NCBI RefSeq assembly: GCF_021502675.1
Contig: NZ_JAKFHA010000001.1
Span: 863,566 to 927,565, forward strand
Origin: Yinghuangia soli
GTDB lineage: Bacteria; Actinomycetota; Actinomycetes; Streptomycetales; Streptomycetaceae
Direction of reading: 5' to 3'
DNA length: 64,000 nt
In this document: piece after piece, positions 1 to 64,000 of the stretch
Layout: every line of letters begins with the position of its first letter
Numbering within the stretch: position 1 is the first letter of the stretch
The notes under the pieces: generated by a model
What the model saw: only the letters and a program-made list of their open reading frames with translations
Told to the model about the DNA's origin: nothing
The model's database searches: none
Translations under genes and position numbers: made by a program

Positions 1-85
1 CCCCCCCCCGCATCGTCCTCTTCGTGCGGTGGGGGGGACCCCCCCGGGGGGGGGGGGCGGCCGCCCCCCCCCCCGGACTCCCCCT
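1..85. repeat. G/C homopolymer tract at window start
   Basis: This stretch is almost pure runs of C and G that fold back on themselves. It has no coding character. It resembles the tract at 62441-62559. Either it is a real GC hairpin that was poorly resolved, or an assembly artefact; its exact length should not be trusted. Confidence 0.7.
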
Positions 86-127
86 CGGCTCCCCGGCCCC
101 GGGCTCGTCCCGGACTTCTCCCGCCGC

Positions 128-634
128 CTACTGCGCGGCCGGCCACAGCGAGAAGGCGAGCCGCAGGGCCACGCACAGCGCGGGGAGCGCGGCCAGCCAG
201 CCCCACGCCGCGATCCGGCGCGCCCGGCGGCCGCCCGCCAGGATCCCGACGGTGCCCGCGATGCCGACCGCCACGCCGCCCAGCATGGGGATCGCGACGG
301 CCACGCGCTGGCCGTCCGCCGTGCACATCAGGCCGCGGCCGTCGTCCCCGCATTGGCCGGCGAGCAGGACCATGGCCGGGACCGCCACGACGAAGAAGAT
401 CGTGACCAGCCACATCACGCCCAGCACCGCGGACACCACGATCGGCCGTCCGGCGGCTCGGCCTTGCGGCACTTCGTACAGGGTGCCGTCCTCGGCCTGC
501 ACGTATTCGACGGCGAACTCCCGGCCGAGAATGCCCTCGAGGTCCGGGCCGGTGGCGAACTCGCCCTGGTAGCGCCACGGTTCCCGGTGCACCGAGGATG
601 CCGAATGCCGTGCCCTGGGCTCCCGGTTCGTCAT
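128..634 (-). CDS. small multi-pass membrane protein, unknown function
   Basis: A 168-residue protein I do not recognise as a named family. The first 60 residues are polar and contain EPWRYQGEF. The rest holds three to four hydrophobic segments: one after GRPIVVSAVLGVMWLVTIFF, one around VAIPMLGGVAVGIAG, and one at the C-terminus. A short acidic loop with two Cys (CGDDGRGLMC) lies between the first two. The ATG at 634 is chosen because upstream codons lack coding character; its ribosome site is weak. It lies 70 bp downstream of the aldolase gene on the same strand and could share its transcript. Nothing indicates a substrate or partner. Confidence 0.6.
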   Translation of the reverse strand: MTNREPRARHSASSVHREPWRYQGEFATGPDLEGILGREFAVEYVQAEDGTLYEVPQGRAAGRPIVVSAVLGVMWLVTIFFVVAVPAMVLLAGQCGDDGRGLMCTADGQRVAVAIPMLGGVAVGIAGTVGILAGGRRARRIAAWGWLAALPALCVALRLAFSLWPAAQ

Positions 635-704
635 GCGTCCATCGTCGGCGGGTCCTGCGGGGCGCGCGTCCGTACGCGTACTCAGTCCGGTACGCGTCCG
701 GTGC

Positions 705-1394
705 TCAGTAGCGCATGCGCAGCTCGACGTCCGCCAGTTCGCCGTCGTCGAGGATCCGCGGCTCGCCCATGCCGCAGGCCCGCACATAGACCTCGCACAG
801 CCACTCGAGGATGCGGGTGCGCTCGAAGGCCTCGTCGAGGTCCAGGCCGAGCGTCACGCTGCCGTGGTTGGCGAGCAGGGCGCCCTGCCGGCCGCCGGCC
901 AGCGCGGCCTGCACGTTGCGGGCCAACTCGGGTGTGCCGTATGTCGCGTACTCGGCCACCCGCACGTCGCGGCCGCCGAACAGCAGGACGTTGTAGTGGA
1001 TCGCGGGCAGCACCGTGCGCGTGGTGGCCACGACCGCGCCGAAGACCGCGTGCGTGTGGACGATGGCCCGAGCGTCCTCTGCCGCGGCGTACAGCGCGAG
1101 GTGCATGGGCGTCTCGGACGACGGTGCGAGTGCGCCCTCGACCACCTCGCCTGACAGGTCGACTACCGGGCAGTCCTCGGGCGCCATGCGGTCCAGCGGT
1201 ACGCCGGACGGGGTGACCGCGACCAGGCCGCCGTCCCGCACGCTCAGGTTGCCGGAGCTGCCGACCACGAAGCCCTGGCCGACCGCGCGGCGCCCGTATT
1301 CGCACAGCGCAGTACGCGCGTCCCGCATCAGCACGGCGGTCTCCCTCGGTGTCTCGGCCGGCGTCGTCTCCGTCGGCTTCGTCTCGGCCGGCAT
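705..1394 (-). CDS. class II aldolase/adducin family protein
   Basis: This is a 229-residue class II aldolase-fold protein, the family of L-fuculose-phosphate aldolase and methylthioribulose-phosphate dehydratase. These are zinc enzymes acting on phosphorylated sugars or related aldols. Visible family features are GSSGNLSVR (phosphate loop), PSSETPMHLALY with the catalytic acid, HTHAVF with two zinc His, and LLANHG. The first 20 residues are a Pro/Glu/Thr-rich repeat. A GTG at 1334 has a better-placed GGGAG and would give about 209 residues, nearer the family length, so the true start may be there. Substrate cannot be told from sequence; the neighbouring BCCT transporter gives no metabolic hint. 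Confidence 0.8.
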   Translation of the reverse strand: MPAETKPTETTPAETPRETAVLMRDARTALCEYGRRAVGQGFVVGSSGNLSVRDGGLVAVTPSGVPLDRMAPEDCPVVDLSGEVVEGALAPSSETPMHLALYAAAEDARAIVHTHAVFGAVVATTRTVLPAIHYNVLLFGGRDVRVAEYATYGTPELARNVQAALAGGRQGALLANHGSVTLGLDLDEAFERTRILEWLCEVYVRACGMGEPRILDDGELADVELRMRY

Positions 1395-1455
1395 CCGATC
1401 ATGCCGTGCCCGGTCGCGCGGCCCGCACCGGGTGCCGCACGGCTGCCGGACCGGC

Positions 1456-3114
1456 TCAGATACCGCCGTGCCGGCGGTCGTAGGTCTCCGTGTCGGCCTC
1501 CTCGCCGACCGTGGCGCGCACCGCGGCCTGCAGGCCGCGCGGCCGGGACGTGCGCGGCCGGTGCGCGGCGGCCGGGTCCTCGCGCAGTTCCTTCACCAGC
1601 GCCACGCACAGCGCGAGCATGACCACCACGAACGGCAGCGCGACCAGGATGGTGGCCTGCTGCAGGCTCTTCAGGCCGCCGGCCAGCAGCAGCACCGAGG
1701 CCACCGCGCCGATCAGCACGCCCCACGCCACCACGATCCAGGACGGCGGCTTGAGCGCGCCGCGGCTGGTCAGCGAACCGAGCACGAGCGAGGCGGAGTC
1801 GGCGCCGGTCACGAAGTAGAGCGCGACCAGCAGCATCGCGACGAGTGCGCTGACGCCGTACAGCGGCAGGTGGTCGAGCATCGCGAACAGGGCGTTCTCG
1901 GCGCCCTTCGCGGTCTCCGCGACCAGGTCGGCGTCGCCGGTCTGCTGCATGCGCAGCGCACTGCCGCCCATGACCGCGAACCACACCGTGCTGGCGCCGC
2001 TGGGCACCAGGAGGACGCCGATGAGGAACTCCCGCACGGTGCGGCCGCGCGAGATGCGGGCGATGAAGGTGCCGACGAACGGCGCCCAGGACAGCCACCA
2101 CGCCCAGTAGAAGATGGTCCACGCGGCCAGCCACTCGGTGCCGACGAAGGCTCCGGTGCGGGTGGACATGGTCATGAGGTTCTGGAAGTAGTTGCCCACC
2201 GACGCGGGCAGGACGCCGAGGACGTAGACGGTCGGGCCGACCACGAAGACGAACACCATCAGGGCCACCGCGAGCACCACGTTGGCGGTGCTCAGCCATT
2301 TGACGCCGCGGTGGATGCCGCTGAACGCGGAGACCACGAAGGCTGCGGTCAGCGCGCAGATGATGACGACTTCGAGGCTCTCGGAGTCCTTGACGTCCAT
2401 GGTCAGGTTGAGGCCCTTGGCCACCTGCAGCGCGCCCAGGCCCAGCGAGGTCGCCGAGCCGAACACGGTGGCGAAGATGGCCAGCAGGTCGATCGCCCGG
2501 CCCCAGCCGCCGTCCGCGCGCTCCGCGCCGAGCAGCGGCACGAACGCCGAACTGACCCGGTTGCCGCGGCCCTTGCGGAACGTCGCGTACGCCAGCGCGA
2601 GGCCGGCCACCGCGTAGATCGCCCACGGGTGCAGGGTCCAGTGGAAGAGCGTGTACTGCATCGCGGCGCCGGCCGCGCCGCCCGTGCCGGGTTCCGCCCC
2701 GGAGCCGGGCGGCGGGGCCGCGTAGTGCTGGATGGGCTCGGCCACCGCGTAGAACATCAGGCCGATGCCCATGCCCGCGCTGAACATCATGGCCACCCAG
2801 GCCAGCGTGCTGAACTCCGGATCCTCCTCGTCGCGGCCCAGCCGGATCCGGCCGAACCGGCTCAGCGCGAGGTAGACGGCGAGCAGCAGGAAGACGTCCG
2901 CGGCCACCACGAACAGCCAGCCGAAGGTGGAGATGGCCCAGTCCAGGCCCTTGCCCGCGGCGGTCTCCAGGGAGTCCTGGGCCAGCACGCCCCACATGAC
3001 CACCGCGAGGACGGCGGTGAAGCCGATGCCCGCCACGACCGGGTCCACGACGCCGCGGCCGCCCGGTCCGCCGGGGGGATCGCGCCGCTCCGCGCCGTCG
3101 TTCGTGAGTGCCAC
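1456..3114 (-). CDS. BCCT family osmolyte transporter (betaine/choline/carnitine type)
   Basis: A 552-residue secondary transporter of the betaine-choline-carnitine family, which imports trimethylammonium osmolytes or related compounds with sodium or protons. About twelve membrane segments are visible. Family hallmarks include MFSAGMGIGLMFYAVAEP, HWTLHPWAIYAVAGLALAY, and the aromatic substrate-box segment FYWAWWLSWAPFVGTF. The start is GTG at 3114 with GAGG just upstream. It is transcribed alone: the gene upstream ends at 3281, and between them lies a 13-bp perfect inverted repeat (3193-3225) that could be an operator. A role in osmoprotection fits the family; the exact substrate is unknown. 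Confidence 0.93.
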   Translation of the reverse strand: MALTNDGAERRDPPGGPGGRGVVDPVVAGIGFTAVLAVVMWGVLAQDSLETAAGKGLDWAISTFGWLFVVAADVFLLLAVYLALSRFGRIRLGRDEEDPEFSTLAWVAMMFSAGMGIGLMFYAVAEPIQHYAAPPPGSGAEPGTGGAAGAAMQYTLFHWTLHPWAIYAVAGLALAYATFRKGRGNRVSSAFVPLLGAERADGGWGRAIDLLAIFATVFGSATSLGLGALQVAKGLNLTMDVKDSESLEVVIICALTAAFVVSAFSGIHRGVKWLSTANVVLAVALMVFVFVVGPTVYVLGVLPASVGNYFQNLMTMSTRTGAFVGTEWLAAWTIFYWAWWLSWAPFVGTFIARISRGRTVREFLIGVLLVPSGASTVWFAVMGGSALRMQQTGDADLVAETAKGAENALFAMLDHLPLYGVSALVAMLLVALYFVTGADSASLVLGSLTSRGALKPPSWIVVAWGVLIGAVASVLLLAGGLKSLQQATILVALPFVVVMLALCVALVKELREDPAAAHRPRTSRPRGLQAAVRATVGEEADTETYDRRHGGI

Positions 3115-3192
3115 AGGACCTCGCCATCCCCTTCGGGGGCGGCGTGCGCGGTGCCGGGGCCGGCCGCGGAGCCGCCCGGGCGGACCGTTCGG

Positions 3193-3225
3193 CTATTGCC
3201 GCAAACAGGATATTTGCGGCAATAG
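3193..3225. promoter_or_regulatory. 13-bp perfect inverted repeat upstream of BCCT gene
   Basis: Arms CTATTGCCGCAAA and TTTGCGGCAATAG flank the 7-nt spacer CAGGATA. Arm centres are 20 bp apart, about two helical turns. It is AT-richer than its surroundings and lies 79 bp upstream of the BCCT start and 56 bp past the ABC ATPase stop. There is no T-run, so an operator is more likely than a terminator. Confidence 0.6.
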
Positions 3226-3280
3226 TCCGCCCGTCATCGTAGGGAACCCGGCCCGGCGGCCCGCGGGGGCGCGCCGGGGC

Positions 3281-4303
3281 TCAGGGGCTTTGTGCGTACA
3301 GGCGCGCGACCACCTCCTCGATGTCCGGCTCCTGCACCGCGACGTCGCGCAGCCCGCCGAGCTGCGCGAGCCGGCCGATCAGGCCGCCCGCCGGGACGCC
3401 GTCGAGAGCGAACACCACCCGGTGCCCGTCGTCCTCGACGCGTTCGACCTTGGCCCCGGGCACGTGCGGCAGCTCGTCGTACGGCCGGTCCAGGTCGGCC
3501 ACCACGCGGCGGCGCGAGCCGTAGCGGTCGTGCAGCGCGGCCAGCGTCCCGTCGTGCACCACGCGCCCGTGGTCGACCACCACCAGCCGGGGGCACAGGC
3601 GTTCGATGTCGGCGAGGTCGTGGGTGGTGAGCACGATGGTGACGTCGCCGCGCGCGCCCAGCTCGGCCAGGAACGAGCGCAGCGCCTGCTTGCTGACCAC
3701 GTCGAGGCCGATGGTCGGCTCGTCCAGGAACAGCACGCCGGGGCCGTGCAGCAGCGCCGCGGTGATCTCGCCGCGCATGCGCTGGCCCAGGGACAGCTGC
3801 CGGACCGGGGTGTCCCAGAAGGCGCCCAGGTCGAGCAGCTCCCGGCAGGCCGCGAGGCGCCGGGCGTGCTCGGCCTCGGGGACCGCGTAGACGTACCGGA
3901 GCAGCCGGAACGACTCGTGCAGCGGGAGGTCCCACCACAGTTGCGAGCGCTGCCCGAAGACCACGCCGACCCGGCGGGCCAGCTGCTTGCGCCGGGGCAC
4001 CGGTTCGAGGCCGCACACCCGCAACTCCCCGCCGCTGGGCGCGAGTACGCCGGTCATCATCTTGAGCGTGGTCGACTTGCCGGCGCCGTTGGGGCCGATG
4101 TAGCCGATGGTCTCGCCGTGGCCGACCGCGAGGTCGACGCCGGCCACCGCGGCCACGGTGTGCGAGGTGCGGCGCACCCGGCCGGCGCGGCGCTTGACGG
4201 TGAACTCCTTGCGCAGTCCGGCCGCCGAGATGGCCGGCGCGCCGGCCGCCGGTCCCGCGGCGCGCGCGGTGGCGGAGGGGCTGGGGAACGATGCTGCATT
4301 CAT
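3281..4303 (-). CDS. ABC exporter ATP-binding protein
   Basis: A 340-residue ABC ATPase that powers the two ABC-2 permeases encoded immediately upstream. It shows Walker A GPNGAGKST, signature LSLGQRMRGE, Walker B GVLFLDEPTIGLD and the switch His in LTTHD. The segment WWDLPLHESFRLLRYVY in the helical domain is typical of ATPases paired with DUF990-type permeases. A C-terminal domain of about 90 residues follows. The ATG at 4303 overlaps the permease stop by 4 bp (ATGA), indicating translational coupling. About 35 Ala/Pro-rich residues precede the ABC domain. The exported substrate is unknown; drug or lipid export is possible. Confidence 0.92.
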   Translation of the reverse strand: MNAASFPSPSATARAAGPAAGAPAISAAGLRKEFTVKRRAGRVRRTSHTVAAVAGVDLAVGHGETIGYIGPNGAGKSTTLKMMTGVLAPSGGELRVCGLEPVPRRKQLARRVGVVFGQRSQLWWDLPLHESFRLLRYVYAVPEAEHARRLAACRELLDLGAFWDTPVRQLSLGQRMRGEITAALLHGPGVLFLDEPTIGLDVVSKQALRSFLAELGARGDVTIVLTTHDLADIERLCPRLVVVDHGRVVHDGTLAALHDRYGSRRRVVADLDRPYDELPHVPGAKVERVEDDGHRVVFALDGVPAGGLIGRLAQLGGLRDVAVQEPDIEEVVARLYAQSP

Positions 4304-5094
4304 GATCCGGTACTCCTGTAATGGCGGACGCCGGTACGCCACATCAGCACGGCGCCGACCCACGCCGCGGCGGCGGCGAGCGGCGTGCACCAGGCCACCC
4401 ATGCGGGCGTACCGAGCGGGTCCGGGCGGCCGAGCAGGGCGAGTGCGGGCTGGTAGCCGGCGAAGCCGTAGCCGAAGAGGACGCGCATCCAGGCCGGGTA
4501 GATGGTCTGCGGGTAGGTGCCGAACGTGCGTCCGCCGTAGGTGAAGGCGTTGGCGAACTCCCCCGAGTCGATCCAGAAGAACGCGACCGTGGCGCCGGCC
4601 ACGAAGGCCGCCGCGAACAGTGCGCCGGCCGCGACCGGTGCGGTGACCGCGAGCAGGGCGCGGGCCGGCGTCCAGTCGATCCCGGCGTACACCAGGGCCG
4701 CGGCGTACAAGGCGAGGCCCTGCACGACACGCCCTGCCTTGCGCAGCGGGAAGTCCCCGGCCAGCAACTGGCCGAGGGGGCTGAGCGGGCGGACCAGAAC
4801 AGTGTCCATGCGCCCGGTGCGGACGTATTCGGCGATCCGCTCGATGTTGCCGACCGCGAGATCGGCGATCTGGAAGGCGAATTCGCAGAGCGCCGCGATG
4901 AGCACCGCCTCGCGGACCGAGAAGCCGCCGAGCGAGGGGGTGACCCGGAACAGCACGAGGATCGCGAGGATCTCCAGCACGCTGACGCACGAGGTCAGCG
5001 CGGCGTCCATGGCGAACGAGGCGCGGTACTGGCTCTGGCTGCGGATCTGGGCGCGCACGAGTTCGCGGTACGCGCCGCGGGCAGGTTCAGCCAC
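4300..5094 (-). CDS. ABC-2 type permease, second of pair
   Basis: A 264-residue membrane subunit of the exporter with about six hydrophobic segments. It resembles the DUF990 / ABC-2 group, with an N-terminal RSQSQYRASFAMDAALTS coupling region and the family-typical block RTGRMDTVLVRPLSPLGQLL. I chose GTG at 5094: it overlaps the preceding permease gene by 8 bp and has GGTGG/CAGG upstream. The longer reading from 5139 would add 15 residues that duplicate coding space of the neighbour. It overlaps the ATPase gene by 4 bp at its end. Confidence 0.85.
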   Translation of the reverse strand: MAEPARGAYRELVRAQIRSQSQYRASFAMDAALTSCVSVLEILAILVLFRVTPSLGGFSVREAVLIAALCEFAFQIADLAVGNIERIAEYVRTGRMDTVLVRPLSPLGQLLAGDFPLRKAGRVVQGLALYAAALVYAGIDWTPARALLAVTAPVAAGALFAAAFVAGATVAFFWIDSGEFANAFTYGGRTFGTYPQTIYPAWMRVLFGYGFAGYQPALALLGRPDPLGTPAWVAWCTPLAAAAAWVGAVLMWRTGVRHYRSTGS

Positions 5095-6043
5095 CCTGCA
5101 CCACCAGGCGGGTGACGGCGCGGCGCTGGACGCGCGCACAGGCCTGGAAGAGGAGCGCGGCCCAGGCGATCTGCAGCAGCACGGTGGCCGCCGCGACCCC
5201 GGAGGACGTGCGTTCCACCGCGATGTCCAGCGGCACCTGGAAGACGCTCGGGAACGGCGTGGCGCACCAGACCAGCCACTGCGCCCACTCGGGCAGGAAG
5301 CGCAGCGGGAAGTACCCGCCGCACAGCGGTCCGAGGATCAGCATCCAGAACGAGATGGGTCCGCGGATGTCCAGCAGCCAGAAGCCGGACAGGTTGACCA
5401 GGTAGCGGCCCGCGAAGCTGACCAGCGTCGCGGCCGCCACCGATACCGCGAACATCGGGTAGGTGACGGCTCGTTGCGGCAGGTACATGCTGTAGAACAG
5501 CAGGCCGAACGCGAGGGGCGCGAGCAGCCGGGTGAGCACTGCGTACCCGGCGCGGCCGAGGTCGGCGGCGGCGTAGGCGGCCAGCGGGTCGACCGGCCGC
5601 AGCAGGTCGGCGGCGACGTCGCCGCTGCGGATGCGTTCGGCGAGTTCCTTCCAGGCCCAGATGCACACCACGCTGAGCAGGCCCTGGCCCACCCACACGT
5701 AGCTGACGAGCTGCGCGGTCGTGTAGCCGCCGGGGCGGCCGGACGCGCCGGCCACGTCGACGTACACGGCGCAGAGCATGATGCCGAAGACGATGTTGGT
5801 GAACACGCCGGCCACGGTGGCCTGGCGGTAGGTGGAGTGGCGGCGGAAGCCGGCCCCGGCGAGCGCGGCGAAGGCGCGAGCGGAGTCCCGGAACGGGATC
5901 GGCGCGGGGCGGGCATCAGGGGCGGAGCGGGTGTTCTTGTCGGATCCGGAGTCGGGTTCGGTGTCGGATCTGGTGTCGGACCCGAAGTCCGATCCGGACT
6001 CGGGTTCGGGACCTGGTCGCGGGCATGCGGCGGCAGACGGCAT
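5087..6043 (-). CDS. ABC-2 type permease with acidic repeat N-terminus
   Basis: A 318-residue membrane subunit, first gene of the three-gene exporter operon. Six or so membrane segments follow residue 75. The block RIRSGDVAADLLRPVDPLAAY matches RTGRMDTVLVRPLSPLG in its partner, so the two permeases are paralogous half-transporters. The first 45 residues are a degenerate Ser/Asp/Pro/Glu repeat (GSDFGSDTRSDTEPDSGSD) coded by an imperfect tandem DNA repeat at 5935-6010; this is unusual for the family and may not be translated if a downstream start near FRDSARAF is used. The 273 bp upstream (6044-6316) holds no gene I can support, and probably the promoter. Confidence 0.82.
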   Translation of the reverse strand: MPSAAACPRPGPEPESGSDFGSDTRSDTEPDSGSDKNTRSAPDARPAPIPFRDSARAFAALAGAGFRRHSTYRQATVAGVFTNIVFGIMLCAVYVDVAGASGRPGGYTTAQLVSYVWVGQGLLSVVCIWAWKELAERIRSGDVAADLLRPVDPLAAYAAADLGRAGYAVLTRLLAPLAFGLLFYSMYLPQRAVTYPMFAVSVAAATLVSFAGRYLVNLSGFWLLDIRGPISFWMLILGPLCGGYFPLRFLPEWAQWLVWCATPFPSVFQVPLDIAVERTSSGVAAATVLLQIAWAALLFQACARVQRRAVTRLVVQGG

Positions 6044-6316
6044 GACGAACTCCTCACGCGCCGGGCGCGCCGAAGCGCCCGACGCACGGCGTCAGTTGGG
6101 TCGGTCGCTCTTGGTTTCGCCACCGGGGTCCTGATGCGGCCTTCCGCCGCCGGACCCGCGCGTGGCACCCCGGGCAAGGCCGTACACGCTACCCGATGCA
6201 CTGCGCGAACCCCAGGCCGATTCACACGTCCGTGGCAGCGCGCGCCCGCGCGCGTCCGCGCGTCAAGGCGTACCGGGGTTCGGACGTCGGGGCGTTCAGG
6301 TGTCCGGACGCCTGGA

Positions 6317-7378
6317 TCAGGCCAGGTCGTCCGGGTGGGTGCCCTCCGGCCGCACGCCGAGTCCGGGGAAGTCGACGTAGCCGCCACTTGTCCACGACCG
6401 GACCCGCATCCCGGAGGCTGCGGTGATGTCCCAGGCCGCGAAGGCATCCAGCAGCAGCCCGCCGGCCCGGCGCCCGTGGTCCGCCCCCGGCCGCAGCCAC
6501 ACCTGGCGGGCCAGCCCCGGGATGCCGCCCAGTTCCAACCGGTCCTGCCCGATGCGCAGCTCGACGGTCCGGCTGGGGTGCGCGACATCCCCGATGACCA
6601 GCAGGATCGGCTCGATCCAGCCGACCAGCGGCAGGTCGGTCACCGCGGAGGCGAGCAGTTCGGGCAGCGCCGCGGCGAAGTCGTCCCAGTCGCTCGGGTC
6701 GGGCCCGAACGGCAGGAACAGCTCGGCCAGCGCCATGTCGGGGCGGCTCACGCACCAGTCGTACGGCAGCCCGCCGAGCCCGTGCGCGGCGGCGAACTCG
6801 CCCTGCTCGCGCGCCTCCCAGGCCATCGTGGGGAACAGGTCCATCGTCAGTGCGCCGCGCGCGTGGTCGCGGGCCAGCCGGAGCGTGATGGCCTTGCCCC
6901 GCCAGCGCAGCCACGCACCGGGGCCGCCGCGCCACGGCGCGGGACCGAGAGCGGCGGTGACCGCGGCCACCAACCGGGTGTGCGCGGCGTCGAGTTCGCG
7001 GTCCCGGTCGCGCGGGAACGCGGCCCCGGGCAGCCCCCACGACTCGCCCGACAACCCGGCCCCGAACCCGAGGCTGCGCCCCGGCCCCGACGGCGGCGGC
7101 AGATCCGGCCCCGGCGTGGGCACCGGGATGGGCACCTCGAAGCGCAGCACCGGGCTCGGCGCCGCACCGGCGTCCCCGTCCTCGGCAGGCTGCCAGCGGC
7201 ACAGCAGCCCGGGCACGCCGGGATCGAGTTCGAAGGTGTCGTGCGCCGCCGCGCGCCACGACAACGTGGCGACGACGCGCTCGAGGTCGTCGCGGGTCCA
7301 CGCGCGCCAGTCGGCGTCGCGGGCGGCCAGGAGTGTCCGGGTGAGAGTGTCGGCGGCAGGCATCACTGAAGCGGCCAT
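6317..7378 (-). CDS. hypothetical protein, 353 aa
   Basis: A soluble protein that I cannot place in a named family. It is rich in Trp, Asp and Pro and has no signal peptide or membrane segment. Ordered blocks are AARDADWRAWTRDDLERVVATLSW near the N-terminus, a proline-rich linker (PIPVPTPGPDLPPPSGPG) around residue 110, then a C-terminal domain with GKAITLRLARDHARGALTMD and FLPFGPDPSDWDDFAAALPE. The start is uncertain: ATG at 7378 or 7363, neither with a clear ribosome site. It lies 164 bp downstream of the methyltransferase gene on the same strand, so co-transcription is possible. Codon usage matches the chromosome. Confidence 0.6.
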   Translation of the reverse strand: MAASVMPAADTLTRTLLAARDADWRAWTRDDLERVVATLSWRAAAHDTFELDPGVPGLLCRWQPAEDGDAGAAPSPVLRFEVPIPVPTPGPDLPPPSGPGRSLGFGAGLSGESWGLPGAAFPRDRDRELDAAHTRLVAAVTAALGPAPWRGGPGAWLRWRGKAITLRLARDHARGALTMDLFPTMAWEAREQGEFAAAHGLGGLPYDWCVSRPDMALAELFLPFGPDPSDWDDFAAALPELLASAVTDLPLVGWIEPILLVIGDVAHPSRTVELRIGQDRLELGGIPGLARQVWLRPGADHGRRAGGLLLDAFAAWDITAASGMRVRSWTSGGYVDFPGLGVRPEGTHPDDLA

Positions 7379-7542
7379 ACGGGTGATGGTGACACCACAA
7401 CCGCCTTTTCGGCAGTCGCGCGTCCGAGCGAACCCGCAGCACGCCGCCATGAACCGAGCTCAGCCCGCCGTGTACCCAGACGAAATGCCCGGACCACCGC
7501 CGCCCAAGATGCCCCGAATTGCCGAGACGCTTCCCGCGACCA

Positions 7543-8676
7543 TCAGCCAATGGTCGCGGCCCAGTCGCCCCGCTCGAACGTCAAGGCACCATCGCGTTCG
7601 ACGGTCACCTCGGCTCCGTAGAGCTGGAAGTACCCGTACGTCAGCCAGGACTCACGCAACTCGTCGAGGACGTCCCAGAGCCGTTGCGGACCGGCCTGGT
7701 GGACGGTGGGCGCTTCGCGCTTGTAGCCCTGCGCGCGAGCCCAGGAGCCGTCGGGCGCGGTGATCCACGCCGTACGCCATCCATCGTCAGTGCGATGGAA
7801 CGAGTGCCACACACCTGGGACTTCGATCGCAAGGACGGCGCTGAGCTCCCACGACTCATGGATCTGGACGACCGGGTAGCGGCCGGTGGTGACGGTGTCG
7901 CCGTCGCCTGTCGAGACGACGGCGAAATCGGGGCCGGGGCGGGGCGGGTAGTCGTCGCCGGAGCGCGTCGTCATGAAGCTCCCGCGCTCCCACTCGACGC
8001 GGCCCCTGAGTCGCCCGTCCGGCAACTTGTCGGCGGTGACGATCACATGCAGGTCGGTCAGGGTGGTGACGAGCCGTCCTCCAGTGCGGAGAGCGGCGAC
8101 CCATGATGCGGGGATGCGCGGCACCGAGACCATGGAGATGATGCGGTCGTATGTGCCGGGGAGTTCACCGGTGGCGTCACAGGTCGTGACGGTGGGGTGC
8201 AGACCAAGCGAAGCGAGGCGTTCAGCAGCTGCCTTGGCCAGGTAGGGGTCGACGTCGATCGAGGTCACGCGATCGCCCCCGAACCGGTGCGCGAGCAGTC
8301 CGGCGGAGTATCCGGAGCCGGTTGCGAGATCGAGAATGTCGGCGCCGTCGTACAGACGTCCGAGGCGCAGCATGGTGAGGACGAGGCCCGGGAGCGTCGA
8401 CGACGACGTCGGGACGCCCTCGGGTGCGGCATCAGCCTCGGCGTGGTCGGCATGCAAAGGGCCGACCCGGGTGACGAGGGTCTGATCGCGGTACGCGGCG
8501 TCGAGCCACGCGTCGGAGTCGGCAGGGCCGTCCCTGAGGACGTACGAGCCGCCGGACCAGTCCCACCAGCGCGGCACGAACACATGCCGCGGGACCTGCT
8601 TGACCGATTCATGCCAGCGTGACGGGGAGTTCGCGACCTGGTGGGCGAGACGGTGCGCGGGGTTCTGCCAGTCCAT
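7543..8676 (-). CDS. isoaspartate-type (PCMT-like) methyltransferase, RiPP-maturase-like
   Basis: A 377-residue SAM-dependent O-methyltransferase of the protein-L-isoaspartate methyltransferase fold. The N-terminal VPRHVFVPRWW motif, the DATGSG-like SAM loop DLATGSGYSAGLLAHRFG, and the block TLVTRVGPLHADHA followed by PTSSSTLPGLVL are visible. A C-terminal domain of about 180 residues extends past the PCMT core. From memory this architecture and wording are closest to methyltransferases in ATP-grasp-modified peptide systems, with the FxLD lanthipeptide type next. No ATP-grasp ligase or lanthionine synthetase is in the window. The start is ATG at 8676 with a textbook AGGAGG 4 nt upstream. It sits 67 bp after a 35-aa proline-rich peptide gene, a possible substrate (inference). 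Confidence 0.82.
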   Translation of the reverse strand: MDWQNPAHRLAHQVANSPSRWHESVKQVPRHVFVPRWWDWSGGSYVLRDGPADSDAWLDAAYRDQTLVTRVGPLHADHAEADAAPEGVPTSSSTLPGLVLTMLRLGRLYDGADILDLATGSGYSAGLLAHRFGGDRVTSIDVDPYLAKAAAERLASLGLHPTVTTCDATGELPGTYDRIISMVSVPRIPASWVAALRTGGRLVTTLTDLHVIVTADKLPDGRLRGRVEWERGSFMTTRSGDDYPPRPGPDFAVVSTGDGDTVTTGRYPVVQIHESWELSAVLAIEVPGVWHSFHRTDDGWRTAWITAPDGSWARAQGYKREAPTVHQAGPQRLWDVLDELRESWLTYGYFQLYGAEVTVERDGALTFERGDWAATIG

Positions 8677-8743
8677 AGGTCCTCCTGCAGGAATCGAGGC
8701 CGGAGGCAACTTGTCCCCGGCCCCGTGGTCGTGGTGGCGGGCC

Positions 8744-8851
8744 TCAGTCCGGACGGCGGTGCGTCCCGGGACCTGCGGGCGGGCCGCTGTCCCGCTCGGG
8801 GCGCCCGGGTGGTTGCGAAGGCGGTTGCGGCGGGTTCGGCTGACCGGTCAT
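8744..8851 (-). CDS. 35-aa proline-rich peptide, candidate modified-peptide precursor
   Basis: A 35-residue ORF with 12 prolines (PNPPQPPSQPPGRP near the start) and two Asp, one in RDSG and one as the final residue. An AGG-containing ribosome site (AAAGGTAGGGATGAC) stands directly before its ATG, which is why I call it a gene. It has no leader/core layout I recognise and no Cys. It lies between the 72-aa gene and the PCMT-like methyltransferase gene on the same strand, 55 and 67 bp from them. A role as methyltransferase substrate is inference; it could instead be a short regulatory peptide or spurious. Confidence 0.5.
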   Translation of the reverse strand: MTGQPNPPQPPSQPPGRPERDSGPPAGPGTHRRPD

Positions 8852-8906
8852 GTCATCCCTACCTTTCTCGATGGTGCCCCGGTGCGATTCTGCGCCGGGC
8901 CTCGGG

Positions 8907-9125
8907 TCAACTGGTGCTCTCACGACGCCTCGTGGCGAGGACTGACGGGTAGCCCGCGAGCGAGACCGTCCATTCGAGGCCACCGCGCTCCGGCCGCAAC
9001 CACAAGGTCATCTCGGCCTGCCCCACGTCGGACACGTCCATGACCTGCTGAGGTCCGTAAATGGTGTGCACGATCGTGCCGACCACCGGGGGTTCGGGTG
9101 CCATGCTCGGGGTCGCTGCGTCCAT
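8907..9125 (-). CDS. 72-aa conserved-looking small protein
   Basis: A 72-residue acidic protein of unknown function starting at ATG 9125, with AAGGA eight bases upstream. It contains PPVVGTIVHTIYGPQQVMDV and AEMTLWLRPERGGLEWTV, suggesting a small beta-rich fold. No membrane segment, Cys or leader-type double Gly is present. It heads the leftward mini-operon with the proline-rich peptide and the methyltransferase, divergent from the HTH-TPR regulator at 9255. Small proteins next to HTH-TPR regulators are common in Streptomyces (DUF397 being one type), but I do not see DUF397 motifs here. Confidence 0.6.
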   Translation of the reverse strand: MDAATPSMAPEPPVVGTIVHTIYGPQQVMDVSDVGQAEMTLWLRPERGGLEWTVSLAGYPSVLATRRRESTS

Positions 9126-9180
9126 CGACAGTCCTTCGTAAGCCGCGAATCGTTGCACTGTGTTCCGGGATGAGCACACA

Positions 9181-9196
9181 CCGGATCCGTATCCGG
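9181..9196. promoter_or_regulatory. 6-bp inverted repeat in divergent promoter region
   Basis: CCGGAT and ATCCGG flank CCGT. It lies 56 bp above the leftward 72-aa gene and 59 bp above the ATG of the rightward HTH-TPR regulator. The position suits an operator for that regulator, possibly autoregulatory. This is inference from position and symmetry only. Confidence 0.45.
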
Positions 9197-9254
9197 AGAC
9201 AATGAACCGAGCCGATCCAACGCCGATCCCTTGCGAGAAAGGCCGGTGCCGTCG

Positions 9255-10547
9255 ATGCAGCAGCTCGGCGAGGCTATGCGCCAGGCACGCAGGGAGTCCG
9301 GGATGGTGTGGGCAGCCTTCGCCCAGCAGGCGGCGTTCGGTGAGGCCTACCTGCGCAACGTCGAGAACGGGAACCGGCCCGTCACCGCCGCCGTTGCCGC
9401 CGCATACGACCGAGTACTGGGCACCGCAGGGGCATTCGAGGCCGCCCTACGCGGATCCGGCGCCATCGACTCCGACGCTGCTCCGTGGAGCACGTCGGTG
9501 AACCTGACGGTCCTCACGGGACTGCTGAACGGGAGCAGAGTGGACCGCAGGGGATTTCTGGCCGTCGGCGCCGCGCTGTCCGCGTCCGCGGCCGCTTGGT
9601 CCGCCGTCGTCGGTGACGACCAGCTCGGGCAGGTGTCGCATGCGGACGATCCGGCAGGCCCGGCACTGCTGGGGCACGTCGAGGACCGACTCGACCACCT
9701 GCGGCGACTGGACGATGAGCTTGGCAGCGGCGAGGTCCACGGACTCGCACGCGGTGAACTGTCCCTGCTTGTTCGCCTGATCCAGTCAGGACGGCACAAA
9801 GGGCCAAGCATGAGAAGGCTGTACACGATGGCCTCCGAGGCAGCGCGGCAGGCTGCTTGGAGCGCCTTCGACCAAGGAAACCTCGGCGTGGCCCAGCGGT
9901 ATTTCGACGCAGCCCTGCGCGCGTCCGCAGATGCGGACGACCCGATCGGCGGCGCCTATGCGCTCTCCTTCGCAGCCATCCAGTGCTACTCCACACCTGG
10001 TGAAGCCGGCCGCGCCGTCGCCTTGTTGGACGCAGCCAGCTCCCATGTACGTGGGCAAGCCACCCCGCGTATGCACGGCATGCTTGCGGCACGGACCGCC
10101 CGTGCGCTTTCCAAGACGGGAGCGAAGAAGGACTGCGCCCGCCAACTCGACTTCGCCCGTGCCGCGCTGGACAAAGGCACGCACGACGACGACCCCAAGA
10201 CGCTGTACTGGGTCGACCACGGCGAAATTGAAATGATCGCCGGTTCGTGTGCCCTGGAACTGGGGGACGCGGCCGAGGCGGTCCGCCGATTCACGGCAGC
10301 GCAGGCCGTAGCCCGGCCCGGCGAGCAGGCGTACCCCCGCAGCCACGCCATCTACCTGGCCCGCGCTGCCGAAGCACACTTCGCCATGCACGATCTGGAC
10401 GCAGCCCTTGAACTCGCCCATCGCGCCGCACATTGTCTCGGCACGGTCGACTCGGCGCGCTCAGCCTCGGAGCTGAGCGGCCTCCGCAAGAAGCTTGCCC
10501 CGCACTCCGCTCACTCCGGAGTCCGCGATTTCCTAGAGGTCGGGTAG
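9255..10547 (+). CDS. XRE-type HTH regulator with TPR-like domain
   Basis: A 430-residue cytoplasmic regulator. The N-terminal 60 residues form a degenerate helix-turn-helix (LGEAMRQARRESGMVWAAFA, then FGEAYLRNVENG). A linker contains RRGFLAVGAALSASAAAW, which mimics a Tat-like stretch but is internal. From about residue 190 there are TPR-type helical repeats (AWSAFDQGNLGVAQRYFDAA, GGAYALSFAA, ALELAHRAA). Start is ambiguous: ATG 9255, GTG 9246 or TTG 9231 are in frame, with AAGG at 9239. Such regulators in actinomycetes often sit beside peptide-natural-product genes. It is divergent from the methyltransferase mini-operon and overlaps the HAD gene tail-to-tail by 15 bp. Confidence 0.82.
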   Translation: MQQLGEAMRQARRESGMVWAAFAQQAAFGEAYLRNVENGNRPVTAAVAAAYDRVLGTAGAFEAALRGSGAIDSDAAPWSTSVNLTVLTGLLNGSRVDRRGFLAVGAALSASAAAWSAVVGDDQLGQVSHADDPAGPALLGHVEDRLDHLRRLDDELGSGEVHGLARGELSLLVRLIQSGRHKGPSMRRLYTMASEAARQAAWSAFDQGNLGVAQRYFDAALRASADADDPIGGAYALSFAAIQCYSTPGEAGRAVALLDAASSHVRGQATPRMHGMLAARTARALSKTGAKKDCARQLDFARAALDKGTHDDDPKTLYWVDHGEIEMIAGSCALELGDAAEAVRRFTAAQAVARPGEQAYPRSHAIYLARAAEAHFAMHDLDAALELAHRAAHCLGTVDSARSASELSGLRKKLAPHSAHSGVRDFLEVG

Positions 10548-11171
10548 CCGGAGCAGTTCCCGCAGGCGCCGCGCGGCCACGACTTCATCCAGGGCCAGCA
10601 GCGGCGTCATTCCGATCTTGTGTGCTGCCGCAAGGTTGTCCTCGCTGTCGTCCACGAACAAGCACTCGCGGGCGGGGACGCCGATCCGGTCCAGGGCAAG
10701 CTGAAAGATCGCCGGGTCCGGCTTGCGGATGCCGTGCTCGGCGGACAGGATCACCGCGTCGAAGGTCCCGTGCAGGTCGAAACCCGCGTATGGGTCGTAC
10801 GGTTCCCGTCCCAGGCTGTTGGACAACACCGCCGTCTTGATGCCGTGTTCGCGCGCCTGTCGTGCGACCTTCAGTACGGAGTACGCCGGAAACGCGTCGT
10901 GCAAATAGCGGCCCATCAGGTTGTCCGCTGAGACACCCATCAAGGCGCCGAAGCGAGCATTCCACTCGGTCTGGGAAATCCGTCCCAGTTCGATGTCGCG
11001 GAACGCCTCCTGTCCGCGTGGGTCCGCCCAGGCCCGCAGGAAGCAGCCGGCCGGGAGCTTCTCCCGGTGTTCGAACGCGGTGATGACTTCCACCATGTTG
11101 AACGTCAAGACACCGAAGAAATCGAAGATGACACCGGCGTACCGGGGCTGGGCTCCTGCGGGTCCGGTCAT
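10533..11171 (-). CDS. HAD-family hydrolase
   Basis: A 212-residue haloacid-dehalogenase-fold phosphatase-like protein. Motif I is IFDFFGVLT, with Asp nucleophile but Phe instead of the second Asp, as in the epoxide-hydrolase-N / DFGGVL subgroup. Motif II Ser is in LSNSLG, motif III Lys in RKPDPAIF, and motif IV acids in FVDDSEDN. A helical cap lies between residues 30 and 95. Phosphatase activity on a small metabolite is likely by family, but loss of the D+2 acid makes it uncertain. Its 3' end overlaps the HTH-TPR gene end by 15 bp, so the two transcripts are antisense there. Confidence 0.85.
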   Translation of the reverse strand: MTGPAGAQPRYAGVIFDFFGVLTFNMVEVITAFEHREKLPAGCFLRAWADPRGQEAFRDIELGRISQTEWNARFGALMGVSADNLMGRYLHDAFPAYSVLKVARQAREHGIKTAVLSNSLGREPYDPYAGFDLHGTFDAVILSAEHGIRKPDPAIFQLALDRIGVPARECLFVDDSEDNLAAAHKIGMTPLLALDEVVAARRLRELLRLPDL

Positions 11172-11261
11172 GCTCAGAGCCTACGAGAATCCGTGATCGC
11201 GTCGTACGTCCCGCGCTATTTCCTTCGACGCCGCCGGAGGCGGCAAGTAGCCTGCGGGTAC

Positions 11262-11346
11262 GGAAGGTTGCCAGAGCGGTAATGGAACGGCTTGCTAAGC
11301 CGCGGTCGGGGGCGACCCCGCGCAGGTTCGATCCCTGCACCTTCCG
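11262..11346 (+). tRNA. tRNA-Ser (anticodon GCU)
   Basis: The acceptor stem pairs GGAAGGT with ACCTTCC, followed by discriminator G. The anticodon loop TTGCTAA carries GCT at 11294-11296, reading AGC/AGU. A long variable arm (serine class) and the T-loop GGTTCGATCC are present. CCA is not encoded. A bidirectional terminator hairpin follows 23 bp downstream. Confidence 0.97.
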
Positions 11347-11368
11347 CTGCCGTGCAGTTCAGGAGACG

Positions 11369-11403
11369 CGAGGGGCCCGCACCGGATCGGTGCGGGCCCC
11401 TCG
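11369..11403. terminator. bidirectional terminator between tRNA-Ser and arcC
   Basis: A perfect 16-bp stem (CGAGGGGCCCGCACCG with its complement) closes a 3-nt loop. There is no T-run, as is common in Streptomyces. It serves both the rightward tRNA and the leftward arc operon. Confidence 0.85.
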
Positions 11404-11417
11404 GGCGTGGCTGCGGG

Positions 11418-12353
11418 TCAGAGGAGGCTTCGCTCCGGGTAGCGGCCGCTCGGGGTGACGATGGTGCCGGCCTTGCCGGCCAGGATGTCGGTGGCCTGGT
11501 CGAGGGAGCCGATGGCGGCCATGTCGCCGGTCGTCTCGACGAACTGGCAGACGGCGTCGACCTTCGGGCCCATCGAGCCGGCCGGGAAGTCCTCGGCGCG
11601 CAGCGAGGCCGGCGTCGCGTTGGCGATCTCCTCGGCCTGCGGGGTGCCGAAGCCGCGCATGACGCGGGGCACGTCGGTGAGCAGGAGGAGCGCGTCGGCT
11701 TCCAGTGCCTCGGCGAGCAGCGACGCGGTCAGGTCCTTGTCGACGACCGCCTCGACGCCTTCCAGCTGGCCCTCGTCATTGCGCAGCACGGGGACGCCGC
11801 CGCCGCCCGCGCAGACCGCGATGGCGCCGGAGTTGAGCAGCTGGCGGATCAGCCGGGTCTCGACGACGCGGCGCGGCTTGGGCGACGGCACCACGCGGCG
11901 CCAGTACTGGCCGTCCTGCTTGACCACCCAGCCGCGCTCGGCCGCCAGCCGGTTGGCCTCCGCCTCGTCGTACACGGTGCCGACGAACTTGGTCGGGTTC
12001 TCGAACGCGGGGTCGGCGGCGGACACCAGGGTCTGGTTGATGAGCGCGCAGACCTGGCGGCCCGGCAGCGCGTTCTGCAGCGACTGGAGCAGCCAGTAGC
12101 CGATCATGCCCTGCGTCTCGGCGCCCAGGACGTCGAACGGGTACGGGGTGCTCAGCGACTTGTCCGCGGCGGATTGCAGCGCGAGTACGCCGACCTGCGG
12201 GCCGTTGCCGTGCGTCAGGACGAGCTCGTGCTCTTCGGCGATGGGGGCGAGGGCCTTGACCGCCTTGCGGATGTTGGCCAGCTGGATGTCGGCGTCGGGC
12301 TTGTCCCCGCGCTGGAGCATGGCATTTCCGCCGAGGGCGACGACGACGCGCAT
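11418..12353 (-). CDS. arcC: carbamate kinase
   Basis: A 311-residue carbamate kinase, the last enzyme of the arginine deiminase pathway. It converts carbamoyl phosphate and ADP to ATP, ammonia and bicarbonate. Motifs are VVVALGGNAML at the start, HGNGPQVG, and the acidic amino-acid-kinase core (VVDKDLTASLLAEAL). Length fits the family. The start is ATG 12353 with GGAAGGGAAG upstream. It is the promoter-distal gene of the arc operon, separated from arcB by a 129-bp gap containing a 19-bp stem-loop, which may tune its level relative to arcB. Confidence 0.97.
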   Translation of the reverse strand: MRVVVALGGNAMLQRGDKPDADIQLANIRKAVKALAPIAEEHELVLTHGNGPQVGVLALQSAADKSLSTPYPFDVLGAETQGMIGYWLLQSLQNALPGRQVCALINQTLVSAADPAFENPTKFVGTVYDEAEANRLAAERGWVVKQDGQYWRRVVPSPKPRRVVETRLIRQLLNSGAIAVCAGGGGVPVLRNDEGQLEGVEAVVDKDLTASLLAEALEADALLLLTDVPRVMRGFGTPQAEEIANATPASLRAEDFPAGSMGPKVDAVCQFVETTGDMAAIGSLDQATDILAGKAGTIVTPSGRYPERSLL

Positions 12354-12422
12354 TGTCTTTACTTCCCTTCCGGGAGGAGGAGTGGATCACGATTGATCCG
12401 GATAAATGGGGCACTTCTTGAA

Positions 12423-12468
12423 CGCGTACGGCCCGGGCACCTCGGCTCGGGTGCCCGGGCCGTACGCG
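12423..12468 (-). terminator. intercistronic stem-loop between arcB and arcC
   Basis: A perfect 19-bp stem (CGCGTACGGCCCGGGCACC and its complement) with loop TCGGCTCG lies 15 bp past the arcB stop and 70 bp before arcC. With no T-run it may be a leaky terminator or a 3'-end-stabilising hairpin inside the operon. Confidence 0.8.
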
Positions 12469-12482
12469 GTTGCTGCGGGGCG

Positions 12483-13484
12483 TCAGTCGCCGAGCGTGGC
12501 GACCATGATGGCCTTGATGGTGTGCAGGCGGTTCTCGGCCTCGTCGAAGACGATCGAGAAGTCCGACTCGAACACCTCGTCGGTGACCTCCAGGGCCTCC
12601 ATGCCGGTGCTCTCGTACAGGTCCTGGCCGACCTTGGTGTGGCGGTCGTGGAACGCCGGGAGGCAGTGCATGAACTTGACCTTGGGGTTCTCGGTCGCCT
12701 TCACCACGTCCATGTTGACCTGGTAGGCCTTGAGCAGCGCGATGCGCTCGTCCCAGACCTCCTTGGGCTCGCCCATCGAGACCCACACGTCGGTGTAGAG
12801 GAAGTCCACGCCCTTGACGCCGGCCTTGACGTCCTCGGTGTGGGTGATGGTGGCACCGGTCTTGGTGGCGATCTCCTTGGCCTGCGTGATGATCTCGTCG
12901 TCGTTCCACAGCGCCTTGGGGGCGACCATGCGGACGTCCATACCCAGCATGGCGGCGGTGATCATGAGCGAGTTGCCCATGTTGTTGCGCGCGTCGCCGA
13001 GGTAGGCGAACGAGACGTGGTGCAGCGGCTTGTCCGAGTGCTCCTTCATGGTGAGCATGTCGGCCAGCATCTGGGTCGGGTGCCACTCGTCGGTGAGGCC
13101 GTTCCAGACCGGGACGCCCGCGTACTTGCCGAGCTCCTCGACGTACTCCTGCTTGGAACCGCGGTACTCGATGCCGTCGTACATCCGGCCGAGGACGCGC
13201 GCGGTGTCCTTCATCGACTCCTTGTGGCCGATCTGCGAGCCGGTCGGGTCCAGGTAGGTGACGTTCGCGCCCTGGTCATAGGCGGCGACCTCGAAGGCGC
13301 AGCGGGTGCGGGTCGACGTCTTCTCGAAGATGAGGGCGACGTTCTTGCCCTTGAGGCGCTGCTGCTCGATGCCGGCGTACTTGGCCGCCTTGAGGTCCGC
13401 GGCCAGGTCGATCAGGAACTTGAACTCCTGCGGGGTGAAGTCGAGTTCCTTGAGGAAGTTGCGGTGGCGCAGGTTGAAAGCCAT
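12483..13484 (-). CDS. arcB: ornithine carbamoyltransferase (catabolic context)
   Basis: A 333-residue ornithine carbamoyltransferase. Carbamoyl-phosphate-binding STRTRCAFE and ornithine-binding HCLPAFHD are intact, as is the middle region [12 protein letters not shown]. In this operon it runs phosphorolytically, splitting citrulline into ornithine and carbamoyl phosphate for ArcC. The same enzyme type serves arginine biosynthesis (argF), but flanking arcA and arcC assign it to the deiminase pathway. Start ATG 13484 has CTGGAG seven bases upstream. Confidence 0.97.
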
Positions 13485-13581
13485 GACTCCAGTTCTTCTC
13501 TCGTGTGGTCGGCTGGGGTGCCGGCAGTGGTACTTCGGGTCACTGCTTGTTGTACCGCCTGCAGCAAGGCGGGTCTGTGGG

Positions 13582-13626
13582 CGCCCGGGCGGTCGCGGCG
13601 CAGGTCAGGCCGCAGCCGCCCGGGCG
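13582..13626 (-). terminator. intercistronic stem-loop between arcA and arcB
   Basis: Outer arms CGCCCGGGCGG and CCGCCCGGGCG pair perfectly; an inner GCGGC/GCCGC stem continues the fold. It lies 8 bp past the arcA stop and about 98 bp before arcB. It mirrors the hairpin between arcB and arcC. Confidence 0.7.
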
Positions 13627-13633
13627 GGGGCGG

Positions 13634-14863
13634 TCAGGAGACCGCTTCGCGCTCCACCGGGCAGCTCATGCAGCGCGGGCCGCCGCGGCCGCGGCCGAGT
13701 TCGCTGCCCCGGATGGTGACGACCTCGATGCCGTTCTTGCGGAGGAACGTGTTGGTGGTGACGTTGCGTTCGTAGGCGAAGACGACGCCGGGCTCGACCG
13801 CGAGCACGTTGCAGCCGTCGTCCCACTGCTCGCGCTCGGCGGAGCGCACGTCCTGGGTCGCGGTGAGCACGTTGATGCTGTCCAGGCCGAGAGCCCGCGC
13901 GATGGCCTTGTTCATGTCCTCGGCCGGGTGGTCGGTGACCTTCAGCTCGTCGTCCGAGTCGCCAGGCTCGATGGTGTACGAGGGCAGCATGCCCATGCCG
14001 GCGTACTTGGTGAACGTGTCGCCGTTGAGCATCGTCATGACCGTGTCGAGGTGCATGAACGCACGGGCCTTGGGCATCGCGAGCGCCACGACCTTCTGCG
14101 CCGCGCCCTTGCGGAACAGCGCGCGGGCCAGCGCCTCGACGCCCATCGGGGTGGTGCGCTCGCTCATGCCGACCAGCACCGCGCCGTTGCCGATGACCAG
14201 GACGTCGCCGCCCTCCATGGTCGCCGGGTACTCGGACTGGCCCGGGTTCCACACGTTGAAGTCGCCCTTGGCGAACATCGGGTGGTAGTTGTAGATCGCC
14301 TCGAAGTGCACCGTCTCGCGGCGCCGGGCCGGCATCTGCATCGCGTTGATCGCGACGCCGTCGTACACCCAGGCGGAAGTGTCGCGGGTGAACAGGTGGT
14401 TCGTCACCGGGATGATGGTGAAGTCGTCGAGGTCCATGGTGTGGAACGCGACGCTGTGCGGCTCCTCGATGTGCTCCAGCACCTCGCGCTTGGTGATGCC
14501 GCCGATGAGGTGGCGGACCAGCGTGTCGGTGTCGAAGTTCTCGAACAGCCCGCGCAGTTCGTCGACCGCGAGCAGGCCGTAGGCGCGCTCGTCGAAGACC
14601 CGGTCCAGGATGAGCTTCTTCGCGGCCGGCTCGCTCTGCAGCGTCTCCTTGAGGAGGTCGGCGAAGAGGTAGACGGTGATCCCGCGGTCCCGCAGCGCGT
14701 CGGCGAAGGCATCGTGCTCCTCACGTGCCCGCTTGACCCACAGGACGTCGTCGAACAGCAGATCGTCCTTGTTCGTCGGGGTCAGCCGCTTGAGCTCCAG
14801 GTCCGGTCGGTGCAGGATGACCTGCTTGAGCCGGCCGGTCTCCGACTGGACGTTGAAACCCAT
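13634..14863 (-). CDS. arcA: arginine deiminase
   Basis: A 409-residue arginine deiminase that hydrolyses arginine to citrulline and ammonia. Guanidino-modifying-enzyme motifs present are [21 protein letters not shown] (catalytic His/Asp region) and the C-terminal [11 protein letters not shown] with the nucleophilic Cys. Start ATG 14863 is fixed by AAGGAGG five bases upstream; the longer reading to 14926 adds no homology. It follows the antiporter gene by 139 bp and precedes arcB by 149 bp. Length fits the family. Confidence 0.97.
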
Positions 14864-15002
14864 GGAACCTCCTTGGCAGTGCGGGGGTTTCCCGCGGTTT
14901 TTCCGGGGTTCGCCGCGCGGTGGCACAGCGGGGGTGGAGCTGGGTGCGGACGGGGTGGTCCGTGGTGCGGGGTGTCGGGTACGTGGTGCCGGGCGCGGGG
15001 CG

Positions 15003-16484
15003 TCAGGTGCGGGCGGCTCCGTCCGGCGGGGGCCACTCGCCCGGGTGCTTGCCGGCGTCCATGCCGGTCGTGCTGTCGATGGTCCCGACGGCCTTCCCGG
15101 ACGCGTCGTGCATGACCTCGTTGGGGCCGTACTCGTTGCGCGAGGCCTTGACCCAGATGTAGACCGGGATGCCGAGCAGCAGCATGATCAGGCTCTTGAG
15201 GACCGCGTCGGCGCCCGAGCCGTAGACCATCCACAGGGTGAACGCGAAGCCGACGATCGCAATGGTCATGTTCTTGGCGAGGTCGGCGCGGTCGACGGTG
15301 CGCTCGCGGGTCACCAGCCAGAACAACTGCGCCGCCGCGGAGAACATGTAGGGGATGACGGTGGTCACGGTCGCCATCAACAGGATCGTCTCGAACGCGT
15401 CCTCGGACCAGAGGTAGTTGATCGCCATGACGATGACGGTCAGCGCGGTGCCGACCATGATGCCGACGTACGGGACGCCGTTGCGCATCTTCTGGAAGGC
15501 GGCCGGGAACATCCCGTCGCGGGCCGCCGCGTACGGCATCTCGGCGACCAGCATCGTCCAGCCGTTGAGCGCGCCGACGCCGGAGATGATCGCCATCGCG
15601 GCCATCACGCCGCCCCAGGCGCTGCCGCCGAACATGTTGTTGAGCGCGTCGGAGAACGGCGCGGTGGAGTTCTGCAGTTCGGCGTTCGGGACGGTGCCCA
15701 TGATCGCGATGGTGCTGAGCATGTAGACCGCGGCGCAGGCGAGCGTGCCGTACACCGAGGCGAGCGCGACGTTCTTCTCCGGATTGCGCACCTTCTCGGC
15801 GGCGATCGCGACGGCCTCGATGCCGGAGTACGCGAACACCACGAGCGCGGCGGAGGTCTGCAGAGCGTCGATGAAGCTGCCGCCCTCGGCGTTGAACGGG
15901 CCGAAGTTGACGCTCTCGATGAAGAACAGGCCGACGATGGCCACGAACAGCAGCGGCACGAACTTCAGCACCGTGGTCACCAGCTGGAAGGCGCCCATGT
16001 TCTTGACGCCGGACAGGTTGACCATGGCCGGGACGGTGAGGCCCACCAGCGCGATGACGATCTTGCCGAGGGTGGAGTCCCAGTGCAGGAAGTAGTTGAC
16101 GTAGCCGACCCACGCGACGGCGATGCCGGCGTTGCCGATCCAGGCGGTGAGCCAGAACGACCAGGCGGTGAGGAAGCCGGCGAACTCGCCGAAGGCGTCG
16201 CGGGCGTAGGCGTACGGTCCGCCGGAGGCCGGGATGCGCGCACCCAGCTTGCCGAAGATCATCGCGATGAGCAGGGCGCCGACCGAGACCAGCCCGAAGG
16301 CCAGGATCGAGATCGTGCCGTACTTCGCCAGCGTGGCGGGCAGCAGGAAGATCCCGGTGCCGATGACGCCGCCGATGACCAGTGCGGTCGCCTGGGCCAG
16401 ACCCAGTGTCGCGTCGTCCTCGGCGCCTGGCCCTGACGACGCGTCGGTCTTCGACGCGCCCGAAGGAGCCGGTGCGTGGCTCAT
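15003..16484 (-). CDS. arcD: APC-superfamily amino-acid antiporter, arginine/ornithine exchange likely
   Basis: A 493-residue APC-superfamily permease with about twelve membrane segments. The first segment [19 protein letters not shown] carries the family glycine motif, and [19 protein letters not shown] follows. It resembles the basic amino acid/polyamine antiporter group (AdiC, APC-type ArcD). As first gene of the arc operon it most likely exchanges external arginine for ornithine, so no energy is spent on uptake; this is inference from context. Start ATG 16484 has AGGAGG. The last 50 residues are a polar tail. Confidence 0.9.
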
Positions 16485-16567
16485 CTCGATCCTCCTGACG
16501 AGAGTCGGCGCCGGGCCTCCGCACCCGCAGGGGACGCGGTCGCGAGGGCCCTCTTCCTGGAGACCTA

Positions 16568-16713
16568 TTCATGAAGGTTCACGAAGAACGGTGCTGCTTT
16601 GTCCGCTTGTGGCGATCCGCCCAGGTCTCTGGGAATCCCGTCATCTGCGATCCTGCTCCCCGCTCCGTACGCCGAACGGCCGCACAGGTCACGACCTGCA
16701 CGGACACGTGTCC
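16568..16713 (-). promoter_or_regulatory. palindrome cluster upstream of the arc operon
   Basis: Three dyads lie 84-229 bp upstream of the antiporter start: TTCATGAAGGTTCACGAA (16568-16585, two 8-mers 10 bp apart), CAGGTCACGACCTG (16685-16698) and the perfect GGACACGTGTCC (16702-16713). The first loosely resembles an arginine-repressor box. The 478-bp gap 16485-16962 otherwise holds only the two terminator hairpins listed next and no gene. Confidence 0.45.
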
Positions 16714-16833
16714 CGAGGACGACGGGACGTTGGACCCACGAAGCGGAGAAACCTGATCAAAAGTGGACAACAGGGCGGCTGATACCCCGGTTGCGGGGAT
16801 CTCTCACCTCCCACGCAGACCTGGGGCCTCCGG

Positions 16834-16890
16834 GGCTCGCGCTCCTGCTCCGCGCACCTCCGAGCCGGGCGCGGAGCAGGAGCGCGAGCC
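16834..16890. terminator. 22-bp stem-loop downstream of pnkp
   Basis: Perfect 22-bp arms (left arm starts GGCTCGCGCTCCTGCTCC) flank a 13-nt loop, and pairing continues four more bases with one mismatch. It ends the hen1-pnkp transcript and insulates the arc promoter. Confidence 0.85.
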
Positions 16891-16900
16891 TCGGAAAGCC

Positions 16901-16937
16901 GACGGGCCCCGAGGCCGGTACGGCCTGGGGGCCCGTC
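16901..16937. terminator. second stem-loop downstream of pnkp
   Basis: Arms of 16 bp with one mismatch (GACGGGCCCCGAGGCC against GGCCTGGGGGCCCGTC) close the loop GGTAC, 26 bp past the pnkp stop. Together with the next hairpin it forms a tandem terminator. Confidence 0.8.
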
Positions 16938-16962
16938 AAAAGCCGCCGAATGCGGCGGAGTG

Positions 16963-19536
16963 TCAGAGCCGCGGGTCGACCGGCTCCGACTCCAGGGCGA
17001 GCACGGCGAAGACCGCCTCGTGGACACGCCACAGCGGCTCGCCGCGGCTGAGCCGGTCGAGCGACTCCATCCCCAGCGCATGCTCGCGCAGCGCGAGCGA
17101 CTGCTTGTGGCCCAGGTGCCGCTGCCGCAGGCGCTTCAGGTGCACCGGCTCGGAGTAGTCCGGGCCGTAGATGATGCGCAGGTACTCCGGCCCGCGGACC
17201 TTCACGCCCGGCTGCACGCGCGAACCGGGCTCGCGCGCGCCTTCCGCGGCCAGCGGCTTGACCACCATGCCCTCGCCGCCCGACGCGGTCATCGCGGTCC
17301 ACCAAGCCACCCCGGCGGCCACCTGCTCGGGGTCGCCGACGTCCACCACCAGGCGCCCGGTGGGCGCCAGCAGGCCGGTCGGGTCGGCGGCCACCAGCCG
17401 GTCGGCCACGGCCAGGTGCCAGTCGTGCGGCTGCGCGGTGTACGCCCTCCCGCGCCCGGCCAGGATCTGGAACGGTGCGAACCGCAGCCCCTCCAGGCCC
17501 TCCACCGGCCAGCAGTAGTGGCCGTACGCGTCCCGGAACCCCTGCGCGTTGGCCGCCCGCCGGACTATGTGCGCGGACAGGTCGCCGACCTCGATGCCGC
17601 GCTCGGCGGCACGGGCCAGCGCCTGCGCCGCCGCCGGGAGTGCCGCCCCGGCGGCCGCGCCGACCGCCGCGTACTGGCGGCGCAGCAACTCGACGGCCTT
17701 GGCCGACCACGGCATCAACTCGGCGTCCAGCAGCAGCCAGTCGGTGTCCAGTTCGTCCCACAGCCCGGCCGCGTCCACGGCCGCGCGCAGGCGCGCGAGG
17801 AACTGCTCGGTCAGCTCGGGCGTGGGCAGGAAGGACCGGCCGGTCCTCGTCCACAGGGCACCGGTGCCCTCGGCCGCGCCGAAGGCGTCCCGGGCGGCGT
17901 CCGCGTCGCGGCACACCAGCGCCACTGCGCGCGAGCCCATGTGCTTCTCCTCGCACACGACGGTCGCCACGCCGTCCGCACGGTATTGCGCGAACGCCTG
18001 CTCCGGGTGTTCGAGCAGGCCCTCCTCCTGCGCGGTCGCGCACGGCGCCATCGTCGGCGGCAGGTACACCAGCCAGCGCGGGTCGATCGCGAACCGGCTC
18101 ATCACCTCGAGCGCGGCCGCGGCGTTCTCGCCGCGCACCATGACGCGGCCCGCACCCGCGGTCTCCACCACGCGGCGGCCCATCGGGTCGTCCGGCACCA
18201 GCACGTCGGCGAGGTCCAGCGGACGCCCGTCCCGGCCGCCCGGCGCCTCGGCCTTGAGCGGGCGCACCGGCTCGTACCAGACCTGCTCGGCGGGCACCGC
18301 GACCAACTCCCGCTCGGGGTAGCGCAAGGCGGTCAGCTCGCCGCCGAACACGCAGCCGGTGTCGAGGCAGATGGTGTTGTTCACCCACTCGGCGCGCGGC
18401 ATCGGCGTGTGGCCGTAGACCACCATCGCCTTGCCGCGGTACTCCTCGGCCCACGGGTAGCGCACGGGCAGGCCGTACTCGTCGGTCTCCCCGGTGGTGT
18501 CGCCGTACAGCGCGAAGCTGCGCACCCGGCCGGACGTGCGGCCGTGGTACTTCTCCGGCAGACCGGCATGCGAGACCACCAGGCGGCCTTCGTCGAGGAG
18601 GTAGTGGCTCACCAGGCCTTCGCAGAAGTCCGCGACGTCCTTCTTGAACTCGTCCGACTCCAGAGCGAGTTGGTCCAGCGACTCCTGGAGGCCGTGGGTC
18701 ACGCTCACCTTGCGGCCGTTGAGGGCGCGCAGCAGCTTGCTCTCGTGGTTTCCGGGCACGCAGATGGCGTGGCCGGCCCGGACCATGCCCATCACCAGGC
18801 GCAGCACGCCGGGCGTGTCGGGGCCGCGGTCGACCAGGTCGCCGACGAACACCGCGGTACGGCCCTCCGGGTGGACGGCGTCCACCGCCTTGCCGGTCCC
18901 GGGGTCGCGGGCGACCGCGTAGCCGAGCTGCCCGAGCAGCGTCTCCAGCTCGGCGCGGCAGCCGTGGATGTCGCCGACGATGTCGAACGGGCCAGACAGG
19001 TGCCGCAGGTCGTTGTAGCGCTTCTCGTACACGATCGACGCCGCGCCGATCTCCTCGACGCCGCGCAGGTGGTGCACCTTGCGGAAGCCCTCGCGCTGCA
19101 GGTGGCGCAGCGACCGGGTCATGTCCTTGCGCTGCCGCGTGATGACGTTGCGCGGCAGGTGTGCGCGGTCGGGGCGGGTCGAGTTGCGCGCGAAACAGAT
19201 GTCCTCGGGCACGTCGAGGACGATCGCGACCGGCAGCACGTCGTGGTCGCGGGCCAGCTTCACCAGCTGCTCGCGCGCGCCGCGCTGCACGCTCGTCGCG
19301 TCGATCACGGTCAGCCGGCCGGCCGCGAGGCGCTTGCCCGCGACGTGGTGCAGCAGGTCGAACGCGTCCTTCGAGGCGGACTGGTCGTTCTCGTCGTCGG
19401 CCACCATGCCGCGGAAGAAGTCGGACGACAGGATCTGGGTGTGCTTGAAGTGGGTGCGCGCGAAGGTCGACTTGCCCGCGCCCGTGGTGCCGACGAGCAC
19501 GACGAGGGCGAGGTCGGGGATGGCGAGGGGTGTCAT
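16963..19536 (-). CDS. pnkp: polynucleotide kinase-phosphatase-ligase (RNA repair)
   Basis: An 857-residue bacterial Pnkp. Domain 1 (residues 1-170) is a 5'-OH kinase with P-loop GTTGAGKST. Domain 2 (about 180-480) is a calcineurin-like 2',3'-phosphatase with GDIHG, GDLVDRG, GNHE and YGHTPMP. Domain 3 (to the end) is the adenylyltransferase, nucleotidyl Lys in EEKHMGSRA, with EGMVVKP near the end. Pnkp heals both ends of cleaved RNA and, with Hen1, seals them. The ATG overlaps the hen1 stop by 4 bp (ATGA). Length is as expected for the family. Tandem hairpins follow the gene. Confidence 0.97.
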   Translation of the reverse strand: MTPLAIPDLALVVLVGTTGAGKSTFARTHFKHTQILSSDFFRGMVADDENDQSASKDAFDLLHHVAGKRLAAGRLTVIDATSVQRGAREQLVKLARDHDVLPVAIVLDVPEDICFARNSTRPDRAHLPRNVITRQRKDMTRSLRHLQREGFRKVHHLRGVEEIGAASIVYEKRYNDLRHLSGPFDIVGDIHGCRAELETLLGQLGYAVARDPGTGKAVDAVHPEGRTAVFVGDLVDRGPDTPGVLRLVMGMVRAGHAICVPGNHESKLLRALNGRKVSVTHGLQESLDQLALESDEFKKDVADFCEGLVSHYLLDEGRLVVSHAGLPEKYHGRTSGRVRSFALYGDTTGETDEYGLPVRYPWAEEYRGKAMVVYGHTPMPRAEWVNNTICLDTGCVFGGELTALRYPERELVAVPAEQVWYEPVRPLKAEAPGGRDGRPLDLADVLVPDDPMGRRVVETAGAGRVMVRGENAAAALEVMSRFAIDPRWLVYLPPTMAPCATAQEEGLLEHPEQAFAQYRADGVATVVCEEKHMGSRAVALVCRDADAARDAFGAAEGTGALWTRTGRSFLPTPELTEQFLARLRAAVDAAGLWDELDTDWLLLDAELMPWSAKAVELLRRQYAAVGAAAGAALPAAAQALARAAERGIEVGDLSAHIVRRAANAQGFRDAYGHYCWPVEGLEGLRFAPFQILAGRGRAYTAQPHDWHLAVADRLVAADPTGLLAPTGRLVVDVGDPEQVAAGVAWWTAMTASGGEGMVVKPLAAEGAREPGSRVQPGVKVRGPEYLRIIYGPDYSEPVHLKRLRQRHLGHKQSLALREHALGMESLDRLSRGEPLWRVHEAVFAVLALESEPVDPRL

Positions 19537-21152
19537 GCGCGGACTTCCTTCGGTACTGCCGGGGTGTCGATGACGGCGGGGGCGGCGGACGCGGTGAAGA
19601 CCGCCATCTGGGTGGGCGGGCCGACCTCCGGGTCGTCGTCGCCGACCGGGACGAACTCCACGGCGTAGCCGAAGCGTCCGCCGACCTGCTCGGCCCACGC
19701 CCGGAACTGCGCGCGGTCCCACTCGAAGCGGTGGTCGCCGTGCCGCATGGCGCCTGCGGCGAGGCCGTGGCCGCCTTCCTCCTCGGGGGCGTACCGCACG
19801 TTGTATTCGACGTTCGGCGTGGTCACCACGACGGTCTCCGGACGAGCCGCGCCGAACACCGCGTACTCCAGGGCGGGCAGCCGGGGTTCGTCGACGTGCT
19901 CGATGACCTCGGAGAGCACGGCCGCGTCGTAGCCGGCCAGCCGGGCGTCGGTGTACGTCAGCGCCCCCTGCAGCAGCTTCACGCGGGACCGCTGGCGCTC
20001 CCCCATGCGCTCCAGGTGGAGGCGCCGGGCGGCGATGCCCAGGGCGCGGACCGAGACGTCGACGCCGACCACTTCGGAGAACTGCCGCTCCTTGAGCAGG
20101 TCGCCCAGCAGCTTGCCGTCCCCGCAGCCGAGGTCCAGCACGCGCGCGGCGCGCGCCTCGCGCAGCGCTGTGAGGATGGCGTTGCGGCGGTGCGTGGCGA
20201 GCGGGACCGGACGCGGCTCGGCCGGCGTGCCGGCCTCCGCGGTCGGCTCCGGCTCGGGAGCAGTCTCGGCCGGGGCCCCGGCCACGGCTTCGGCGCCGGC
20301 CTCGATGCCGGCTTCGACGATGCCAGCTTCGGTGCCGGCCTCCGCACCGGTCTCGGGCAGGTCCGGCTCGTCCTGCGGAACCGCGTTGTCGATGTCCTCG
20401 AGCTCGGAGTCGTCGACCTCGGCGAGGCGTTCCAGTGCGGTACGGGTCAGCCCCGGGCGCCGCGCCAGGTAGCGGCGCGTGATGACGGTGCGCTCGGGGT
20501 GCCCGGCGAGCCAGCCCTCACCGGCCCGCAGCAGCTTGTCGACCTCGTCCGGCGACACCCAGTAGTGCTTGGCGTCGTCGAGGACCGGGAGCATGACGTA
20601 GAGGTGCCGCAGGGCGTCGGCGACCCGCAGGGTGCCGGTCAGCCGGAGCCGCACGTAGCGCGAGTCGCCCCACTCCGGGAAGCGCTCGTCCAGCGGGACC
20701 GGCTCGGCCTCGACGGTCCAGCCCAGCGGGGTGAACAGGGCGTGCACCATCGCGGGACCGCCGCGCGACGGGAGCGCGGGGATCACCACCTCCAGCGGCC
20801 ATGCCTCGTCCACGAGCTCGGGCTGCAGATCGCAGCGGCCCTGCATCGCGGTCCGGAAGACGCCGCCGAGCGCCACCGCGAGCAGCGACGACGCCGCGTA
20901 CGGGCGGTCGTTCACGTACTGCGCGAGGGCGAAGTCCGGGGAGCCGCCGGCCTTCTTCGTGCCGCGCACGAGAGCCAGCGGGTCGACGTCGAGCATCAGG
21001 GCCACTTCGCAGCGGTCGTCGGACGCCTCGGGGTAGAAGACGTGCGCGGTGCCGTAGGTGGCGGAGAACTGCTGCGCCTTCCCCGGGTGCTTGTGGAGCA
21101 GGAATCCGAGGTCGGCCGCAGGCCGGCGGGTGGTGGATATCGTCAGGAACAC
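19533..21152 (-). CDS. hen1: 3'-terminal RNA ribose 2'-O-methyltransferase Hen1
   Basis: A 539-residue bacterial Hen1. The N-terminal half is the ligase-activating domain, starting FLTISTTRRPAADLGFLLHK. An Ala/Glu/Pro-rich linker of about 60 residues (AGTEAGIVEAGIEAGAE) follows, longer than I expect for the family. The C-terminal methyltransferase has SAM loop VLDLGCGDGKLL and metal-binding EVIEH with HGDHRFEW. It 2'-O-methylates the broken RNA 3' end before sealing, protecting it from a second cut. Start is GTG 21152, matching the family N-terminus; only a weak GGAG precedes. It is coupled to pnkp by a 4-bp overlap. Confidence 0.96.
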   Translation of the reverse strand: MFLTISTTRRPAADLGFLLHKHPGKAQQFSATYGTAHVFYPEASDDRCEVALMLDVDPLALVRGTKKAGGSPDFALAQYVNDRPYAASSLLAVALGGVFRTAMQGRCDLQPELVDEAWPLEVVIPALPSRGGPAMVHALFTPLGWTVEAEPVPLDERFPEWGDSRYVRLRLTGTLRVADALRHLYVMLPVLDDAKHYWVSPDEVDKLLRAGEGWLAGHPERTVITRRYLARRPGLTRTALERLAEVDDSELEDIDNAVPQDEPDLPETGAEAGTEAGIVEAGIEAGAEAVAGAPAETAPEPEPTAEAGTPAEPRPVPLATHRRNAILTALREARAARVLDLGCGDGKLLGDLLKERQFSEVVGVDVSVRALGIAARRLHLERMGERQRSRVKLLQGALTYTDARLAGYDAAVLSEVIEHVDEPRLPALEYAVFGAARPETVVVTTPNVEYNVRYAPEEEGGHGLAAGAMRHGDHRFEWDRAQFRAWAEQVGGRFGYAVEFVPVGDDDPEVGPPTQMAVFTASAAPAVIDTPAVPKEVRA

Positions 21153-21369
21153 CCGATCGAGTATCGCTGCTCCCCGAGGCCGCCGACCACCAGGTTTCGC
21201 CCGCCTGTGGACGACCGCGGCGGCCCGGGCGCGACAGCGGCCTGCCGACGTGCCCCGCGGCGGAGTTGTCCACAGGACGCCGGATCCCGGCCGGTCCGCG
21301 GACCCGTTCCGAGAGACCGTGGAAGCGGCGGCAGCATCCGCACCGCCGCCCGTCCGAGGGGAGCCCACC

Positions 21370-22053
21370 ATGATTCCGTCGCGTACCCGGACCGCCCCGG
21401 CGGTCACCCGCCTCGACGACGACATCGCGACCGCGGCCACCGCGGGCGAGGCCCTGGCAGCCGTCGCCCAGGCACTGGAACTCGCTTTGGGGGCCGTGGA
21501 GTCCTGGCGCCTGGACGCTGCGCGCCTGGGCTGCCTGTGTCCGACCGCAGCACACCTGCGGACCGCGCTGGCCGCGGTCGCGGACCTCACTCCGCCGCGT
21601 CTGCGCGGCCCCGCGGAGCGGCCGGGCCCGGCCGAGCCGGGGCTCGTCCACGCGTTCGGCGGCATCGCCCGAGTCCTGGGACGCGCGGCCCGGATACTGG
21701 ACGCACTGGCGCAGCTCGGCCATCCGCAGCCGACCCGCCCGGGCCTGCTGGGTGCGGTGCTCGACGCCGACCGCAGAGCCCGGTGCCGCGCCGCGTGGGC
21801 GGACACGTTCCACGCGTTGGTGGCGGTACGCGCCGTCCAGGAAGCGGAAACCTGGTCCGGCACCTCCGCCAAGGACCCCTGGCTGCTCTTGGCCGCCGAC
21901 TCCCCTGCGCATCCGCCCTGCACCGACTGCACCCCACCGGGCAAAGCAGCCGACCCGCCACCCGCCGCGCCAGCCCCCGAGGATGCCGCCATCCTCCCGT
22001 TCCCCCGCCGACCAGCACACCATCCAGGACCACGGCCAACCCCTGCCTCATGA
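21370..22053 (+). CDS. hypothetical protein, 227 aa
   Basis: An unrecognised protein read from ATG 21370 (GAG GAGCCCACC upstream gives a weak ribosome site). The first 170 residues are Ala/Leu-rich and helical (TAGEALAAVAQALELALGAV, AFGGIARVLGRAARILDALA), perhaps a helical bundle. The last 55 are Pro/Ala-rich and disordered, with a CTDC pair. It is divergent from hen1, 217 bp away. No membrane segment or signal peptide is seen. GC-rich random ORFs are common here, so it could be spurious, but its helical periodicity argues for a real gene. Confidence 0.5.
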   Translation: MIPSRTRTAPAVTRLDDDIATAATAGEALAAVAQALELALGAVESWRLDAARLGCLCPTAAHLRTALAAVADLTPPRLRGPAERPGPAEPGLVHAFGGIARVLGRAARILDALAQLGHPQPTRPGLLGAVLDADRRARCRAAWADTFHALVAVRAVQEAETWSGTSAKDPWLLLAADSPAHPPCTDCTPPGKAADPPPAAPAPEDAAILPFPRRPAHHPGPRPTPAS

Positions 22054-22400
22054 CCCAGGCGCCTCCGCGGCCGACCGACGACTCGGTCCCACAAGAACCG
22101 CCGGTGCATGCGAAGGCTGCGTGGGGGCCCGAAAGCCTGGGCCGCGCCGGACACACGTCCCTTGCCCCAAGCCCCACCAGGCGCAGTTCCCCCGACCCGC
22201 GCCTGCCGAGGGGATGAGGGCGGGGTGGAAGGCCAGGGGAAGCGGTGAAGGCTCAACCACTTCCCCCACCCCCGGTACGCCGCCCGGCCCCGCGCCCACC
22301 AGGGGCGCAGGGCCTGGGCAGCGGCGGAGGCCCGACCCTGGCCCCACCGCGCGGCAGTTGACCCAGGCTCACGCCTGCCAGGGCGTGAGAACCTGGGGCC
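22054..22400. other. 347-bp gap with leader stem-loop
   Basis: I see no gene here. The sequence continues the proline-coding bias of the upstream ORF in broken frames. At 22362-22397 a stem-loop (CCCAGG-CTCACGCC against GGCGTGAG-AA-CCTGGG) ends three bases before the annotated GTG of the RarD-type gene, covering where a ribosome site would be. Confidence 0.6.
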
Positions 22401-23396
22401 GTGGTGGGGGTGCGGCAGGTGGCGGGTGGGCGGGGAGCCGGGGTGGGGTATGCGCTTGCCGGGCAGCTGATCTGGGGGGTGCAGCCGCTCTTCTGGCCGC
22501 TGCTGGCCGGGCTCGGCACGGCGTCCGCGATCGCGCAGCGCATCGTCTGGTCGGCGCTGGCCGCACTGGCCATCGTGGCCGCCCGGCCTTTGGCGCGCGG
22601 CGAGTTCGGTGGGCTGCTGCGCCGGCCGCGGGACCTGGCGTCGCTCGCCCTGACCGGCGTGCTGCTGGCCACCTCGTGGGCGGTCTACGTGTACGCGGTC
22701 ATCTCCGAACGCGTCGTCGAGGCGTCGCTGGCGCTGCTGATCGCCCCGCTCGCCGGGGCGCTGCTCGGCGTGACGGTGCTGCGGGAGCGCCTGCGTGCCG
22801 CGCAGTGGTGCGCCTGCGGGATCGCGGCCGTGGCGCTGGGCGTGCTGGTGGCGGGCTACGGGCGAGTGCCCTGGGCGGCGTTCGCCATCGCGGGCACGGT
22901 TTCCGCGTACGGCCTGCTGCGCAAACGCCGCCCGCTGCCCGCGGCGGCCGGCACCGCCGTCGAGCTCACCGCCGTCCTGCCGGTCGGCCTGGCAGTGGCC
23001 TGCTGGACCGCCGCCGCGGGCCAATCTTCCGCCTACACCCCTGCGTTGCTGCTCCTGCTGCCCGCGGCAGGACTGATCACCGCGATACCCAGCGCGCTGC
23101 GTTCGGCGGCCCTGAGCCGGCTCCCGCTCTCGCTGTTCGGCCTGCTGATGTACGTCAACCCGGCGCTGCAGTTCGCCATCGGCGTCGGTGTGCGGCACGA
23201 GCCCATGAACACCGCGAGCTGGACCGGCTTCGCGCTCGTGTGGACGGCGCTCGCGGTCTTCGCCGCGGACGCGGTGGCCGCACGCCGGCCCGCGGCGGCC
23301 GCGACCGCCGCCGGGCCGGCGCCCGAGCCTGAGCCCGACCCTGAGCCCGAGCCGAGCCGTCGGCTATTCCACCGCGGCCGGGTGCGCTTCCGCTGA
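22401..23396 (+). CDS. rarD: EamA/RarD-type permease
   Basis: A 331-residue drug/metabolite-transporter permease with ten membrane segments. The opening LAGQLIWGVQPLFWPLLAGL and the segment SRLPLSLFGLLMYVNPALQF are RarD hallmarks. Substrate is not known for the family (chloramphenicol sensitivity in some). The C-terminal 45 residues are an Ala/Pro/Glu tail (PEPEPDPEPEPSR). The start may instead be GTG 22443, which has GGGGAG five bases upstream and gives a more typical N-terminus. Its 3' end overlaps the convergent peroxiredoxin-like gene by 33 bp. Confidence 0.88.
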   Translation: MVGVRQVAGGRGAGVGYALAGQLIWGVQPLFWPLLAGLGTASAIAQRIVWSALAALAIVAARPLARGEFGGLLRRPRDLASLALTGVLLATSWAVYVYAVISERVVEASLALLIAPLAGALLGVTVLRERLRAAQWCACGIAAVALGVLVAGYGRVPWAAFAIAGTVSAYGLLRKRRPLPAAAGTAVELTAVLPVGLAVACWTAAAGQSSAYTPALLLLLPAAGLITAIPSALRSAALSRLPLSLFGLLMYVNPALQFAIGVGVRHEPMNTASWTGFALVWTALAVFAADAVAARRPAAAATAAGPAPEPEPDPEPEPSRRLFHRGRVRFR

Positions 23397-23999
23397 CCGG
23401 GCCGCCGCGGCGGCGGACAGGAGTTCGTCGACCGACCACTGGTCGTAGACGTGCGTGCCCAGTTTCGCGGCGGTGATCCGGCCGTCCGGGGCGATCAGGA
23501 AGTCGGCGGGCAGTCCGGTCCGCCCGCCGTGCGGCTGCCTGGCCGGCAACCGCTCCTTGCCGCGCAGCACCAGCGGGATACCGCGGATCACGGAGCGCAC
23601 GATCGGGATCCACGCCTGCGGGCGCAGCAGCGACTTCGGGGTCGCCTCGACGCCGAACTCGCGGTACAGCCGGCGGTCCGGGTCGCCGATCACCGGGAAC
23701 GGCAAGTGCGCTATGTGACCGCGTAGTTCCTCCGCCGGCGAATGGAAGACGACGACTTCCGCGATCCCGGCCGCGGTGATTTCGTCGTGCCGCCGGACGA
23801 TCGACTGCAGGTGCAGGTTGCAGACCGGGCAGCCGGCGAAGCGCCTGAACTGCAGGTGCACCAAGCGGTCCGGGTCCGGCACCGGCACCGCGGCCCGCGG
23901 CTCGGCGCCGGGCGCAGTGACGGCCGTCAGCGTGCGTTCCGGTACCCGGCTTCCGACCTTCAGCGTGCCGTGCGCGGTGATTTCTGCCTGCTTGCCCAT
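23364..23999 (-). CDS. peroxiredoxin-like (AhpC/TSA-fold) protein
   Basis: A 211-residue thioredoxin-fold protein of the peroxiredoxin-like family. The redox motif is FAGCPVCNLHL, a CPxC pair in the position of the peroxidatic Cys. Downstream are FPVIGDPDRRLYREFGVE and LPADFLIAPDGRI, typical of the AhpC/TSA fold. Start ATG 23999 has GGGAGG immediately upstream. No signal peptide, so it is cytoplasmic. It is divergent from a TetR gene with a duplicated operator between, so it is probably that regulator's target. Reductase partner is unknown. Confidence 0.88.
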   Translation of the reverse strand: MGKQAEITAHGTLKVGSRVPERTLTAVTAPGAEPRAAVPVPDPDRLVHLQFRRFAGCPVCNLHLQSIVRRHDEITAAGIAEVVVFHSPAEELRGHIAHLPFPVIGDPDRRLYREFGVEATPKSLLRPQAWIPIVRSVIRGIPLVLRGKERLPARQPHGGRTGLPADFLIAPDGRITAAKLGTHVYDQWSVDELLSAAAAARSAEAHPAAVE

Positions 24000-24014
24000 G
24001 GGCCCTCCCACGTA

Positions 24015-24031
24015 AGCGTGCGGTGTACGCC
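24015..24031. promoter_or_regulatory. operator copy 1 (TetR-type), imperfect
   Basis: AGCGTGC-GGT-GTACGCC matches the perfect site at 24043-24059 in 14 of 17 positions. It lies 15 bp above the peroxiredoxin-like start, so binding would block that promoter or its initiation. Confidence 0.65.
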
Positions 24032-24042
24032 TACAAGCTATG

Positions 24043-24059
24043 AGCGTACGTTGTACGCT
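24043..24059. promoter_or_regulatory. operator copy 2 (TetR-type), perfect palindrome
   Basis: AGCGTAC-GTT-GTACGCT is a perfect 7-bp inverted repeat with a 3-nt spacer, 8 bp before the tetR ATG. Its centre is 28 bp from copy 1. A site this close to the start suggests autoregulation. Confidence 0.75.
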
Positions 24060-24067
24060 GTCAATCC

Positions 24068-24694
24068 ATGCCACGACCCCGCTCTCTCACCCACTCCCAG
24101 ATTGCCGCCGCCGCGCTCGCGGTCATCGACCGCGAGGGGCTCGACGCCCTGTCGATGCGCGCCGTCGCGGCCGAACTGGGCATGGGCACGATGTCCGTCT
24201 ACCGCTACGTCACCGACCGCGCGCAGCTCGAAGCGCTGGTCGTGGACCTGGTGTTCAGCAGCGTGGACACCACCGTCCCGACCAGTCCGGCGGCCTGGAC
24301 CGGACGGATCGAAGTGCTCGCCGAACGGGTCCGGGCCGCGGCCGGGCAGCATCCGGCCGTCGTGCCGCTGCTCCTGGTGCACCGGCACACGTCGGTGGGG
24401 GCGATGCGCTGGGGCGATGCGGTGCTGGGCATCCTCGCCGAGGCGGGCTTCGCCGCCGGGCAGCGCGTCGTGGCGTTCCGCGCACTGCTCGCCTACGTGC
24501 TGGGCGCGCTCCAAGTCGCGCACTTCAGCTCCCTGGACGGCCCCGGCACGGCCGCCCTCGCCGCACTCGACCCGGCCGACTTCCCGCACCTGTCCGCGAC
24601 CGCGGTCGCGGCGCGGCAGATCACCGCGGACGAGGAGTTCCTCGGCGGCCTCGCCCTGCTGCTGGCCGGCCTGACGGCCGGGGAAGCAGGCTGA
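24068..24694 (+). CDS. TetR/AcrR family regulator
   Basis: A 208-residue TetR-family repressor. The N-terminal DNA-binding domain reads SQIAAAALAVIDREGLDALS, then MRAVAAELGMGTMSVYRYVTDR, the canonical HTH. The C-terminal ligand domain resembles the TetR_C group. It is divergent from the peroxiredoxin-like gene, with two copies of a 17-bp dyad between, so it likely represses both. The leader before ATG is short and lacks a ribosome site, so a leaderless transcript is possible. It ends at a strong bidirectional terminator. Confidence 0.92.
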   Translation: MPRPRSLTHSQIAAAALAVIDREGLDALSMRAVAAELGMGTMSVYRYVTDRAQLEALVVDLVFSSVDTTVPTSPAAWTGRIEVLAERVRAAAGQHPAVVPLLLVHRHTSVGAMRWGDAVLGILAEAGFAAGQRVVAFRALLAYVLGALQVAHFSSLDGPGTAALAALDPADFPHLSATAVAARQITADEEFLGGLALLLAGLTAGEAG

Positions 24695-24724
24695 GCAGTC
24701 CGGCGGACAGAACCCCGCGGAACG

Positions 24725-24777
24725 CCGAACGGCCTGTCCCCGCCCGGTCGAAAACCTTGCGGGGACAGGCCGTTCGG
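24725..24777. terminator. bidirectional terminator between tetR and RNA methylase genes
   Basis: Perfect 19-bp arms (CCGAACGGCCTGTCCCCGC and its complement) flank a 15-nt loop. It sits between two convergent genes, 30 bp past tetR and 13 bp past the methylase stop. Confidence 0.9.
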
Positions 24778-24790
24778 GTACGGCGTCGGA

Positions 24791-26197
24791 TCAGCGCTTG
24801 TTGCCCGGCTTCTTGGCCGAAGGCTGCTTCGGGGCCGGTTCGAGCACCGCGACGCACTCCACGTGGTGGGTGTTCGGGAAGAGGTCGAAGGCGCGCAGCG
24901 AGCGCAGGCGGTAGCCGCGCTCCGCGAAGTACTTCAGGTCGCGGGCCAGCGCGGCCGGGTCGCAGGCCACATACGCGATGCGGCGGGGCGTCAGGCGCGC
25001 GATGCGCTCCACGACCTCCTTGCCGGCGCCGGCGCGCGGCGGGTCGAGCACCACGATGTCGGCGCGGCGCAGGAAGCCGGGGCGGCTGAGCACGCGTTCG
25101 ACCTTGCCGACCTCCAGGCGGGCGCCCGGGACCTCGCGCAGGTTGTGCTTGGCGTCCTCGATCGCCTCGCGCGAGGACTCGATGCCGATCACCGTGTCGC
25201 TGTCCGCGAGCCGGTCCGCGATCGCGCCGGCGAACAGGCCGACGCCGCAGTACAGGTCCAGGGCGACGTCGCCGGGACGCGGCTCCAGGGCGTCGAGGAC
25301 CGCGGCGACCAGGGTGTCCGCGGCGGCCGGGTGGACCTGCCAGAAGCCGTTGCCGGAGACCCGCCAGGTGCGGCCCGCGGCCACCTCGCGCACACCTGCG
25401 CGGCCGTGCACCTTGCGCACCCGGCCGCGGTCGTCGGCCCGGAACACCGCGACGGGGCGGTCGAGTTCGACGATCGGCATGCGGCCGTCGTGCTCGGCGG
25501 GGGTGACCACGACCGCGCGGTCCAGCGAACCGGTGGCGGCGACCGCCTCGACCGAGGCGACGCCGGTCCAGTCGCGCTGCTCGATGCCCAGCTCCTCGAT
25601 GCCGGGGGCGGCGATCGCGCACGCGTCGATCACCTCGACGTCGTGCGAGCGGTGCCGGCGCAGACCGGCCGAGCCGGTGGCGGGGTCGACCGCGAACTGC
25701 ACGCGGGTACGCCAGCCCAGGCCCTCGGGGAGTCCGGGCGGGCCGTCCACGGCCTCGACCTCGACGTCCATGTCGAGCCCGGCCAGCCGGCGCAGCTGCT
25801 CCGCGACGACGGCGGACTTCAGCGCGCGCTGCGCGGCGGGGGCGGCATGCTGCCAGTCGCAGCCGCCGCACAGGCCGGGACCCGCGTACTGGCAGGCGGG
25901 CTTCACCCGGTCGGGGGACGCGGTAAGGACCTCGACCACGTCGGCGCGCAGGAAGCGCGAGGTCTCGGTGCCGTCGGTCACCTCGACGACCGCACGCTCG
26001 CCCGGCAGCCCGTGCCGCACGAAGAGGACGCGCCCGTCATGCCGCGCGACGCAGTGCCCGCCGTGCGCGACGGGGCCGATCTCGACCTCGTACCGGGTGC
26101 CCACCAGGGATTCGGCGGCCTCCGCAGCCTCACCGGCGGCCGGCCGGACAGCGGACCGGGCGGCACCGGCGGAACCCTGGGAACGCGACGTGGGCAC
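24791..26197 (-). CDS. TRAM-domain 23S rRNA/tRNA uracil-5 methyltransferase (RlmCD/TrmA-like)
   Basis: A 468-residue SAM-dependent RNA m5U methyltransferase. An N-terminal TRAM domain (YEVEIGPVAHGGHCVARHDGR) precedes a four-Cys cluster (CQYAGPGLCGGCDWQH plus another Cys) that probably binds Fe-S. The methylase core has LDLYCGVGLFAG, VLDPPRAG and the nucleophile/base region VACDPAALARDL. Start is GTG 26197, fixed by GAGGAG four bases upstream; the reading to 26239 lacks a ribosome site. The target nucleotide cannot be told. A basic tail (KQPSAKKPGNKR) ends the protein. Confidence 0.93.
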   Translation of the reverse strand: MPTSRSQGSAGAARSAVRPAAGEAAEAAESLVGTRYEVEIGPVAHGGHCVARHDGRVLFVRHGLPGERAVVEVTDGTETSRFLRADVVEVLTASPDRVKPACQYAGPGLCGGCDWQHAAPAAQRALKSAVVAEQLRRLAGLDMDVEVEAVDGPPGLPEGLGWRTRVQFAVDPATGSAGLRRHRSHDVEVIDACAIAAPGIEELGIEQRDWTGVASVEAVAATGSLDRAVVVTPAEHDGRMPIVELDRPVAVFRADDRGRVRKVHGRAGVREVAAGRTWRVSGNGFWQVHPAAADTLVAAVLDALEPRPGDVALDLYCGVGLFAGAIADRLADSDTVIGIESSREAIEDAKHNLREVPGARLEVGKVERVLSRPGFLRRADIVVLDPPRAGAGKEVVERIARLTPRRIAYVACDPAALARDLKYFAERGYRLRSLRAFDLFPNTHHVECVAVLEPAPKQPSAKKPGNKR

Positions 26198-26423
26198 GGA
26201 ACTCCTCAAAAGCGACGGCTGGGGATTCGCGCAGATCACGCGCGACCCCCCAGCCTACGTCCAACCCCCGCACGACCCGGAATCGAAGGCCGCCCAGGGC
26301 ACCGCCCGACGCCCCCGACCCATCAACCGCCACCACGCCCCGGCCCGACCCGTGCACCCGACCCGACGGCCCGACGTCCTACTCGCCGAGCCCCGGAACA
26401 TCCCGGTTCGTCGCCACCCCCTG

Positions 26424-26460
26424 CACCCCGCGGCCACGCCCAGTGGGCGGCCGCGGGGTG
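26424..26460 (-). terminator. stem-loop downstream of KimA-like gene
   Basis: CACCCCGCGGCC pairs perfectly with GGCCGCGGGGTG around an inner GCCC-AGT-GGGC stem. A weaker relative of the same hairpin sits 164 bp away at about 26593-26620, part of a tandem duplication. Confidence 0.75.
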
Positions 26461-26704
26461 GGGCGCTGCTTGCCGTCGGGCTTGCGGGGCGGGAGCGTGC
26501 CCACGTCCCAGCGGGACCGGGTTCGCCCCGGCGGAAGGCGCACTCCCGTCGCCCGGACCCGGCCGAGCGCCCGCCGCCCCCGCAGGGCACCTCGCGGCCG
26601 CGCCGAGTGCTCGGCCGCGGGCGTCGGGGTGCTACTTCTCGTCGGGCTTGCGCGGCGGGGGCGTGCCCGCGTCCCTTCTCGGGGCGGGTTCGCCTCGGCG
26701 GACT
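26431..26704. repeat. imperfect tandem duplication of permease 3' end and hairpin
   Basis: Two units about 165 bp apart (from 26431 and from 26595) share a hairpin (CGGCC...GGCCGCGG), then GTCGGGCTTGCG, GCGTGCCC and GGGTTCGCC in the same order. The right unit is the coding 3' end of the KimA-like gene; the left is a diverged non-coding copy. The rest of the 434-bp gap (26198-26423) shows nothing else. Confidence 0.7.
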
Positions 26705-28674
26705 GCGCCGGGGGCGTTGTAGCCCGCGCCGACCTTGACCCGGCTCGACGAGGCCAACTGCCACGGGACCGAGGCGACCACCACGCCGGGCGTGAAGAGC
26801 AGGCGGCCCTTCAGGCGCAGTGCGCTCTGGTTGTGCAGGATGTGCTCCCACCAGTGGCCGACCACGTACTCGGGGATGTAGACGGTCACCACGTCGCGCG
26901 GGCTGGAGCGGCGCACGTTCTTGACGTACTCGATGATCGGGCGGGTGATCTCGCGGTACGGGGAGTCCAGCACCTTGAGCGGCACCTCGATGCCGCGGTC
27001 GTCCCAGTCCTGCCGCAGCGCCTCGGTCTCGTCCGGGTCGACGCCGACCGTGACCGCCTCCAGCACGCTGGGCCGCGCGGCCCGGGCGTACGAGAGGGCC
27101 CGCAGCGTCGGCTTGTGCAGCTTGGACACCAGCACGATGCCGTGCACCCGGGAGGGCAGCTTCATGTCCTCGTCGGGATCCGCGACCAGCTCGTCGCGCA
27201 CCCGGTCGTAGTGCTTGCGGATGCCCTTCATGGTCACGAAGAGGATGGCCATCGCCAGGATCGCGATCCACGCGCCGTGCGTGAACTTGGTGATCAGCAC
27301 GATCACCAGCACCGCACCGGTCATGCACAGGCCGAACGCGTTGATGACGCGGCTGCGCTTCATGTGCCGGCGGGTGGCCGGGTCGTCCTCGGTCTTCAGG
27401 TGCCGGGTCCAGTGCCGGATCATGCCGGCCTGGCTCATCGTGAAGGACACGAAGACGCCCACGACGTACAGCTGGATCAGCTTGGTCGGCTCGGCCTTGA
27501 AGGCCACGATCAGCAGGATCGCCGCACCGGCCAGCATGATGATGCCGTTGCTGAAGGCCAGCCGGTCGCCGCGGGTGTGCAGTTGGCGCGGCAGGTAGCG
27601 GTCCTGGGCCAGGATCGAGCCGAGCACCGGGAAGCCGTTGAACGCGGTGTTCGCGGCCAGCACCAGGATGAGGCCGGTGACCGCGAGCACGAGGTAGAAC
27701 ATCGGGGACGCGAAGGTGCCGCCGAAGACCGCGTCGGCGACCTGCGCGACCACCGTCTTCTGCTCGTAGTCCGCGGGCGCGCCGGTGATCTGGTGCGACG
27801 GGTCCTCCGCGAAGTGCACCTTGGTGATCTTCGCGAGGACCAGCATGCCCATGAGCATGGTGACCGCGATGGTGCCCATGAGCAGCAGCGTGGTGGCCGC
27901 GTTCTTGCTCTTGGGCTTGCGGAAGGCCGGTACGCCGTTGCTGATCGCCTCGACACCGGTCAGCGCCGCACAACCGGAGGAGAAGGTGCGCAGCAGCAGG
28001 AAGACCAGGGCGATGCCGGTGAAGGAGTCCTCGGCCTGGATGCCGAAGGACGCACTCTCCGCCTGCATCGAGTCGGCGCCGCTGGTGAAGTAGCGGATGA
28101 AGCCGAAGAGCGTCATGCCGATGATGGCGAACATGAAGAGGTAGGTCGGCACCGCGAACGCCGAGCCCGACTCGCGCACCCCGCGCAGGTTCATGGTCAT
28201 CAGCAGGAGGACCAGGATCACCGCGTAGATGACCTTGTGCTCCCCTATCGCCGGGATGGCCGAGGAGATGTTGGCCACGCCGGACGAGATCGACACCGCG
28301 ACGGTCAGCACGTAGTCGACCAGCAGCGCGCTGCCGACGGTCAGACCGGCGTTCGGACCGAGGTTGACGGTCGCCACCTCGTAGTCGCCGCCGCCGCTCG
28401 GGTACGCGTGCACGTTCTGCCGGTACGACGCCACCACGGTGAGCATGACCACGACGACCGCGAGGCCGACCTGCCAGCTGAAGTGGTACGCCGCGAGGCC
28501 CGCCATGGACAGCGTGAGCAGGATTTCGTCCGGGGCATACGCCACCGAGGAGAGGGCGTCGGACGCGAAGACGGGCAGCGCGAGACGCTTGGGCAGCAGG
28601 GTCTCGTGCAGCTTGTCGCTGCGTACGGCCCGGCCCAGAAGGATGCGTTTTGATAGTCCGCCGAGTCTTGACAC
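26632..28674 (-). CDS. APC-family potassium transporter, KimA-like
   Basis: A 680-residue APC-superfamily permease with about twelve membrane segments and a C-terminal cytoplasmic domain of about 200 residues. The opening PKRLALPVFASDALSSVAYA and AYPSGGGDYEVATVNLG match the KimA/YdaO group, high-affinity potassium importers in Bacillus. The C-terminal domain (VHGIVLVSKLHKPTLRALSY) is USP-like. Start GTG 28674 was chosen because homology begins there. It is divergent from two TrkA genes, supporting a potassium role. Its 3' end is tandemly duplicated downstream. Confidence 0.88.
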   Translation of the reverse strand: MSRLGGLSKRILLGRAVRSDKLHETLLPKRLALPVFASDALSSVAYAPDEILLTLSMAGLAAYHFSWQVGLAVVVVMLTVVASYRQNVHAYPSGGGDYEVATVNLGPNAGLTVGSALLVDYVLTVAVSISSGVANISSAIPAIGEHKVIYAVILVLLLMTMNLRGVRESGSAFAVPTYLFMFAIIGMTLFGFIRYFTSGADSMQAESASFGIQAEDSFTGIALVFLLLRTFSSGCAALTGVEAISNGVPAFRKPKSKNAATTLLLMGTIAVTMLMGMLVLAKITKVHFAEDPSHQITGAPADYEQKTVVAQVADAVFGGTFASPMFYLVLAVTGLILVLAANTAFNGFPVLGSILAQDRYLPRQLHTRGDRLAFSNGIIMLAGAAILLIVAFKAEPTKLIQLYVVGVFVSFTMSQAGMIRHWTRHLKTEDDPATRRHMKRSRVINAFGLCMTGAVLVIVLITKFTHGAWIAILAMAILFVTMKGIRKHYDRVRDELVADPDEDMKLPSRVHGIVLVSKLHKPTLRALSYARAARPSVLEAVTVGVDPDETEALRQDWDDRGIEVPLKVLDSPYREITRPIIEYVKNVRRSSPRDVVTVYIPEYVVGHWWEHILHNQSALRLKGRLLFTPGVVVASVPWQLASSSRVKVGAGYNAPGAVRRGEPAPRRDAGTPPPRKPDEK

Positions 28675-28867
28675 GCGGGCGATCGTACGCTGTGCGGATT
28701 CCGCAGGGACGCGGGCCCGCCGATGGCCGCGCAACCGGTACTCCGGCGCGTCGCAGACCGTGCCCGCGTGTAACGTCGCACGAACGTCTGTCACCCTGGT
28801 GACAGGCCGAACAGGGCCATATCGGGCACTACTGCGGGCACTACGGACATACGCCGGAAGGACGGCC

Positions 28868-29530
28868 GTGCACATCGTCATCATGGGGTGCGGGCGCGTG
28901 GGATCCACGCTCGCCCAGACCCTGGAGGAACTGGGCCATTCGGTCGCCGTCGTCGACCGGGACGCCACGTCGTTCCGGCGGCTCGGCGCCCACTTCTCCG
29001 GACGCCGCGTCACGGGCGTCGGGTTCGACCAGGACACGTTGCGCGCCGCCGGCATCGAGGAAGCAGGCGCGTTCGCCGCGGTCAGCAGCGGCGACAACTC
29101 GAACATCATCGCCGCCCGGGTGGCCCGCGAGACGTTCGGCGTGGAGAACGTCGTGGCGCGCATCTACGACCCCCGCCGCGCGGAGGTCTACCAGCGCCTC
29201 GGCATCCCGACCGTGGCCACCGTCCGCTGGACCGCCGACCAGATGCTGCGCCGGCTGCTGCCCAGCGGCGCCGAGCCGCTGTGGCGCGACCCGAGCGGCA
29301 CCGTGCAGCTCGCCGAGGTGCACGTGAACCCGCTGTGGGTCGGGCACCGGGTCGGCGGACTCGAGCAGGCGTCCGGGGCGCGCATCGCGTTCCTCACCCG
29401 GTTGGGCGAAGGCATCCTGCCCGGCCCGGACACCGTCCTGCAGGAAGGCGACCTGGTGCACGTGATCATGCAGCAGGCCGACGTGGCCGCCGTCGAGGCG
29501 GCCTTCGAAAAGGCTCCGGAGGCCAACTGA
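28868..29530 (+). CDS. trkA: TrkA-family potassium uptake regulatory protein
   Basis: A 220-residue RCK protein. The N-terminal Rossmann domain begins HIVIMGCGRVGSTLAQTLEE and binds NAD(H) or nucleotides. The TrkA_C domain occupies residues 135-215 (GRVGG-like WVGHRVGGLEQ, then LQEGDLVHVIM). RCK subunits gate potassium channels or transporters. Start GTG 28868 has GGAAGGA upstream. Its stop overlaps the next trkA start by one base (TGATG). No TrkH/KtrB channel is in the window; the divergent KimA-like permease is the obvious partner (inference). Confidence 0.93.
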   Translation: MHIVIMGCGRVGSTLAQTLEELGHSVAVVDRDATSFRRLGAHFSGRRVTGVGFDQDTLRAAGIEEAGAFAAVSSGDNSNIIAARVARETFGVENVVARIYDPRRAEVYQRLGIPTVATVRWTADQMLRRLLPSGAEPLWRDPSGTVQLAEVHVNPLWVGHRVGGLEQASGARIAFLTRLGEGILPGPDTVLQEGDLVHVIMQQADVAAVEAAFEKAPEAN

Positions 29531-30189
29531 TGCGCGTCGCGATCGCCGGAGCGGGTGCGGTCGGCCGTTCCATCGCCGGCGAACTCCTGGAGAACGGCCA
29601 CGAGGTCCTGCTCATCGACAAGGCGCCGGACGCCATCAAGGTGGACAGCGTCCCGCAGGCCGAGTGGCTGCTGGCCGACGCCTGCGAGATCTCCTCGCTC
29701 GACGAGGCCGCGCTGCAGCGCTGCAACGTGGTCATCGCGGCGACCGGCGACGACAAGGTCAACCTGGTCGTCTCGCTGCTCGCCAAGACCGAGTACGGCG
29801 TGCCGCGCGTGGTGGCCCGGGTCAACAACCCGAAGAACGAGTGGCTGTTCAACGAGGCCTGGGGCGTCGACGTCGCGGTCTCCACGCCGCGCCTGATGTC
29901 CGCGCTGGTCGAGGAGGCGGTGAGCGTCGGCGACCTGGTGCGCCTCATGCGGTTCAGCCAGGGCGACGCGAACCTCGTCGAGCTGACCCTGCCCAGCGAC
30001 ACCGGCCTGGTCGGCACCCGGGTGGGCGACGTCGTCTGGCCCGAGGACACCGCGCTGGTCACCATCATCCGGGAAGGCCGGGTGCTGGTGCCGAGCAAGG
30101 ACGACGCCCTGGAGGCGGGCGACGAACTCCTGTTCGTGGCCGCCCCGCACCGCGAGGAAGAGCTGGAGCAGCTGCTCTCGGTGCGCTGA
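29530..30189 (+). CDS. trkA: second TrkA-family potassium uptake regulatory protein
   Basis: A 219-residue RCK protein, paralogue of the preceding one. It begins MRVAIAGAGAVGRSIAGELL, a classic GxGxxG nucleotide fold, with VAATGDDKVN-like IAATGDDKVNLVVSLLAK. The C-terminal TrkA_C domain includes GLVGTRVGDVVWPEDTALVT and ALEAGDELLFVA. The two TrkA subunits may form a hetero-octameric gating ring. It ends at a long-loop hairpin shared with the convergent NsdA-like gene. Confidence 0.93.
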   Translation: MRVAIAGAGAVGRSIAGELLENGHEVLLIDKAPDAIKVDSVPQAEWLLADACEISSLDEAALQRCNVVIAATGDDKVNLVVSLLAKTEYGVPRVVARVNNPKNEWLFNEAWGVDVAVSTPRLMSALVEEAVSVGDLVRLMRFSQGDANLVELTLPSDTGLVGTRVGDVVWPEDTALVTIIREGRVLVPSKDDALEAGDELLFVAAPHREEELEQLLSVR

Positions 30190-30244
30190 CGCGCCCAGCA
30201 CTGACGCTCTCGGGGCAGGTCTCCCCGGGCAGCAGGACGGACCC

Positions 30245-30305
30245 GCCGCGCGCGGGTGCAGGATGACGCGGGCACTGCCCGGGCCGTCCCGCACCCGCGC
30301 GCGGC
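30245..30305. terminator. terminator between trkA pair and NsdA-like gene
   Basis: Perfect 15-bp arms (GCCGCGCGCGGGTGC and its complement) enclose a 31-nt loop that can itself fold. It lies between convergent genes. Confidence 0.7.
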
Positions 30306-30309
30306 TGCG

Positions 30310-31683
30310 TCACACCGCCATGCCCGCGTACATCTCCTCGGCGTGCTCGGTGAAGTCGCGGACCACCCGCTCCCCCGCGTACGGCTTGAGCCGGGTGCGG
30401 AACTCGCGCAGGAAGTCGTTGCACTGCGACGAGTTGAGCGTGACGGCGATCTCCAGGGCCTCGTTGGCCTTCGCACACGCCTGGTCCAACTCGCCCTCGT
30501 CCAGGTGCGCGGCGGCCATGAACGTGGTGTCCTGCGCGCACCGCCGCGTATACCCGTCGGTCCGGAGCCCTATGGCCTCGTTCGCGAACTCCTGGGTGGC
30601 GGACGGCACATGCAGGTCCCGGTGGCAGTGCGCGAACTCGTGGCGCAGCTCGGCCTTGTCGAAGTACTGGCACCACGCCGGGTCTTCCTGGCCGTCGGCG
30701 CGCTCCAGGTTGAGCTCCGCCCTGCTGAGCGCCTCCGCGCAGGAGCGCTGGTCGCCGAGCGCCGCGTGCCCGCGCGCCTCCATGGCCTGCACGAGCGCCT
30801 GGCCGCGGTGCGTCAGCGAACCGCGGGCGCCCTGCTGCGCGGCCCGCGCCAACTGCACGGCCTCCCAGCCGTGTCCGAGGTACACCGCCTGGCAGGCCAT
30901 GTTGGCCATCACGTAGGCGCCGTACGCCCGGTCGTCGGCGGCCTGGGCCAGCCGCAGCGCCTGGATGTGGTACCGCTGCGCGAGTGCGTGGCGTCCCGAG
31001 TCGAACGACAGCCAGCCGGCCAGTTCGGTCAGCTCGGCCACCGCGCGGAACAGCCCGCGTCCCACGTCGTCGCCGTACGAGCCGGACAACTTGGTGCGGG
31101 CGACGCCGTTCAGGTGGTTGACCACGGTGTCGCGCAGATCGCCGCCGCCCTGGGCGCGGTCGAGTTTGCGGAACATCACCACGGTCTGGCGGATCCGCTC
31201 GACGTCGGCCTCGCGCACGCGCCCGGTGCCGCCGTGCTCCATGAGCTCGGGCTCGGCACCCGTGGCCGTCGACCAGAACAGTGCCGGGCTCGAGAAGGCC
31301 GCGGCCCCGAACGTCGAACCGAGCAGGAAATTACGGCGGTTCATGTCTCTCCCCGTCAGCTCGACCACGGCCCGCCGGATGTCCGACACCGTGCGAGCGA
31401 CACTCAACCCGTCGAAGGGATCCGGGGCAGGGGGCCTCCGGTCCCTCAGGCCGAGGTCGGCAACCGTCAGTTCACAGCCCAGCCGCCGCCCGAGGACTTC
31501 GGCCAGCAGCAGGGGAATGGGCCACCGCGGTTGGGCGCCGTCGAGCCACCGGGCCACCGAAGTGTGGGTGCATCCCAGGTGCTGCCCGCGGCGCTCGGCA
31601 ACCGCATTGACCCAACGGGCAACTTCCCGCCTCGTCAAGCCGGCCTCTTCGACCAGCGCGCGAAGGTCACCGTTTCCGGCCAC
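30310..31683 (-). CDS. NsdA-like HTH-TPR regulator
   Basis: A 457-residue cytoplasmic regulator. The N-terminal 80 residues resemble the DNA-binding part of NsdA, a negative regulator of Streptomyces differentiation: LTRREVARWVNAVAERRGQH, TSVARWLDGAQPRWPIP, LAEVLGRRLGCELTVADLGL. RRNFLLGSTFGAAAFSSPAL at about residue 115 looks Tat-like but is internal. TPR helices follow from about 200. I cannot say whether it is the NsdA orthologue or a paralogue. It probably affects sporulation or antibiotic genes (family inference). Confidence 0.85.
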   Translation of the reverse strand: MAGNGDLRALVEEAGLTRREVARWVNAVAERRGQHLGCTHTSVARWLDGAQPRWPIPLLLAEVLGRRLGCELTVADLGLRDRRPPAPDPFDGLSVARTVSDIRRAVVELTGRDMNRRNFLLGSTFGAAAFSSPALFWSTATGAEPELMEHGGTGRVREADVERIRQTVVMFRKLDRAQGGGDLRDTVVNHLNGVARTKLSGSYGDDVGRGLFRAVAELTELAGWLSFDSGRHALAQRYHIQALRLAQAADDRAYGAYVMANMACQAVYLGHGWEAVQLARAAQQGARGSLTHRGQALVQAMEARGHAALGDQRSCAEALSRAELNLERADGQEDPAWCQYFDKAELRHEFAHCHRDLHVPSATQEFANEAIGLRTDGYTRRCAQDTTFMAAAHLDEGELDQACAKANEALEIAVTLNSSQCNDFLREFRTRLKPYAGERVVRDFTEHAEEMYAGMAV

Positions 31684-31783
31684 CGTCCCCGCCTCCTTTC
31701 ACACGAGGCATAACCGGGACGGTAGTTGCTGAGATACGGCCAAAAGTGCAGTTAGCCGGGAATTACGCGGCACGCCGCAAAAG

Positions 31784-31815
31784 CTGAACGGCCGCTTACG
31801 GAAGCGGCCGTTCAG
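31784..31815 (-). terminator. rho-independent terminator of the OB-fold/DUF3159 operon
   Basis: Perfect 14-bp arms (CTGAACGGCCGCTT and its complement) with loop ACGG, followed in the leftward direction by TTTT. It lies 13 bp past the DUF3159 stop. Confidence 0.9.
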
Positions 31816-31828
31816 GTATGACGGTTGA

Positions 31829-32695
31829 TCAGCGCGAGGCCGAATCCGAACGCACGGTCGAGGGGGTGTCGCCGTCGGCAGCGGCGGCCGGAAGAGCACC
31901 CTGGGCATCCGCGGCGGGCGCATCGCCCGCGCCGACCGCGCTGCCCGCGCCCTCGGAGTCGGCCGTACCGTCGGCCTCGTCATCGTCGTCGTACTTGACC
32001 TTCACCGGCGGCGGCGCCTTCGACATGATCAGCCAGGTGAGGTAGATCGCCACCAGCCACGGCGGCACGCCCAGCGCCACCTTCGCGGCGCCCAGCCAGG
32101 TCACCTTGTCGGCCAGGTACAGCGGCACCTGCACCACGATGCGCAGCACGAACAGCGCGACCCACACCCAGGTGGCCTTCGTGTACGCGGCGGCCCGGGC
32201 CGGGTTCTTCCGCCACGTGAAGTTCTCGCCGAGGATCGGCCCGAGCACCACGCCGATCAGCGGCCAGCGCACCAGGATCGAGACCGTGTAGGCCAGCGCG
32301 TAGCCGCCGGAGAGCAGCACGCCCAGCAGGTAGAAGTTCTCCGCCTTGCCGGACTTCACCGCCACGAAGGCGGCGATGGCCACGCCCAGGAAGCCGCCCA
32401 GCGCGTGCATGAGCGTCTCGCGGCGCAGCAGCCGCACGGCGGCCAGCACCGCTGCCACCGCGACCGCTGCGTACGCGGACGGCGCGGTCTCGCGCATGAT
32501 GGTGAAGACGACGACGAAGACCAGTCCGGGGACGGTCATGTCGATCATGCCCCGCACCCCGCCGAACGCGGCGACCAGCGACATCGCGCTGTCCCCCGGA
32601 TTGCCGCCCTCGGGCGCAGCGCCCTCGCCGGCCGGTCGGCCCTTCTCGTCGGCCGTGGAGCGGGGCAATTCTGCCTCGGACGTCACCCGGGTCAC
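31829..32695 (-). CDS. DUF3159 membrane protein
   Basis: A 288-residue integral membrane protein of the actinobacterial DUF3159 family. A polar N-terminus of 40 residues precedes about six membrane segments (FGGVRGMIDMTVPGLVFVVV opens the domain). An acidic, Ala-rich tail starts at KYDDDDEADG. Function is unknown for the family. Its GTG start overlaps the OB-fold gene stop by 4 bp (GTGA), so the two are coupled, an arrangement I recall from Streptomyces. A strong T-tailed terminator follows. Confidence 0.93.
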   Translation of the reverse strand: MTRVTSEAELPRSTADEKGRPAGEGAAPEGGNPGDSAMSLVAAFGGVRGMIDMTVPGLVFVVVFTIMRETAPSAYAAVAVAAVLAAVRLLRRETLMHALGGFLGVAIAAFVAVKSGKAENFYLLGVLLSGGYALAYTVSILVRWPLIGVVLGPILGENFTWRKNPARAAAYTKATWVWVALFVLRIVVQVPLYLADKVTWLGAAKVALGVPPWLVAIYLTWLIMSKAPPPVKVKYDDDDEADGTADSEGAGSAVGAGDAPAADAQGALPAAAADGDTPSTVRSDSASR

Positions 32696-33117
32696 CCTCC
32701 GCCGGCCTTGGGGCGGGAGATTCCCCCGCCGACCGGCCGCAGCTCGTACTTCGGATTGAACAGCACAGGACGGCCCTGGGCCGTGGTGAGGCGGCCGCGC
32801 GCGACCAGCTGGCGGCCCGGCTCTATCCCGGCGATCTTGCGGCGGCCCAGCCAGACCACCGAGAGCGCGCCGGACCCGTCGTACAGCTCCGCCTCCAAGG
32901 CGGGCACGCCGGCCCGCGGGCGGAAGGTGACGGTACGCAGCGTGCCGCCGACCGTGACGAGGTCGCGCTCGGCGACCGAGCCGATCGCCGTGCAGCCGAG
33001 CTGCCTGCAGTCCTGCTGCAGCTCCTCGGCCTCCAGCTCCTCGTGTGTCGAGGTCAACCGGTTGAACATCCGGCGGAAACGGCCCGGACCTCGCTCGACT
33101 CCGGTGGTACCACTCAT
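32692..33117 (-). CDS. OB-fold nucleic-acid-binding protein
   Basis: A 141-residue protein with a single OB-fold. The N-terminal helix (RMFNRLTSTHEELEAEELQQD) precedes the barrel: TVGGTLRTVTFRPRAGVPALEAELYDGSG, then LSVVWLGRRKIAGIEPGRQL and VARGRLTT. This resembles the anticodon-binding/RecG-type OB domain in small actinobacterial proteins. Nucleic-acid binding is inferred from fold. Start ATG 33117; gene end overlaps DUF3159 by 4 bp. The stretch 33118-33227 upstream has no gene. Confidence 0.9.
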   Translation of the reverse strand: MSGTTGVERGPGRFRRMFNRLTSTHEELEAEELQQDCRQLGCTAIGSVAERDLVTVGGTLRTVTFRPRAGVPALEAELYDGSGALSVVWLGRRKIAGIEPGRQLVARGRLTTAQGRPVLFNPKYELRPVGGGISRPKAGGG

Positions 33118-33227
33118 GAACGCGAGGGTACCGGGTCGAGGCCCGGACCGGGATCCGGCGGAGCCGCCGGACCCCGTGCGGCGAGCCCTCCGGAGCGGCT
33201 CCCCGGGCACTCTGCGCCCGTGTACGG

Positions 33228-33902
33228 TCACGGTTCGAAGCGGTATCCCATGCCCGGCTCGGTGACCAGGTGGCGGGGGTGCGACGGGTCCGCCTCGAGC
33301 TTGCGGCGCAACTGGGCCATGTATACGCGCAGGTAGTTGGTCTCGGTGCTGTACTGCGGGCCCCAGACCTCCTGCAGCAGCGCCCGCTGGCTGACCAGGC
33401 GGCCCGCGTGCCGAACCAGGACCTCCAGGAGGTGCCACTCGGTCGGGGTGAGCCGGATGTCCTGGCCGTCGCGCCGGGCCTTCTTGGCGGCCAGGTCGAC
33501 GGTGAAGGACTCGGTCTCGACGACCGGCATCTCGTCCTCGGGGGCGGCGCGGCGGACCGCGGCGCGCAGGCGGGCGAGCAGTTCGTCCATGCCGAAGGGC
33601 TTGGTCACGTAGTCGTCGGCGCCCGCATCCAGGGCCGCGACCTTCTCGTTCGACGCTTGCCGGGCGCTGAGCACGATGATCGGCACCTTGGTCCAGCCGC
33701 GCAGGCCGCGGATGACGTCGACGCCGTCGAGGTCGGGCAGGCCCAGGTCGAGGACCACGACGTCCGGATGGTGCTCGGCCGCGGCGGCGAGTGCCGCGGT
33801 GCCGTCCGCGGCGGTGTCGACCTGGTAGCCGCGGGCCTTGAGGTTGATGGCCAGGGCCCGGACGATCTGCGGCTCGTCGTCCACGACGAGCACCCGTGTC
33901 AT
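33228..33902 (-). CDS. kdpE: KdpE response regulator
   Basis: A 224-residue OmpR-type response regulator. The receiver has VLVVDDEPQIVRAL, phospho-Asp in VVVLDLGLPDLDG, switch Thr/Ser in IIVLSAR, and Lys in YVTKPF. The winged-helix output domain ends in LRVYMAQLRRKLEADPSHPRH and the GYRF terminus. It pairs with KdpD encoded 271 bp upstream and should activate the kdp promoter when potassium is low. The kdpD-kdpE gap (33903-34173) is unusually long for this pair and holds no leftward gene I can support. Confidence 0.96.
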   Translation of the reverse strand: MTRVLVVDDEPQIVRALAINLKARGYQVDTAADGTAALAAAAEHHPDVVVLDLGLPDLDGVDVIRGLRGWTKVPIIVLSARQASNEKVAALDAGADDYVTKPFGMDELLARLRAAVRRAAPEDEMPVVETESFTVDLAAKKARRDGQDIRLTPTEWHLLEVLVRHAGRLVSQRALLQEVWGPQYSTETNYLRVYMAQLRRKLEADPSHPRHLVTEPGMGYRFEP

Positions 33903-34173
33903 CGAATTGCCTCCGTACGTTCCGCGCTCGTTCGTTCGGTGTGCGCACGTTCACGATCACCGAAGTGTTCACTCGTCCGTGGGATTCCTGCGGCGTGGCG
34001 TCGATACCGGTGTCGAATATCTGTTCGACTATGAAGCGTGGATACCGAACAGCCGTACGACTCCGAGGAGAGCCCCATGCGTTCCGCCGCTTCTGCCGTG
34101 GCCGCCAAGCCTGCCGCCACCGCCGCGCCGTGGCCCGTGCTGCTGCGGTACCCCGCCCGCCGGGTGCGCCGCA

Positions 34174-36756
34174 TCATGGCGCCGCCGGCACGGGCGTCCC
34201 GCCGGTCTCGGGCGCCCCGGGCCGACCAGGCGGCCCGGGCAGCAGGACCGGATGAGCGTCCGCCGGCCGCAGGGTCAGCACCATCGTGAGGCCGCCGCCC
34301 GGGGTGTCCTCCGCGGCCAGCGCGCCGCCGAGCGCCTCGGCGAAGCCGCGGGCCACCGCGAGGCCGAGGCCGACGCCGTTGCCCGCGGGGGCGTCGCCGT
34401 ACCGCTGGAACGGCTCGAAGATGCGCTCCTTGGCCTCGTCCGGCACGCCGCGGCCGCGGTCCACGACGCGCAGCTCGACCCGGCCGCGGACCGCCTCGGC
34501 GCGCACATGCACGCGCCGGTCGGGCGGGTTGTGCTTGACCGCGTTCTCGATGATGTTGGCCAGCACCCGGTCCAGGAGACCCGAGTCGGCCCACACCGTG
34601 GGCAGCGTCTCGGGCACGTCCAGGACGACGGCCGTCTCCGGGACGCCGAGCAGCGCGCCCGCGACCACCTCGTCCAGCGCGACCTCGCCGAACAGCGGCG
34701 TCACCGTGCCGGTCTGCAGGCGGCTCATGTCGAGCAGATTGCCGATCAGCGCGTCGAGCCGGTCGGCGCCCTCCTCGATCGCGGCCAGCAGCTCGGCCTC
34801 GTCCTCGGGCGACCAGTCGACGTCCTCCGAGCGCAGCGACGACACGCTGGCCTTAATGGCGGCCAGCGGCGTGCGCAGGTCGTGCGAGACCGCGGCCAGC
34901 AGCGCAGTGCGGATGCGGTTGCCCTCGGCCAGGCGGCGCGCCTCGGCCGCCTCGGCGACCAGCTGACGGCGTTCCAGGACGACCGCGGCCTGCGCGGCGA
35001 AGGCGCCGAGCACCCGGCGGTCCTCGGCGGGCAGCACGCGGCCGGACAGCGCGAGGGCCATGGTGTCGGAGACCGGCACCTCGACGTCCGCCTCCTCCGG
35101 CTTGCGCACCGGATGCGGGCCGACGCTGCCCACACAGCCCCACGGGCCGTGCGGCTCGGTGCGCTGCAGCATGGCGACCGACTCCATGCCGAACGCCTCG
35201 CGGACCCGCTCCAGAAGCGCGGGCAGCGCCTGTTCGCCGCGCAGCACGCTGCCGGCCAGGAAACTGAGCGTCTCGGACTCGGATTGGCTGCGTGCGGCCT
35301 GATGCGTGCGCCGCGCGGCCACGTCGACGACGGAGGCCACCGCCAGGGCGACCACCACGAACACCCCGAGGGCGAACATGTTCTCCGGGTCGCGGATGGT
35401 CAGCGTGTGCATGGGCGGCGTGAAGTAGTAGTTGAGCAGCAGCGAGGCCATCACCGCGGTCAGCGTGGACGCCCACAGCCCGCCCAGCAGCGCGACGCCG
35501 ACGGTCAGCAGCAGGTAGAGCAGCATCTCGGTGGACAGCGCGAGGTGGTCGCGGTTGTGCACCATGATCACGGTGAGCAGCACGGGTCCGATCAGCGCGA
35601 CCAGCCAGGAGAGCAGCAGCCGGCGCCGGCTGACCCCGGAGCGCGGCACGCGCACGGTCCGCCCGACACCGGCGTGCTCGTGCGTGACGATGTGCACGTC
35701 TATGTCGCCCGAGGACGCCGCGACGGTCGCGCCCACACCGGGGCCGAGCACGTACTGCCAGGGCTTGCGGCGGCTGGACCCGAGGACGATCTGGGTGGCG
35801 TTGACGCCGCGGGCGAAGTCGAGGAGTGCGGTGGGCACGTCCTCGCCGATCACCGAGTGGAAGGTGCCGCCGAGCGACTCGACCAGGGTGCGCTGGTGTT
35901 CGAGGGCTTCCGGGGACGCGCCGGACAGGCCGTCGCTCTTGGAGACGTACACCGCGAGCAGTTCGCCGCCGGAGCCGCGCGTGGCGATCCGGGCCGCGCG
36001 GCGCAGCAGCGTTTCGCCCTCGGGGCCGCCGGTGAGGCCGACCACGATGCGCTCGCGGGCCGGCCAGGTGGCGTCGATGCCGTGTTCGGTGCGGTACTGC
36101 TGCAGGTACTCGTCGACGCGGTCGGCCACCCAGAGGAGCGCGAGCTCGCGCAGCGCGGTCAGGTTGCCGACCCGGAAGTAGTTGGAGAGCGCGGCGTCGA
36201 CCTTCTCCGGCGCGTACACGTTGCCGTGCGCCATGCGGCGGCGCAGGGCCTCCGGGGACATGTCGACGAGCTCGATCTGGCTCGCGCGGCGGACCACCGC
36301 GTCGGGGACGGTCTCGCGCTGCGGCACGCCGGTGATCGACTCGACGACGTCGTTGAGGGACTCCAGGTGCTGGATGTTGACCGTGGAGATGACGTCGATG
36401 CCGGCGTCGAGGATCTCGTCGATGTCCTGCCAGCGCTTGGCGTTGCGGGAGCCGGGGACGTTGGTGTGCGCGAGTTCGTCGATCAGCGCGACCTTGGGGC
36501 GGCGGGCGATGACCGCGTCGACGTCCATCTCGGTGAACGCCGAGCCGCGGTGCACCATGTCCTGCCGCGGGACGACCTCGAGGCCGTCCAGCATCTCCTC
36601 GGTACGCGGGCGGCCGTGGCACTCGATGAGGCCGACCACCACGTCGGCCCCGCGGTCGCGGCGCCGGCGGCCTTCGCCGAGCATCGCGTACGTCTTGCCG
36701 ACCCCGGGCGCCGCGCCCAGGTAGATGCGTAGCTTTCCGCGTCCCATGCCGTCCAT
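34174..36756 (-). CDS. kdpD: KdpD sensor histidine kinase
   Basis: An 860-residue potassium sensor kinase. In order: KdpD N-domain with Walker A APGVGKTYAML and DELAHTNVPGSRN; USP domain (RIVVGLTGGPEGETLLRRAA); four membrane segments (LLLSWLVALIGPVLLTVIMV onward); a GAF-like region; histidine kinase core with SHDLRTPLAAIK, N-box NIIENAVKHN and GVGLGLAVARGFAEALGG. The USP region binds c-di-AMP in some relatives. Start ATG 36756 with weak ribosome site; ATG 36747 is an alternative. It follows kdpC by 80 bp, which includes a GC hairpin (36796-36829). Confidence 0.96.
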   Translation of the reverse strand: MDGMGRGKLRIYLGAAPGVGKTYAMLGEGRRRRDRGADVVVGLIECHGRPRTEEMLDGLEVVPRQDMVHRGSAFTEMDVDAVIARRPKVALIDELAHTNVPGSRNAKRWQDIDEILDAGIDVISTVNIQHLESLNDVVESITGVPQRETVPDAVVRRASQIELVDMSPEALRRRMAHGNVYAPEKVDAALSNYFRVGNLTALRELALLWVADRVDEYLQQYRTEHGIDATWPARERIVVGLTGGPEGETLLRRAARIATRGSGGELLAVYVSKSDGLSGASPEALEHQRTLVESLGGTFHSVIGEDVPTALLDFARGVNATQIVLGSSRRKPWQYVLGPGVGATVAASSGDIDVHIVTHEHAGVGRTVRVPRSGVSRRRLLLSWLVALIGPVLLTVIMVHNRDHLALSTEMLLYLLLTVGVALLGGLWASTLTAVMASLLLNYYFTPPMHTLTIRDPENMFALGVFVVVALAVASVVDVAARRTHQAARSQSESETLSFLAGSVLRGEQALPALLERVREAFGMESVAMLQRTEPHGPWGCVGSVGPHPVRKPEEADVEVPVSDTMALALSGRVLPAEDRRVLGAFAAQAAVVLERRQLVAEAAEARRLAEGNRIRTALLAAVSHDLRTPLAAIKASVSSLRSEDVDWSPEDEAELLAAIEEGADRLDALIGNLLDMSRLQTGTVTPLFGEVALDEVVAGALLGVPETAVVLDVPETLPTVWADSGLLDRVLANIIENAVKHNPPDRRVHVRAEAVRGRVELRVVDRGRGVPDEAKERIFEPFQRYGDAPAGNGVGLGLAVARGFAEALGGALAAEDTPGGGLTMVLTLRPADAHPVLLPGPPGRPGAPETGGTPVPAAP

Positions 36757-36795
36757 TGTCGTCTCGTTTGTGCAGGTCGCCCGCAGGGGCACCGG

Positions 36796-36829
36796 CCGGG
36801 CCCGCCCTTCCCCGCGGGGGCAGGCCCGG
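36796..36829 (-). other. stem-loop between kdpC and kdpD
   Basis: CCGGGCC and GGCCCGG pair, with partial inner pairing of GCCC and GGGGGC. It could reduce read-through into kdpD, separating transporter from sensor expression. The stem is only moderate. Confidence 0.4.
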
Positions 36830-36836
36830 GGCCGGG

Positions 36837-37463
36837 CTACTTGGCTGCGGCCGCCTTCTGCAGGGCGATGTTGAGGTCGAGGACGTTGACGCGCTCCTCT
36901 CCGAGGATGCCGATCACGCGCCCCTGGACGTGCTCCTCGACCAGCTTGCGGACCGCGGCCGGGTCGAGGCCGCGCTCCTTGGCGACCCGGTCGACCTGGA
37001 TGAGCGCGTACGCCTCGGAGATGTGCGGGTCCAGGCCGGAGCCGGACGCGGTGACCGCATCGGCCGGCACCTGCTCCGGGGTGACGCCGTTGAACTCCGC
37101 GACCGCGGCCTTGCGGTCCTTGACGAGCTGGATGAACTCGAGGTTCTCCGGGCCGTAGTTGGATGCGCCGGAGGCGAGCGGGTCGTACGAGCCGGCCGAC
37201 GGCCGCGGCTGGAACCACTTGGGGTCCGGGCCGGTGCTGTTGCCCTCCGCGTCCCGCAGGTCGAAGCTCTGGCCGATGAGGCTGGAGCCGACCTCCTTGC
37301 CGTCCACCTTGACCTTGGAGCCGTCGGCCTGGTCCGGGAACGCGACCTGGGCCAGGCCGGTCATCGCCAGCGGGTAGGCGATGCCGAGGATGACCGTCAG
37401 CACCAGGAGGGCGCGGAGACCCGCCAGGAAGACGCGGATGCGTGTGCTTGTCTGGGTGGCCAT
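36837..37463 (-). CDS. kdpC: potassium-transporting ATPase subunit KdpC
   Basis: A 208-residue KdpC. One N-terminal membrane segment (FLAGLRALLVLTVILGIAYP) anchors a periplasm-facing domain with SFDLRDAEGN, FQPRPSAGSYDPLASGASNYGP and SGLDPHIS, all diagnostic. KdpC stabilises the KdpA-KdpB complex. Start ATG 37463 lies 5 bp past the kdpB stop. Length is normal. Confidence 0.97.
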   Translation of the reverse strand: MATQTSTRIRVFLAGLRALLVLTVILGIAYPLAMTGLAQVAFPDQADGSKVKVDGKEVGSSLIGQSFDLRDAEGNSTGPDPKWFQPRPSAGSYDPLASGASNYGPENLEFIQLVKDRKAAVAEFNGVTPEQVPADAVTASGSGLDPHISEAYALIQVDRVAKERGLDPAAVRKLVEEHVQGRVIGILGEERVNVLDLNIALQKAAAAK

Positions 37464-37468
37464 GGTGA

Positions 37469-39589
37469 TCAACCGATTCCGGGGATGAGCGAGACGACGA
37501 GGTCGATGAGTTTGATCCCGACGAACGGGGCGATCAGCCCGCCCAGGCCGTAGATGCCCAGGTTGCGCGCCAGCATCTTGTCCGCGGACAAGGGCCGGTA
37601 GCGGACGCCGCGCAGGGCCAGCGGGATCAGCGCGACGATGATCAGGGCGTTGAAGACGACCGCCGAGATGATCGCCGACTCCGGCGTCGCCAGCTGCATG
37701 ATGTTGAGCTTGTCCAGCGGCGCAAGGCCGGCCGGGCCGCCCGCGACGGCGAACATCGCCGGGATGATCGCGAAGTACTTCGCCACGTCGTTCGCGATGG
37801 AGAACGTGGTGAGCGCGCCGCGCGTGATCAGGAGCTGCTTGCCGATCTCGACGATCTCGATCAGCTTGGTCGGGTTCGAGTCGAGGTCGACCATGTTGCC
37901 GGCTTCCTTGGCTGCGGAAGTACCGGTGTTCATGGCGACACCCACGTCGGCCTGCGCGAGCGCGGGCGCGTCGTTCGTCCCGTCGCCGGTCATCGCGACG
38001 AGCTTGCCGCCGGCCTGCTCGCGCTTGATCAGCGCCATCTTGTCTTCCGGCGTGGCCTCGGCGAGGAAGTCGTCCACGCCCGCCTCATCCGCGATCGCCT
38101 TGGCGGTCAGCGGGTTGTCGCCGGTGATCATGACGGTCTTGATGCCCATGCGGCGCAGTTCCTCGAACCGCTCGCGCATGCCTTCCTTGACGACGTCCTT
38201 GAGGTGGATCACGCCCAGGATGCGGGCGCCCTGCGCGTCCTCGACGGCGACCAGGAGGGGCGTGCCGCCGGCCGCCGAGATGGCGTCCACGGCCTCGCCG
38301 GACTCGCGCGGGACGCTGCCGCCGCGCTCGGAGACCCACTTGGCGACTGCGGAGGCTGCGCCCTTGCGGACCCGGCGCGGCTTGCCCTCCTCGTCCAGGA
38401 GGTCGACACCCGACATGCGGGTCTGCGCGGTGAAGGTGATCCACTCGGCGTGCCCGAGTTCGCCCTCGTGGCGCTCGCGCAGGCCGTACGCGGTCTTCGC
38501 GAGGACCACGATCGACCGGCCCTCGGGGGTCTCGTCGGCGAGCGAGGACAACTGTGCGGCGTCGGCCAGTTCGGCCTGGGTGGTGCTGCCGATGGCCACG
38601 AACTCCGAGGCCTGGCGGTTGCCGAGTGTGATGGTCCCGGTCTTGTCGAGCAGCAGCGTGCTGACGTCGCCCGCGGCCTCGACCGCGCGGCCCGACATGG
38701 CGAGCACGTTGCGCTGCACCAGGCGGTCCATGCCGGCGATGCCGATCGCGGAGAGCAGGGCCCCGATGGTGGTGGGGATGAGGCAGATGAGCAGCGCCAC
38801 CAGCACGATGATCGACTGCTCGGCGCCCGAGTAGATCGCCAGCGGCTGCAGCGTCACGACCGCGAACAGGAAGGTGATCGTGAGCGACGCGAGCAGGATG
38901 TTGAGGGCGATCTCGTTCGGCGTCTTCTGCCGCGCGGCACCTTCGACGAGGGCGATCATGCGGTCGATGAAGGTCTCGCCGGGCTTCGTGGTGATCTTGA
39001 CGACGATGCGGTCGGACAGCACCTTGGTGCCGCCGGTGACCGCGCTGCGGTCGCCGCCGGATTCGCGGATGACCGGGGCCGACTCGCCGGTGATGGCCGA
39101 CTCGTCGACGCTCGCCACCCCTTCGACGACGTCGCCGTCGCCGGGGATGATGTCGCCGGCCTCGCAGACCACCAGGTCGCCGATCTTCAGGTCGGTGCCC
39201 GGCACCCGCTCTTCGCGGTTGCCGGCCAATCGGCGCGCGACGGTGTCCGTCTTCGCCTTGCGCAGGGTGTCGGCCTGCGCCTTGCCGCGGCCTTCCGCGA
39301 CCGCCTCGGCCAGGTTGGCGAACAGCACGGTCAGCCACAGCCAGACCGCGGTGACCCAGGCGAAGACGCTGGGGTCCTTGATCGCCATGACCGTGGTGAT
39401 CACGGAGCCGATCTCGACCACGAACATGACGGGCGACTTGACCATCACGCGCGGGTCGAGCTTGCGCAGCGCCTCGGGCATCGACTTCAGCAGCTGCTTG
39501 GGGTCGAAGAGGCCTGCGGAGACGCGTCCGGGGGCGGGCTGGTGCTCTGCCGGAGGAGAGCTCTGGGGAGTCTGAAGTGTGGTGGTCAT
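37469..39589 (-). CDS. kdpB: potassium-transporting ATPase ATP-binding subunit KdpB
   Basis: A 706-residue P-type ATPase subunit. Catalytic features are the TGES loop, phosphorylation motif [10 protein letters not shown], nucleotide-binding region and hinge [11 protein letters not shown]. Seven or so membrane segments are visible. It hydrolyses ATP to drive potassium through KdpA. The gene begins 2 bp after the kdpA stop (TAA) and ends 5 bp before kdpC. No missing residues noticed. Confidence 0.98.
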
Positions 39590-39591
39590 GG

Positions 39592-41256
39592 TTATGCGAG
39601 CCCCTCCGCGAGCGGGCCGAGGGCGAGGGACGGGAAGTAGGTCAGGCCGGTGACGATGAGGATCACGCCGACCAACGTCCCGACGAACAGCGGCCGGTGG
39701 GTCTTGAGCGTGCCGACGGTCTCGGGCACCTGGCGCTGTTCGGCCAGGCGGCCGGCCAGGGCCAGTACGAGGGCGATGGTGACGAAGCGGCCGATCAGCA
39801 TCGCGAAGCCGATGGTGGTGTTGAAGTACTCGGTGTTCGCGCTCAGGCCCGCGAAGGCGGAGCCGTTGTTGTTGGCACCCGAGGTGTACGCGTACAGCAC
39901 CTCGGACAGGCCGTGCGGCGAGTCGGAGTTGAGGATCGACGCCCGCTCACCGGGCAGCGCGAGCGCGATGCCGGTCATGGTGAGGATCGTGGCCGGGACG
40001 ACCAGGATGTACAGCGCGACGATCTTCATCTCGCCCGCGCCGATCTTCTTGCCGAGGTACTCGGGCGTGCGGCCGACCATGAGGCCCGCCACGAACACCG
40101 CGAGGATCGCCATGATGAGCATGCCGTAGAGGCCGGAGCCGACCCCGCCGGGCGAGATCTCGCCGAGCATCATGCCGAGCAGCGTGATGCCGCCGCCGAG
40201 ACCGGTGAACGAGGAGTGGAAGGAGTTCACCGCGCCGGTGGACGTCATCGTCGTGGAGGTGGCGAAGAGCGACGAGCCGGGGACGCCGAAGCGCTGCTCC
40301 TTGCCTTCCATCGCGCCGCCCGCGATCTCCAGGGCGGTGCCGTTGCCGTGCATCTCGGTCCAGGTCATCAGGACCACCGCGACGAACCAGATCGCGAACA
40401 TCGCGCCGAGGATCGCGTAGCCCTGCTTGGCCGAGCCGACCATGGTGCCGAAGGCCCGCGGCAGCGAGAACGGGATCACCAGGATCAGGAAGATCTCGAA
40501 CAGGTTCGTGAACGCGTTCGGGTTCTCGAACGGGTGCGCGGAGTTGGCGTTGTAGAAGCCGCCGCCGTTGGTGCCGGCGAGCTTGATGACCTCCTGGGAG
40601 GCCACCGGGCCGCCGGTGATGGCCTGCGTGCCGCCGTCGAGCGTGGTGACGGTGTGCGGGTCGGCGAGGTTCTGCAGGGTGCCGGAAGCGACCAGCACGA
40701 TGGTGCCGATGACCGCGATGGGCAGCAGGATGCGGACCGTGCCGCGGACCAGGTCGACCCAGAAATTGCCGATCTCGCCGGAGCGGACCCGGACGAAGCC
40801 CCGGATCAGCGCCACCGCGACGGCCATGCCGACCGCGGCCGAGACGAAGTTCTGCACCGTGAGGCCGGCCATCTGGACCATGTGGCCGACCGCGGACTCA
40901 CCCGAGTACGACTGCCAGTTGGTGTTCGCGGTGAAGGACGCGGCGGTGTTGAACGCCTGGTCCGCCTTCATCGGCTGGAAGCCGAGGCTCCAGGGCAGCT
41001 TGTCCTGGAAGCGCAGCAGCGCGTACAGGCCGAGCATCGAGAACATCGAGAAGGCCAGCACGCTGCGCAGGTAGATGCCCCAGCGCTGGCCGGAGTCGGG
41101 ATTCGCCCCGATGGCCTTGTAGATCCACTTCTCCGGACGGGTGTGCTTGTCCGAGGTGTAGACCTTGGCCATGTAGTCGCCGAACGGGCGGTGCACCGCG
41201 GCGAGTACGGCGATCAGCAGGGATATCTGGAGGATCCCCGCGACGGTGGAACTCAC
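39592..41256 (-). CDS. kdpA: potassium-transporting ATPase potassium-binding subunit KdpA
   Basis: A 554-residue channel-like subunit with about ten membrane segments and four selectivity-filter regions: [54 protein letters not shown], and [20 protein letters not shown]. It binds and conducts potassium at high affinity. The GTG start at 41256 shares one base with the kdpF stop (TAGTG), giving tight coupling. Confidence 0.98.
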
Positions 41257-41345
41257 TAGAACCTCTCGGGGAACAGGAGAGCGAGCACCAGGTAGCCCAG
41301 CAGGGCGACGGCCACGACGAGGCCGACGACGCTGTCCGCGTTCAC
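41256..41345 (-). CDS. kdpF: KdpF small membrane subunit
   Basis: A 29-residue single-membrane-segment peptide, GTG 41345 to TAG 41256, hydrophobic core [20 protein letters not shown] and ending PERF. This is the KdpF signature, the small lipid-like stabilising subunit of the Kdp complex. Its start overlaps the stop of a 27-aa upstream peptide by 4 bp (GTGA), and its stop overlaps the kdpA start by one base. Confidence 0.93.
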
Positions 41346-41425
41346 AGCTTCGCCACCCCCTTGGCGATGGCGACGACGAGCGCGAAGAACGCCACCGTCG
41401 CGACGACGAAGGCCAGATCAGCCAT
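41342..41425 (-). CDS. 27-aa membrane peptide heading the kdp operon
   Basis: A 27-residue hydrophobic peptide (core [20 protein letters not shown], ending in KL) from ATG 41425, with AAGGAG eight bases upstream. One membrane helix with a basic C-terminus. It overlaps kdpF by 4 bp (GTGA), so it is translationally coupled. It is too short for standard calling. It may be a second accessory subunit of the Kdp complex, or a coupling leader peptide; function is unknown. Confidence 0.75.
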
Positions 41426-41445
41426 CGCTACTGCTCCTTGGGAAG

Positions 41446-41499
41446 GTGCGGACGAGGACCGCACGATTGCGGTCCCCGCACGGGCCCTTGGGGTCCGTG
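41446..41499 (-). promoter_or_regulatory. kdp leader with four alternating complementary segments
   Basis: In the leftward transcript, TGCGG (41475-41479), CCGCA (41467-41471), TGCGG (41458-41462) and CCGCA (41446-41450) alternate, allowing stems 1:2, 2:3 or 3:4. The 2:3 form is an 8-bp hairpin (GGACCGCA-ATCG-TGCGGTCC). Segment 4 ends 7 nt before the AAGGAG of the first gene. The layout suits attenuation or a switch. The gap 41426-41862 holds no other gene. Confidence 0.5.
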
Positions 41500-41575
41500 C
41501 CGAGGTCATTGGTAGCATCGGAGAGGCCTGCAAAAAGGGGCAAAAAGGATGCATCGACAAGTGCTAGCGCCGCCC

Positions 41576-41613
41576 TTACGCACCCCTGGATGTTCTTGAC
41601 GCGTCCCTGACGC
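41576..41613 (-). promoter_or_regulatory. phased direct repeats upstream of kdp, candidate KdpE site
   Basis: TTACGC at 41576 and TGACGC at 41597 and 41608 (plus-strand reading) are 21 and 11 bp apart, on one helical face. OmpR-type regulators such as KdpE bind tandem direct repeats with about this period. They lie 150-190 bp above the first kdp ORF. Confidence 0.45.
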
Positions 41614-41862
41614 ACGCCTCCCTGCGGAAGGCGGTGTACAGGCGAGCGTCGCGTGGCGCCGGGCCGGGGCGGGGCGAGACGCGAGAGGGAAGGGGCGCGC
41701 CGGCACGCGGTCGGCGGGCCGGCGAGGGCGGGTCGCCGAGGCGAGGGCGGGGCTGCGGCATACCGGCATGCGAAAGGGGCCCGGCGTCACCCTTGCGGGT
41801 GGTGCCGGGCCCCTTGGCCTCGTGCGTCCGGACTGCGTGTGCGACCGCGTCCGGAAGGAGTG

Positions 41863-42654
41863 CTAGCGGACCTCGGTGATCTCCGGGCCGCGCTGGAACG
41901 GGTTCAGGTCGCCGGCGTACCGGCCCTTCTCCTCGTCGCCGCCCTCGGCCGCCGGGGCGACGCCGCTGGCCGGGTCGATCTGCGCGTTCTCCGGGAGGCG
42001 GAGCAGGATCGGGTCGCGCGGCGCCATCGGGTCGCCGCCGCGGATCACCACGGTCTCGCGGAAGATGTTCTCCAGGTCGGCCCCGGTGTCCGGGTCGACC
42101 GCGGCACGGCCGGAGATCACGCCGCGCAGGAACCAGCGCGGGCCGTCGCAGCCCACGAAGCGCACCAGCTGGGCGCCCTGCGTGCCGTCCGGCAGCTGCA
42201 CGGGCACCTGCGCCCGCAGCTCCCAGCCCAGACCGCCTTCCAGCTCGTCCACCACGCCGCCCTGCTGCGTGATGCCGCCCGCGATCTCGGCGCGGATCTC
42301 GTGCCAGAGGCCCTCGCTCCGCGGCGCCGCGAAGCCCTGCAGCTGCACCGCGCTGTCGCCGAGGATCACGGTGGCCGCGATGATCAGCTCGTTGGCGACC
42401 TCGACGCGCAGCTCCATGCCCTCGGTGGCGGGCACCAGCAGGCCGCCGAGGTCGATCCGGCCCTCCTGCGGGTCGTCCAGCTCGTCCTCGTCCCACGGCC
42501 CGTCCGGGCGCGGCGCGGGCGGCAGCGGGGCGTTGTACGCCTCGGCGGCGTCCGCCGCCCCGTCCTCGTCGTCGACCTCGTCGGTCTCGGCGAGGTCGTC
42601 CAGCTCGTCGACGGGCTGGTCGGCTTCTTCGTTGCGTCGGCGACGTCGGAACAC
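41863..42654 (-). CDS. DUF3710 protein
   Basis: A 263-residue soluble protein of the actinobacterial DUF3710 family. It opens with a basic run (FRRRRRNEE), then an acidic stretch of about 45 residues (DELDDLAETDEVDDEDGAAD), then the domain: DLGGLLVPATEGMELRVEVA, LWHEIRAEIA, FVGCDGPRWFLRGVISG. Function unknown. GTG 42654 starts one base after the dut stop, so the two genes are coupled. It ends the dut transcript; the kdp promoter lies beyond. Confidence 0.93.
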   Translation of the reverse strand: MFRRRRRNEEADQPVDELDDLAETDEVDDEDGAADAAEAYNAPLPPAPRPDGPWDEDELDDPQEGRIDLGGLLVPATEGMELRVEVANELIIAATVILGDSAVQLQGFAAPRSEGLWHEIRAEIAGGITQQGGVVDELEGGLGWELRAQVPVQLPDGTQGAQLVRFVGCDGPRWFLRGVISGRAAVDPDTGADLENIFRETVVIRGGDPMAPRDPILLRLPENAQIDPASGVAPAAEGGDEEKGRYAGDLNPFQRGPEITEVR

Positions 42655-42655
42655 G

Positions 42656-43174
42656 TCAGATCCCTTCCCTGTCGGAAGCCGAGTTCTTCACTGTGTCGGT
42701 ACCGCTTCCCATGTCGGCCACGACGGCGGCGTGGCCGCCGGTCGATCCGAAGCCGCCCTCGGCCCGGTCCGAACCCGGCAGGACGCCGACCTCGTGGAAG
42801 CTCGCCCGCTCGACCCGCTGGACCACCAGTTGGGCGATGCGGTCCCCGCGGCGGAACGAGACGCTCGTCCGGAGATCGTGGTTGACCACGATCACCTTGA
42901 TCTCGCCACGGTATCCCGCATCGATCGTGCCCGGGGTGTTGACCAGCGACACCCCGCACCGGGCCGCGAGTCCGGAACGCGGATGGACGAACGCCGCGTA
43001 TCCGTCCGGCAGCGCGATCGCCACGCCGGTGGGCAGCACGACGCGCTCGCCGGGGCCCAGCTCGGCGTCCACCGCGGTCACCAGATCGGCGCCGGCATCG
43101 CCCGGATGGGCGTACGACGGCAGCGGCAGATCGGGGTCCAGGCGCTGGACCAGGATGTCGACGGGGGCCGTCAC
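42656..43174 (-). CDS. dut: dUTP diphosphatase
   Basis: A 172-residue trimeric dUTPase that converts dUTP to dUMP and pyrophosphate, keeping uracil out of DNA. Five motifs are visible: [49 protein letters not shown], and [11 protein letters not shown] at the C-terminus. A polar tail of about 20 residues follows. GTG 43174 overlaps the thioesterase gene stop by 4 bp (GTGA). The order PaaI-dut-DUF3710 is one I recall from Streptomyces. Confidence 0.97.
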
Positions 43175-43752
43175 GGGTTCACCTCGAAGGCTCGCGCGGC
43201 CTTGACCACGTCCGGGTTCTGCATCGCGCGCCGCACGTCCTCGGGGCGGCCGTTGCTCATGAAGTGCTCGAAGCCCACCGCGACGAACAGCGATGCGGCC
43301 TCGACCGCGACCGGCCCGTCCGGCGCGTTCAGCCGGCCGACCGCCTTCGCGTAGATCTTGCGGCCCTCGACGCCGGTGCACCACGCGTGGATGAACAGCG
43401 TGGAGCCCACCGGGACCGGGCGCTTGAAGTCGGTCTCCAGGCGCGCGGTCACCGCGGGCTGGTGCAGCAGGTAGCCGAGGGCGCCCAGCGCCTCGTCGAA
43501 CGCGCAGCTCAGCAGCCCGCCGTGGGCGAGCCCTGGGGCGCCCTGGTGGCCGGGGCCGACCACGAACTCGGTGTCCACGCTGACGCCCTCGCCCACCCGG
43601 GTGCGCAGCCGGAGGCCGTTCTCCAGCTCTTCGCCGCAGCCGAAGCAGCCGTCGTAGTGCTCGCCCAGTTCGGTGCCGGGCGGCGGAGCACTGGGATGCG
43701 GCCCGGGGACCTCGACGTCCGGGGACGGGGTCAGGGATGAAGGTCGACTCAC
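43171..43752 (-). CDS. PaaI-family hotdog thioesterase
   Basis: A 193-residue hotdog-fold acyl-CoA thioesterase-like protein. An N-terminal linker carries [16 protein letters not shown], a CxxC-bearing motif frequent in this actinobacterial subgroup. The catalytic helix region is [20 protein letters not shown], with [20 protein letters not shown] next. Substrate is unknown. Start GTG 43752 has no good ribosome site; ATG upstream is out of frame. Its end overlaps dut by 4 bp. Confidence 0.88.
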
Positions 43753-43989
43753 TCGGGGGACATTACTGCCTTTCGGCCGCCCGGCGGTGTGCGGGCCGCC
43801 GCGCGGCGGGCCGATCCGGCCCGCCGGGAACCCCGCCGGCGACCCCGCGGGGAAGCCCGCGCAGAACCGGCGGAGAACAGCGTTCCGGATGTTGGTCCAG
43901 GCGGGTCCGCTGGCACTACGGTCGTGCGGAGGTCCGGGCAGCCGGCGCGGGCGGGCCGGCGTGGCGGACGTGACGGAAGAAGGACGCAG

Positions 43990-44874
43990 ATGACCAAGAG
44001 CGTGGTCGTGACGGGCGCGACCAGCGGGATCGGTCTCGCGACCGCCCTGGAACTGGCCCGGGCCGGACTCGACGTCATCGGCACCGCACGGACCGAGGAC
44101 AAGGCGCAGCGGCTGCGCGAGGCCGCCGAGCGCGAGGGCCTCGGGGTGCGCACCGTCCTTCTCGACGTGTGCGATGCGACCTCCACGGTCCGCGCTTTCA
44201 CCGAGATCGCCACGATGACCGGCGGCGGCCCGTGGGCCGTGGTCAACAACGCCGGATTCGCCCAGCCGGGCGCAGTGGAGGACGTCGAGGACGAGCAGGT
44301 GCGCCTGCAGCTGGAGACCAACCTGGTCGCCCCGGCGCGCATCGCCCGCCTGGTGCTGCCGCAGATGCGCCAGCGGCGCAGCGGCCGCATCGTCAACATC
44401 TCGTCGATCTCGGGCCGCGTGTCGGCGCCCTTCCTGGGCTGGTACTGCGCGAGCAAGCAGGGGCTGGCCGCGATGTCGGACGCGCTGCGCATCGAGGTCG
44501 CGCAGTTCGGCGTCAAGGTGGTGCTGATCGAGCCGGGCAGCTTCGGCACGGACATCTGGGAGCGCAGCATGAGCCGCCTCCCGCCGCGCAAGCACTCCGC
44601 GTACGTCGACTCGTACGAGCTGGCCGACGACATCCTGCGGCGCTCGGCGTCGCTGCCGTCGCCGATGCCGGTCGCGGCGGCCGTGCGGCACGCGCTGCTG
44701 ACCCCGCGGCCGCGGCCGCGCTACCTGGTGGGCAGCGACGCCAAGGCCGGTGCGGTGCTGGACGCGCTGGCGCCGCGGGCGGTGTCGGACTACGCGAAGG
44801 GCGTGGCGACCGGGCTGCGCACGCCGCCCGAGCCGGTGGTCCGGCTGCTCGCCAAGATCTCGCGGCGGCACTGA
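43990..44874 (+). CDS. short-chain dehydrogenase/reductase
   Basis: A 294-residue classical SDR. Cofactor loop TGATSGIGLATALELARAG, NNAG in VVNNAGFAQPG, catalytic Ser in NISSISGRVSAPF and YxxxK in YCASKQGLAAM. It probably oxidises or reduces a hydroxyl/keto group with NADP(H). Start ATG 43990 has GAAGAAGGA upstream. It is divergent from the thioesterase gene. Its stop codon lies in the first unit of an 11-bp tandem repeat that puts TGA into all three frames. Confidence 0.93.
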   Translation: MTKSVVVTGATSGIGLATALELARAGLDVIGTARTEDKAQRLREAAEREGLGVRTVLLDVCDATSTVRAFTEIATMTGGGPWAVVNNAGFAQPGAVEDVEDEQVRLQLETNLVAPARIARLVLPQMRQRRSGRIVNISSISGRVSAPFLGWYCASKQGLAAMSDALRIEVAQFGVKVVLIEPGSFGTDIWERSMSRLPPRKHSAYVDSYELADDILRRSASLPSPMPVAAAVRHALLTPRPRPRYLVGSDAKAGAVLDALAPRAVSDYAKGVATGLRTPPEPVVRLLAKISRRH

Positions 44875-44902
44875 CCGGATACTGACCGGATACTGACCGG
44901 GT
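44870..44902 (+). repeat. three 11-bp tandem repeats at the SDR stop codon
   Basis: ACTGACCGGAT occurs twice and then ACTGACCGGGT. The first unit contains the stop TGA of the SDR gene. Because 11 is not a multiple of 3, the three TGA triplets fall in three different frames. Confidence 0.85.
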
Positions 44903-44964
44903 CCTGCGCGGGTCGGCGGGCACCCCTGGTCGGCGCACGCGCCGCGGGATGACACGCTTGGTCC

Positions 44965-45426
44965 ATGCAGGCGTATAACGAGCGACTCGTGGTGCCGACG
45001 TCCTGGTGGGGCCTGGTGGCCGGGGGCGGGCTGGTGGGCGGGCTGATGCTGCTCCCGGTCGGCCTGGCCGCGTCCGCGGTCGGAGTCGTCGCGGCAGCGG
45101 CGCTGACCGCGTGGCTGGTGACCGCGTACGGCTCGGCCCGGGTACGGATCACCGACGGGTTCCTGGAGGCCGGCCGGGCCCGGCTGCCGCTGGACGCGCT
45201 GGGCGAGGCGACCGCGCTGGACGCCGAGGAAGCCCGGGCACTGCGCATGGAGGCGGCCGACCCGCGGGCGTTCATGCTGCTGCGCAGCTATGTGCCGACC
45301 GCGGTGCGGGTCGAGGTCGCGGACCCCGCGGACCCGACGCCGTACCTGTACCTGTCGTCGCGGAACCCGGCGCGCCTGGTCGAGGTGCTGGACGCGGTAC
45401 GCCGGCGGAACGCCGCGCAAAGCTGA
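44965..45426 (+). CDS. DUF3093 membrane protein
   Basis: A 153-residue protein of actinobacterial family DUF3093. It starts YNERLVVPTSWWGLVAGGGL, with two close hydrophobic segments (VGGLMLLPVGLA and AVGVVAAAALTAWLV), then a PH-like beta domain (ARVRITDGFLEAGRARLPLD) ending LYLSSRNPARLVEVLDAVRR. Function unknown. Start ATG 44965. A terminator hairpin follows at 45444-45462. The gene is paired, convergently, with DUF4193, an order I recall from Streptomyces. Confidence 0.93.
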   Translation: MQAYNERLVVPTSWWGLVAGGGLVGGLMLLPVGLAASAVGVVAAAALTAWLVTAYGSARVRITDGFLEAGRARLPLDALGEATALDAEEARALRMEAADPRAFMLLRSYVPTAVRVEVADPADPTPYLYLSSRNPARLVEVLDAVRRRNAAQS

Positions 45427-45443
45427 GGCGGGCCGGCTCGGGG

Positions 45444-45462
45444 CGCGCGGCGGTGCCGCGCG
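45444..45462 (+). terminator. terminator of DUF3093 gene
   Basis: CGCGCGGC-GGT-GCCGCGCG is a perfect 8-bp stem with 3-nt loop, followed by the T-rich TTCTGTCCTTGT. It lies 18 bp past the stop. Confidence 0.7.
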
Positions 45463-45641
45463 TTCTGTCCTTGTCCGCCCCGGACGGGTGCTCGTGTGCG
45501 CGGGCGCACAGGGCGCCCGCAGGTCGCGTGCGGGGGCGCATACGGGTGCGGACGCGGAAGAACGCCCGCCGGCAATACGGCGGACGTCCCGAGTCTGCGG
45601 CCCCGGAGAGCCGGTGCGCCCCCGTCACGGGGGATGCTCGT

Positions 45642-45718
45642 ATCGATCATCGGCAGGGGCGGTCCGCTCCTGCCAGGACCCGGTCGCGTGCGCAGGGTTC
45701 CGCTTGCCGATGATCGAT
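45642..45718. repeat. 14-bp inverted repeat with 49-nt loop
   Basis: ATCGATCATCGGCA and TGCCGATGATCGAT are perfect complements, 35 bp past the DUF4193 stop. The loop can form competing short stems (GGCAGG/CCTGCC; GGTCC/GGACC). It may end the DUF4193 transcript. The 326-bp gap 45427-45752 contains no gene. Confidence 0.65.
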
Positions 45719-45752
45719 CCTGAGCAGGCCTGAGGCCCGAAGGATCGGGATG

Positions 45753-46049
45753 TCAGGCGCAGTCGACGCAGATGGTCTGGCCGTCCTTCTCGGCGGCCAG
45801 CTGGCTGCGGTGGTGCACGAGGAAGCAGCGCGAGCAGGTGAACTCGTCGGCCTGCCGGGGCAGCACCCGCACGGACAGCTCTTCGTTCGAGAGGTCCGCA
45901 CCGGGCAGCTCCAAGCTCTCGGCCTGGTCGAACTCGTCGACGTCGACCGCACCGGCCGACTTGTCGACGCGCCGGGCCTTGAGCTCCTCGATGCTGTCTT
46001 CGTTGACGTCGTCGTCAGTCTTGCGTGGAGTGTCGTAATCAGTCGCCAT
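45753..46049 (-). CDS. DUF4193 protein with zinc-ribbon-like tail
   Basis: A 98-residue acidic protein of family DUF4193. It starts ATDYDTPRKTDDDVNEDSIE and ends with a four-Cys ribbon: CSRCFLVHHRSQLA, then ICVDC. A zinc-binding role is inferred from the CxxC pairs. Function unknown. Start ATG 46049. It is divergent from the gamma-carbonic anhydrase gene, 228 bp away. Confidence 0.95.
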   Translation of the reverse strand: MATDYDTPRKTDDDVNEDSIEELKARRVDKSAGAVDVDEFDQAESLELPGADLSNEELSVRVLPRQADEFTCSRCFLVHHRSQLAAEKDGQTICVDCA

Positions 46050-46277
46050 ATACCTCTCCCCCTCCGGGTGGATCTGCTTGCCGATGCGTCCGTGAACGCG
46101 TCCTTCAGCGCACGTAACGCATCAGGGGCCGGAGTTGTGCCCGACCTGAGGCGCAGATTCTGCCTCATAGCAAGGCTTGTTACTCAATCGACACCCAACC
46201 GAACCCCCGAAGAGGTGACTTGGTTGGATGGGTGGCCCACTGTAACTCTCCATGATGGCCGGTAACCAGGAGGAATC

Positions 46278-46796
46278 GTGACGGTCTACGCGCTTGGTGA
46301 ACAAGTACCCGTCGTGCACCCGGATGCCTACGTCCACCCCGACGCCGTGGTGATCGGCAGCGTGGAAATCGGCGCGGGGTCGACGGTATGGCCGTCCGCG
46401 GTACTCCGGGCCGACTACGGCCGGATTGTCGTCGGGGAGCGTACATCCATCCAGGACGGCTCGGTCCTCCATGTCAGTGCGGGTCTGGTCACACGGGTCG
46501 GCGACAGGTGCGTGATCGGGCACCTCGTGCACCTCGAAGGCTGCACGATCGAGGACGACTGCCTGGTCGGCAACGGCGCGATCGTGCTGCACGAGGCCGT
46601 GGTGCGGAGCGGCGCGCTGGTGGGTGCGGGCGCCTTCGTCGGCAACCGCGTCGAGGTGCCGCCGTACGCCACGGCCCTGGGCGTACCGGCCAAGATGCGC
46701 CTGGATAGCGTCAAGCCCGGCGCATTCGACGCCGCGGTGCGGAATTACGTGGACAACGGGCAGCGTTTCAAGCGCGAACTGCGCCGCATCGACTGA
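46278..46796 (+). CDS. gamma-carbonic anhydrase family protein
   Basis: A 172-residue left-handed beta-helix protein with hexapeptide repeats. Gamma-CA features: VWPSAVLRADYG, IQDGSVLHV with a metal His, and VIGHLVHLEGC with two more His. Members range from active zinc/iron carbonic anhydrases to acetyltransferase-like proteins, so activity is uncertain. Start is GTG 46278 with AGGAGG upstream (CCAGGAGGAATC). The preceding 228 bp to DUF4193 is a divergent promoter region. Confidence 0.93.
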   Translation: MTVYALGEQVPVVHPDAYVHPDAVVIGSVEIGAGSTVWPSAVLRADYGRIVVGERTSIQDGSVLHVSAGLVTRVGDRCVIGHLVHLEGCTIEDDCLVGNGAIVLHEAVVRSGALVGAGAFVGNRVEVPPYATALGVPAKMRLDSVKPGAFDAAVRNYVDNGQRFKRELRRID

Positions 46797-46848
46797 GCGC
46801 GCCCGGCTGCAGACTCACGGCCTCACGGGGCCCCGGACAGGGAGAAGA

Positions 46849-47820
46849 GTGCTCGACCTCATAGGACTCGGGAAGCGGTTCGGAGACAAGACGGTCCTGC
46901 AGGACCTGTCGTTCTCCGTCGGCCCCGGGCAGATGTTCGGCTTCGTCGGCACCAACGGGGCCGGCAAGACCACCACGATGCGGATCGCCATGGGCGTCCT
47001 GGCCGGCGACCGCGGCGAGGTGCGGTGGCAGGGCCGCGCGGCCGACGCGGGGACGCGGCGGCGCTGGGGCTACATGCCCGAGGAGCGCGGCCTCTACGCG
47101 AAGATGCGGATCCTCGACCAGCTGGTGTACTTCGCCGAGCTGCACGGCATGTCCCGGCCGGACGCCCGGCGCTCCGCCGAGGAGTGGCTGCGCACCCTGG
47201 GCGTCTCCGGGGCGCCCGGCGACCGCCTGGAGACCCTGTCGCTGGGCAACCAGCAGCGCGTGCAGCTGGCCGCGGCGCTGGTCCACGAGCCGGAGCTGCT
47301 GATCCTGGACGAGCCGTTCTCGGGCCTCGACCCGGTCGGCGTGGACGTGATGGCCCAGGCGCTGCGCAGCCGGGTCGAGCGCGGCGTCTCGGTGGTCTTC
47401 TCCAGCCACCAGCTGGAGCTGGTCGAGCAGCTGTGCGACGCGGTCGGGATCATCAAGGACGGCCGCATGCACGCCGTGGGCACCGTGCAGGAGCTCCGCG
47501 GCGGCGACCGGGCGGTCCGCTACCGCGTGCAGGTCGACGCACCGGGCCCGTGGGCGCACGCCGTGCCGGGCGTCACGGTGCTCGCCGACGGCGCCGACGG
47601 CGTCCTGGTCGAGCTCGCCCCGGGCACCGGCGAGCAGGGCCTCCTGGACGCCGCCCGGGCGGCCGGGCGGGTCCGCGCCTTCGCCCCGGTGGACCCCTCG
47701 CTGGCGGAACTGTTCCGCGAAGTGGTCAACGGCACCGCGCACGCCCCCTCAGAAGCCCCCTCAGGGCCCTCAGAAGCCCCCTCATGGCCCGCCGAAGGCC
47801 GCGAGGAGGCCCGCGCATGA
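46849..47820 (+). CDS. ABC transporter ATP-binding protein (NatA-like)
   Basis: A 323-residue ABC ATPase. Walker A GTNGAGKTTTM, signature LSLGNQQRVQL, Walker B LLILDEPFSGLDPVG and switch His in FSSHQLELVEQL. With the next permease it resembles NatAB, a sodium or peptide exporter. Start GTG 46849 with AGGGAGAAGA. The last 25 residues come from an internal DNA duplication (CCCTCAGAAGCCCCCTCA twice, coding PSEAPS repeats). It overlaps the permease by 4 bp (ATGA). Confidence 0.92.
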   Translation: MLDLIGLGKRFGDKTVLQDLSFSVGPGQMFGFVGTNGAGKTTTMRIAMGVLAGDRGEVRWQGRAADAGTRRRWGYMPEERGLYAKMRILDQLVYFAELHGMSRPDARRSAEEWLRTLGVSGAPGDRLETLSLGNQQRVQLAAALVHEPELLILDEPFSGLDPVGVDVMAQALRSRVERGVSVVFSSHQLELVEQLCDAVGIIKDGRMHAVGTVQELRGGDRAVRYRVQVDAPGPWAHAVPGVTVLADGADGVLVELAPGTGEQGLLDAARAAGRVRAFAPVDPSLAELFREVVNGTAHAPSEAPSGPSEAPSWPAEGREEARA

Positions 47821-49016
47821 CGTCCCCGACTGCAGATCCCACGTCGCGCTTCTGGGCGTCTGTGCGGCTCGTGGCGCGCCGCGAGTTCACCGAGCGGATC
47901 CGGGACCGCGGATTCCTCATCCAGGTCGGCGTCATGCTGGCCGTGCTGCTGGCCGCGGTGGCCATCCCGGCCGCCATCGGCAGCGGGTCGGACAAGTACG
48001 ACGTGGCCTTCGGCGGACCGCAGCAGGCCCGCGTCGGCCAGGTCGCGGCCGCCCAGGCCCAGCTGCTCGACACCGACGTGACGGTCAAGACGTACCCGGA
48101 CGACGCAGCCGCGCTCAAGGCCGTCGAGGACGGCGACCTGGACGCCTACGTGGCCGGCGGGCGCATCGTCGTGCACCGCGACCTCGACCAGAACCTCGCG
48201 GCCGTGCTGCAGAGCGCGTACGCCACCGTCGAGCGGGACAACAGGCTCACCGCAGCCGGCATCGACGCGGCCGCGGTCGACCAGGCGCTGCAGGTGCAGC
48301 CGCTGGCCAAGCAGACCCTGGACCCGGACGCCGACGAGCGCGACAAGCGCAAGGGCATCGCGTTCCTGGGCGTGCTGATGCTCTACGGCATGCTCATGCT
48401 CTTCTCGGTGTGGGTGGCCAACGGCGTGGTCGAGGAGAAGTCCAGCCGGATCGTGGAGATCCTGCTGGCCGCGGTCCCGGCCCGCGCGCTGCTGACCGGC
48501 AAGGTGATCGGCATCGGCCTGCTCGGCCTGCTGCAGATGGCGCTGACCGCGGCCGTCGGCCTGGCCGCCGCGTCCGGCCTCGGCACCATCGAGCTGACCG
48601 GCTCGATGGTCTACCCGGCCGCGCTCGTGGTGGCCTGGTTCGTGCTCGGCTACGCGATCTACGCGTGCATGTTCGCCGCGGCCGCCGCGCGCGTCTCGCG
48701 CATGGAGGACCTGCAGAACGTCATCACGCCGATGACCTCGCTGCTGATCGCGTCGTTCTTCGTGGCGATCTTCGCGGGCCAGTCAGGCGGCACGTTCGCG
48801 CAGATCCTGGCCTATGTGCCGCCGTTCTCCGCGATGCTGCAGCCGGTGATGACGGCGAGCGGCGACCTCGCGGTGTGGCAGAACCTCCTCGCGGCCGGCA
48901 TCTCGGTCGTGGCCCTGGTCGGCCTCATGATCGCGGCGGCCCGGGTCTACGAGGGCGCCGTGCTGCGCACCGGCGGGAAGGTCCCCGTCAAGGACGCCTG
49001 GGGCAAGGGCTCCTGA
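47817..49016 (+). CDS. ABC-2 permease (NatB-like)
   Basis: A 399-residue membrane subunit. One N-terminal membrane segment (LIQVGVMLAVLLAAVAIPAA) is followed by an extracytoplasmic domain of about 130 residues, then five to six segments from residue 180 (FLGVLMLYGMLMLFSVWVAN, then VVEEKSSRIVEILLAAVPA). This layout matches NatB / ABC-2_4 permeases. Start overlaps the ATPase stop (ATGA). A 21-bp stem terminator follows. Confidence 0.92.
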   Translation: MTSPTADPTSRFWASVRLVARREFTERIRDRGFLIQVGVMLAVLLAAVAIPAAIGSGSDKYDVAFGGPQQARVGQVAAAQAQLLDTDVTVKTYPDDAAALKAVEDGDLDAYVAGGRIVVHRDLDQNLAAVLQSAYATVERDNRLTAAGIDAAAVDQALQVQPLAKQTLDPDADERDKRKGIAFLGVLMLYGMLMLFSVWVANGVVEEKSSRIVEILLAAVPARALLTGKVIGIGLLGLLQMALTAAVGLAAASGLGTIELTGSMVYPAALVVAWFVLGYAIYACMFAAAAARVSRMEDLQNVITPMTSLLIASFFVAIFAGQSGGTFAQILAYVPPFSAMLQPVMTASGDLAVWQNLLAAGISVVALVGLMIAAARVYEGAVLRTGGKVPVKDAWGKGS

Positions 49017-49031
49017 CGCGCTGACGCCGCA

Positions 49032-49078
49032 CACGCCGAGGCCCGGCACCCCAGACGGGGGTGCCGGGCCTCGGCGTG
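49032..49078. terminator. bidirectional terminator, 21-bp stem
   Basis: Perfect 21-bp arms (left starts CACGCCGAGGCCCGGCACCC) with loop AGACG, between the convergent NatB-like and desaturase genes. Confidence 0.95.
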
Positions 49079-49168
49079 CTGCTCGAGTACTGCTTGCGTG
49101 ATGCCTGTGTGCCTGCCCTGCGCGTCCGTACGCCGTCGCCGCGTGCGGCCGCGCCTTCCCGGGAAGGG

Positions 49169-50119
49169 TCAGGCGCCGCGGGCCGCCGCGCGGGCCTTGC
49201 GGGCCGCCAGGCGCTCGTCGAAGTCCGCGGCCTTGCTCTCCAGGACGGCCAGGAACGCGGCCAGCTCCTCGCGGGCCTGCTCGCCCTCGGCACCGAGGTC
49301 GCAGCGCTCCATGATCTTGAGGTTGCGCAGCACCGGCTGCAGCACGTCGTCGAGGTGGATGCGCAGGTTGTAGACGCCGCCCACGGCCATCTTGAGCGAC
49401 GCGCGCTCGAAGCCGGAGATGCCGTGCCCGGGCATCCGGAAGCCGGTGATCATGTCGCTGACGGCCCGCATGGCGGCGTCCGGGGACAGCTCGAACGCGG
49501 ACTTGAGCAGGTTCCGGTAGAAGACCATGTGCAGGTTCTCGTCGGTCGCAATGCGCGCGAGCATCTGCTCGGCCAGCGGGTCGCCGCACTCCCGGCCGGA
49601 GTTGCGGTGCGAGACGCGCGTCGCCAGCTCCTGGAAGGTCACGTACGCGACGACGTGCAGCGGGTGGTCCATGTGGTCGCCGTGGTAGCCCGCCTCCATG
49701 TGCTCCATGCGGGAGCGCTCGAGGGCGACCGGGTCGACCGCGCGCGTGGCCATCAGGTAGTCGCGGATCGCGATGCCGTGCCGGCCCTCTTCGGCGGTCC
49801 AGCGGTGCACCCAGGTGCCCCACGCGCCGTCCCGGCCGAACATGTTGGCGATCTCGAAGTGGTAGCTCGGCAGGTTGTCCTCGGTGAGGAGGTTCAGCGT
49901 GAGCGAGATGCGGCCGACCTCGGTCAGCTCGGACTGCTCGGGACGCCAGGCCTCGCCGCCCAGGACGCCGTCGAAGTCGCGGCCGCGGCTGTACGGCACG
50001 TACTCGTGCGGGAACCACTCCTTGGCGATGGCCAGGTGCCGGTCGAGTTCGACCGCGACGACCTGCTCCAGTTCGCGCAGCAGGTCGATTCCGGTCGGGG
50101 CGGGGGCGATCAGGGTCAC
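49169..50119 (-). CDS. acyl-ACP desaturase
   Basis: A 316-residue ferritin-like di-iron desaturase that introduces a cis double bond into acyl-ACP. Iron ligands are in WTAEEGRHG and IATDENLHMVFY (two ExxH-type motifs), with AKEWFPHEYVPYSRGRDF near the N-terminus. Start GTG 50119 has TTGGAG six bases upstream; ATG 50161 is an alternative without a ribosome site. Nested palindromes at 50243-50273 upstream suggest a fatty-acid-responsive repressor. Electron donors are not encoded nearby. Basic tail (RKARAAARGA). Confidence 0.93.
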   Translation of the reverse strand: MTLIAPAPTGIDLLRELEQVVAVELDRHLAIAKEWFPHEYVPYSRGRDFDGVLGGEAWRPEQSELTEVGRISLTLNLLTEDNLPSYHFEIANMFGRDGAWGTWVHRWTAEEGRHGIAIRDYLMATRAVDPVALERSRMEHMEAGYHGDHMDHPLHVVAYVTFQELATRVSHRNSGRECGDPLAEQMLARIATDENLHMVFYRNLLKSAFELSPDAAMRAVSDMITGFRMPGHGISGFERASLKMAVGGVYNLRIHLDDVLQPVLRNLKIMERCDLGAEGEQAREELAAFLAVLESKAADFDERLAARKARAAARGA

Positions 50120-50242
50120 GGCGGACTCCAAGGCGTGGGTGCGGCGGGCAGAACGCAGCATGTGGACGCAGCGGCTTTCGACAACACGGGCACAGGGCTG
50201 CGTCGGCCGCGGCCTGTCCGGCTCAGGCGCACAACGCGTTCC

Positions 50243-50273
50243 TACGATGTCGTAACTTACGACACCGTAAGTT
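50243..50273. promoter_or_regulatory. nested palindromes upstream of the desaturase gene
   Basis: Three overlapping dyads share half-sites: TACGATGTCGTA (50243-50254), GTCGTAACTTACGAC (50249-50263) and AACTTACGACACCGTAAGTT (50254-50273). More TACGTCG copies occur at 50308-50323. The rest of the 363-bp gap to 50482 has no gene. Probably repressor sites. Confidence 0.7.
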
Positions 50274-50482
50274 GTCGGGTGCCCTGCGGGCAACATGGCC
50301 GGTCAGGTACGTCGTAGTACGTCGCAGGAGTCACTGCGCACCGCGATACGGGCGTCACTGCGGGCGTCCGCAGAGGTGTCCGCAGGCGTCCGCGGACGCC
50401 GCGGCGCGCGGCATCGCCCGGCCGCGCACCCCGGCGCGGCCGGCCTTCCGGCCGGCGTTTCCGACCTGCGTTCCCGGCCTGC

Positions 50483-51955
50483 TCAGGGCAGGCCGATGCG
50501 GACGATCAGACCGCCCTCGGTACGCGGTTCCGCCTCGATCCAGCCGCCGTGCGCCCGGACCACCGAGCGCACGATGGACAGGCCGAGGCCCACGCCCTTG
50601 TCGCTCGCGGTGCGGTCGCCGCGCATCCGCCGGAACGGCTCGAACAGCGACTCGACGCCGTCCGGCGGGACCACCGGCCCGCTGTTGGCCACGGTCAGCA
50701 GCGCGGTGCCGCCGACCGTCGAGGTGGACATCTCCACCCAGCCGTCCGGCACGTTGTAGCGCACCGCGTTCTGGGCGAGGTTCAGCGCGACGCGTTCGAG
50801 CAGCACGAGGTTCCCGGAGACCTCCGCCTCGCGGAAGTCCCCGCGCAGCTCCACCCCGCGGTCGGCGGCCTCGCCGGCCAGCTGCTCCAGCGTGCGGGTG
50901 GCCACTTCGGCCAGGTCGACCGGTTTGCGGTCGGTCAGCTCGTTCTCGCTGCGGGCGAGCAGCAGCAGGCCTTCGATCAGGCGTTCGCTGCGCTCGTTGG
51001 TGGCCAGCAGCTTGCCGCCCAGTTCCCGCAGATCGGGCGAGACCTCGGGATCCCCGAGCGACACTTCGAGCAGCGTGCGGTTGATGGCCAGCGGCGTGCG
51101 CAGCTCGTGCGAGGCGTTGGCGACGAACTTGCGCTGCGAGTCGAACGACCGGTCGAGGCGCTCCAGCATGTCGTCGAACGTGTCGGCGAGTTCCTTGAGT
51201 TCGTCGTCCGGACCGTCCAGGTCGATACGCCGGTGCAGCCCCGAGCCGCCGGTGCCCGCCACCGCGCGCGCGGCTGCGGTGATGCGGCCCAGCGGGCTCA
51301 GCACGCGGCCCGCCATCAGGTAGCCGAAGCCGAACGCGATCACCGAGAGCAGCACGAGCGCCAGCAGCGACTGCTGCAGAAGCGCGTGCAGGACGACGTC
51401 GCGCTGGTCGCTCTGCTGGACCTCCAGGACGCGGTTGAACTCCTCCGGGGAGATCTGCCGGCCGAACCGGTCGTAGATCGACACGTTCTCGAAGCGGATC
51501 TCCGGCAGCTTCTGGTCCGCCAGGTTCCGCCCGACCAGCAGGTAGACGCTGCCGAGCAGCAGCACGCCGGCGATCAGGAACATGCCGCCGTACAGCGCGG
51601 TCAGCCGCATCCGGATGGACGGCCGCATCCAGTCGGGCGCCCCGCTCAGCCGCGAGGTGTACGCCGGGCCCGGATCGGTGCCCAGGATCAGCCGGCGCGT
51701 GCCCGGCGCCTTGCTGGGCTTGGGCGGCGCGCCCGGCTTCGGCGGCACCCCGGACTGACCCGGCTGCTGCCCGGACGCGCCCGGCGAGGCCTGTGCCGTC
51801 TGCGCGGCCTGCGGCGACTGCTGCGCCGGCCGGGCCGGGCCGGCCGGACCGGCCGCTTCGGAGGGCTGCGGTTTCGGGGGCCCGAAGGGCCGCGGAGGGT
51901 GCTGCGGGCGGCGCGGAGCCGCCCCCGACGACGAGGGGCCTGCCTGCTCGTTCAT
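50483..51955 (-). CDS. sensor histidine kinase
   Basis: A 490-residue membrane kinase. The first 85 residues are Pro/Gln/Ala-rich and disordered. Membrane segments lie at about 120-140 (LYGGMFLIAGVLLLGSVYLL) and 190-210, with a short outer loop. HAMP follows (AGRVLSPLGRITAAARAVA), then the H-box FVANASHELRTPLA, N-box LAQNAVRYN and DKGVGLGLSIVRSVVRAHGG. The small sensor loop gives no ligand. Paired with the response regulator 64 bp upstream in the same operon. Confidence 0.93.
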   Translation of the reverse strand: MNEQAGPSSSGAAPRRPQHPPRPFGPPKPQPSEAAGPAGPARPAQQSPQAAQTAQASPGASGQQPGQSGVPPKPGAPPKPSKAPGTRRLILGTDPGPAYTSRLSGAPDWMRPSIRMRLTALYGGMFLIAGVLLLGSVYLLVGRNLADQKLPEIRFENVSIYDRFGRQISPEEFNRVLEVQQSDQRDVVLHALLQQSLLALVLLSVIAFGFGYLMAGRVLSPLGRITAAARAVAGTGGSGLHRRIDLDGPDDELKELADTFDDMLERLDRSFDSQRKFVANASHELRTPLAINRTLLEVSLGDPEVSPDLRELGGKLLATNERSERLIEGLLLLARSENELTDRKPVDLAEVATRTLEQLAGEAADRGVELRGDFREAEVSGNLVLLERVALNLAQNAVRYNVPDGWVEMSTSTVGGTALLTVANSGPVVPPDGVESLFEPFRRMRGDRTASDKGVGLGLSIVRSVVRAHGGWIEAEPRTEGGLIVRIGLP

Positions 51956-52019
51956 GCTCGTGCCTCGCTCCGTCCGGCCGCCGCTCCGGTACGAGTCCTC
52001 TTTCCGGTCCTGCCGCAGG

Positions 52020-52685
52020 TCACGCCGACTCGCCGATGCGGTACCCGGCTCCCGGCACTGTCATGATCACGGCGGGCTCGCCGAGCTTGCGCCGCAGGGT
52101 CATGACGGTCACCCGGACCACGTTCGTGAACGGGTCGGTGTTCTCGTCCCAGGCCTTTTCGAGCATCTGCTCGGCGGACACCACCGAACCCTCGGCGCGC
52201 ATCAGCACCTCGAGCACCGCGAATTCCTTGGGCGACAGATGCACCGCGGAACCGTCCCGCACGACCTCGCGGCGGTTCGGGTCCAGGCGGATGCCCGCCC
52301 GCTCCAGGACGGGCGGCAGCGGGGTGACCGCACGGCGGCCCAACGCCCGTACCCGGGCCGTGAGTTCACTGAAGGCAAACGGCTTGGGCAGGTAGTCGTC
52401 GGCACCCAGCTCCAGGCCCTCGACGCGGTCGCTGACATCGCCCGCCGCGGTGAGCATCAGGATGCGCGTGGGCAGCCCGGTGTCGATCACCGCCCGGGCC
52501 ACGTCGTCGCCGTGCACGAGAGGCAGGTCGCGGTCCAGGACCACGACGTCGTAGTCGTTGACGGCCACGCGCTCCAGAGCGGCCTCGCCGTCGTACACGA
52601 CGTCGACCGCCATAGCCTCGCGCCGCAGGCCGGTCGCCACGGCGTCGGCCAGAAGCTGCTCGTCCTCGACGACGAGAACCCGCAC
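52020..52685 (-). CDS. OmpR-family response regulator
   Basis: A 221-residue response regulator. Receiver: VLVVEDEQLLADAVATGLRR, phospho-Asp in VVVLDRDLPLVHG, Lys in YLPKPF. Output: winged helix with LSPKEFAVLEVLMRAEGSVV and VRVTVMTLRRKLGEP. Start GTG 52685 is supported by GGAAGGA nine bases upstream. It is transcribed with the kinase gene. The promoter region 52686-52978 is shared divergently with the 58-aa gene. Confidence 0.94.
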   Translation of the reverse strand: MRVLVVEDEQLLADAVATGLRREAMAVDVVYDGEAALERVAVNDYDVVVLDRDLPLVHGDDVARAVIDTGLPTRILMLTAAGDVSDRVEGLELGADDYLPKPFAFSELTARVRALGRRAVTPLPPVLERAGIRLDPNRREVVRDGSAVHLSPKEFAVLEVLMRAEGSVVSAEQMLEKAWDENTDPFTNVVRVTVMTLRRKLGEPAVIMTVPGAGYRIGESA

Positions 52686-52978
52686 GCTGGGTGTCCTTCC
52701 ACTGGTTTTGGACCGTCGGCCGCCGTCCGCGGCCCGACTATGCGCCCGGCCTCGAGGGACGGCGCCGACGGTGACTCCATCTTGCCCCGCGCCCTGGTAA
52801 AGCAGCGGTAAGCGGCGCGCCCGCCCCGTATGCGCCGTACCGCGGCAAGCATCCCAAACCATCCGGAACGCGATGCGACGAGCGTCACACGGCCCGCGGG
52901 CGTCGCGGTTTTCGCGGCGCGGGGGCAGGGGTAGGACAACCGAAACCGGCGACCATTCGAGTCACTTGGGGCCCCCAC

Positions 52979-53155
52979 ATGGACGAGTTCACCGCCGACG
53001 TGCTGCGTCGGATACGCGAGACCGAGCAGGCCCTCAAACAGGCCTTCGACAGCGGCGACGATTTCCTGGTGGAAGTCCAGCAAGAAGAGCTGCACGACCT
53101 GGTGCGCATGGCCTCGGACCACGGGGTGCAGGTTCTGCCCGAGACGGCTGCCTGA
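52979..53155 (+). CDS. 58-aa conserved-looking small protein
   Basis: A 58-residue acidic, helical protein (EFTADVLRRIRETEQALKQA, then EVQQEELHDLVRMASDHGV). No membrane segment. I recall similar short proteins next to the inositol-phosphatase gene in Streptomyces, but cannot name a family. Ribosome site is weak (TTGGGG before CCCCCACATG). The T-tailed terminator directly downstream at 53243 supports it being a transcribed gene. Confidence 0.7.
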   Translation: MDEFTADVLRRIRETEQALKQAFDSGDDFLVEVQQEELHDLVRMASDHGVQVLPETAA

Positions 53156-53242
53156 CCCGTACGCCGGGGGCCGCCTGCGGCCGGCTCCCGCACCTCGGGA
53201 AAAGGGCATGCGACCAGGACATACGTGACGGGGCGACTGCTC

Positions 53243-53285
53243 CCCCCGGCAGACGCGGACCGCGTCGGCCGGGGGTTGTTGTTTG
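53243..53285 (+). terminator. rho-independent terminator of the 58-aa gene
   Basis: CCCCCGGC and GCCGGGGG pair, with an inner GACGC/GCGTC stem separated by an A/G mismatch, followed by TTGTTGTTTG. Confidence 0.9.
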
Positions 53286-53330
53286 CGCGGCCATCCGGGT
53301 GCCCGGCGGACCGACGCGGGCGCGGGTGCG

Positions 53331-54131
53331 TCAGGCGCCCAGTGCGCCGAGTGCCTCGGCGAGCTCCGTGTACAGCTCCGGGGCGGCGGCCACGGTCAGC
53401 GACGATCCGTCGGCCTCCGGGTGCAGCTCGCCGACCCGGGCGCCCGCCTCGGTCGCGATGAGCGCGCCCGCCGCGACGTCCCACGGGTTGAGGCCGCGCT
53501 CGTAGTAGGCGTCGACGCGGCCGCAGGCGACCGCGCACAGGTCGATCGCCGCGGAGCCGTAGCGGCGGATGTCGCGGACCGCGGGCAGGATGCGGTGCAC
53601 GACGCCGGCCTGCCGGGTGCGGCGTTCCACGGTGTAGCCGAAGCCGGTCGCGACCAGTGCGCGGGGCATCGGCACGGCGGTGTTCGCACGCACCGGCTCG
53701 CCGTCCCGGAACGCACCGGCGCCGCGGACCGCGTGGAACGTCTCGCGCTGGGTGGGCACCTCGACGACGCCCACGAGCGCGCCATCGGCGTCCTCGGCGG
53801 CGATCGACACGCACCAGGCGGGCAGTCCGTACAGGTAGTTGACGGTGCCGTCGATGGGGTCGATGACCCAGCGGATGCCGCTGTCGCCGCGTTCGCCGCT
53901 GCCCTCCTCTCCGAGGAAGCCGTCGTGCGGGCGCCGCGCGCGCAGGTACTCGACGATGAGCTTCTCGGCGGCGGTGTCCATCTCGGTCACCACGTCGGTG
54001 GGGCTGCTCTTCGTGGCCGCGACGCCGAGGTCGGCGGGCCGGTCGGCGAGCAGCATGCCGCCGGCCAGCCGGGCCGCCCCGAGCGCCAGTTCGAGCAGGT
54101 CGGCGGTGTCGCCGTGGGGTTCGGTGGTCAC
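53331..54131 (-). CDS. inositol monophosphatase family protein
   Basis: A 266-residue lithium-sensitive-type phosphatase. Metal and catalytic motifs: FLGEEGSGE, WVIDPIDGTVNYLYG and NPWDVAAGALIATEAGA. It dephosphorylates inositol-1-phosphate or related sugar phosphates; in actinomycetes this family also includes histidinol-phosphatase-like and NADP phosphatase members, so substrate is not certain. It ends 22 bp after the ferrochelatase gene's neighbour boundary and is likely co-transcribed with nothing upstream except hemH-side read-through. Confidence 0.93.
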   Translation of the reverse strand: MTTEPHGDTADLLELALGAARLAGGMLLADRPADLGVAATKSSPTDVVTEMDTAAEKLIVEYLRARRPHDGFLGEEGSGERGDSGIRWVIDPIDGTVNYLYGLPAWCVSIAAEDADGALVGVVEVPTQRETFHAVRGAGAFRDGEPVRANTAVPMPRALVATGFGYTVERRTRQAGVVHRILPAVRDIRRYGSAAIDLCAVACGRVDAYYERGLNPWDVAAGALIATEAGARVGELHPEADGSSLTVAAAPELYTELAEALGALGA

Positions 54132-54153
54132 CTCTTCATCCTGTCAGCATCCC

Positions 54154-55272
54154 TCAGCGGTCGAGCAGCGCCGCACCGCGCAGTCCCGCTCCGCGGCCGC
54201 GCGGGTCCGGGCAGCAGCCCAGCGGGCAGACGTCGTGGGACGGGCCGAGGCTGCCGAGCGCGCAGCGGTCGGGGTGCCCGCCGCGGACCGACGCGGCGCG
54301 TTCGAGCACCAGTTCGCGTACCGCGGCGGCGAACCGCGGGTCGCTGCCGGTGGTCGCGGCCCGGGCGATGGGCAGCCCGACGCGGTCCGCGGCCGCCTTG
54401 GCCTCGACGTCCAGGTCGTAGACGACCTCCATGTGGTCGGACAGGAACCCGATGGGCACGAGAACCGCGGCCGGCACACCGTCTTCGTGCAGTTGTACGA
54501 GGTGGTCGCCGACGTCCGGCTCCAGCCACGGCACCTGCGGCGGGCCGCTGCGGCTCTGGAAGACGAGGTCCCAGGCCATGTGCGGCCGGCCCAGCGCCCG
54601 GGCGACGCCGGCCGCGACCAGGCGGGCCGTCTCCAGGTGCTGCTCGACGTACGCGTTGCCGTCCGGCCCCGCGGTCTCGGCGGTGACGGTCGGCACCGAG
54701 TGGGTGGTCATCACCAGGCGGGCGCCGGCGCGCAGCTGCTCGGGCAGCCGTTCGAGGGCGGCGAGTGTGTGGTCGACCAGCGGCGCCACGAAGCCGGGGT
54801 GGTTGAAGTAGTGCCGCAGCTTGTCCAGTTCGGGTGCGTGCTCGCCGACTTCGGCGCGGGCCGCCAGGAGGTTCTCGTGGTACTGCCCGCACCCCGAGTA
54901 AGAGGCGTACGCGCTGGTCACCAGCACAGCCGCGCGCCGCACGCCATCGTCGGCCATGCGCTGCAGGGTGTCGGCGAGGTACGGCCGCCAGTTGCGGTTG
55001 CCCCAATAGACCGGCAGGGCGGGGCCGTGCGCGGCGAACTCCTTCTCGATGGCGGCGACCAGTTCGCGGTTCTGCGCGTTGATCGGGCTGACGCCGCCGA
55101 ACAACTCGTAGTGCGCGCCCGCCTCGGCGAGGCGTTCGCGCGGGACGCCGCGGCCGCGGGTGACGTTCTCCAGGAACGGGATGACCTCGTCGGGCCCCTC
55201 CGGTCCGCCGAACGACAGCAGGAGCAGGGCGTCGAAGGGTGCGGCGTCGTCGCCGCGCGCAGCGTCGTGCAT
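54154..55272 (-). CDS. hemH: coproporphyrin ferrochelatase
   Basis: A 372-residue ferrochelatase (CpfC in the coproporphyrin-dependent pathway of actinobacteria), inserting iron into a porphyrin. Motifs: [45 protein letters not shown], the catalytic His region TTHSVPTV, and [16 protein letters not shown]-terminal Cys cluster ([20 protein letters not shown]) with the earlier Cys is consistent with the [2Fe-2S] cluster found in actinobacterial enzymes. Start ATG 55272 has GAGGA eight bases upstream. It lies 22 bp upstream of the inositol phosphatase gene, so an operon is likely. Confidence 0.96.
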
Positions 55273-55449
55273 GGGTCGATCCTCGCACTCCTGTGTCTGT
55301 GCTCCGACCAGCCCGCGTGACCTGCGTCCCAGCTTCCGGGCCGGGCGTTTCCAGGGTCTTCCCGAGCCTGGTGACCGGCGGGTAATGTCCGGAGATCCCA
55401 CGCAGGAGGCCGCCGCCGGACGGCCCGCCTCCGCCCTTTGGAGGATCCG

Positions 55450-56760
55450 TTGAGCAGCACGCCCCCCATGCCCTGGAAAAACTGGGCCGGGAACCAGACC
55501 GCCCAGCCCAGGCGCGTGGCGACGCCGCGGTCCCCCGAGGAGGTCTCGGCGCTCGTGCGGCGCGCGGGGGCGGACGGGCTGCGGGTCAAGGCGGTGGGGG
55601 CGGGGCACTCGTTCACCGCGGTCGCGGTGACGGACGGCGTGCAGGTGCGGCCCGAGGGCCTCACCGAGATCCGCTCGGTCGATGCCTCGGCGGGCACGGT
55701 CACGGTCGGGTCCGGAATGCGCCTCGAACGGCTCAACGAGCTGCTCGCCCAGCACGGCCTGGCACTCACCAACATGGGCGACATCGCGGTGCAGAGCCTC
55801 GCGGGCGCCACCGGTACCGGGACGCACGGCACCGGGCGCTCCTCGGGTGCGCTGTCGGGCCAGATCCGCGGGCTGGAGATGGTCCTCGCGGACGGCGAGA
55901 TCGTCACCTGCTCGCCGGACGAGAACGCCGAGCTGTTCGCCGGCGCCCGGGTCGGCCTGGGCGCGCTCGGCATCGTCACTGCGATCACGTTCGCGGTCGA
56001 GCCGGCGTTCCTGCTGGAGGCGCGCGAAGAGCCGATGCCGATGGCCGAGGTGCTCGACCGCTTCGACGAACTGAGCACCGAGAACGAGCACTTCGAGTTC
56101 TACTGGTTCCCGCACACGGACAGCTGCAACGTCAAGCGCAACAACCGCAGCGCGGGCCCGGCCAAGCCGCTGTCCCGGGCGAAGTTCCTGATCGACGACG
56201 AGATCCTGTCGAACGGCGTGTTCGGCCTGGCCTGCAAAGTCGGCAAGGCCGCGCCGAAGGCGATCCCGACGATCGCGCGGCTCTCCAGCAAGGCGCTGTC
56301 GGCGCGCACCTACACGGATGCGTCGTACAAGGTGTTCACCAGCCCGCGCCGGGTGCGGTTCGTGGAGATGGAGTACGCGCTGCCGCGCGAGGCCGCGGTG
56401 GCCGCGCTGCGCGAGATACACGAACTGGTGAACAAGGGCCACGAGTACGTGTCGTTCCCGGTCGAGGTGCGGGTGGCGCCGTCCGACGACATGTGGCTGT
56501 CGACGGCGAACGGCCGTGACACGGCGTACATCGCCGTGCACATGTTCCGCGGGACTCCGCACGAGCGGTACTTCTCTGCGGTCGAGAAGATCATGACGGC
56601 CCACCAGGGGCGGCCGCACTGGGGCAAGTTGCACACCCGCGACGCTGCGTACCTGGCGGACGCGTACCCGCACTTCAAGGACTTCACTGCGCTGCGCGAC
56701 CGCGTCGACCCCGAACGCCGGTTCGGCAACGACTATCTGCGGCGGGTGCTGGGCGAGTAG
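55450..56760 (+). CDS. FAD-linked aldonolactone oxidase (D-arabinono-1,4-lactone oxidase type)
   Basis: A 436-residue VAO-family flavoprotein. FAD domain: [16 protein letters not shown] with the His of the covalent-flavin position, [20 protein letters not shown], and [12 protein letters not shown]-terminal ALO domain: [18 protein letters not shown], ending in [19 protein letters not shown] and [18 protein letters not shown]. It oxidises sugar lactones with oxygen. I chose TTG 55450 because GGAGG lies five bases before it; TTG 55438 is in frame but has no site. Divergent from hemH. Confidence 0.92.
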
Positions 56761-56800
56761 GACGGCATTGCGGGGCGATTAGTACGCCGGCAGGCCCGGG

Positions 56801-57676
56801 TCACGTCGCCGCACCCTCTGCGCTGCCCTGCTGACCCTCTGCGCCGGCCGTGCCGCCGCTGCCCGACTGCCCGGTGGGCGTGCCGCCCTGGGTCGGCGGC
56901 GGCGTGCTGCTGGGCGGCTGCGTGGACGGCGTGGGCGTCGGGGTGGGCGTGCCGGTAGGCGGCTGGGGAGTGTCCGTGGGGTCGGGCTTGCCGGTCGGCT
57001 CCTGGGACGGCTTGCCGGCGTCGGGCGCGGGGCTCTGCGTGCCGGGCGTCGGCGTGCCCTCGTCCTGCTTCTCCTTCTGTTCCTTCTCCTTGGGCGTCGG
57101 GTCGCCGCCTCCGCCGTCGTGGCGGAACACGTCGGTCACGGAAGGCCGGTCGCCGCCGCTCCCGAACAGACTCGCGAACGACCGCCCCATGCCCAGCTCC
57201 AGGGCCGTGATGGTGCCCATGGTGAGGGCGAACACCGCGACCGCGCCCACGATCGAACGCACCAACCAGGGCCGCGTACGCGATGGTTGGGGCACCGGCA
57301 CGGTCGGGCCGGGCGCGGGGTCGGCGAATTCGGGGTGCGCAGGGTCGAACACCGGCAGTACGCGCGTCGCGTCGTCGGCGCCCGGAACCGGCGCGGCTGC
57401 GGGCGCGGCCCCCGGGGCGGCTGCGCCCGAGGCACCGTCCGGGCCGATCTGGGCCCGTACGTCCCTGAGTTGGTCGCCGGTGCGCCGGAACACGTGGACG
57501 TACACCGCGCTGCCCACCGTCGCGACGACACTGGCGATGGCCGCGCCGATCACCGTCCCGGCCGCCCCCAGCTTGGAGAGCAGGAATGCGGACGAGACGG
57601 CGGCAAGAGCACTCGCCACCACCTGCACGCCGCTGAGTTCGATCCGACGGCGTTCGTTGTCGGGCCTTTCCTGCAT
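56801..57676 (-). CDS. membrane protein with Pro/Thr-rich tail
   Basis: A 291-residue protein of unknown function. Two membrane segments at about residues 20-60 form a hairpin (VVASALAAVSSAFLLSKLGA, then GAAIASVVATVGSAVYVHVF). A Pro/Ala linker leads to a third segment (SIVGAVAVFALTMGTITALE). The last 110 residues are low-complexity Lys/Glu then Pro/Thr/Gly repeats (TPTPTPSTQPPS), probably outside the membrane and disordered. Start ATG 57676 has AAGGAA. It is divergent from sepH and I recall a similar neighbour in Streptomyces. Confidence 0.8.
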   Translation of the reverse strand: MQERPDNERRRIELSGVQVVASALAAVSSAFLLSKLGAAGTVIGAAIASVVATVGSAVYVHVFRRTGDQLRDVRAQIGPDGASGAAAPGAAPAAAPVPGADDATRVLPVFDPAHPEFADPAPGPTVPVPQPSRTRPWLVRSIVGAVAVFALTMGTITALELGMGRSFASLFGSGGDRPSVTDVFRHDGGGGDPTPKEKEQKEKQDEGTPTPGTQSPAPDAGKPSQEPTGKPDPTDTPQPPTGTPTPTPTPSTQPPSSTPPPTQGGTPTGQSGSGGTAGAEGQQGSAEGAAT

Positions 57677-58150
57677 CACGTTCCTTGCGCACGATCGGTC
57701 GAAATCACGACTTTGGCGGACAGTTCTTCCCTCTCGGACCTCCGGCACCACCAAGGCCGTTCCCACTGCGGCGATCTTGTGAGGAAGGTCACCGAGGACG
57801 GCCGAAATATTTCGCCCGGATGTGGACGCGTCGTTACGGCGCGGTGCGGCCCGGCCCCGCCCCCGAATGGAGTACTGTTCACGCCAGGTTCCGGAAAGAC
57901 CTGGTGGAGGGGGGAAGCGACCGATCGTACGTGATCGGATACCCGCAAATCAGACACCGCGCACCGTGCGGCTGATTCCTCCGGAACTTCATCTTTTGGA
58001 GCAACCACGACATACCGGTGCGACGGATACGAAAATCCGACACGCCGGGACAAATCGGTCAGGTTGTGGCACGCCGCCACTGGGCAAGTCACACTCGTAA
58101 CGGGAGCAACGACGCAGGTGACGTCGGCAGGCACCACCCGGGAGGTCCCC
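57677..58150. promoter_or_regulatory. 474-bp divergent region upstream of sepH, with AT palindrome
   Basis: No gene supported. The most notable element is the perfect 12-bp palindrome CGAAATATTTCG at 57803-57814, very AT-rich for this genome. Short ORFs here lack ribosome sites and coding bias. The sepH promoter should lie in the right part. Confidence 0.55.
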
Positions 58151-59164
58151 ATGCCCGAACTGCGTGTCGTGGCCGTCAGCAACGACGGCACACGGCTGGT
58201 GCTGAAGGCTGCCGACGGTACCGAGTTCAGCCTTGCCATCGACGAGCGGCTGCGCGCCGCCGTCCGCGGCGACCGAGCGCGCCTCGGGCAGATCGAGATC
58301 GAGGTCGAGAGCCAGCTGCGCCCGCGCGACATCCAGGCGCGTATAAGAGCAGGTGCCACCGCGGAGGAAGTCGCGCAGCTCGCCGGCATCCCCGTGGACC
58401 GCGTCCGGCGCTTCGAGGGCCCCGTCCTCGCCGAGCGCGCCTTCATGGCCGAGCGCGCCCGCAAGACCCCCATCCGCCGCCAGGGCGAGTCCGCCGGACC
58501 CCTGCTCGGCGAGATCGTCACCGAGCGCCTGCACCTGCGCGGCGCCGAGTCCGACTCCGTGCAGTGGGACTCGTGGCGGCGCGACGACGGCAGCTGGGAG
58601 ATCCTGCTGCTCTACCGCGCCGAGGGCGAGATGCACTCGGCCAGCTGGAGCTTCGACCCGCCCCGGCGCCTGGTCACCACCAACGACGACGAGGCGCGCT
58701 CCCTGGTGGGCGAGCAGACCGCGGGCGGCGAGGCGCCGTTCCCGTTCCGCCCGCGCCTCGCGTCGCTGCCCCGCAACACCGGCGACGACGCCATCACCAG
58801 CCTGCTCGACGCGGTCCCCGGCCTGCGGGAGCCCGGCGGGCCGCAGCGCGAGCCGATCCGCGAGCCGATGCGCATCGACGTGCCCGCGATCGGCGCCGAG
58901 CGCACCCGCCCGGTGCCGGCCGCCGTCCCGGACGACGACGAGCCCGAGGCCCCGGCCGCGGCCGCCGCGGGCGGCGGCGCGCCGTCCGCGGGATCCGCGT
59001 ACGAGAACGTCCTGGTGCCCCGCGTCGTGGGCCCGCACCGCGACCGCCTCATCGGCGCCACCGACCGCCAGGCCGAGGCCGACGGCGTCCGCCCCGGCCG
59101 CCGCGCAACAGTCCCCAGCTGGGACGAAATCGTCTTCGGCAGCCGCCGCAAGAAGCGCGAATAG
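58151..59164 (+). CDS. sepH: septation protein SepH
   Basis: A 337-residue SepH (DUF3071), which stimulates FtsZ assembly during division in Streptomyces and mycobacteria. N-terminal domain: ELRVVAVSNDGTRLVLKAAD, with the HTH-like segment QARIRAGATAEEVAQLAGIP, then VQWDSWRRDDGSWEILLLYR. The C-terminal half is disordered, acidic and Ala-rich, ending in VPSWDEIVFGSRRKK, a conserved short tail. Start ATG 58151 has GGAGG. A terminator follows at 59181. Confidence 0.97.
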   Translation: MPELRVVAVSNDGTRLVLKAADGTEFSLAIDERLRAAVRGDRARLGQIEIEVESQLRPRDIQARIRAGATAEEVAQLAGIPVDRVRRFEGPVLAERAFMAERARKTPIRRQGESAGPLLGEIVTERLHLRGAESDSVQWDSWRRDDGSWEILLLYRAEGEMHSASWSFDPPRRLVTTNDDEARSLVGEQTAGGEAPFPFRPRLASLPRNTGDDAITSLLDAVPGLREPGGPQREPIREPMRIDVPAIGAERTRPVPAAVPDDDEPEAPAAAAAGGGAPSAGSAYENVLVPRVVGPHRDRLIGATDRQAEADGVRPGRRATVPSWDEIVFGSRRKKRE

Positions 59165-59180
59165 CGCCCCCGCACCCCAC

Positions 59181-59216
59181 CGAAGGCCCCGCTCCCCCAA
59201 GGGATCGGGGCCTTCG
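59181..59216 (+). terminator. terminator of sepH
   Basis: CGAAGGCCCCG and CGGGGCCTTCG pair around a 14-nt loop in which CCC and GGG can also pair. It lies 16 bp past the stop. Confidence 0.85.
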
Positions 59217-59632
59217 CCTATTGCGCCCCAAGACAGGGCACTGAGGCGGCGGGCACGCGTACGTGGCGAGCCGCGCATCGTGCTGGCCGTTGGGCGGATG
59301 GGTCGCGGGAGGGGAACGGCGCGCGCAGGGTGGGGGTTCCTTGGGCCGTTTGTGTGACTTCGGAGGGGGCGATCACCCTTATGGCCCTCGAGTCGTCGGG
59401 GATTGGCCTCGTCCTCCCCTCCCCAGGCTCGGGATTTTGCTGACGAGGCATCAGGGAAATGATCGGCACGTGGGTGCAACGGCGATTGTGCGGGGGCGAG
59501 GGGCTTTGGCGGGGGGGGTGCGGGGACTGTGCCGGACTTCCCGGTTCGCTTCCGTGGTGCGTGCTCGGCGCCCTACTGTGTGCGCAAGGGTGCTCAGTGT
59601 TGCTCGGGGACTTGCCCGGGGGGCGGTGGGAT
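59217..59632. other. 416-bp gap, no gene seen
   Basis: Rightward ORFs cross this gap but show no coding bias or ribosome sites. It has somewhat lower GC and long G/T-rich stretches. It may be the promoter and a decayed upstream part of the split gene that follows. Confidence 0.5.
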
Positions 59633-59797
59633 ATGGGCGTGGGAACGTCGGATCAGGTGAGCCACCAGGACGAGCGCGCATTGCTCGCGGAGGTCCGCCT
59701 GTTGTTCGGCGCGGTGGACCCGTGGCTTGCGGAGTTCATGCGCGCGGCCGTTCGGCCCCGTCCGATGACCACGCCACCGAACCGCCCTTCGCCATGA
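59633..59797 (+). pseudogene. 54-aa ORF, likely N-terminal half of a split gene
   Basis: A short ORF from ATG 59633 with QDERALLAEVRLLFGAVDPW, which resembles the opening of a small actinobacterial protein often encoded beside sigma factors and CHAT-domain proteins. Its stop overlaps an ATG (CCATGA at 59793) of a nine-codon ORF, whose own stop overlaps the ATG of the next gene (ATGA at 59820). The distance from its conserved DP to the downstream LTFDAP is about 46 codons, close to what I expect for an intact protein. Either a frameshifted relic or three coupled ORFs. Family memory only. Confidence 0.45.
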
Positions 59798-59819
59798 GCG
59801 ACCGCAGCGAGGCGGTGGC

Positions 59820-60107
59820 ATGAGTGTGTGGGCGGCCGGCGATGCGCCGCACGTCCTCACGTTCGACGCCCCCTCGCTCTCCCTCGTCGTCGAGGTGTTC
59901 CCGCTCGGCCCGCGCCGGCGCATCCTCGGGCAGCTGACCGTGCCGCGGCGGGTCTGCCTGGAGGTCCGGCACGCCGAAGGCGTCCGGACCGTGCTGACCG
60001 ACGACCTGGGCCGGTTCACGGTCGCGGACCTGCCGTCCGGGCTGCTCGGCTTCGTGGCGTACACCGCCGCCGGGCGCCGCGCCGCCACACACTGGTCGGC
60101 GATCTGA
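59820..60107 (+). CDS. 95-aa beta-rich protein, likely C-terminal half of a split gene
   Basis: A 95-residue protein from ATG 59820: PHVLTFDAPSLSLVVEVFPL, then RRRILGQLTVPRRVCLEVRH and LTDDLGRFTVADLPSG. This is the C-terminal domain I recall from small proteins next to RNA polymerase sigma-70 and CHAT/CATRA genes in actinomycetes, where it follows an N-terminal helix like that coded at 59633. Neither partner gene is in the window, so it is an orphan. It is convergent with the sulfurtransferase gene, 21 bp away. Function unknown. Confidence 0.6.
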   Translation: MSVWAAGDAPHVLTFDAPSLSLVVEVFPLGPRRRILGQLTVPRRVCLEVRHAEGVRTVLTDDLGRFTVADLPSGLLGFVAYTAAGRRAATHWSAI

Positions 60108-60128
60108 CGCGGGGCCCGGCTCGCGCGG

Positions 60129-60992
60129 CTACTCCCCCGTGGCGATGGGCCGTTCGGGGTCGGCGATCCACCCGCTCCAGGACGGTGCGTACAAGGCGAC
60201 GCCGGGCACACCGGAGCGTTCTAGGACCAGGACCGCGTGTGCGGCGGTCACACCCGACCCGCAATACGCGCCGACCGCCGCGCCCGGGACCGCGCCGAGG
60301 GCCGCGTAGCGCGCCCGCAGCTCCGCGGCCGGCAGCAGCAGCCCGTCGGGGCCGAGCGCCTCGGTCTCCGGGGCGTTGACGGCGCCTGGGATGTGCCCGG
60401 CGACCGGGTCGATCGGCTCGGTCTCGCCGCGGAAGCGCTCCGCGGCCCGCACGTCGATCAGCACGCCCTCGCGGGCCAGCCGCGCAGCCTGGTCGGCGTC
60501 GAGCAGCGGCAGGCTGCCCGGCTTGGCGGTGAAGTCGCCGTGCTCCGGCTCCGGTACGTCGGTGGTGACCGGCAGCCCCGCCGCGGTCCACGCCGCGAAG
60601 CCGCCGTCCAGGACGCGGACCCGGTCGTGCCCGAAGTACCGCAGCAGCCACCACGCGCGCGCGGCGGCGATGCCGTCCGCGATGTCGTACGCCACGACGT
60701 CGCGGTCCGCCGAGACGCCGGCCGCGCGCATGGCCGCGGCGAACGCGTCCGCACCGGGCAGCGGGTGGCGTCCTTCCACGGCGGCCGCGTCGGACACCGG
60801 GGTGGACAGCCGGGTGTCCATGTCGACGAAGTGCGCGCCGGGCAGATGGCCCTCGCGGTACCAACCGATGCCGGGCGGGCCGCCGAGCTTGTAGCGGATG
60901 TCGAGAAGCACCGGCGGCTGCGCCGAGTCGAGCGCGGCGGCCAGTTCGGCGGTGCCGATGACGGGGCTCTGAGGGATTTCGGTGTCGGTCAC
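60129..60992 (-). CDS. sulfurtransferase with two rhodanese domains
   Basis: A 287-residue thiosulfate/3-mercaptopyruvate sulfurtransferase-type protein. Domain 1 (VLLDIRYKLGGPPGIGWYRE, GHLPGAHFVDMD) has Asp where the active Cys would be (VVAYDIADG), as usual for the structural domain. Domain 2 carries the catalytic Cys in VGAYCGSGVTAAH. It ends PSWSGWIADPERPIATG. Start GTG 60992 has CAGGA seven bases upstream. It likely moves sulfane sulfur to cyanide or thiols. Confidence 0.95.
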   Translation of the reverse strand: MTDTEIPQSPVIGTAELAAALDSAQPPVLLDIRYKLGGPPGIGWYREGHLPGAHFVDMDTRLSTPVSDAAAVEGRHPLPGADAFAAAMRAAGVSADRDVVAYDIADGIAAARAWWLLRYFGHDRVRVLDGGFAAWTAAGLPVTTDVPEPEHGDFTAKPGSLPLLDADQAARLAREGVLIDVRAAERFRGETEPIDPVAGHIPGAVNAPETEALGPDGLLLPAAELRARYAALGAVPGAAVGAYCGSGVTAAHAVLVLERSGVPGVALYAPSWSGWIADPERPIATGE

Positions 60993-61202
60993 GTGCCAAT
61001 CCTGCCGTGCCCCGTGGGTGTGACGCGGCCGCGTTCCCCGCGACAGTGCCGGTGCCGCGTGCCAGCATCGAGACGAAGGCCGGCATCCTCTCCCGGCCGT
61101 ACTCGTCCGGTGGTCCGGACGGGCGGCCGGTCCCGTGGTTGTTCCCGCAGAACCGGCCGGGCCCGCGACGGACGCCCGGCCGCGGAGCCAGTGGAGGCTG
61201 TG

Positions 61203-61997
61203 ATGAGCGAACGGACGAGCCCCTACCCGCAAGGCGTCCCGTGCTGGGTGGACATGGGTTCGCCGGACTTGCAGGCGTCGCTCGACTTCTACGCCGCGGT
61301 GCTGGGGTGGTCCGGGCTGATCGGCCCGGAGGAGCTCGGCTTCTATACGAACTGCACGGTCCGCGACAAGCGCGTGGGCGGCATGATGAAGCTGCCCGAT
61401 CCGGCGATGCCGATCATGTGGACCGTCTATCTGGCGGTCGACGACGCCGATGCGATCGTGGCGAAGGCGCAGGCCGCGGGCGCCACGGTGGTCTTCCCGG
61501 TCATGGACGTCATGGACCTGGGCCGGATGGCGCTGCTGAGCGACCCGACCGGCGCAGTCGTCGGGATCTGGCAGGCGGGCACCCATCATGGGGCCGAACT
61601 GGTGAACGAGCCCGGCGGCGTCATGTGGAACGAGGTCATGACGCGCGACAGCAAGGCCGCACGTGCGTTCTACTCCGAGGTGTTCGGCTACACCTACGAG
61701 GACATGAGTGCGGACGGCATCGAGTACCACGCGTTCATGGTCGACGGCCGGCCCGCGGGCGGCGTCATGGGCATGGACGAGAACTGGCCGGACGAAGTCC
61801 CCGCGCACTGGACCGTGGCGTTCTGCGTCGCGGACACCGATGCGGCGGTCGCGACCGTGCGGGAGTCCGGCGGCGCGGTGCTCAGCGAGCCCGCCGATTC
61901 GCCGTACGGACGCTATGCGACGTGCAAGGACCCGCACGGCGCGACATTCTCGGTGATCGCCGGCGACGAGGACTTCGAGGCGGCCGCCGCCAAGTGA
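61203..61997 (+). CDS. VOC family protein with two glyoxalase-fold domains
   Basis: A 264-residue protein made of two VOC modules (residues 10-125 and 135-258). Module 1: PCWVDMGSPDLQASLDFYAA; module 2: VMWNEVMTRDSKAARAFYSE and KDPHGATFSVIAG. This double-module layout matches actinobacterial CFP32-like glyoxalase/bleomycin-resistance/dioxygenase proteins. Ligand unknown. Start ATG 61203 has GGAGG. Divergent from the sulfurtransferase gene. Confidence 0.93.
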   Translation: MSERTSPYPQGVPCWVDMGSPDLQASLDFYAAVLGWSGLIGPEELGFYTNCTVRDKRVGGMMKLPDPAMPIMWTVYLAVDDADAIVAKAQAAGATVVFPVMDVMDLGRMALLSDPTGAVVGIWQAGTHHGAELVNEPGGVMWNEVMTRDSKAARAFYSEVFGYTYEDMSADGIEYHAFMVDGRPAGGVMGMDENWPDEVPAHWTVAFCVADTDAAVATVRESGGAVLSEPADSPYGRYATCKDPHGATFSVIAGDEDFEAAAAK

Positions 61998-62080
61998 CCG
62001 GCCACAGAGGTGGCGGGCCGCCCCGCACGTTCGCGCCGGGCCTCACGTAGAGTCGGAACCGCCGGGTCCGCCCGGGAGTT

Positions 62081-62111
62081 GACACCGCGTCACGTCTGTC
62101 GGCGCGGTGTC
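62081..62111. promoter_or_regulatory. 9-bp inverted repeat upstream of 26-aa gene
   Basis: GACACCGCG and CGCGGTGTC flank 13 nt, overlapping a TTGACA (-35-like) at 62079. It could be an operator or a leader hairpin 57 bp before the 26-aa ORF. Confidence 0.4.
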
Positions 62112-62168
62112 GGCCGCGGGCGAAACCAGTTCCGGCCCGGCACCGACCACTCGAGGGGGTTCGCCACC

Positions 62169-62249
62169 ATGGGCAAGCTTTTCAAGATCGTTGTTCCCGT
62201 CGCCATCATCGCGGGCCTGGTCCTGCTGAAGAAGCGCAAGCAGGCCTAG
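62169..62249 (+). CDS. 26-aa single-pass membrane peptide
   Basis: A short ORF from ATG 62169: one membrane helix (FKIVVPVAIIAGLVLL) followed by a basic tail (KKRKQ). GAGGGGG lies about 10 bases upstream. The stop TAG lies inside the CTAG at the left end of the MITE-like element, so the native C-terminus may have been altered by insertion. It could be a small stress or toxin-like peptide; there is no antitoxin evidence. Confidence 0.6.
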   Translation: MGKLFKIVVPVAIIAGLVLLKKRKQA

Positions 62250-62411
62250 TGCTGTGACCGGAAAGGTTCACCGGTTCCCGGCGCCCGGCACGGCACCTCG
62301 CGGCGTTGCAGGGCCTTGCGAGTACGACCGAGTACGAGCTTCGGCCCTGCGCCTTGCGATGCACCGCACCGAACACCGGGAACCGGCAAACCTTCCCGGC
62401 CACAGCACTAG
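62246..62411. mobile_element. 166-bp MITE-like hairpin element bounded by CTAG
   Basis: Arms 62246-62315 and 62343-62411 are complementary over about 70 nt, starting CTAGTGCTGTG at both ends. The first eleven mismatches are all transitions that become G-U pairs in leftward RNA. The 27-nt centre repeats GAGTACGA twice. No transposase. CTAG fits the YTAR target described for IS5-type elements. Confidence 0.75.
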
Positions 62412-62440
62412 TCAGCGGGCCTGAGCAGCACAGGGATACG

Positions 62441-62559
62441 CCGAGAGGGGGGGGGCCCCCCCCCCGGGGGGGCCCCCCCCCCGGGGGGGGGGGGGGCGCC
62501 CCGGGGGGGGGCGGGGGGGGGGGGGGGCCCCCCCCGGGGGGGGGCCCCCCCCCTCTCGG
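62441..62559. repeat. near-homopolymer G/C palindrome
   Basis: CCGAGAGG and CCTCTCGG bound 119 bp made of long G and C runs. A short hairpin terminator with artefactual run expansion is possible. It follows the MITE-like element; 62412-62584 holds no gene. Length unreliable. Confidence 0.7.
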
Positions 62560-62584
62560 GTGTGCGATGCGCGAACGGGTCGGC

Positions 62585-63745
62585 TCAGGTGTGCACTTCG
62601 AGCAGCGGCACCAGTTGCTCGACCGCGGTCATCGAGCCGTGCAGGCCGACCATCCGCGATTCCGCGACCTCCCTGCGGCTCGCGATGATGGCGACGTCCG
62701 CCCACGGCGCCGCGACCACGTCGCCGATGCGGTAGTACACGCGCTCCTCGACCGGGCCGAACCATCCGGCGGTGATGGCCTCGTCGCGGGAGAGCACCCA
62801 GCAGCTGTCGGCCAGTACGTCCTGCCAGATCGCCAGCACGTCGGACGCCGCCCCCGGCACCGCGTACACGTGCCGGGCGCGCCCCTCGCCGCCCAGCAGG
62901 GCGACGCCGGCGGAGAGTTCGGGGTCGGTGTCGACGTCGATGCGGTCCTCGGGGGCGACGTCGATCATGCCGTGGTCGGCGGTCACATAGAGCGAGGTCT
63001 CCGGCGGCAGTTGGTCGGCGAGCATGCGCACCATGCCGTCCACGCGCGACAGTTCGACGCGCCAGGCGTCCGAGTCCACGCCGTTGCCGTGCCCGGCCTT
63101 GTCGAGGTCGCTGGCGTACGTGTAGACCATCACCGGCCCGGGCCGGGACAGCTGCTCCAGGACGCCGCGGATGCGCTCCGGGCCGACCGGCAGGCCGACG
63201 AACGTGCCGCCCTGCAGCGCGACCTGGGTCAGCGGCGTCCGCTCGAACATCGGGTCGGACACCTGGGCGACGGTCAGGCCGGCGGCCGCGGCGCGCTGCA
63301 TGATCGGCACGTGCGGCTGCCATTCGCGCGGCGGGACGTACGGGTCCCAGCGCAGCTGGTTCATCAGGCGCGCGTCGCCCGGGATGGCGACCTTGTAGCC
63401 GAGCAGGCCGTGCGCCCCCGGCGGCAGGCCGGTGCCGAACGACGCCAGGCTGGTGGCCGTGGTGGCCGGGAAGCCGGCGGTGATCGGGCCGCGGCCGCCC
63501 CACGAGCCGGGGATCAGCGAGGCGAGGAACGGCGCCCAGTCGGGATGCGCCTTGAGCAGCTCCCAGCCGAGGCCGTCGACCAGGAAGACGACGGCTTTGG
63601 CGTTCTCGCGCAGCCCGAGGACGTTGTCCTCGTCGGGCATGCCGAGGGCCGCCGCGACGGACGGGAGCAGGTCGGACAGGGCCCCGGCGCCGTAGCGCGG
63701 GACGGGGACGGGCGGCGGTGCCGGCGGCCAGGGAGCCGCGCTCAC
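62585..63745 (-). CDS. alkaline-phosphatase-fold phosphodiesterase/pyrophosphatase
   Basis: A 386-residue protein of the nucleotide pyrophosphatase/phosphodiesterase branch. Metal site residues appear in VVFLVDGLGWELL, the nucleophile Thr in FPATTATSLASFGTG, and YTYASDLDKAGHGNG and VTADHGMIDV. No signal peptide, so cytoplasmic. GTG 63745 overlaps the upstream DUF5998 stop by 4 bp (GTGA). The pair DUF5998-phosphodiesterase is one I recall from Streptomyces. Substrate unknown. Confidence 0.92.
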   Translation of the reverse strand: MSAAPWPPAPPPVPVPRYGAGALSDLLPSVAAALGMPDEDNVLGLRENAKAVVFLVDGLGWELLKAHPDWAPFLASLIPGSWGGRGPITAGFPATTATSLASFGTGLPPGAHGLLGYKVAIPGDARLMNQLRWDPYVPPREWQPHVPIMQRAAAAGLTVAQVSDPMFERTPLTQVALQGGTFVGLPVGPERIRGVLEQLSRPGPVMVYTYASDLDKAGHGNGVDSDAWRVELSRVDGMVRMLADQLPPETSLYVTADHGMIDVAPEDRIDVDTDPELSAGVALLGGEGRARHVYAVPGAASDVLAIWQDVLADSCWVLSRDEAITAGWFGPVEERVYYRIGDVVAAPWADVAIIASRREVAESRMVGLHGSMTAVEQLVPLLEVHT

Positions 63746-64000
63746 CGGCCGGAGCCGGCGATGGCCTCGGAAAGGCGGCGCGCGAACACGACGGTGCGCT
63801 CGACCGCGTCGGGGCCGTCGGCGGCCTCGCTGACCCGCAGCGACAGGTCGTCGGCGGTCATCGCACCGGTGTAGCCGTGGTCGACGTCGCAGTTGGGGTC
63901 GGCGCAGCCGGCCGGCTCCAGGTCGATGCGGCCGACCGCGCCCCAGCCGATGGTGAGGACGACCTCGCGCGGCGGGGCGCCCGGGACGTACTCGGCCGGG
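63742..64000 (-). CDS. DUF5998 protein, 5' end beyond window
   Basis: The last 85 residues of a protein whose start lies past the window end. It reads EVVLTIGWGAVGRIDLEPAG, then CADPNCDVDHGYTGAMTADD and LSLRVSEAADGPDAV, which I recognise as the actinobacterial DUF5998 family. A CxxxxC pair is visible. Function unknown. It is coupled to the phosphodiesterase gene by a 4-bp overlap. Confidence 0.85.
   Translation of the reverse strand, partial: PAEYVPGAPPREVVLTIGWGAVGRIDLEPAGCADPNCDVDHGYTGAMTADDLSLRVSEAADGPDAVERTVVFARRLSEAIAGSGR

Follow-up and report, generated by a model that had tools for sequence, protein, structure and literature searches.

A two-gene locus of a 35-residue precursor peptide and an aspartyl methyltransferase in Yinghuangia soli, with a probable enzyme exchange

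Gene content of the locus

The window analyzed here is a 64,000-nucleotide stretch of the Yinghuangia soli genome, and all coordinates are positions within it. On its minus strand, a 72-aa ORF (9125-8907; ATG, with AAGGA upstream) is followed by a 35-aa ORF (8851-8744, minus strand; ATG, with AAGGTAGGG about 8-14 nt upstream) and by the gene of a 377-aa methyltransferase (8676-7543, minus strand), which is a RiPP-type aspartyl methyltransferase (PAMT; protein/peptide L-aspartyl O-methyltransferase). The PAMT begins at an ATG with GGAGG ahead of it, a TTG at 8709 being the less likely start, and a spacer of 67 nt (8677-8743, minus strand) separates it from the stop codon of the 35-aa ORF. Both the mini-operon and the good ribosome sites of its two small ORFs, as described in an earlier sequence-only reading of this DNA, are in place, and so is the divergent HTH-TPR regulator (about 9252-10547, plus strand), which belongs to the NsdA family (NF053720, 253.7 bits, cut-off 75).

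Downstream of the PAMT lies an ABC-2 type transporter with an ATPase and two permeases (3281-6043, minus strand); it is on the same strand as the PAMT, yet nothing links it to the peptide/PAMT pair. A DUF6301-like gene, which scores below its cut-off, stands between the two. Arginine deiminase, ornithine carbamoyltransferase, and carbamate kinase are encoded in a row (11418-14926, minus strand) and form an arginine deiminase pathway operon. The genes tested from 3.3 to 15 kb, namely the transporter, the DUF6301-like gene, a HAD hydrolase, and the three genes of this operon, include no RiPP maturase or protease, and the reported absence of an ATP-grasp ligase, a lanthionine enzyme, and a protease nearby was confirmed over this interval. 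Upstream of the PAMT, the first 4.3 kb hold no radical-SAM gene.

The 72-aa protein carries an LRPxxGGxEW motif and has five paralogs in its own genome (E up to 5e-5), three of them divergent from XRE/DUF397 regulators and one (L104) ahead of another radical-SAM gene. On these contexts it was rejected as a substrate, and it is probably not one of the modified peptides. It falls in a family of small proteins beside HTH/DUF397 regulators and is probably part of the regulatory module, a regulatory or accessory role being likelier than that of a substrate. The proposal of a minimal modified-peptide system accordingly survives as one precursor with an isoaspartate methyltransferase and no maturase, and loses its second peptide. 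At L104, a short ORF that repeats RPTWDN units (FDSRPTWDNQGQRFDNRPTWDNWSK) comes after the radical-SAM gene behind the paralog, and that locus is likely a radical-SAM RiPP.

The precursor peptide and its relatives

The product of the 35-aa ORF, MTGQPNPPQPPSQPPGRPERDSGPPAGPGTHRRPD, contains 12 Pro and 5 Gly among its 35 residues. Open frames are frequent in GC-rich DNA, and the ORF might be a chance frame ahead of an ordinary protein-repair PIMT, whose catalytic core the methyltransferase resembles. In dinucleotide shuffles of the 230-nt gap, an ORF of at least 30 codons preceded by an SD sequence appeared in 7%, and one that also had at least 25% Pro in 0.4%. We take the frame as more than chance, and what decides the matter is conservation. 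By listing same-genus PAMTs with TIGR04188 and reading the ORFs upstream of them, we found in the same-genus genome G002 a 35-aa peptide, MPDPNPQPRPNPPPGKPDRDGTPPAGPGRHRRDDE, that shares 62% identity with the window peptide and is encoded directly ahead of a type I PAMT (L179). The two peptides reach a global alignment score of 111, against a mean of 32 (SD 9.7) for shuffles. Their DNA differs 8, 9, and 23 times at the first, second, and third codon positions, with 14 synonymous and 13 non-synonymous codon changes, and this third-position bias of the peptide frame is in line with the sequence-only reading.

Nine further regions upstream of PAMTs were read, L195 (genome G005) and eight plasmid loci (L218-L225), and eight of them (L195 and seven of the plasmid loci) carry related precursors ahead of type I PAMTs. 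The remaining one, L221, has a different, Gly/Asp-rich peptide in the same layout of divergent HTH gene, 68-aa ORF, 44-aa ORF, and PAMT. Ten precursors, those of the window and L179 included, share the motif D-[GST]-x-x-P-x-G-x-G-x-[HR]-[RK] in their C-terminal part, the last position of which falls beyond the end of L225. Every one of the ten keeps the Asp of the motif, Asp21 in the window; the residue after it is Gly in eight and Ser in the window. Two Asp residues had been put forward as chemically plausible for aspartimide or isoaspartate formation: the one in RDSG is this invariant residue, and the C-terminal one is not conserved across the family. A profile built from the eight precursors other than those of the window and L179 gave the window peptide a score reached by 5 of 200000 composition-keeping shuffles, and in the 1.03 Mb of sequence compared the motif occurs near a stop codon in PAMT-upstream peptides only. 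A tblastn search of the peptide against plasmids gave no match, and alignment-based matches at E 0.0006-0.01 were mostly noise; among the loci checked, only L195 precedes a PAMT.

Taken together, these comparisons identify the 35-aa ORF as a real precursor of the type I pamtide/imiditide class, with Asp21 (codon 8789-8791) as the predicted modified residue and the C-terminal THRR as the predicted recognition end. Peptide homologues ahead of PAMTs at nine other loci contradict chance, and the methyltransferase has a RiPP-type C-terminal extension and a match across TIGR04188, leaving a repair enzyme beside a fortuitous ORF scarcely credible. A structure prediction from two sequences was discarded (pLDDT 35).

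The same genus is rich in PAMTs, with 18 TIGR04188 matches at E <1e-30 in G002. Within the genome of the window, peptides of this general make-up precede four other PAMTs (L002, L004, L007, and L008), and L006 is preceded by a type II peptide with CxxCxGxG. A second subfamily of type I precursors, whose IGGGNTGTRRKPK-like ends are strongly conserved, precedes the same-genus PAMTs L172, L184, L188, and L008.

The methyltransferase and its radical-SAM-associated relatives

The window PAMT matches TIGR04188 over positions 2-360 of 363 with 244 bits (cut-off 380), which makes it a relative and no member, and it matches TIGR04364 in the catalytic core only (59.9 bits, cut-off 320). The search that had been proposed against both models therefore shows a relationship to each, below both cut-offs. 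The PCMT Pfam model gives 50.8 bits, and only the catalytic half of the enzyme can be aligned with solved PIMTs. The extended PCMT-like layout recognized earlier is upheld by the nearly full-length TIGR04188 match and by a C-terminal extension typical of RiPP-associated PIMT homologues. A WXXXGXP motif near the C-terminus is common in imiditide PIMTs and is not stated to define the class; it is incomplete in the window PAMT (WLTYGYFQ), which keeps the W and G and has no Pro.

Homologues at E <1e-75 occur in 50 of 395 genomes of the same family, at identities of 44-56%, and no closer relative (>56% identity) was found in the class, the order, a second family, or plasmids. Our comparison set comprised 79 distinct loci, including the window, from the family genomes and from class and order samples. 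Upstream of the PAMT, 52 of these loci have a radical-SAM gene, 11 have an ATP-grasp gene, and 16 have neither within reach. In two trees, the window PAMT groups with the radical-SAM- and ATP-grasp-associated PAMTs (24-row group, SH-aLRT 100); it lies among the radical-SAM-associated ones, next to a group from a different family within the class (support 92/75 and 81%).

The radical-SAM proteins encoded upstream of PAMTs (L054, L062, L032, L057, L009, and others) carry C-terminal units of the form C-x-P-x-D-S-x-D-C-x-P-x-x-T-x-A-C-x-P-x-Y. At least one such unit is present in 46 of the 52 loci by a simple pattern, and tandem copies are clear in several. At L023, L025, L063, and L037, the radical-SAM gene is intact and similar sequence occupies a reading frame separate from it. 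We propose that these C-P-D-S-D-C-P units are probably built-in precursors fused to the radical-SAM enzyme, for which we found no earlier report in the literature searched. A survey of 249 radical-SAM-PAMT clusters did not find their precursor (PMC10787088), and the fused tails, if they are precursors, would answer that question. Radical-SAM relatives without a PAMT (L144-L151, L153, and L154) share a C-terminal CTPPQFLPMCGPCGPCVPSVGHCDPREA tail that is nearly constant.

These associations raise the alternative that the window PAMT acts in trans, for example on the Cys/Asp-rich tail of the one radical-SAM protein of this family elsewhere in the genome, as its relatives would do in cis, and that the 35-aa peptide either is left over or serves as substrate for one of the genome's other PAMTs. 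Radical-SAM and PAMT genes co-occur in the 395 genomes (33/50 vs 25/345, odds ratio 25), and the clade of the window PAMT is mainly radical-SAM associated. The genome of the window has a single radical-SAM homologue, on contig 23 (L110 and L111), with no PAMT beside it; its tail is CSPQDDECSPGTPLSTCNPRR, and it is accompanied by an APH-like kinase, encoded after the tail, and by an NsdA-type regulator of its own. However, this radical-SAM gene is of the kinase-paired type, which has no adjacent PAMT in four other genomes either, and the 35-aa peptide is conserved and encoded in one gene row with the PAMT, so we consider action in trans unlikely. The radical-SAM/APH-like kinase pair recurs in L152, L155, L159, L163, and L157 and is possibly a RiPP type of its own. 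Descent of the 35-aa peptide from a radical-SAM tail was also tried and rejected, as its alignment with the contig-23 tail scores 48, the shuffle mean is 45, and 29% of shuffles reach that score.

Precursor-enzyme mismatch and comparison with known systems

Every PAMT behind a related precursor groups with L002-L008 from the genome of the window. The window PAMT belongs to the other clade, and its identity to the L179 enzyme is 29%. The peptide motif is absent upstream of all 78 other homologues of the window PAMT, which leaves a single observed case of the pairing. The proposed check for both small ORFs directly upstream of PAMT homologues was negative in these 78 loci. The sequence-only reading regarded homologues without the peptide ORF as fatal, and such homologues are what we found for this PAMT; the peptide is nevertheless kept ahead of a different PAMT clade, which points to an exchange of the enzyme and does not refute the peptide.

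The spacer probably retains a trace of this exchange. The stop of the peptide and the start of the PAMT overlap at L179, and in the window the 67-nt spacer takes the place of this overlap. Positions 8711-8725 (minus strand) read CGGGGCCGGGGACAA, a 15-nt exact match to DNA that encodes the N-terminus of the L179 PAMT; it lies 18 nt past the peptide stop in the window and 15 nt past it in L179, there within the first PAMT codons. None of 1000 dinucleotide shuffles reached this length (maximum, 12 nt). In the window, the matching stretch is upstream of, and in frame with, the ATG of the new enzyme and its GGAGG. In this single comparison of the window with L179, the match is probably a relic of a displaced type I PAMT; the enzyme thus probably changed while the precursor stayed, the simplest account of the data. 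A stronger version, in which non-orthologous displacement recruited a PAMT with relatives in radical-SAM or graspetide pathways to a linear imiditide precursor that it now aspartimidylates, has in our judgment about an even chance of being right.

An exchange could also have left a decaying remnant whose two parts no longer cooperate. The pairing occurs in no other genome, the end branch of the window PAMT is long (0.61), and the enzyme departs from its relatives at six conserved columns, including a conserved proline at position 351. However, it keeps 78 of the 84 columns conserved among 77 relatives, the precursor motif is intact, and the reading frames are open with good ribosome sites, which makes decay very unlikely.

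With reasonable confidence, we favor a two-gene imiditide/type I pamtide locus in which the PAMT acts on Asp21 of the 35-aa precursor and which probably arose by enzyme exchange. This explanation builds on the identity of the PAMT, the conservation of the peptide and of Asp21, the placement of the enzyme outside the type I clade, and the 15-nt match in the spacer. In the proposed sequence of events, a PAMT of the radical-SAM/ATP-grasp lineage would have replaced the original type I PAMT, of which a fragment of the initial codons would remain behind the retained precursor. The present enzyme would bind the peptide, probably through the basic C-terminal THRR and its own C-terminal domain, a mode of recognition suggested by the conserved peptide end and by analogy with published SpaA and NmaA mutants. 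It would then methylate the side chain of Asp21 with SAM, the backbone nitrogen of Ser22 would attack the ester to give an aspartimide, and the aspartimide would partly hydrolyze to isoaspartate.

A precursor family that occurs with two distant PAMT lineages within a single genus offers a natural test of which parts of precursor and enzyme have to match and touches on how PAMTs choose one aspartate without damage to the proteome. The idea, already published, that PAMTs move from one RiPP class to another gains support from this locus, in which traces of the event remain, and the displacement, if true, would mean that PAMTs are able to switch precursor class in one step.

A PAMT with a short Gly/Pro/Asp-rich peptide alone is a published class, the type I pamtides or imiditides, and its reaction on linear peptides has been described for SpaM/SpaA and NmaM/NmaA (PMC10787088, PMC13001092). 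Aspartimide/isoaspartate is the modification that defines this class. The two-gene reading of the locus therefore holds, but as a case of a system already described. The window shares with NmaA-NmaM and SpaA-SpaM the two-gene core of a short Pro/Gly-rich precursor followed by a PAMT, a PIMT homologue with a C-terminal extension encoded beside the precursor, a conserved Asp near Pro/Gly, a basic C-terminal part with the [HR]-[RK] motif, and the lack of a primary maturase of another RiPP class (3.3-15 kb). It differs in that its PAMT belongs to the radical-SAM/ATP-grasp-associated clade, the type I clade being usual and not stated as defining, in the Ser that replaces Gly after Asp, in the incomplete WxxxGxP, and in a precursor that is shorter (35 vs about 45 aa) and less positively charged than those described. 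The radical-SAM-PAMT clusters hold its closest relatives by tree (44-55% identity), but the window has neither their radical-SAM gene nor the C-P-D-S-D-C-P tails fused to that protein. Graspetide PAMTs (TIGR04188, methyltr_grsp) share a full-length match and include the closest single match (L011, 56% identical), whereas the window PAMT stays below their cut-off and has no ATP-grasp ligase or graspetide precursor at its locus. With the FxLD lanthipeptide methyltransferases (TIGR04364), it has the catalytic core in common, but its score is far from their cut-off (60 vs 320 bits) and no lanthipeptide enzyme accompanies it. Compared with these systems, the locus is ordinary by its precursor and unusual by its enzyme.
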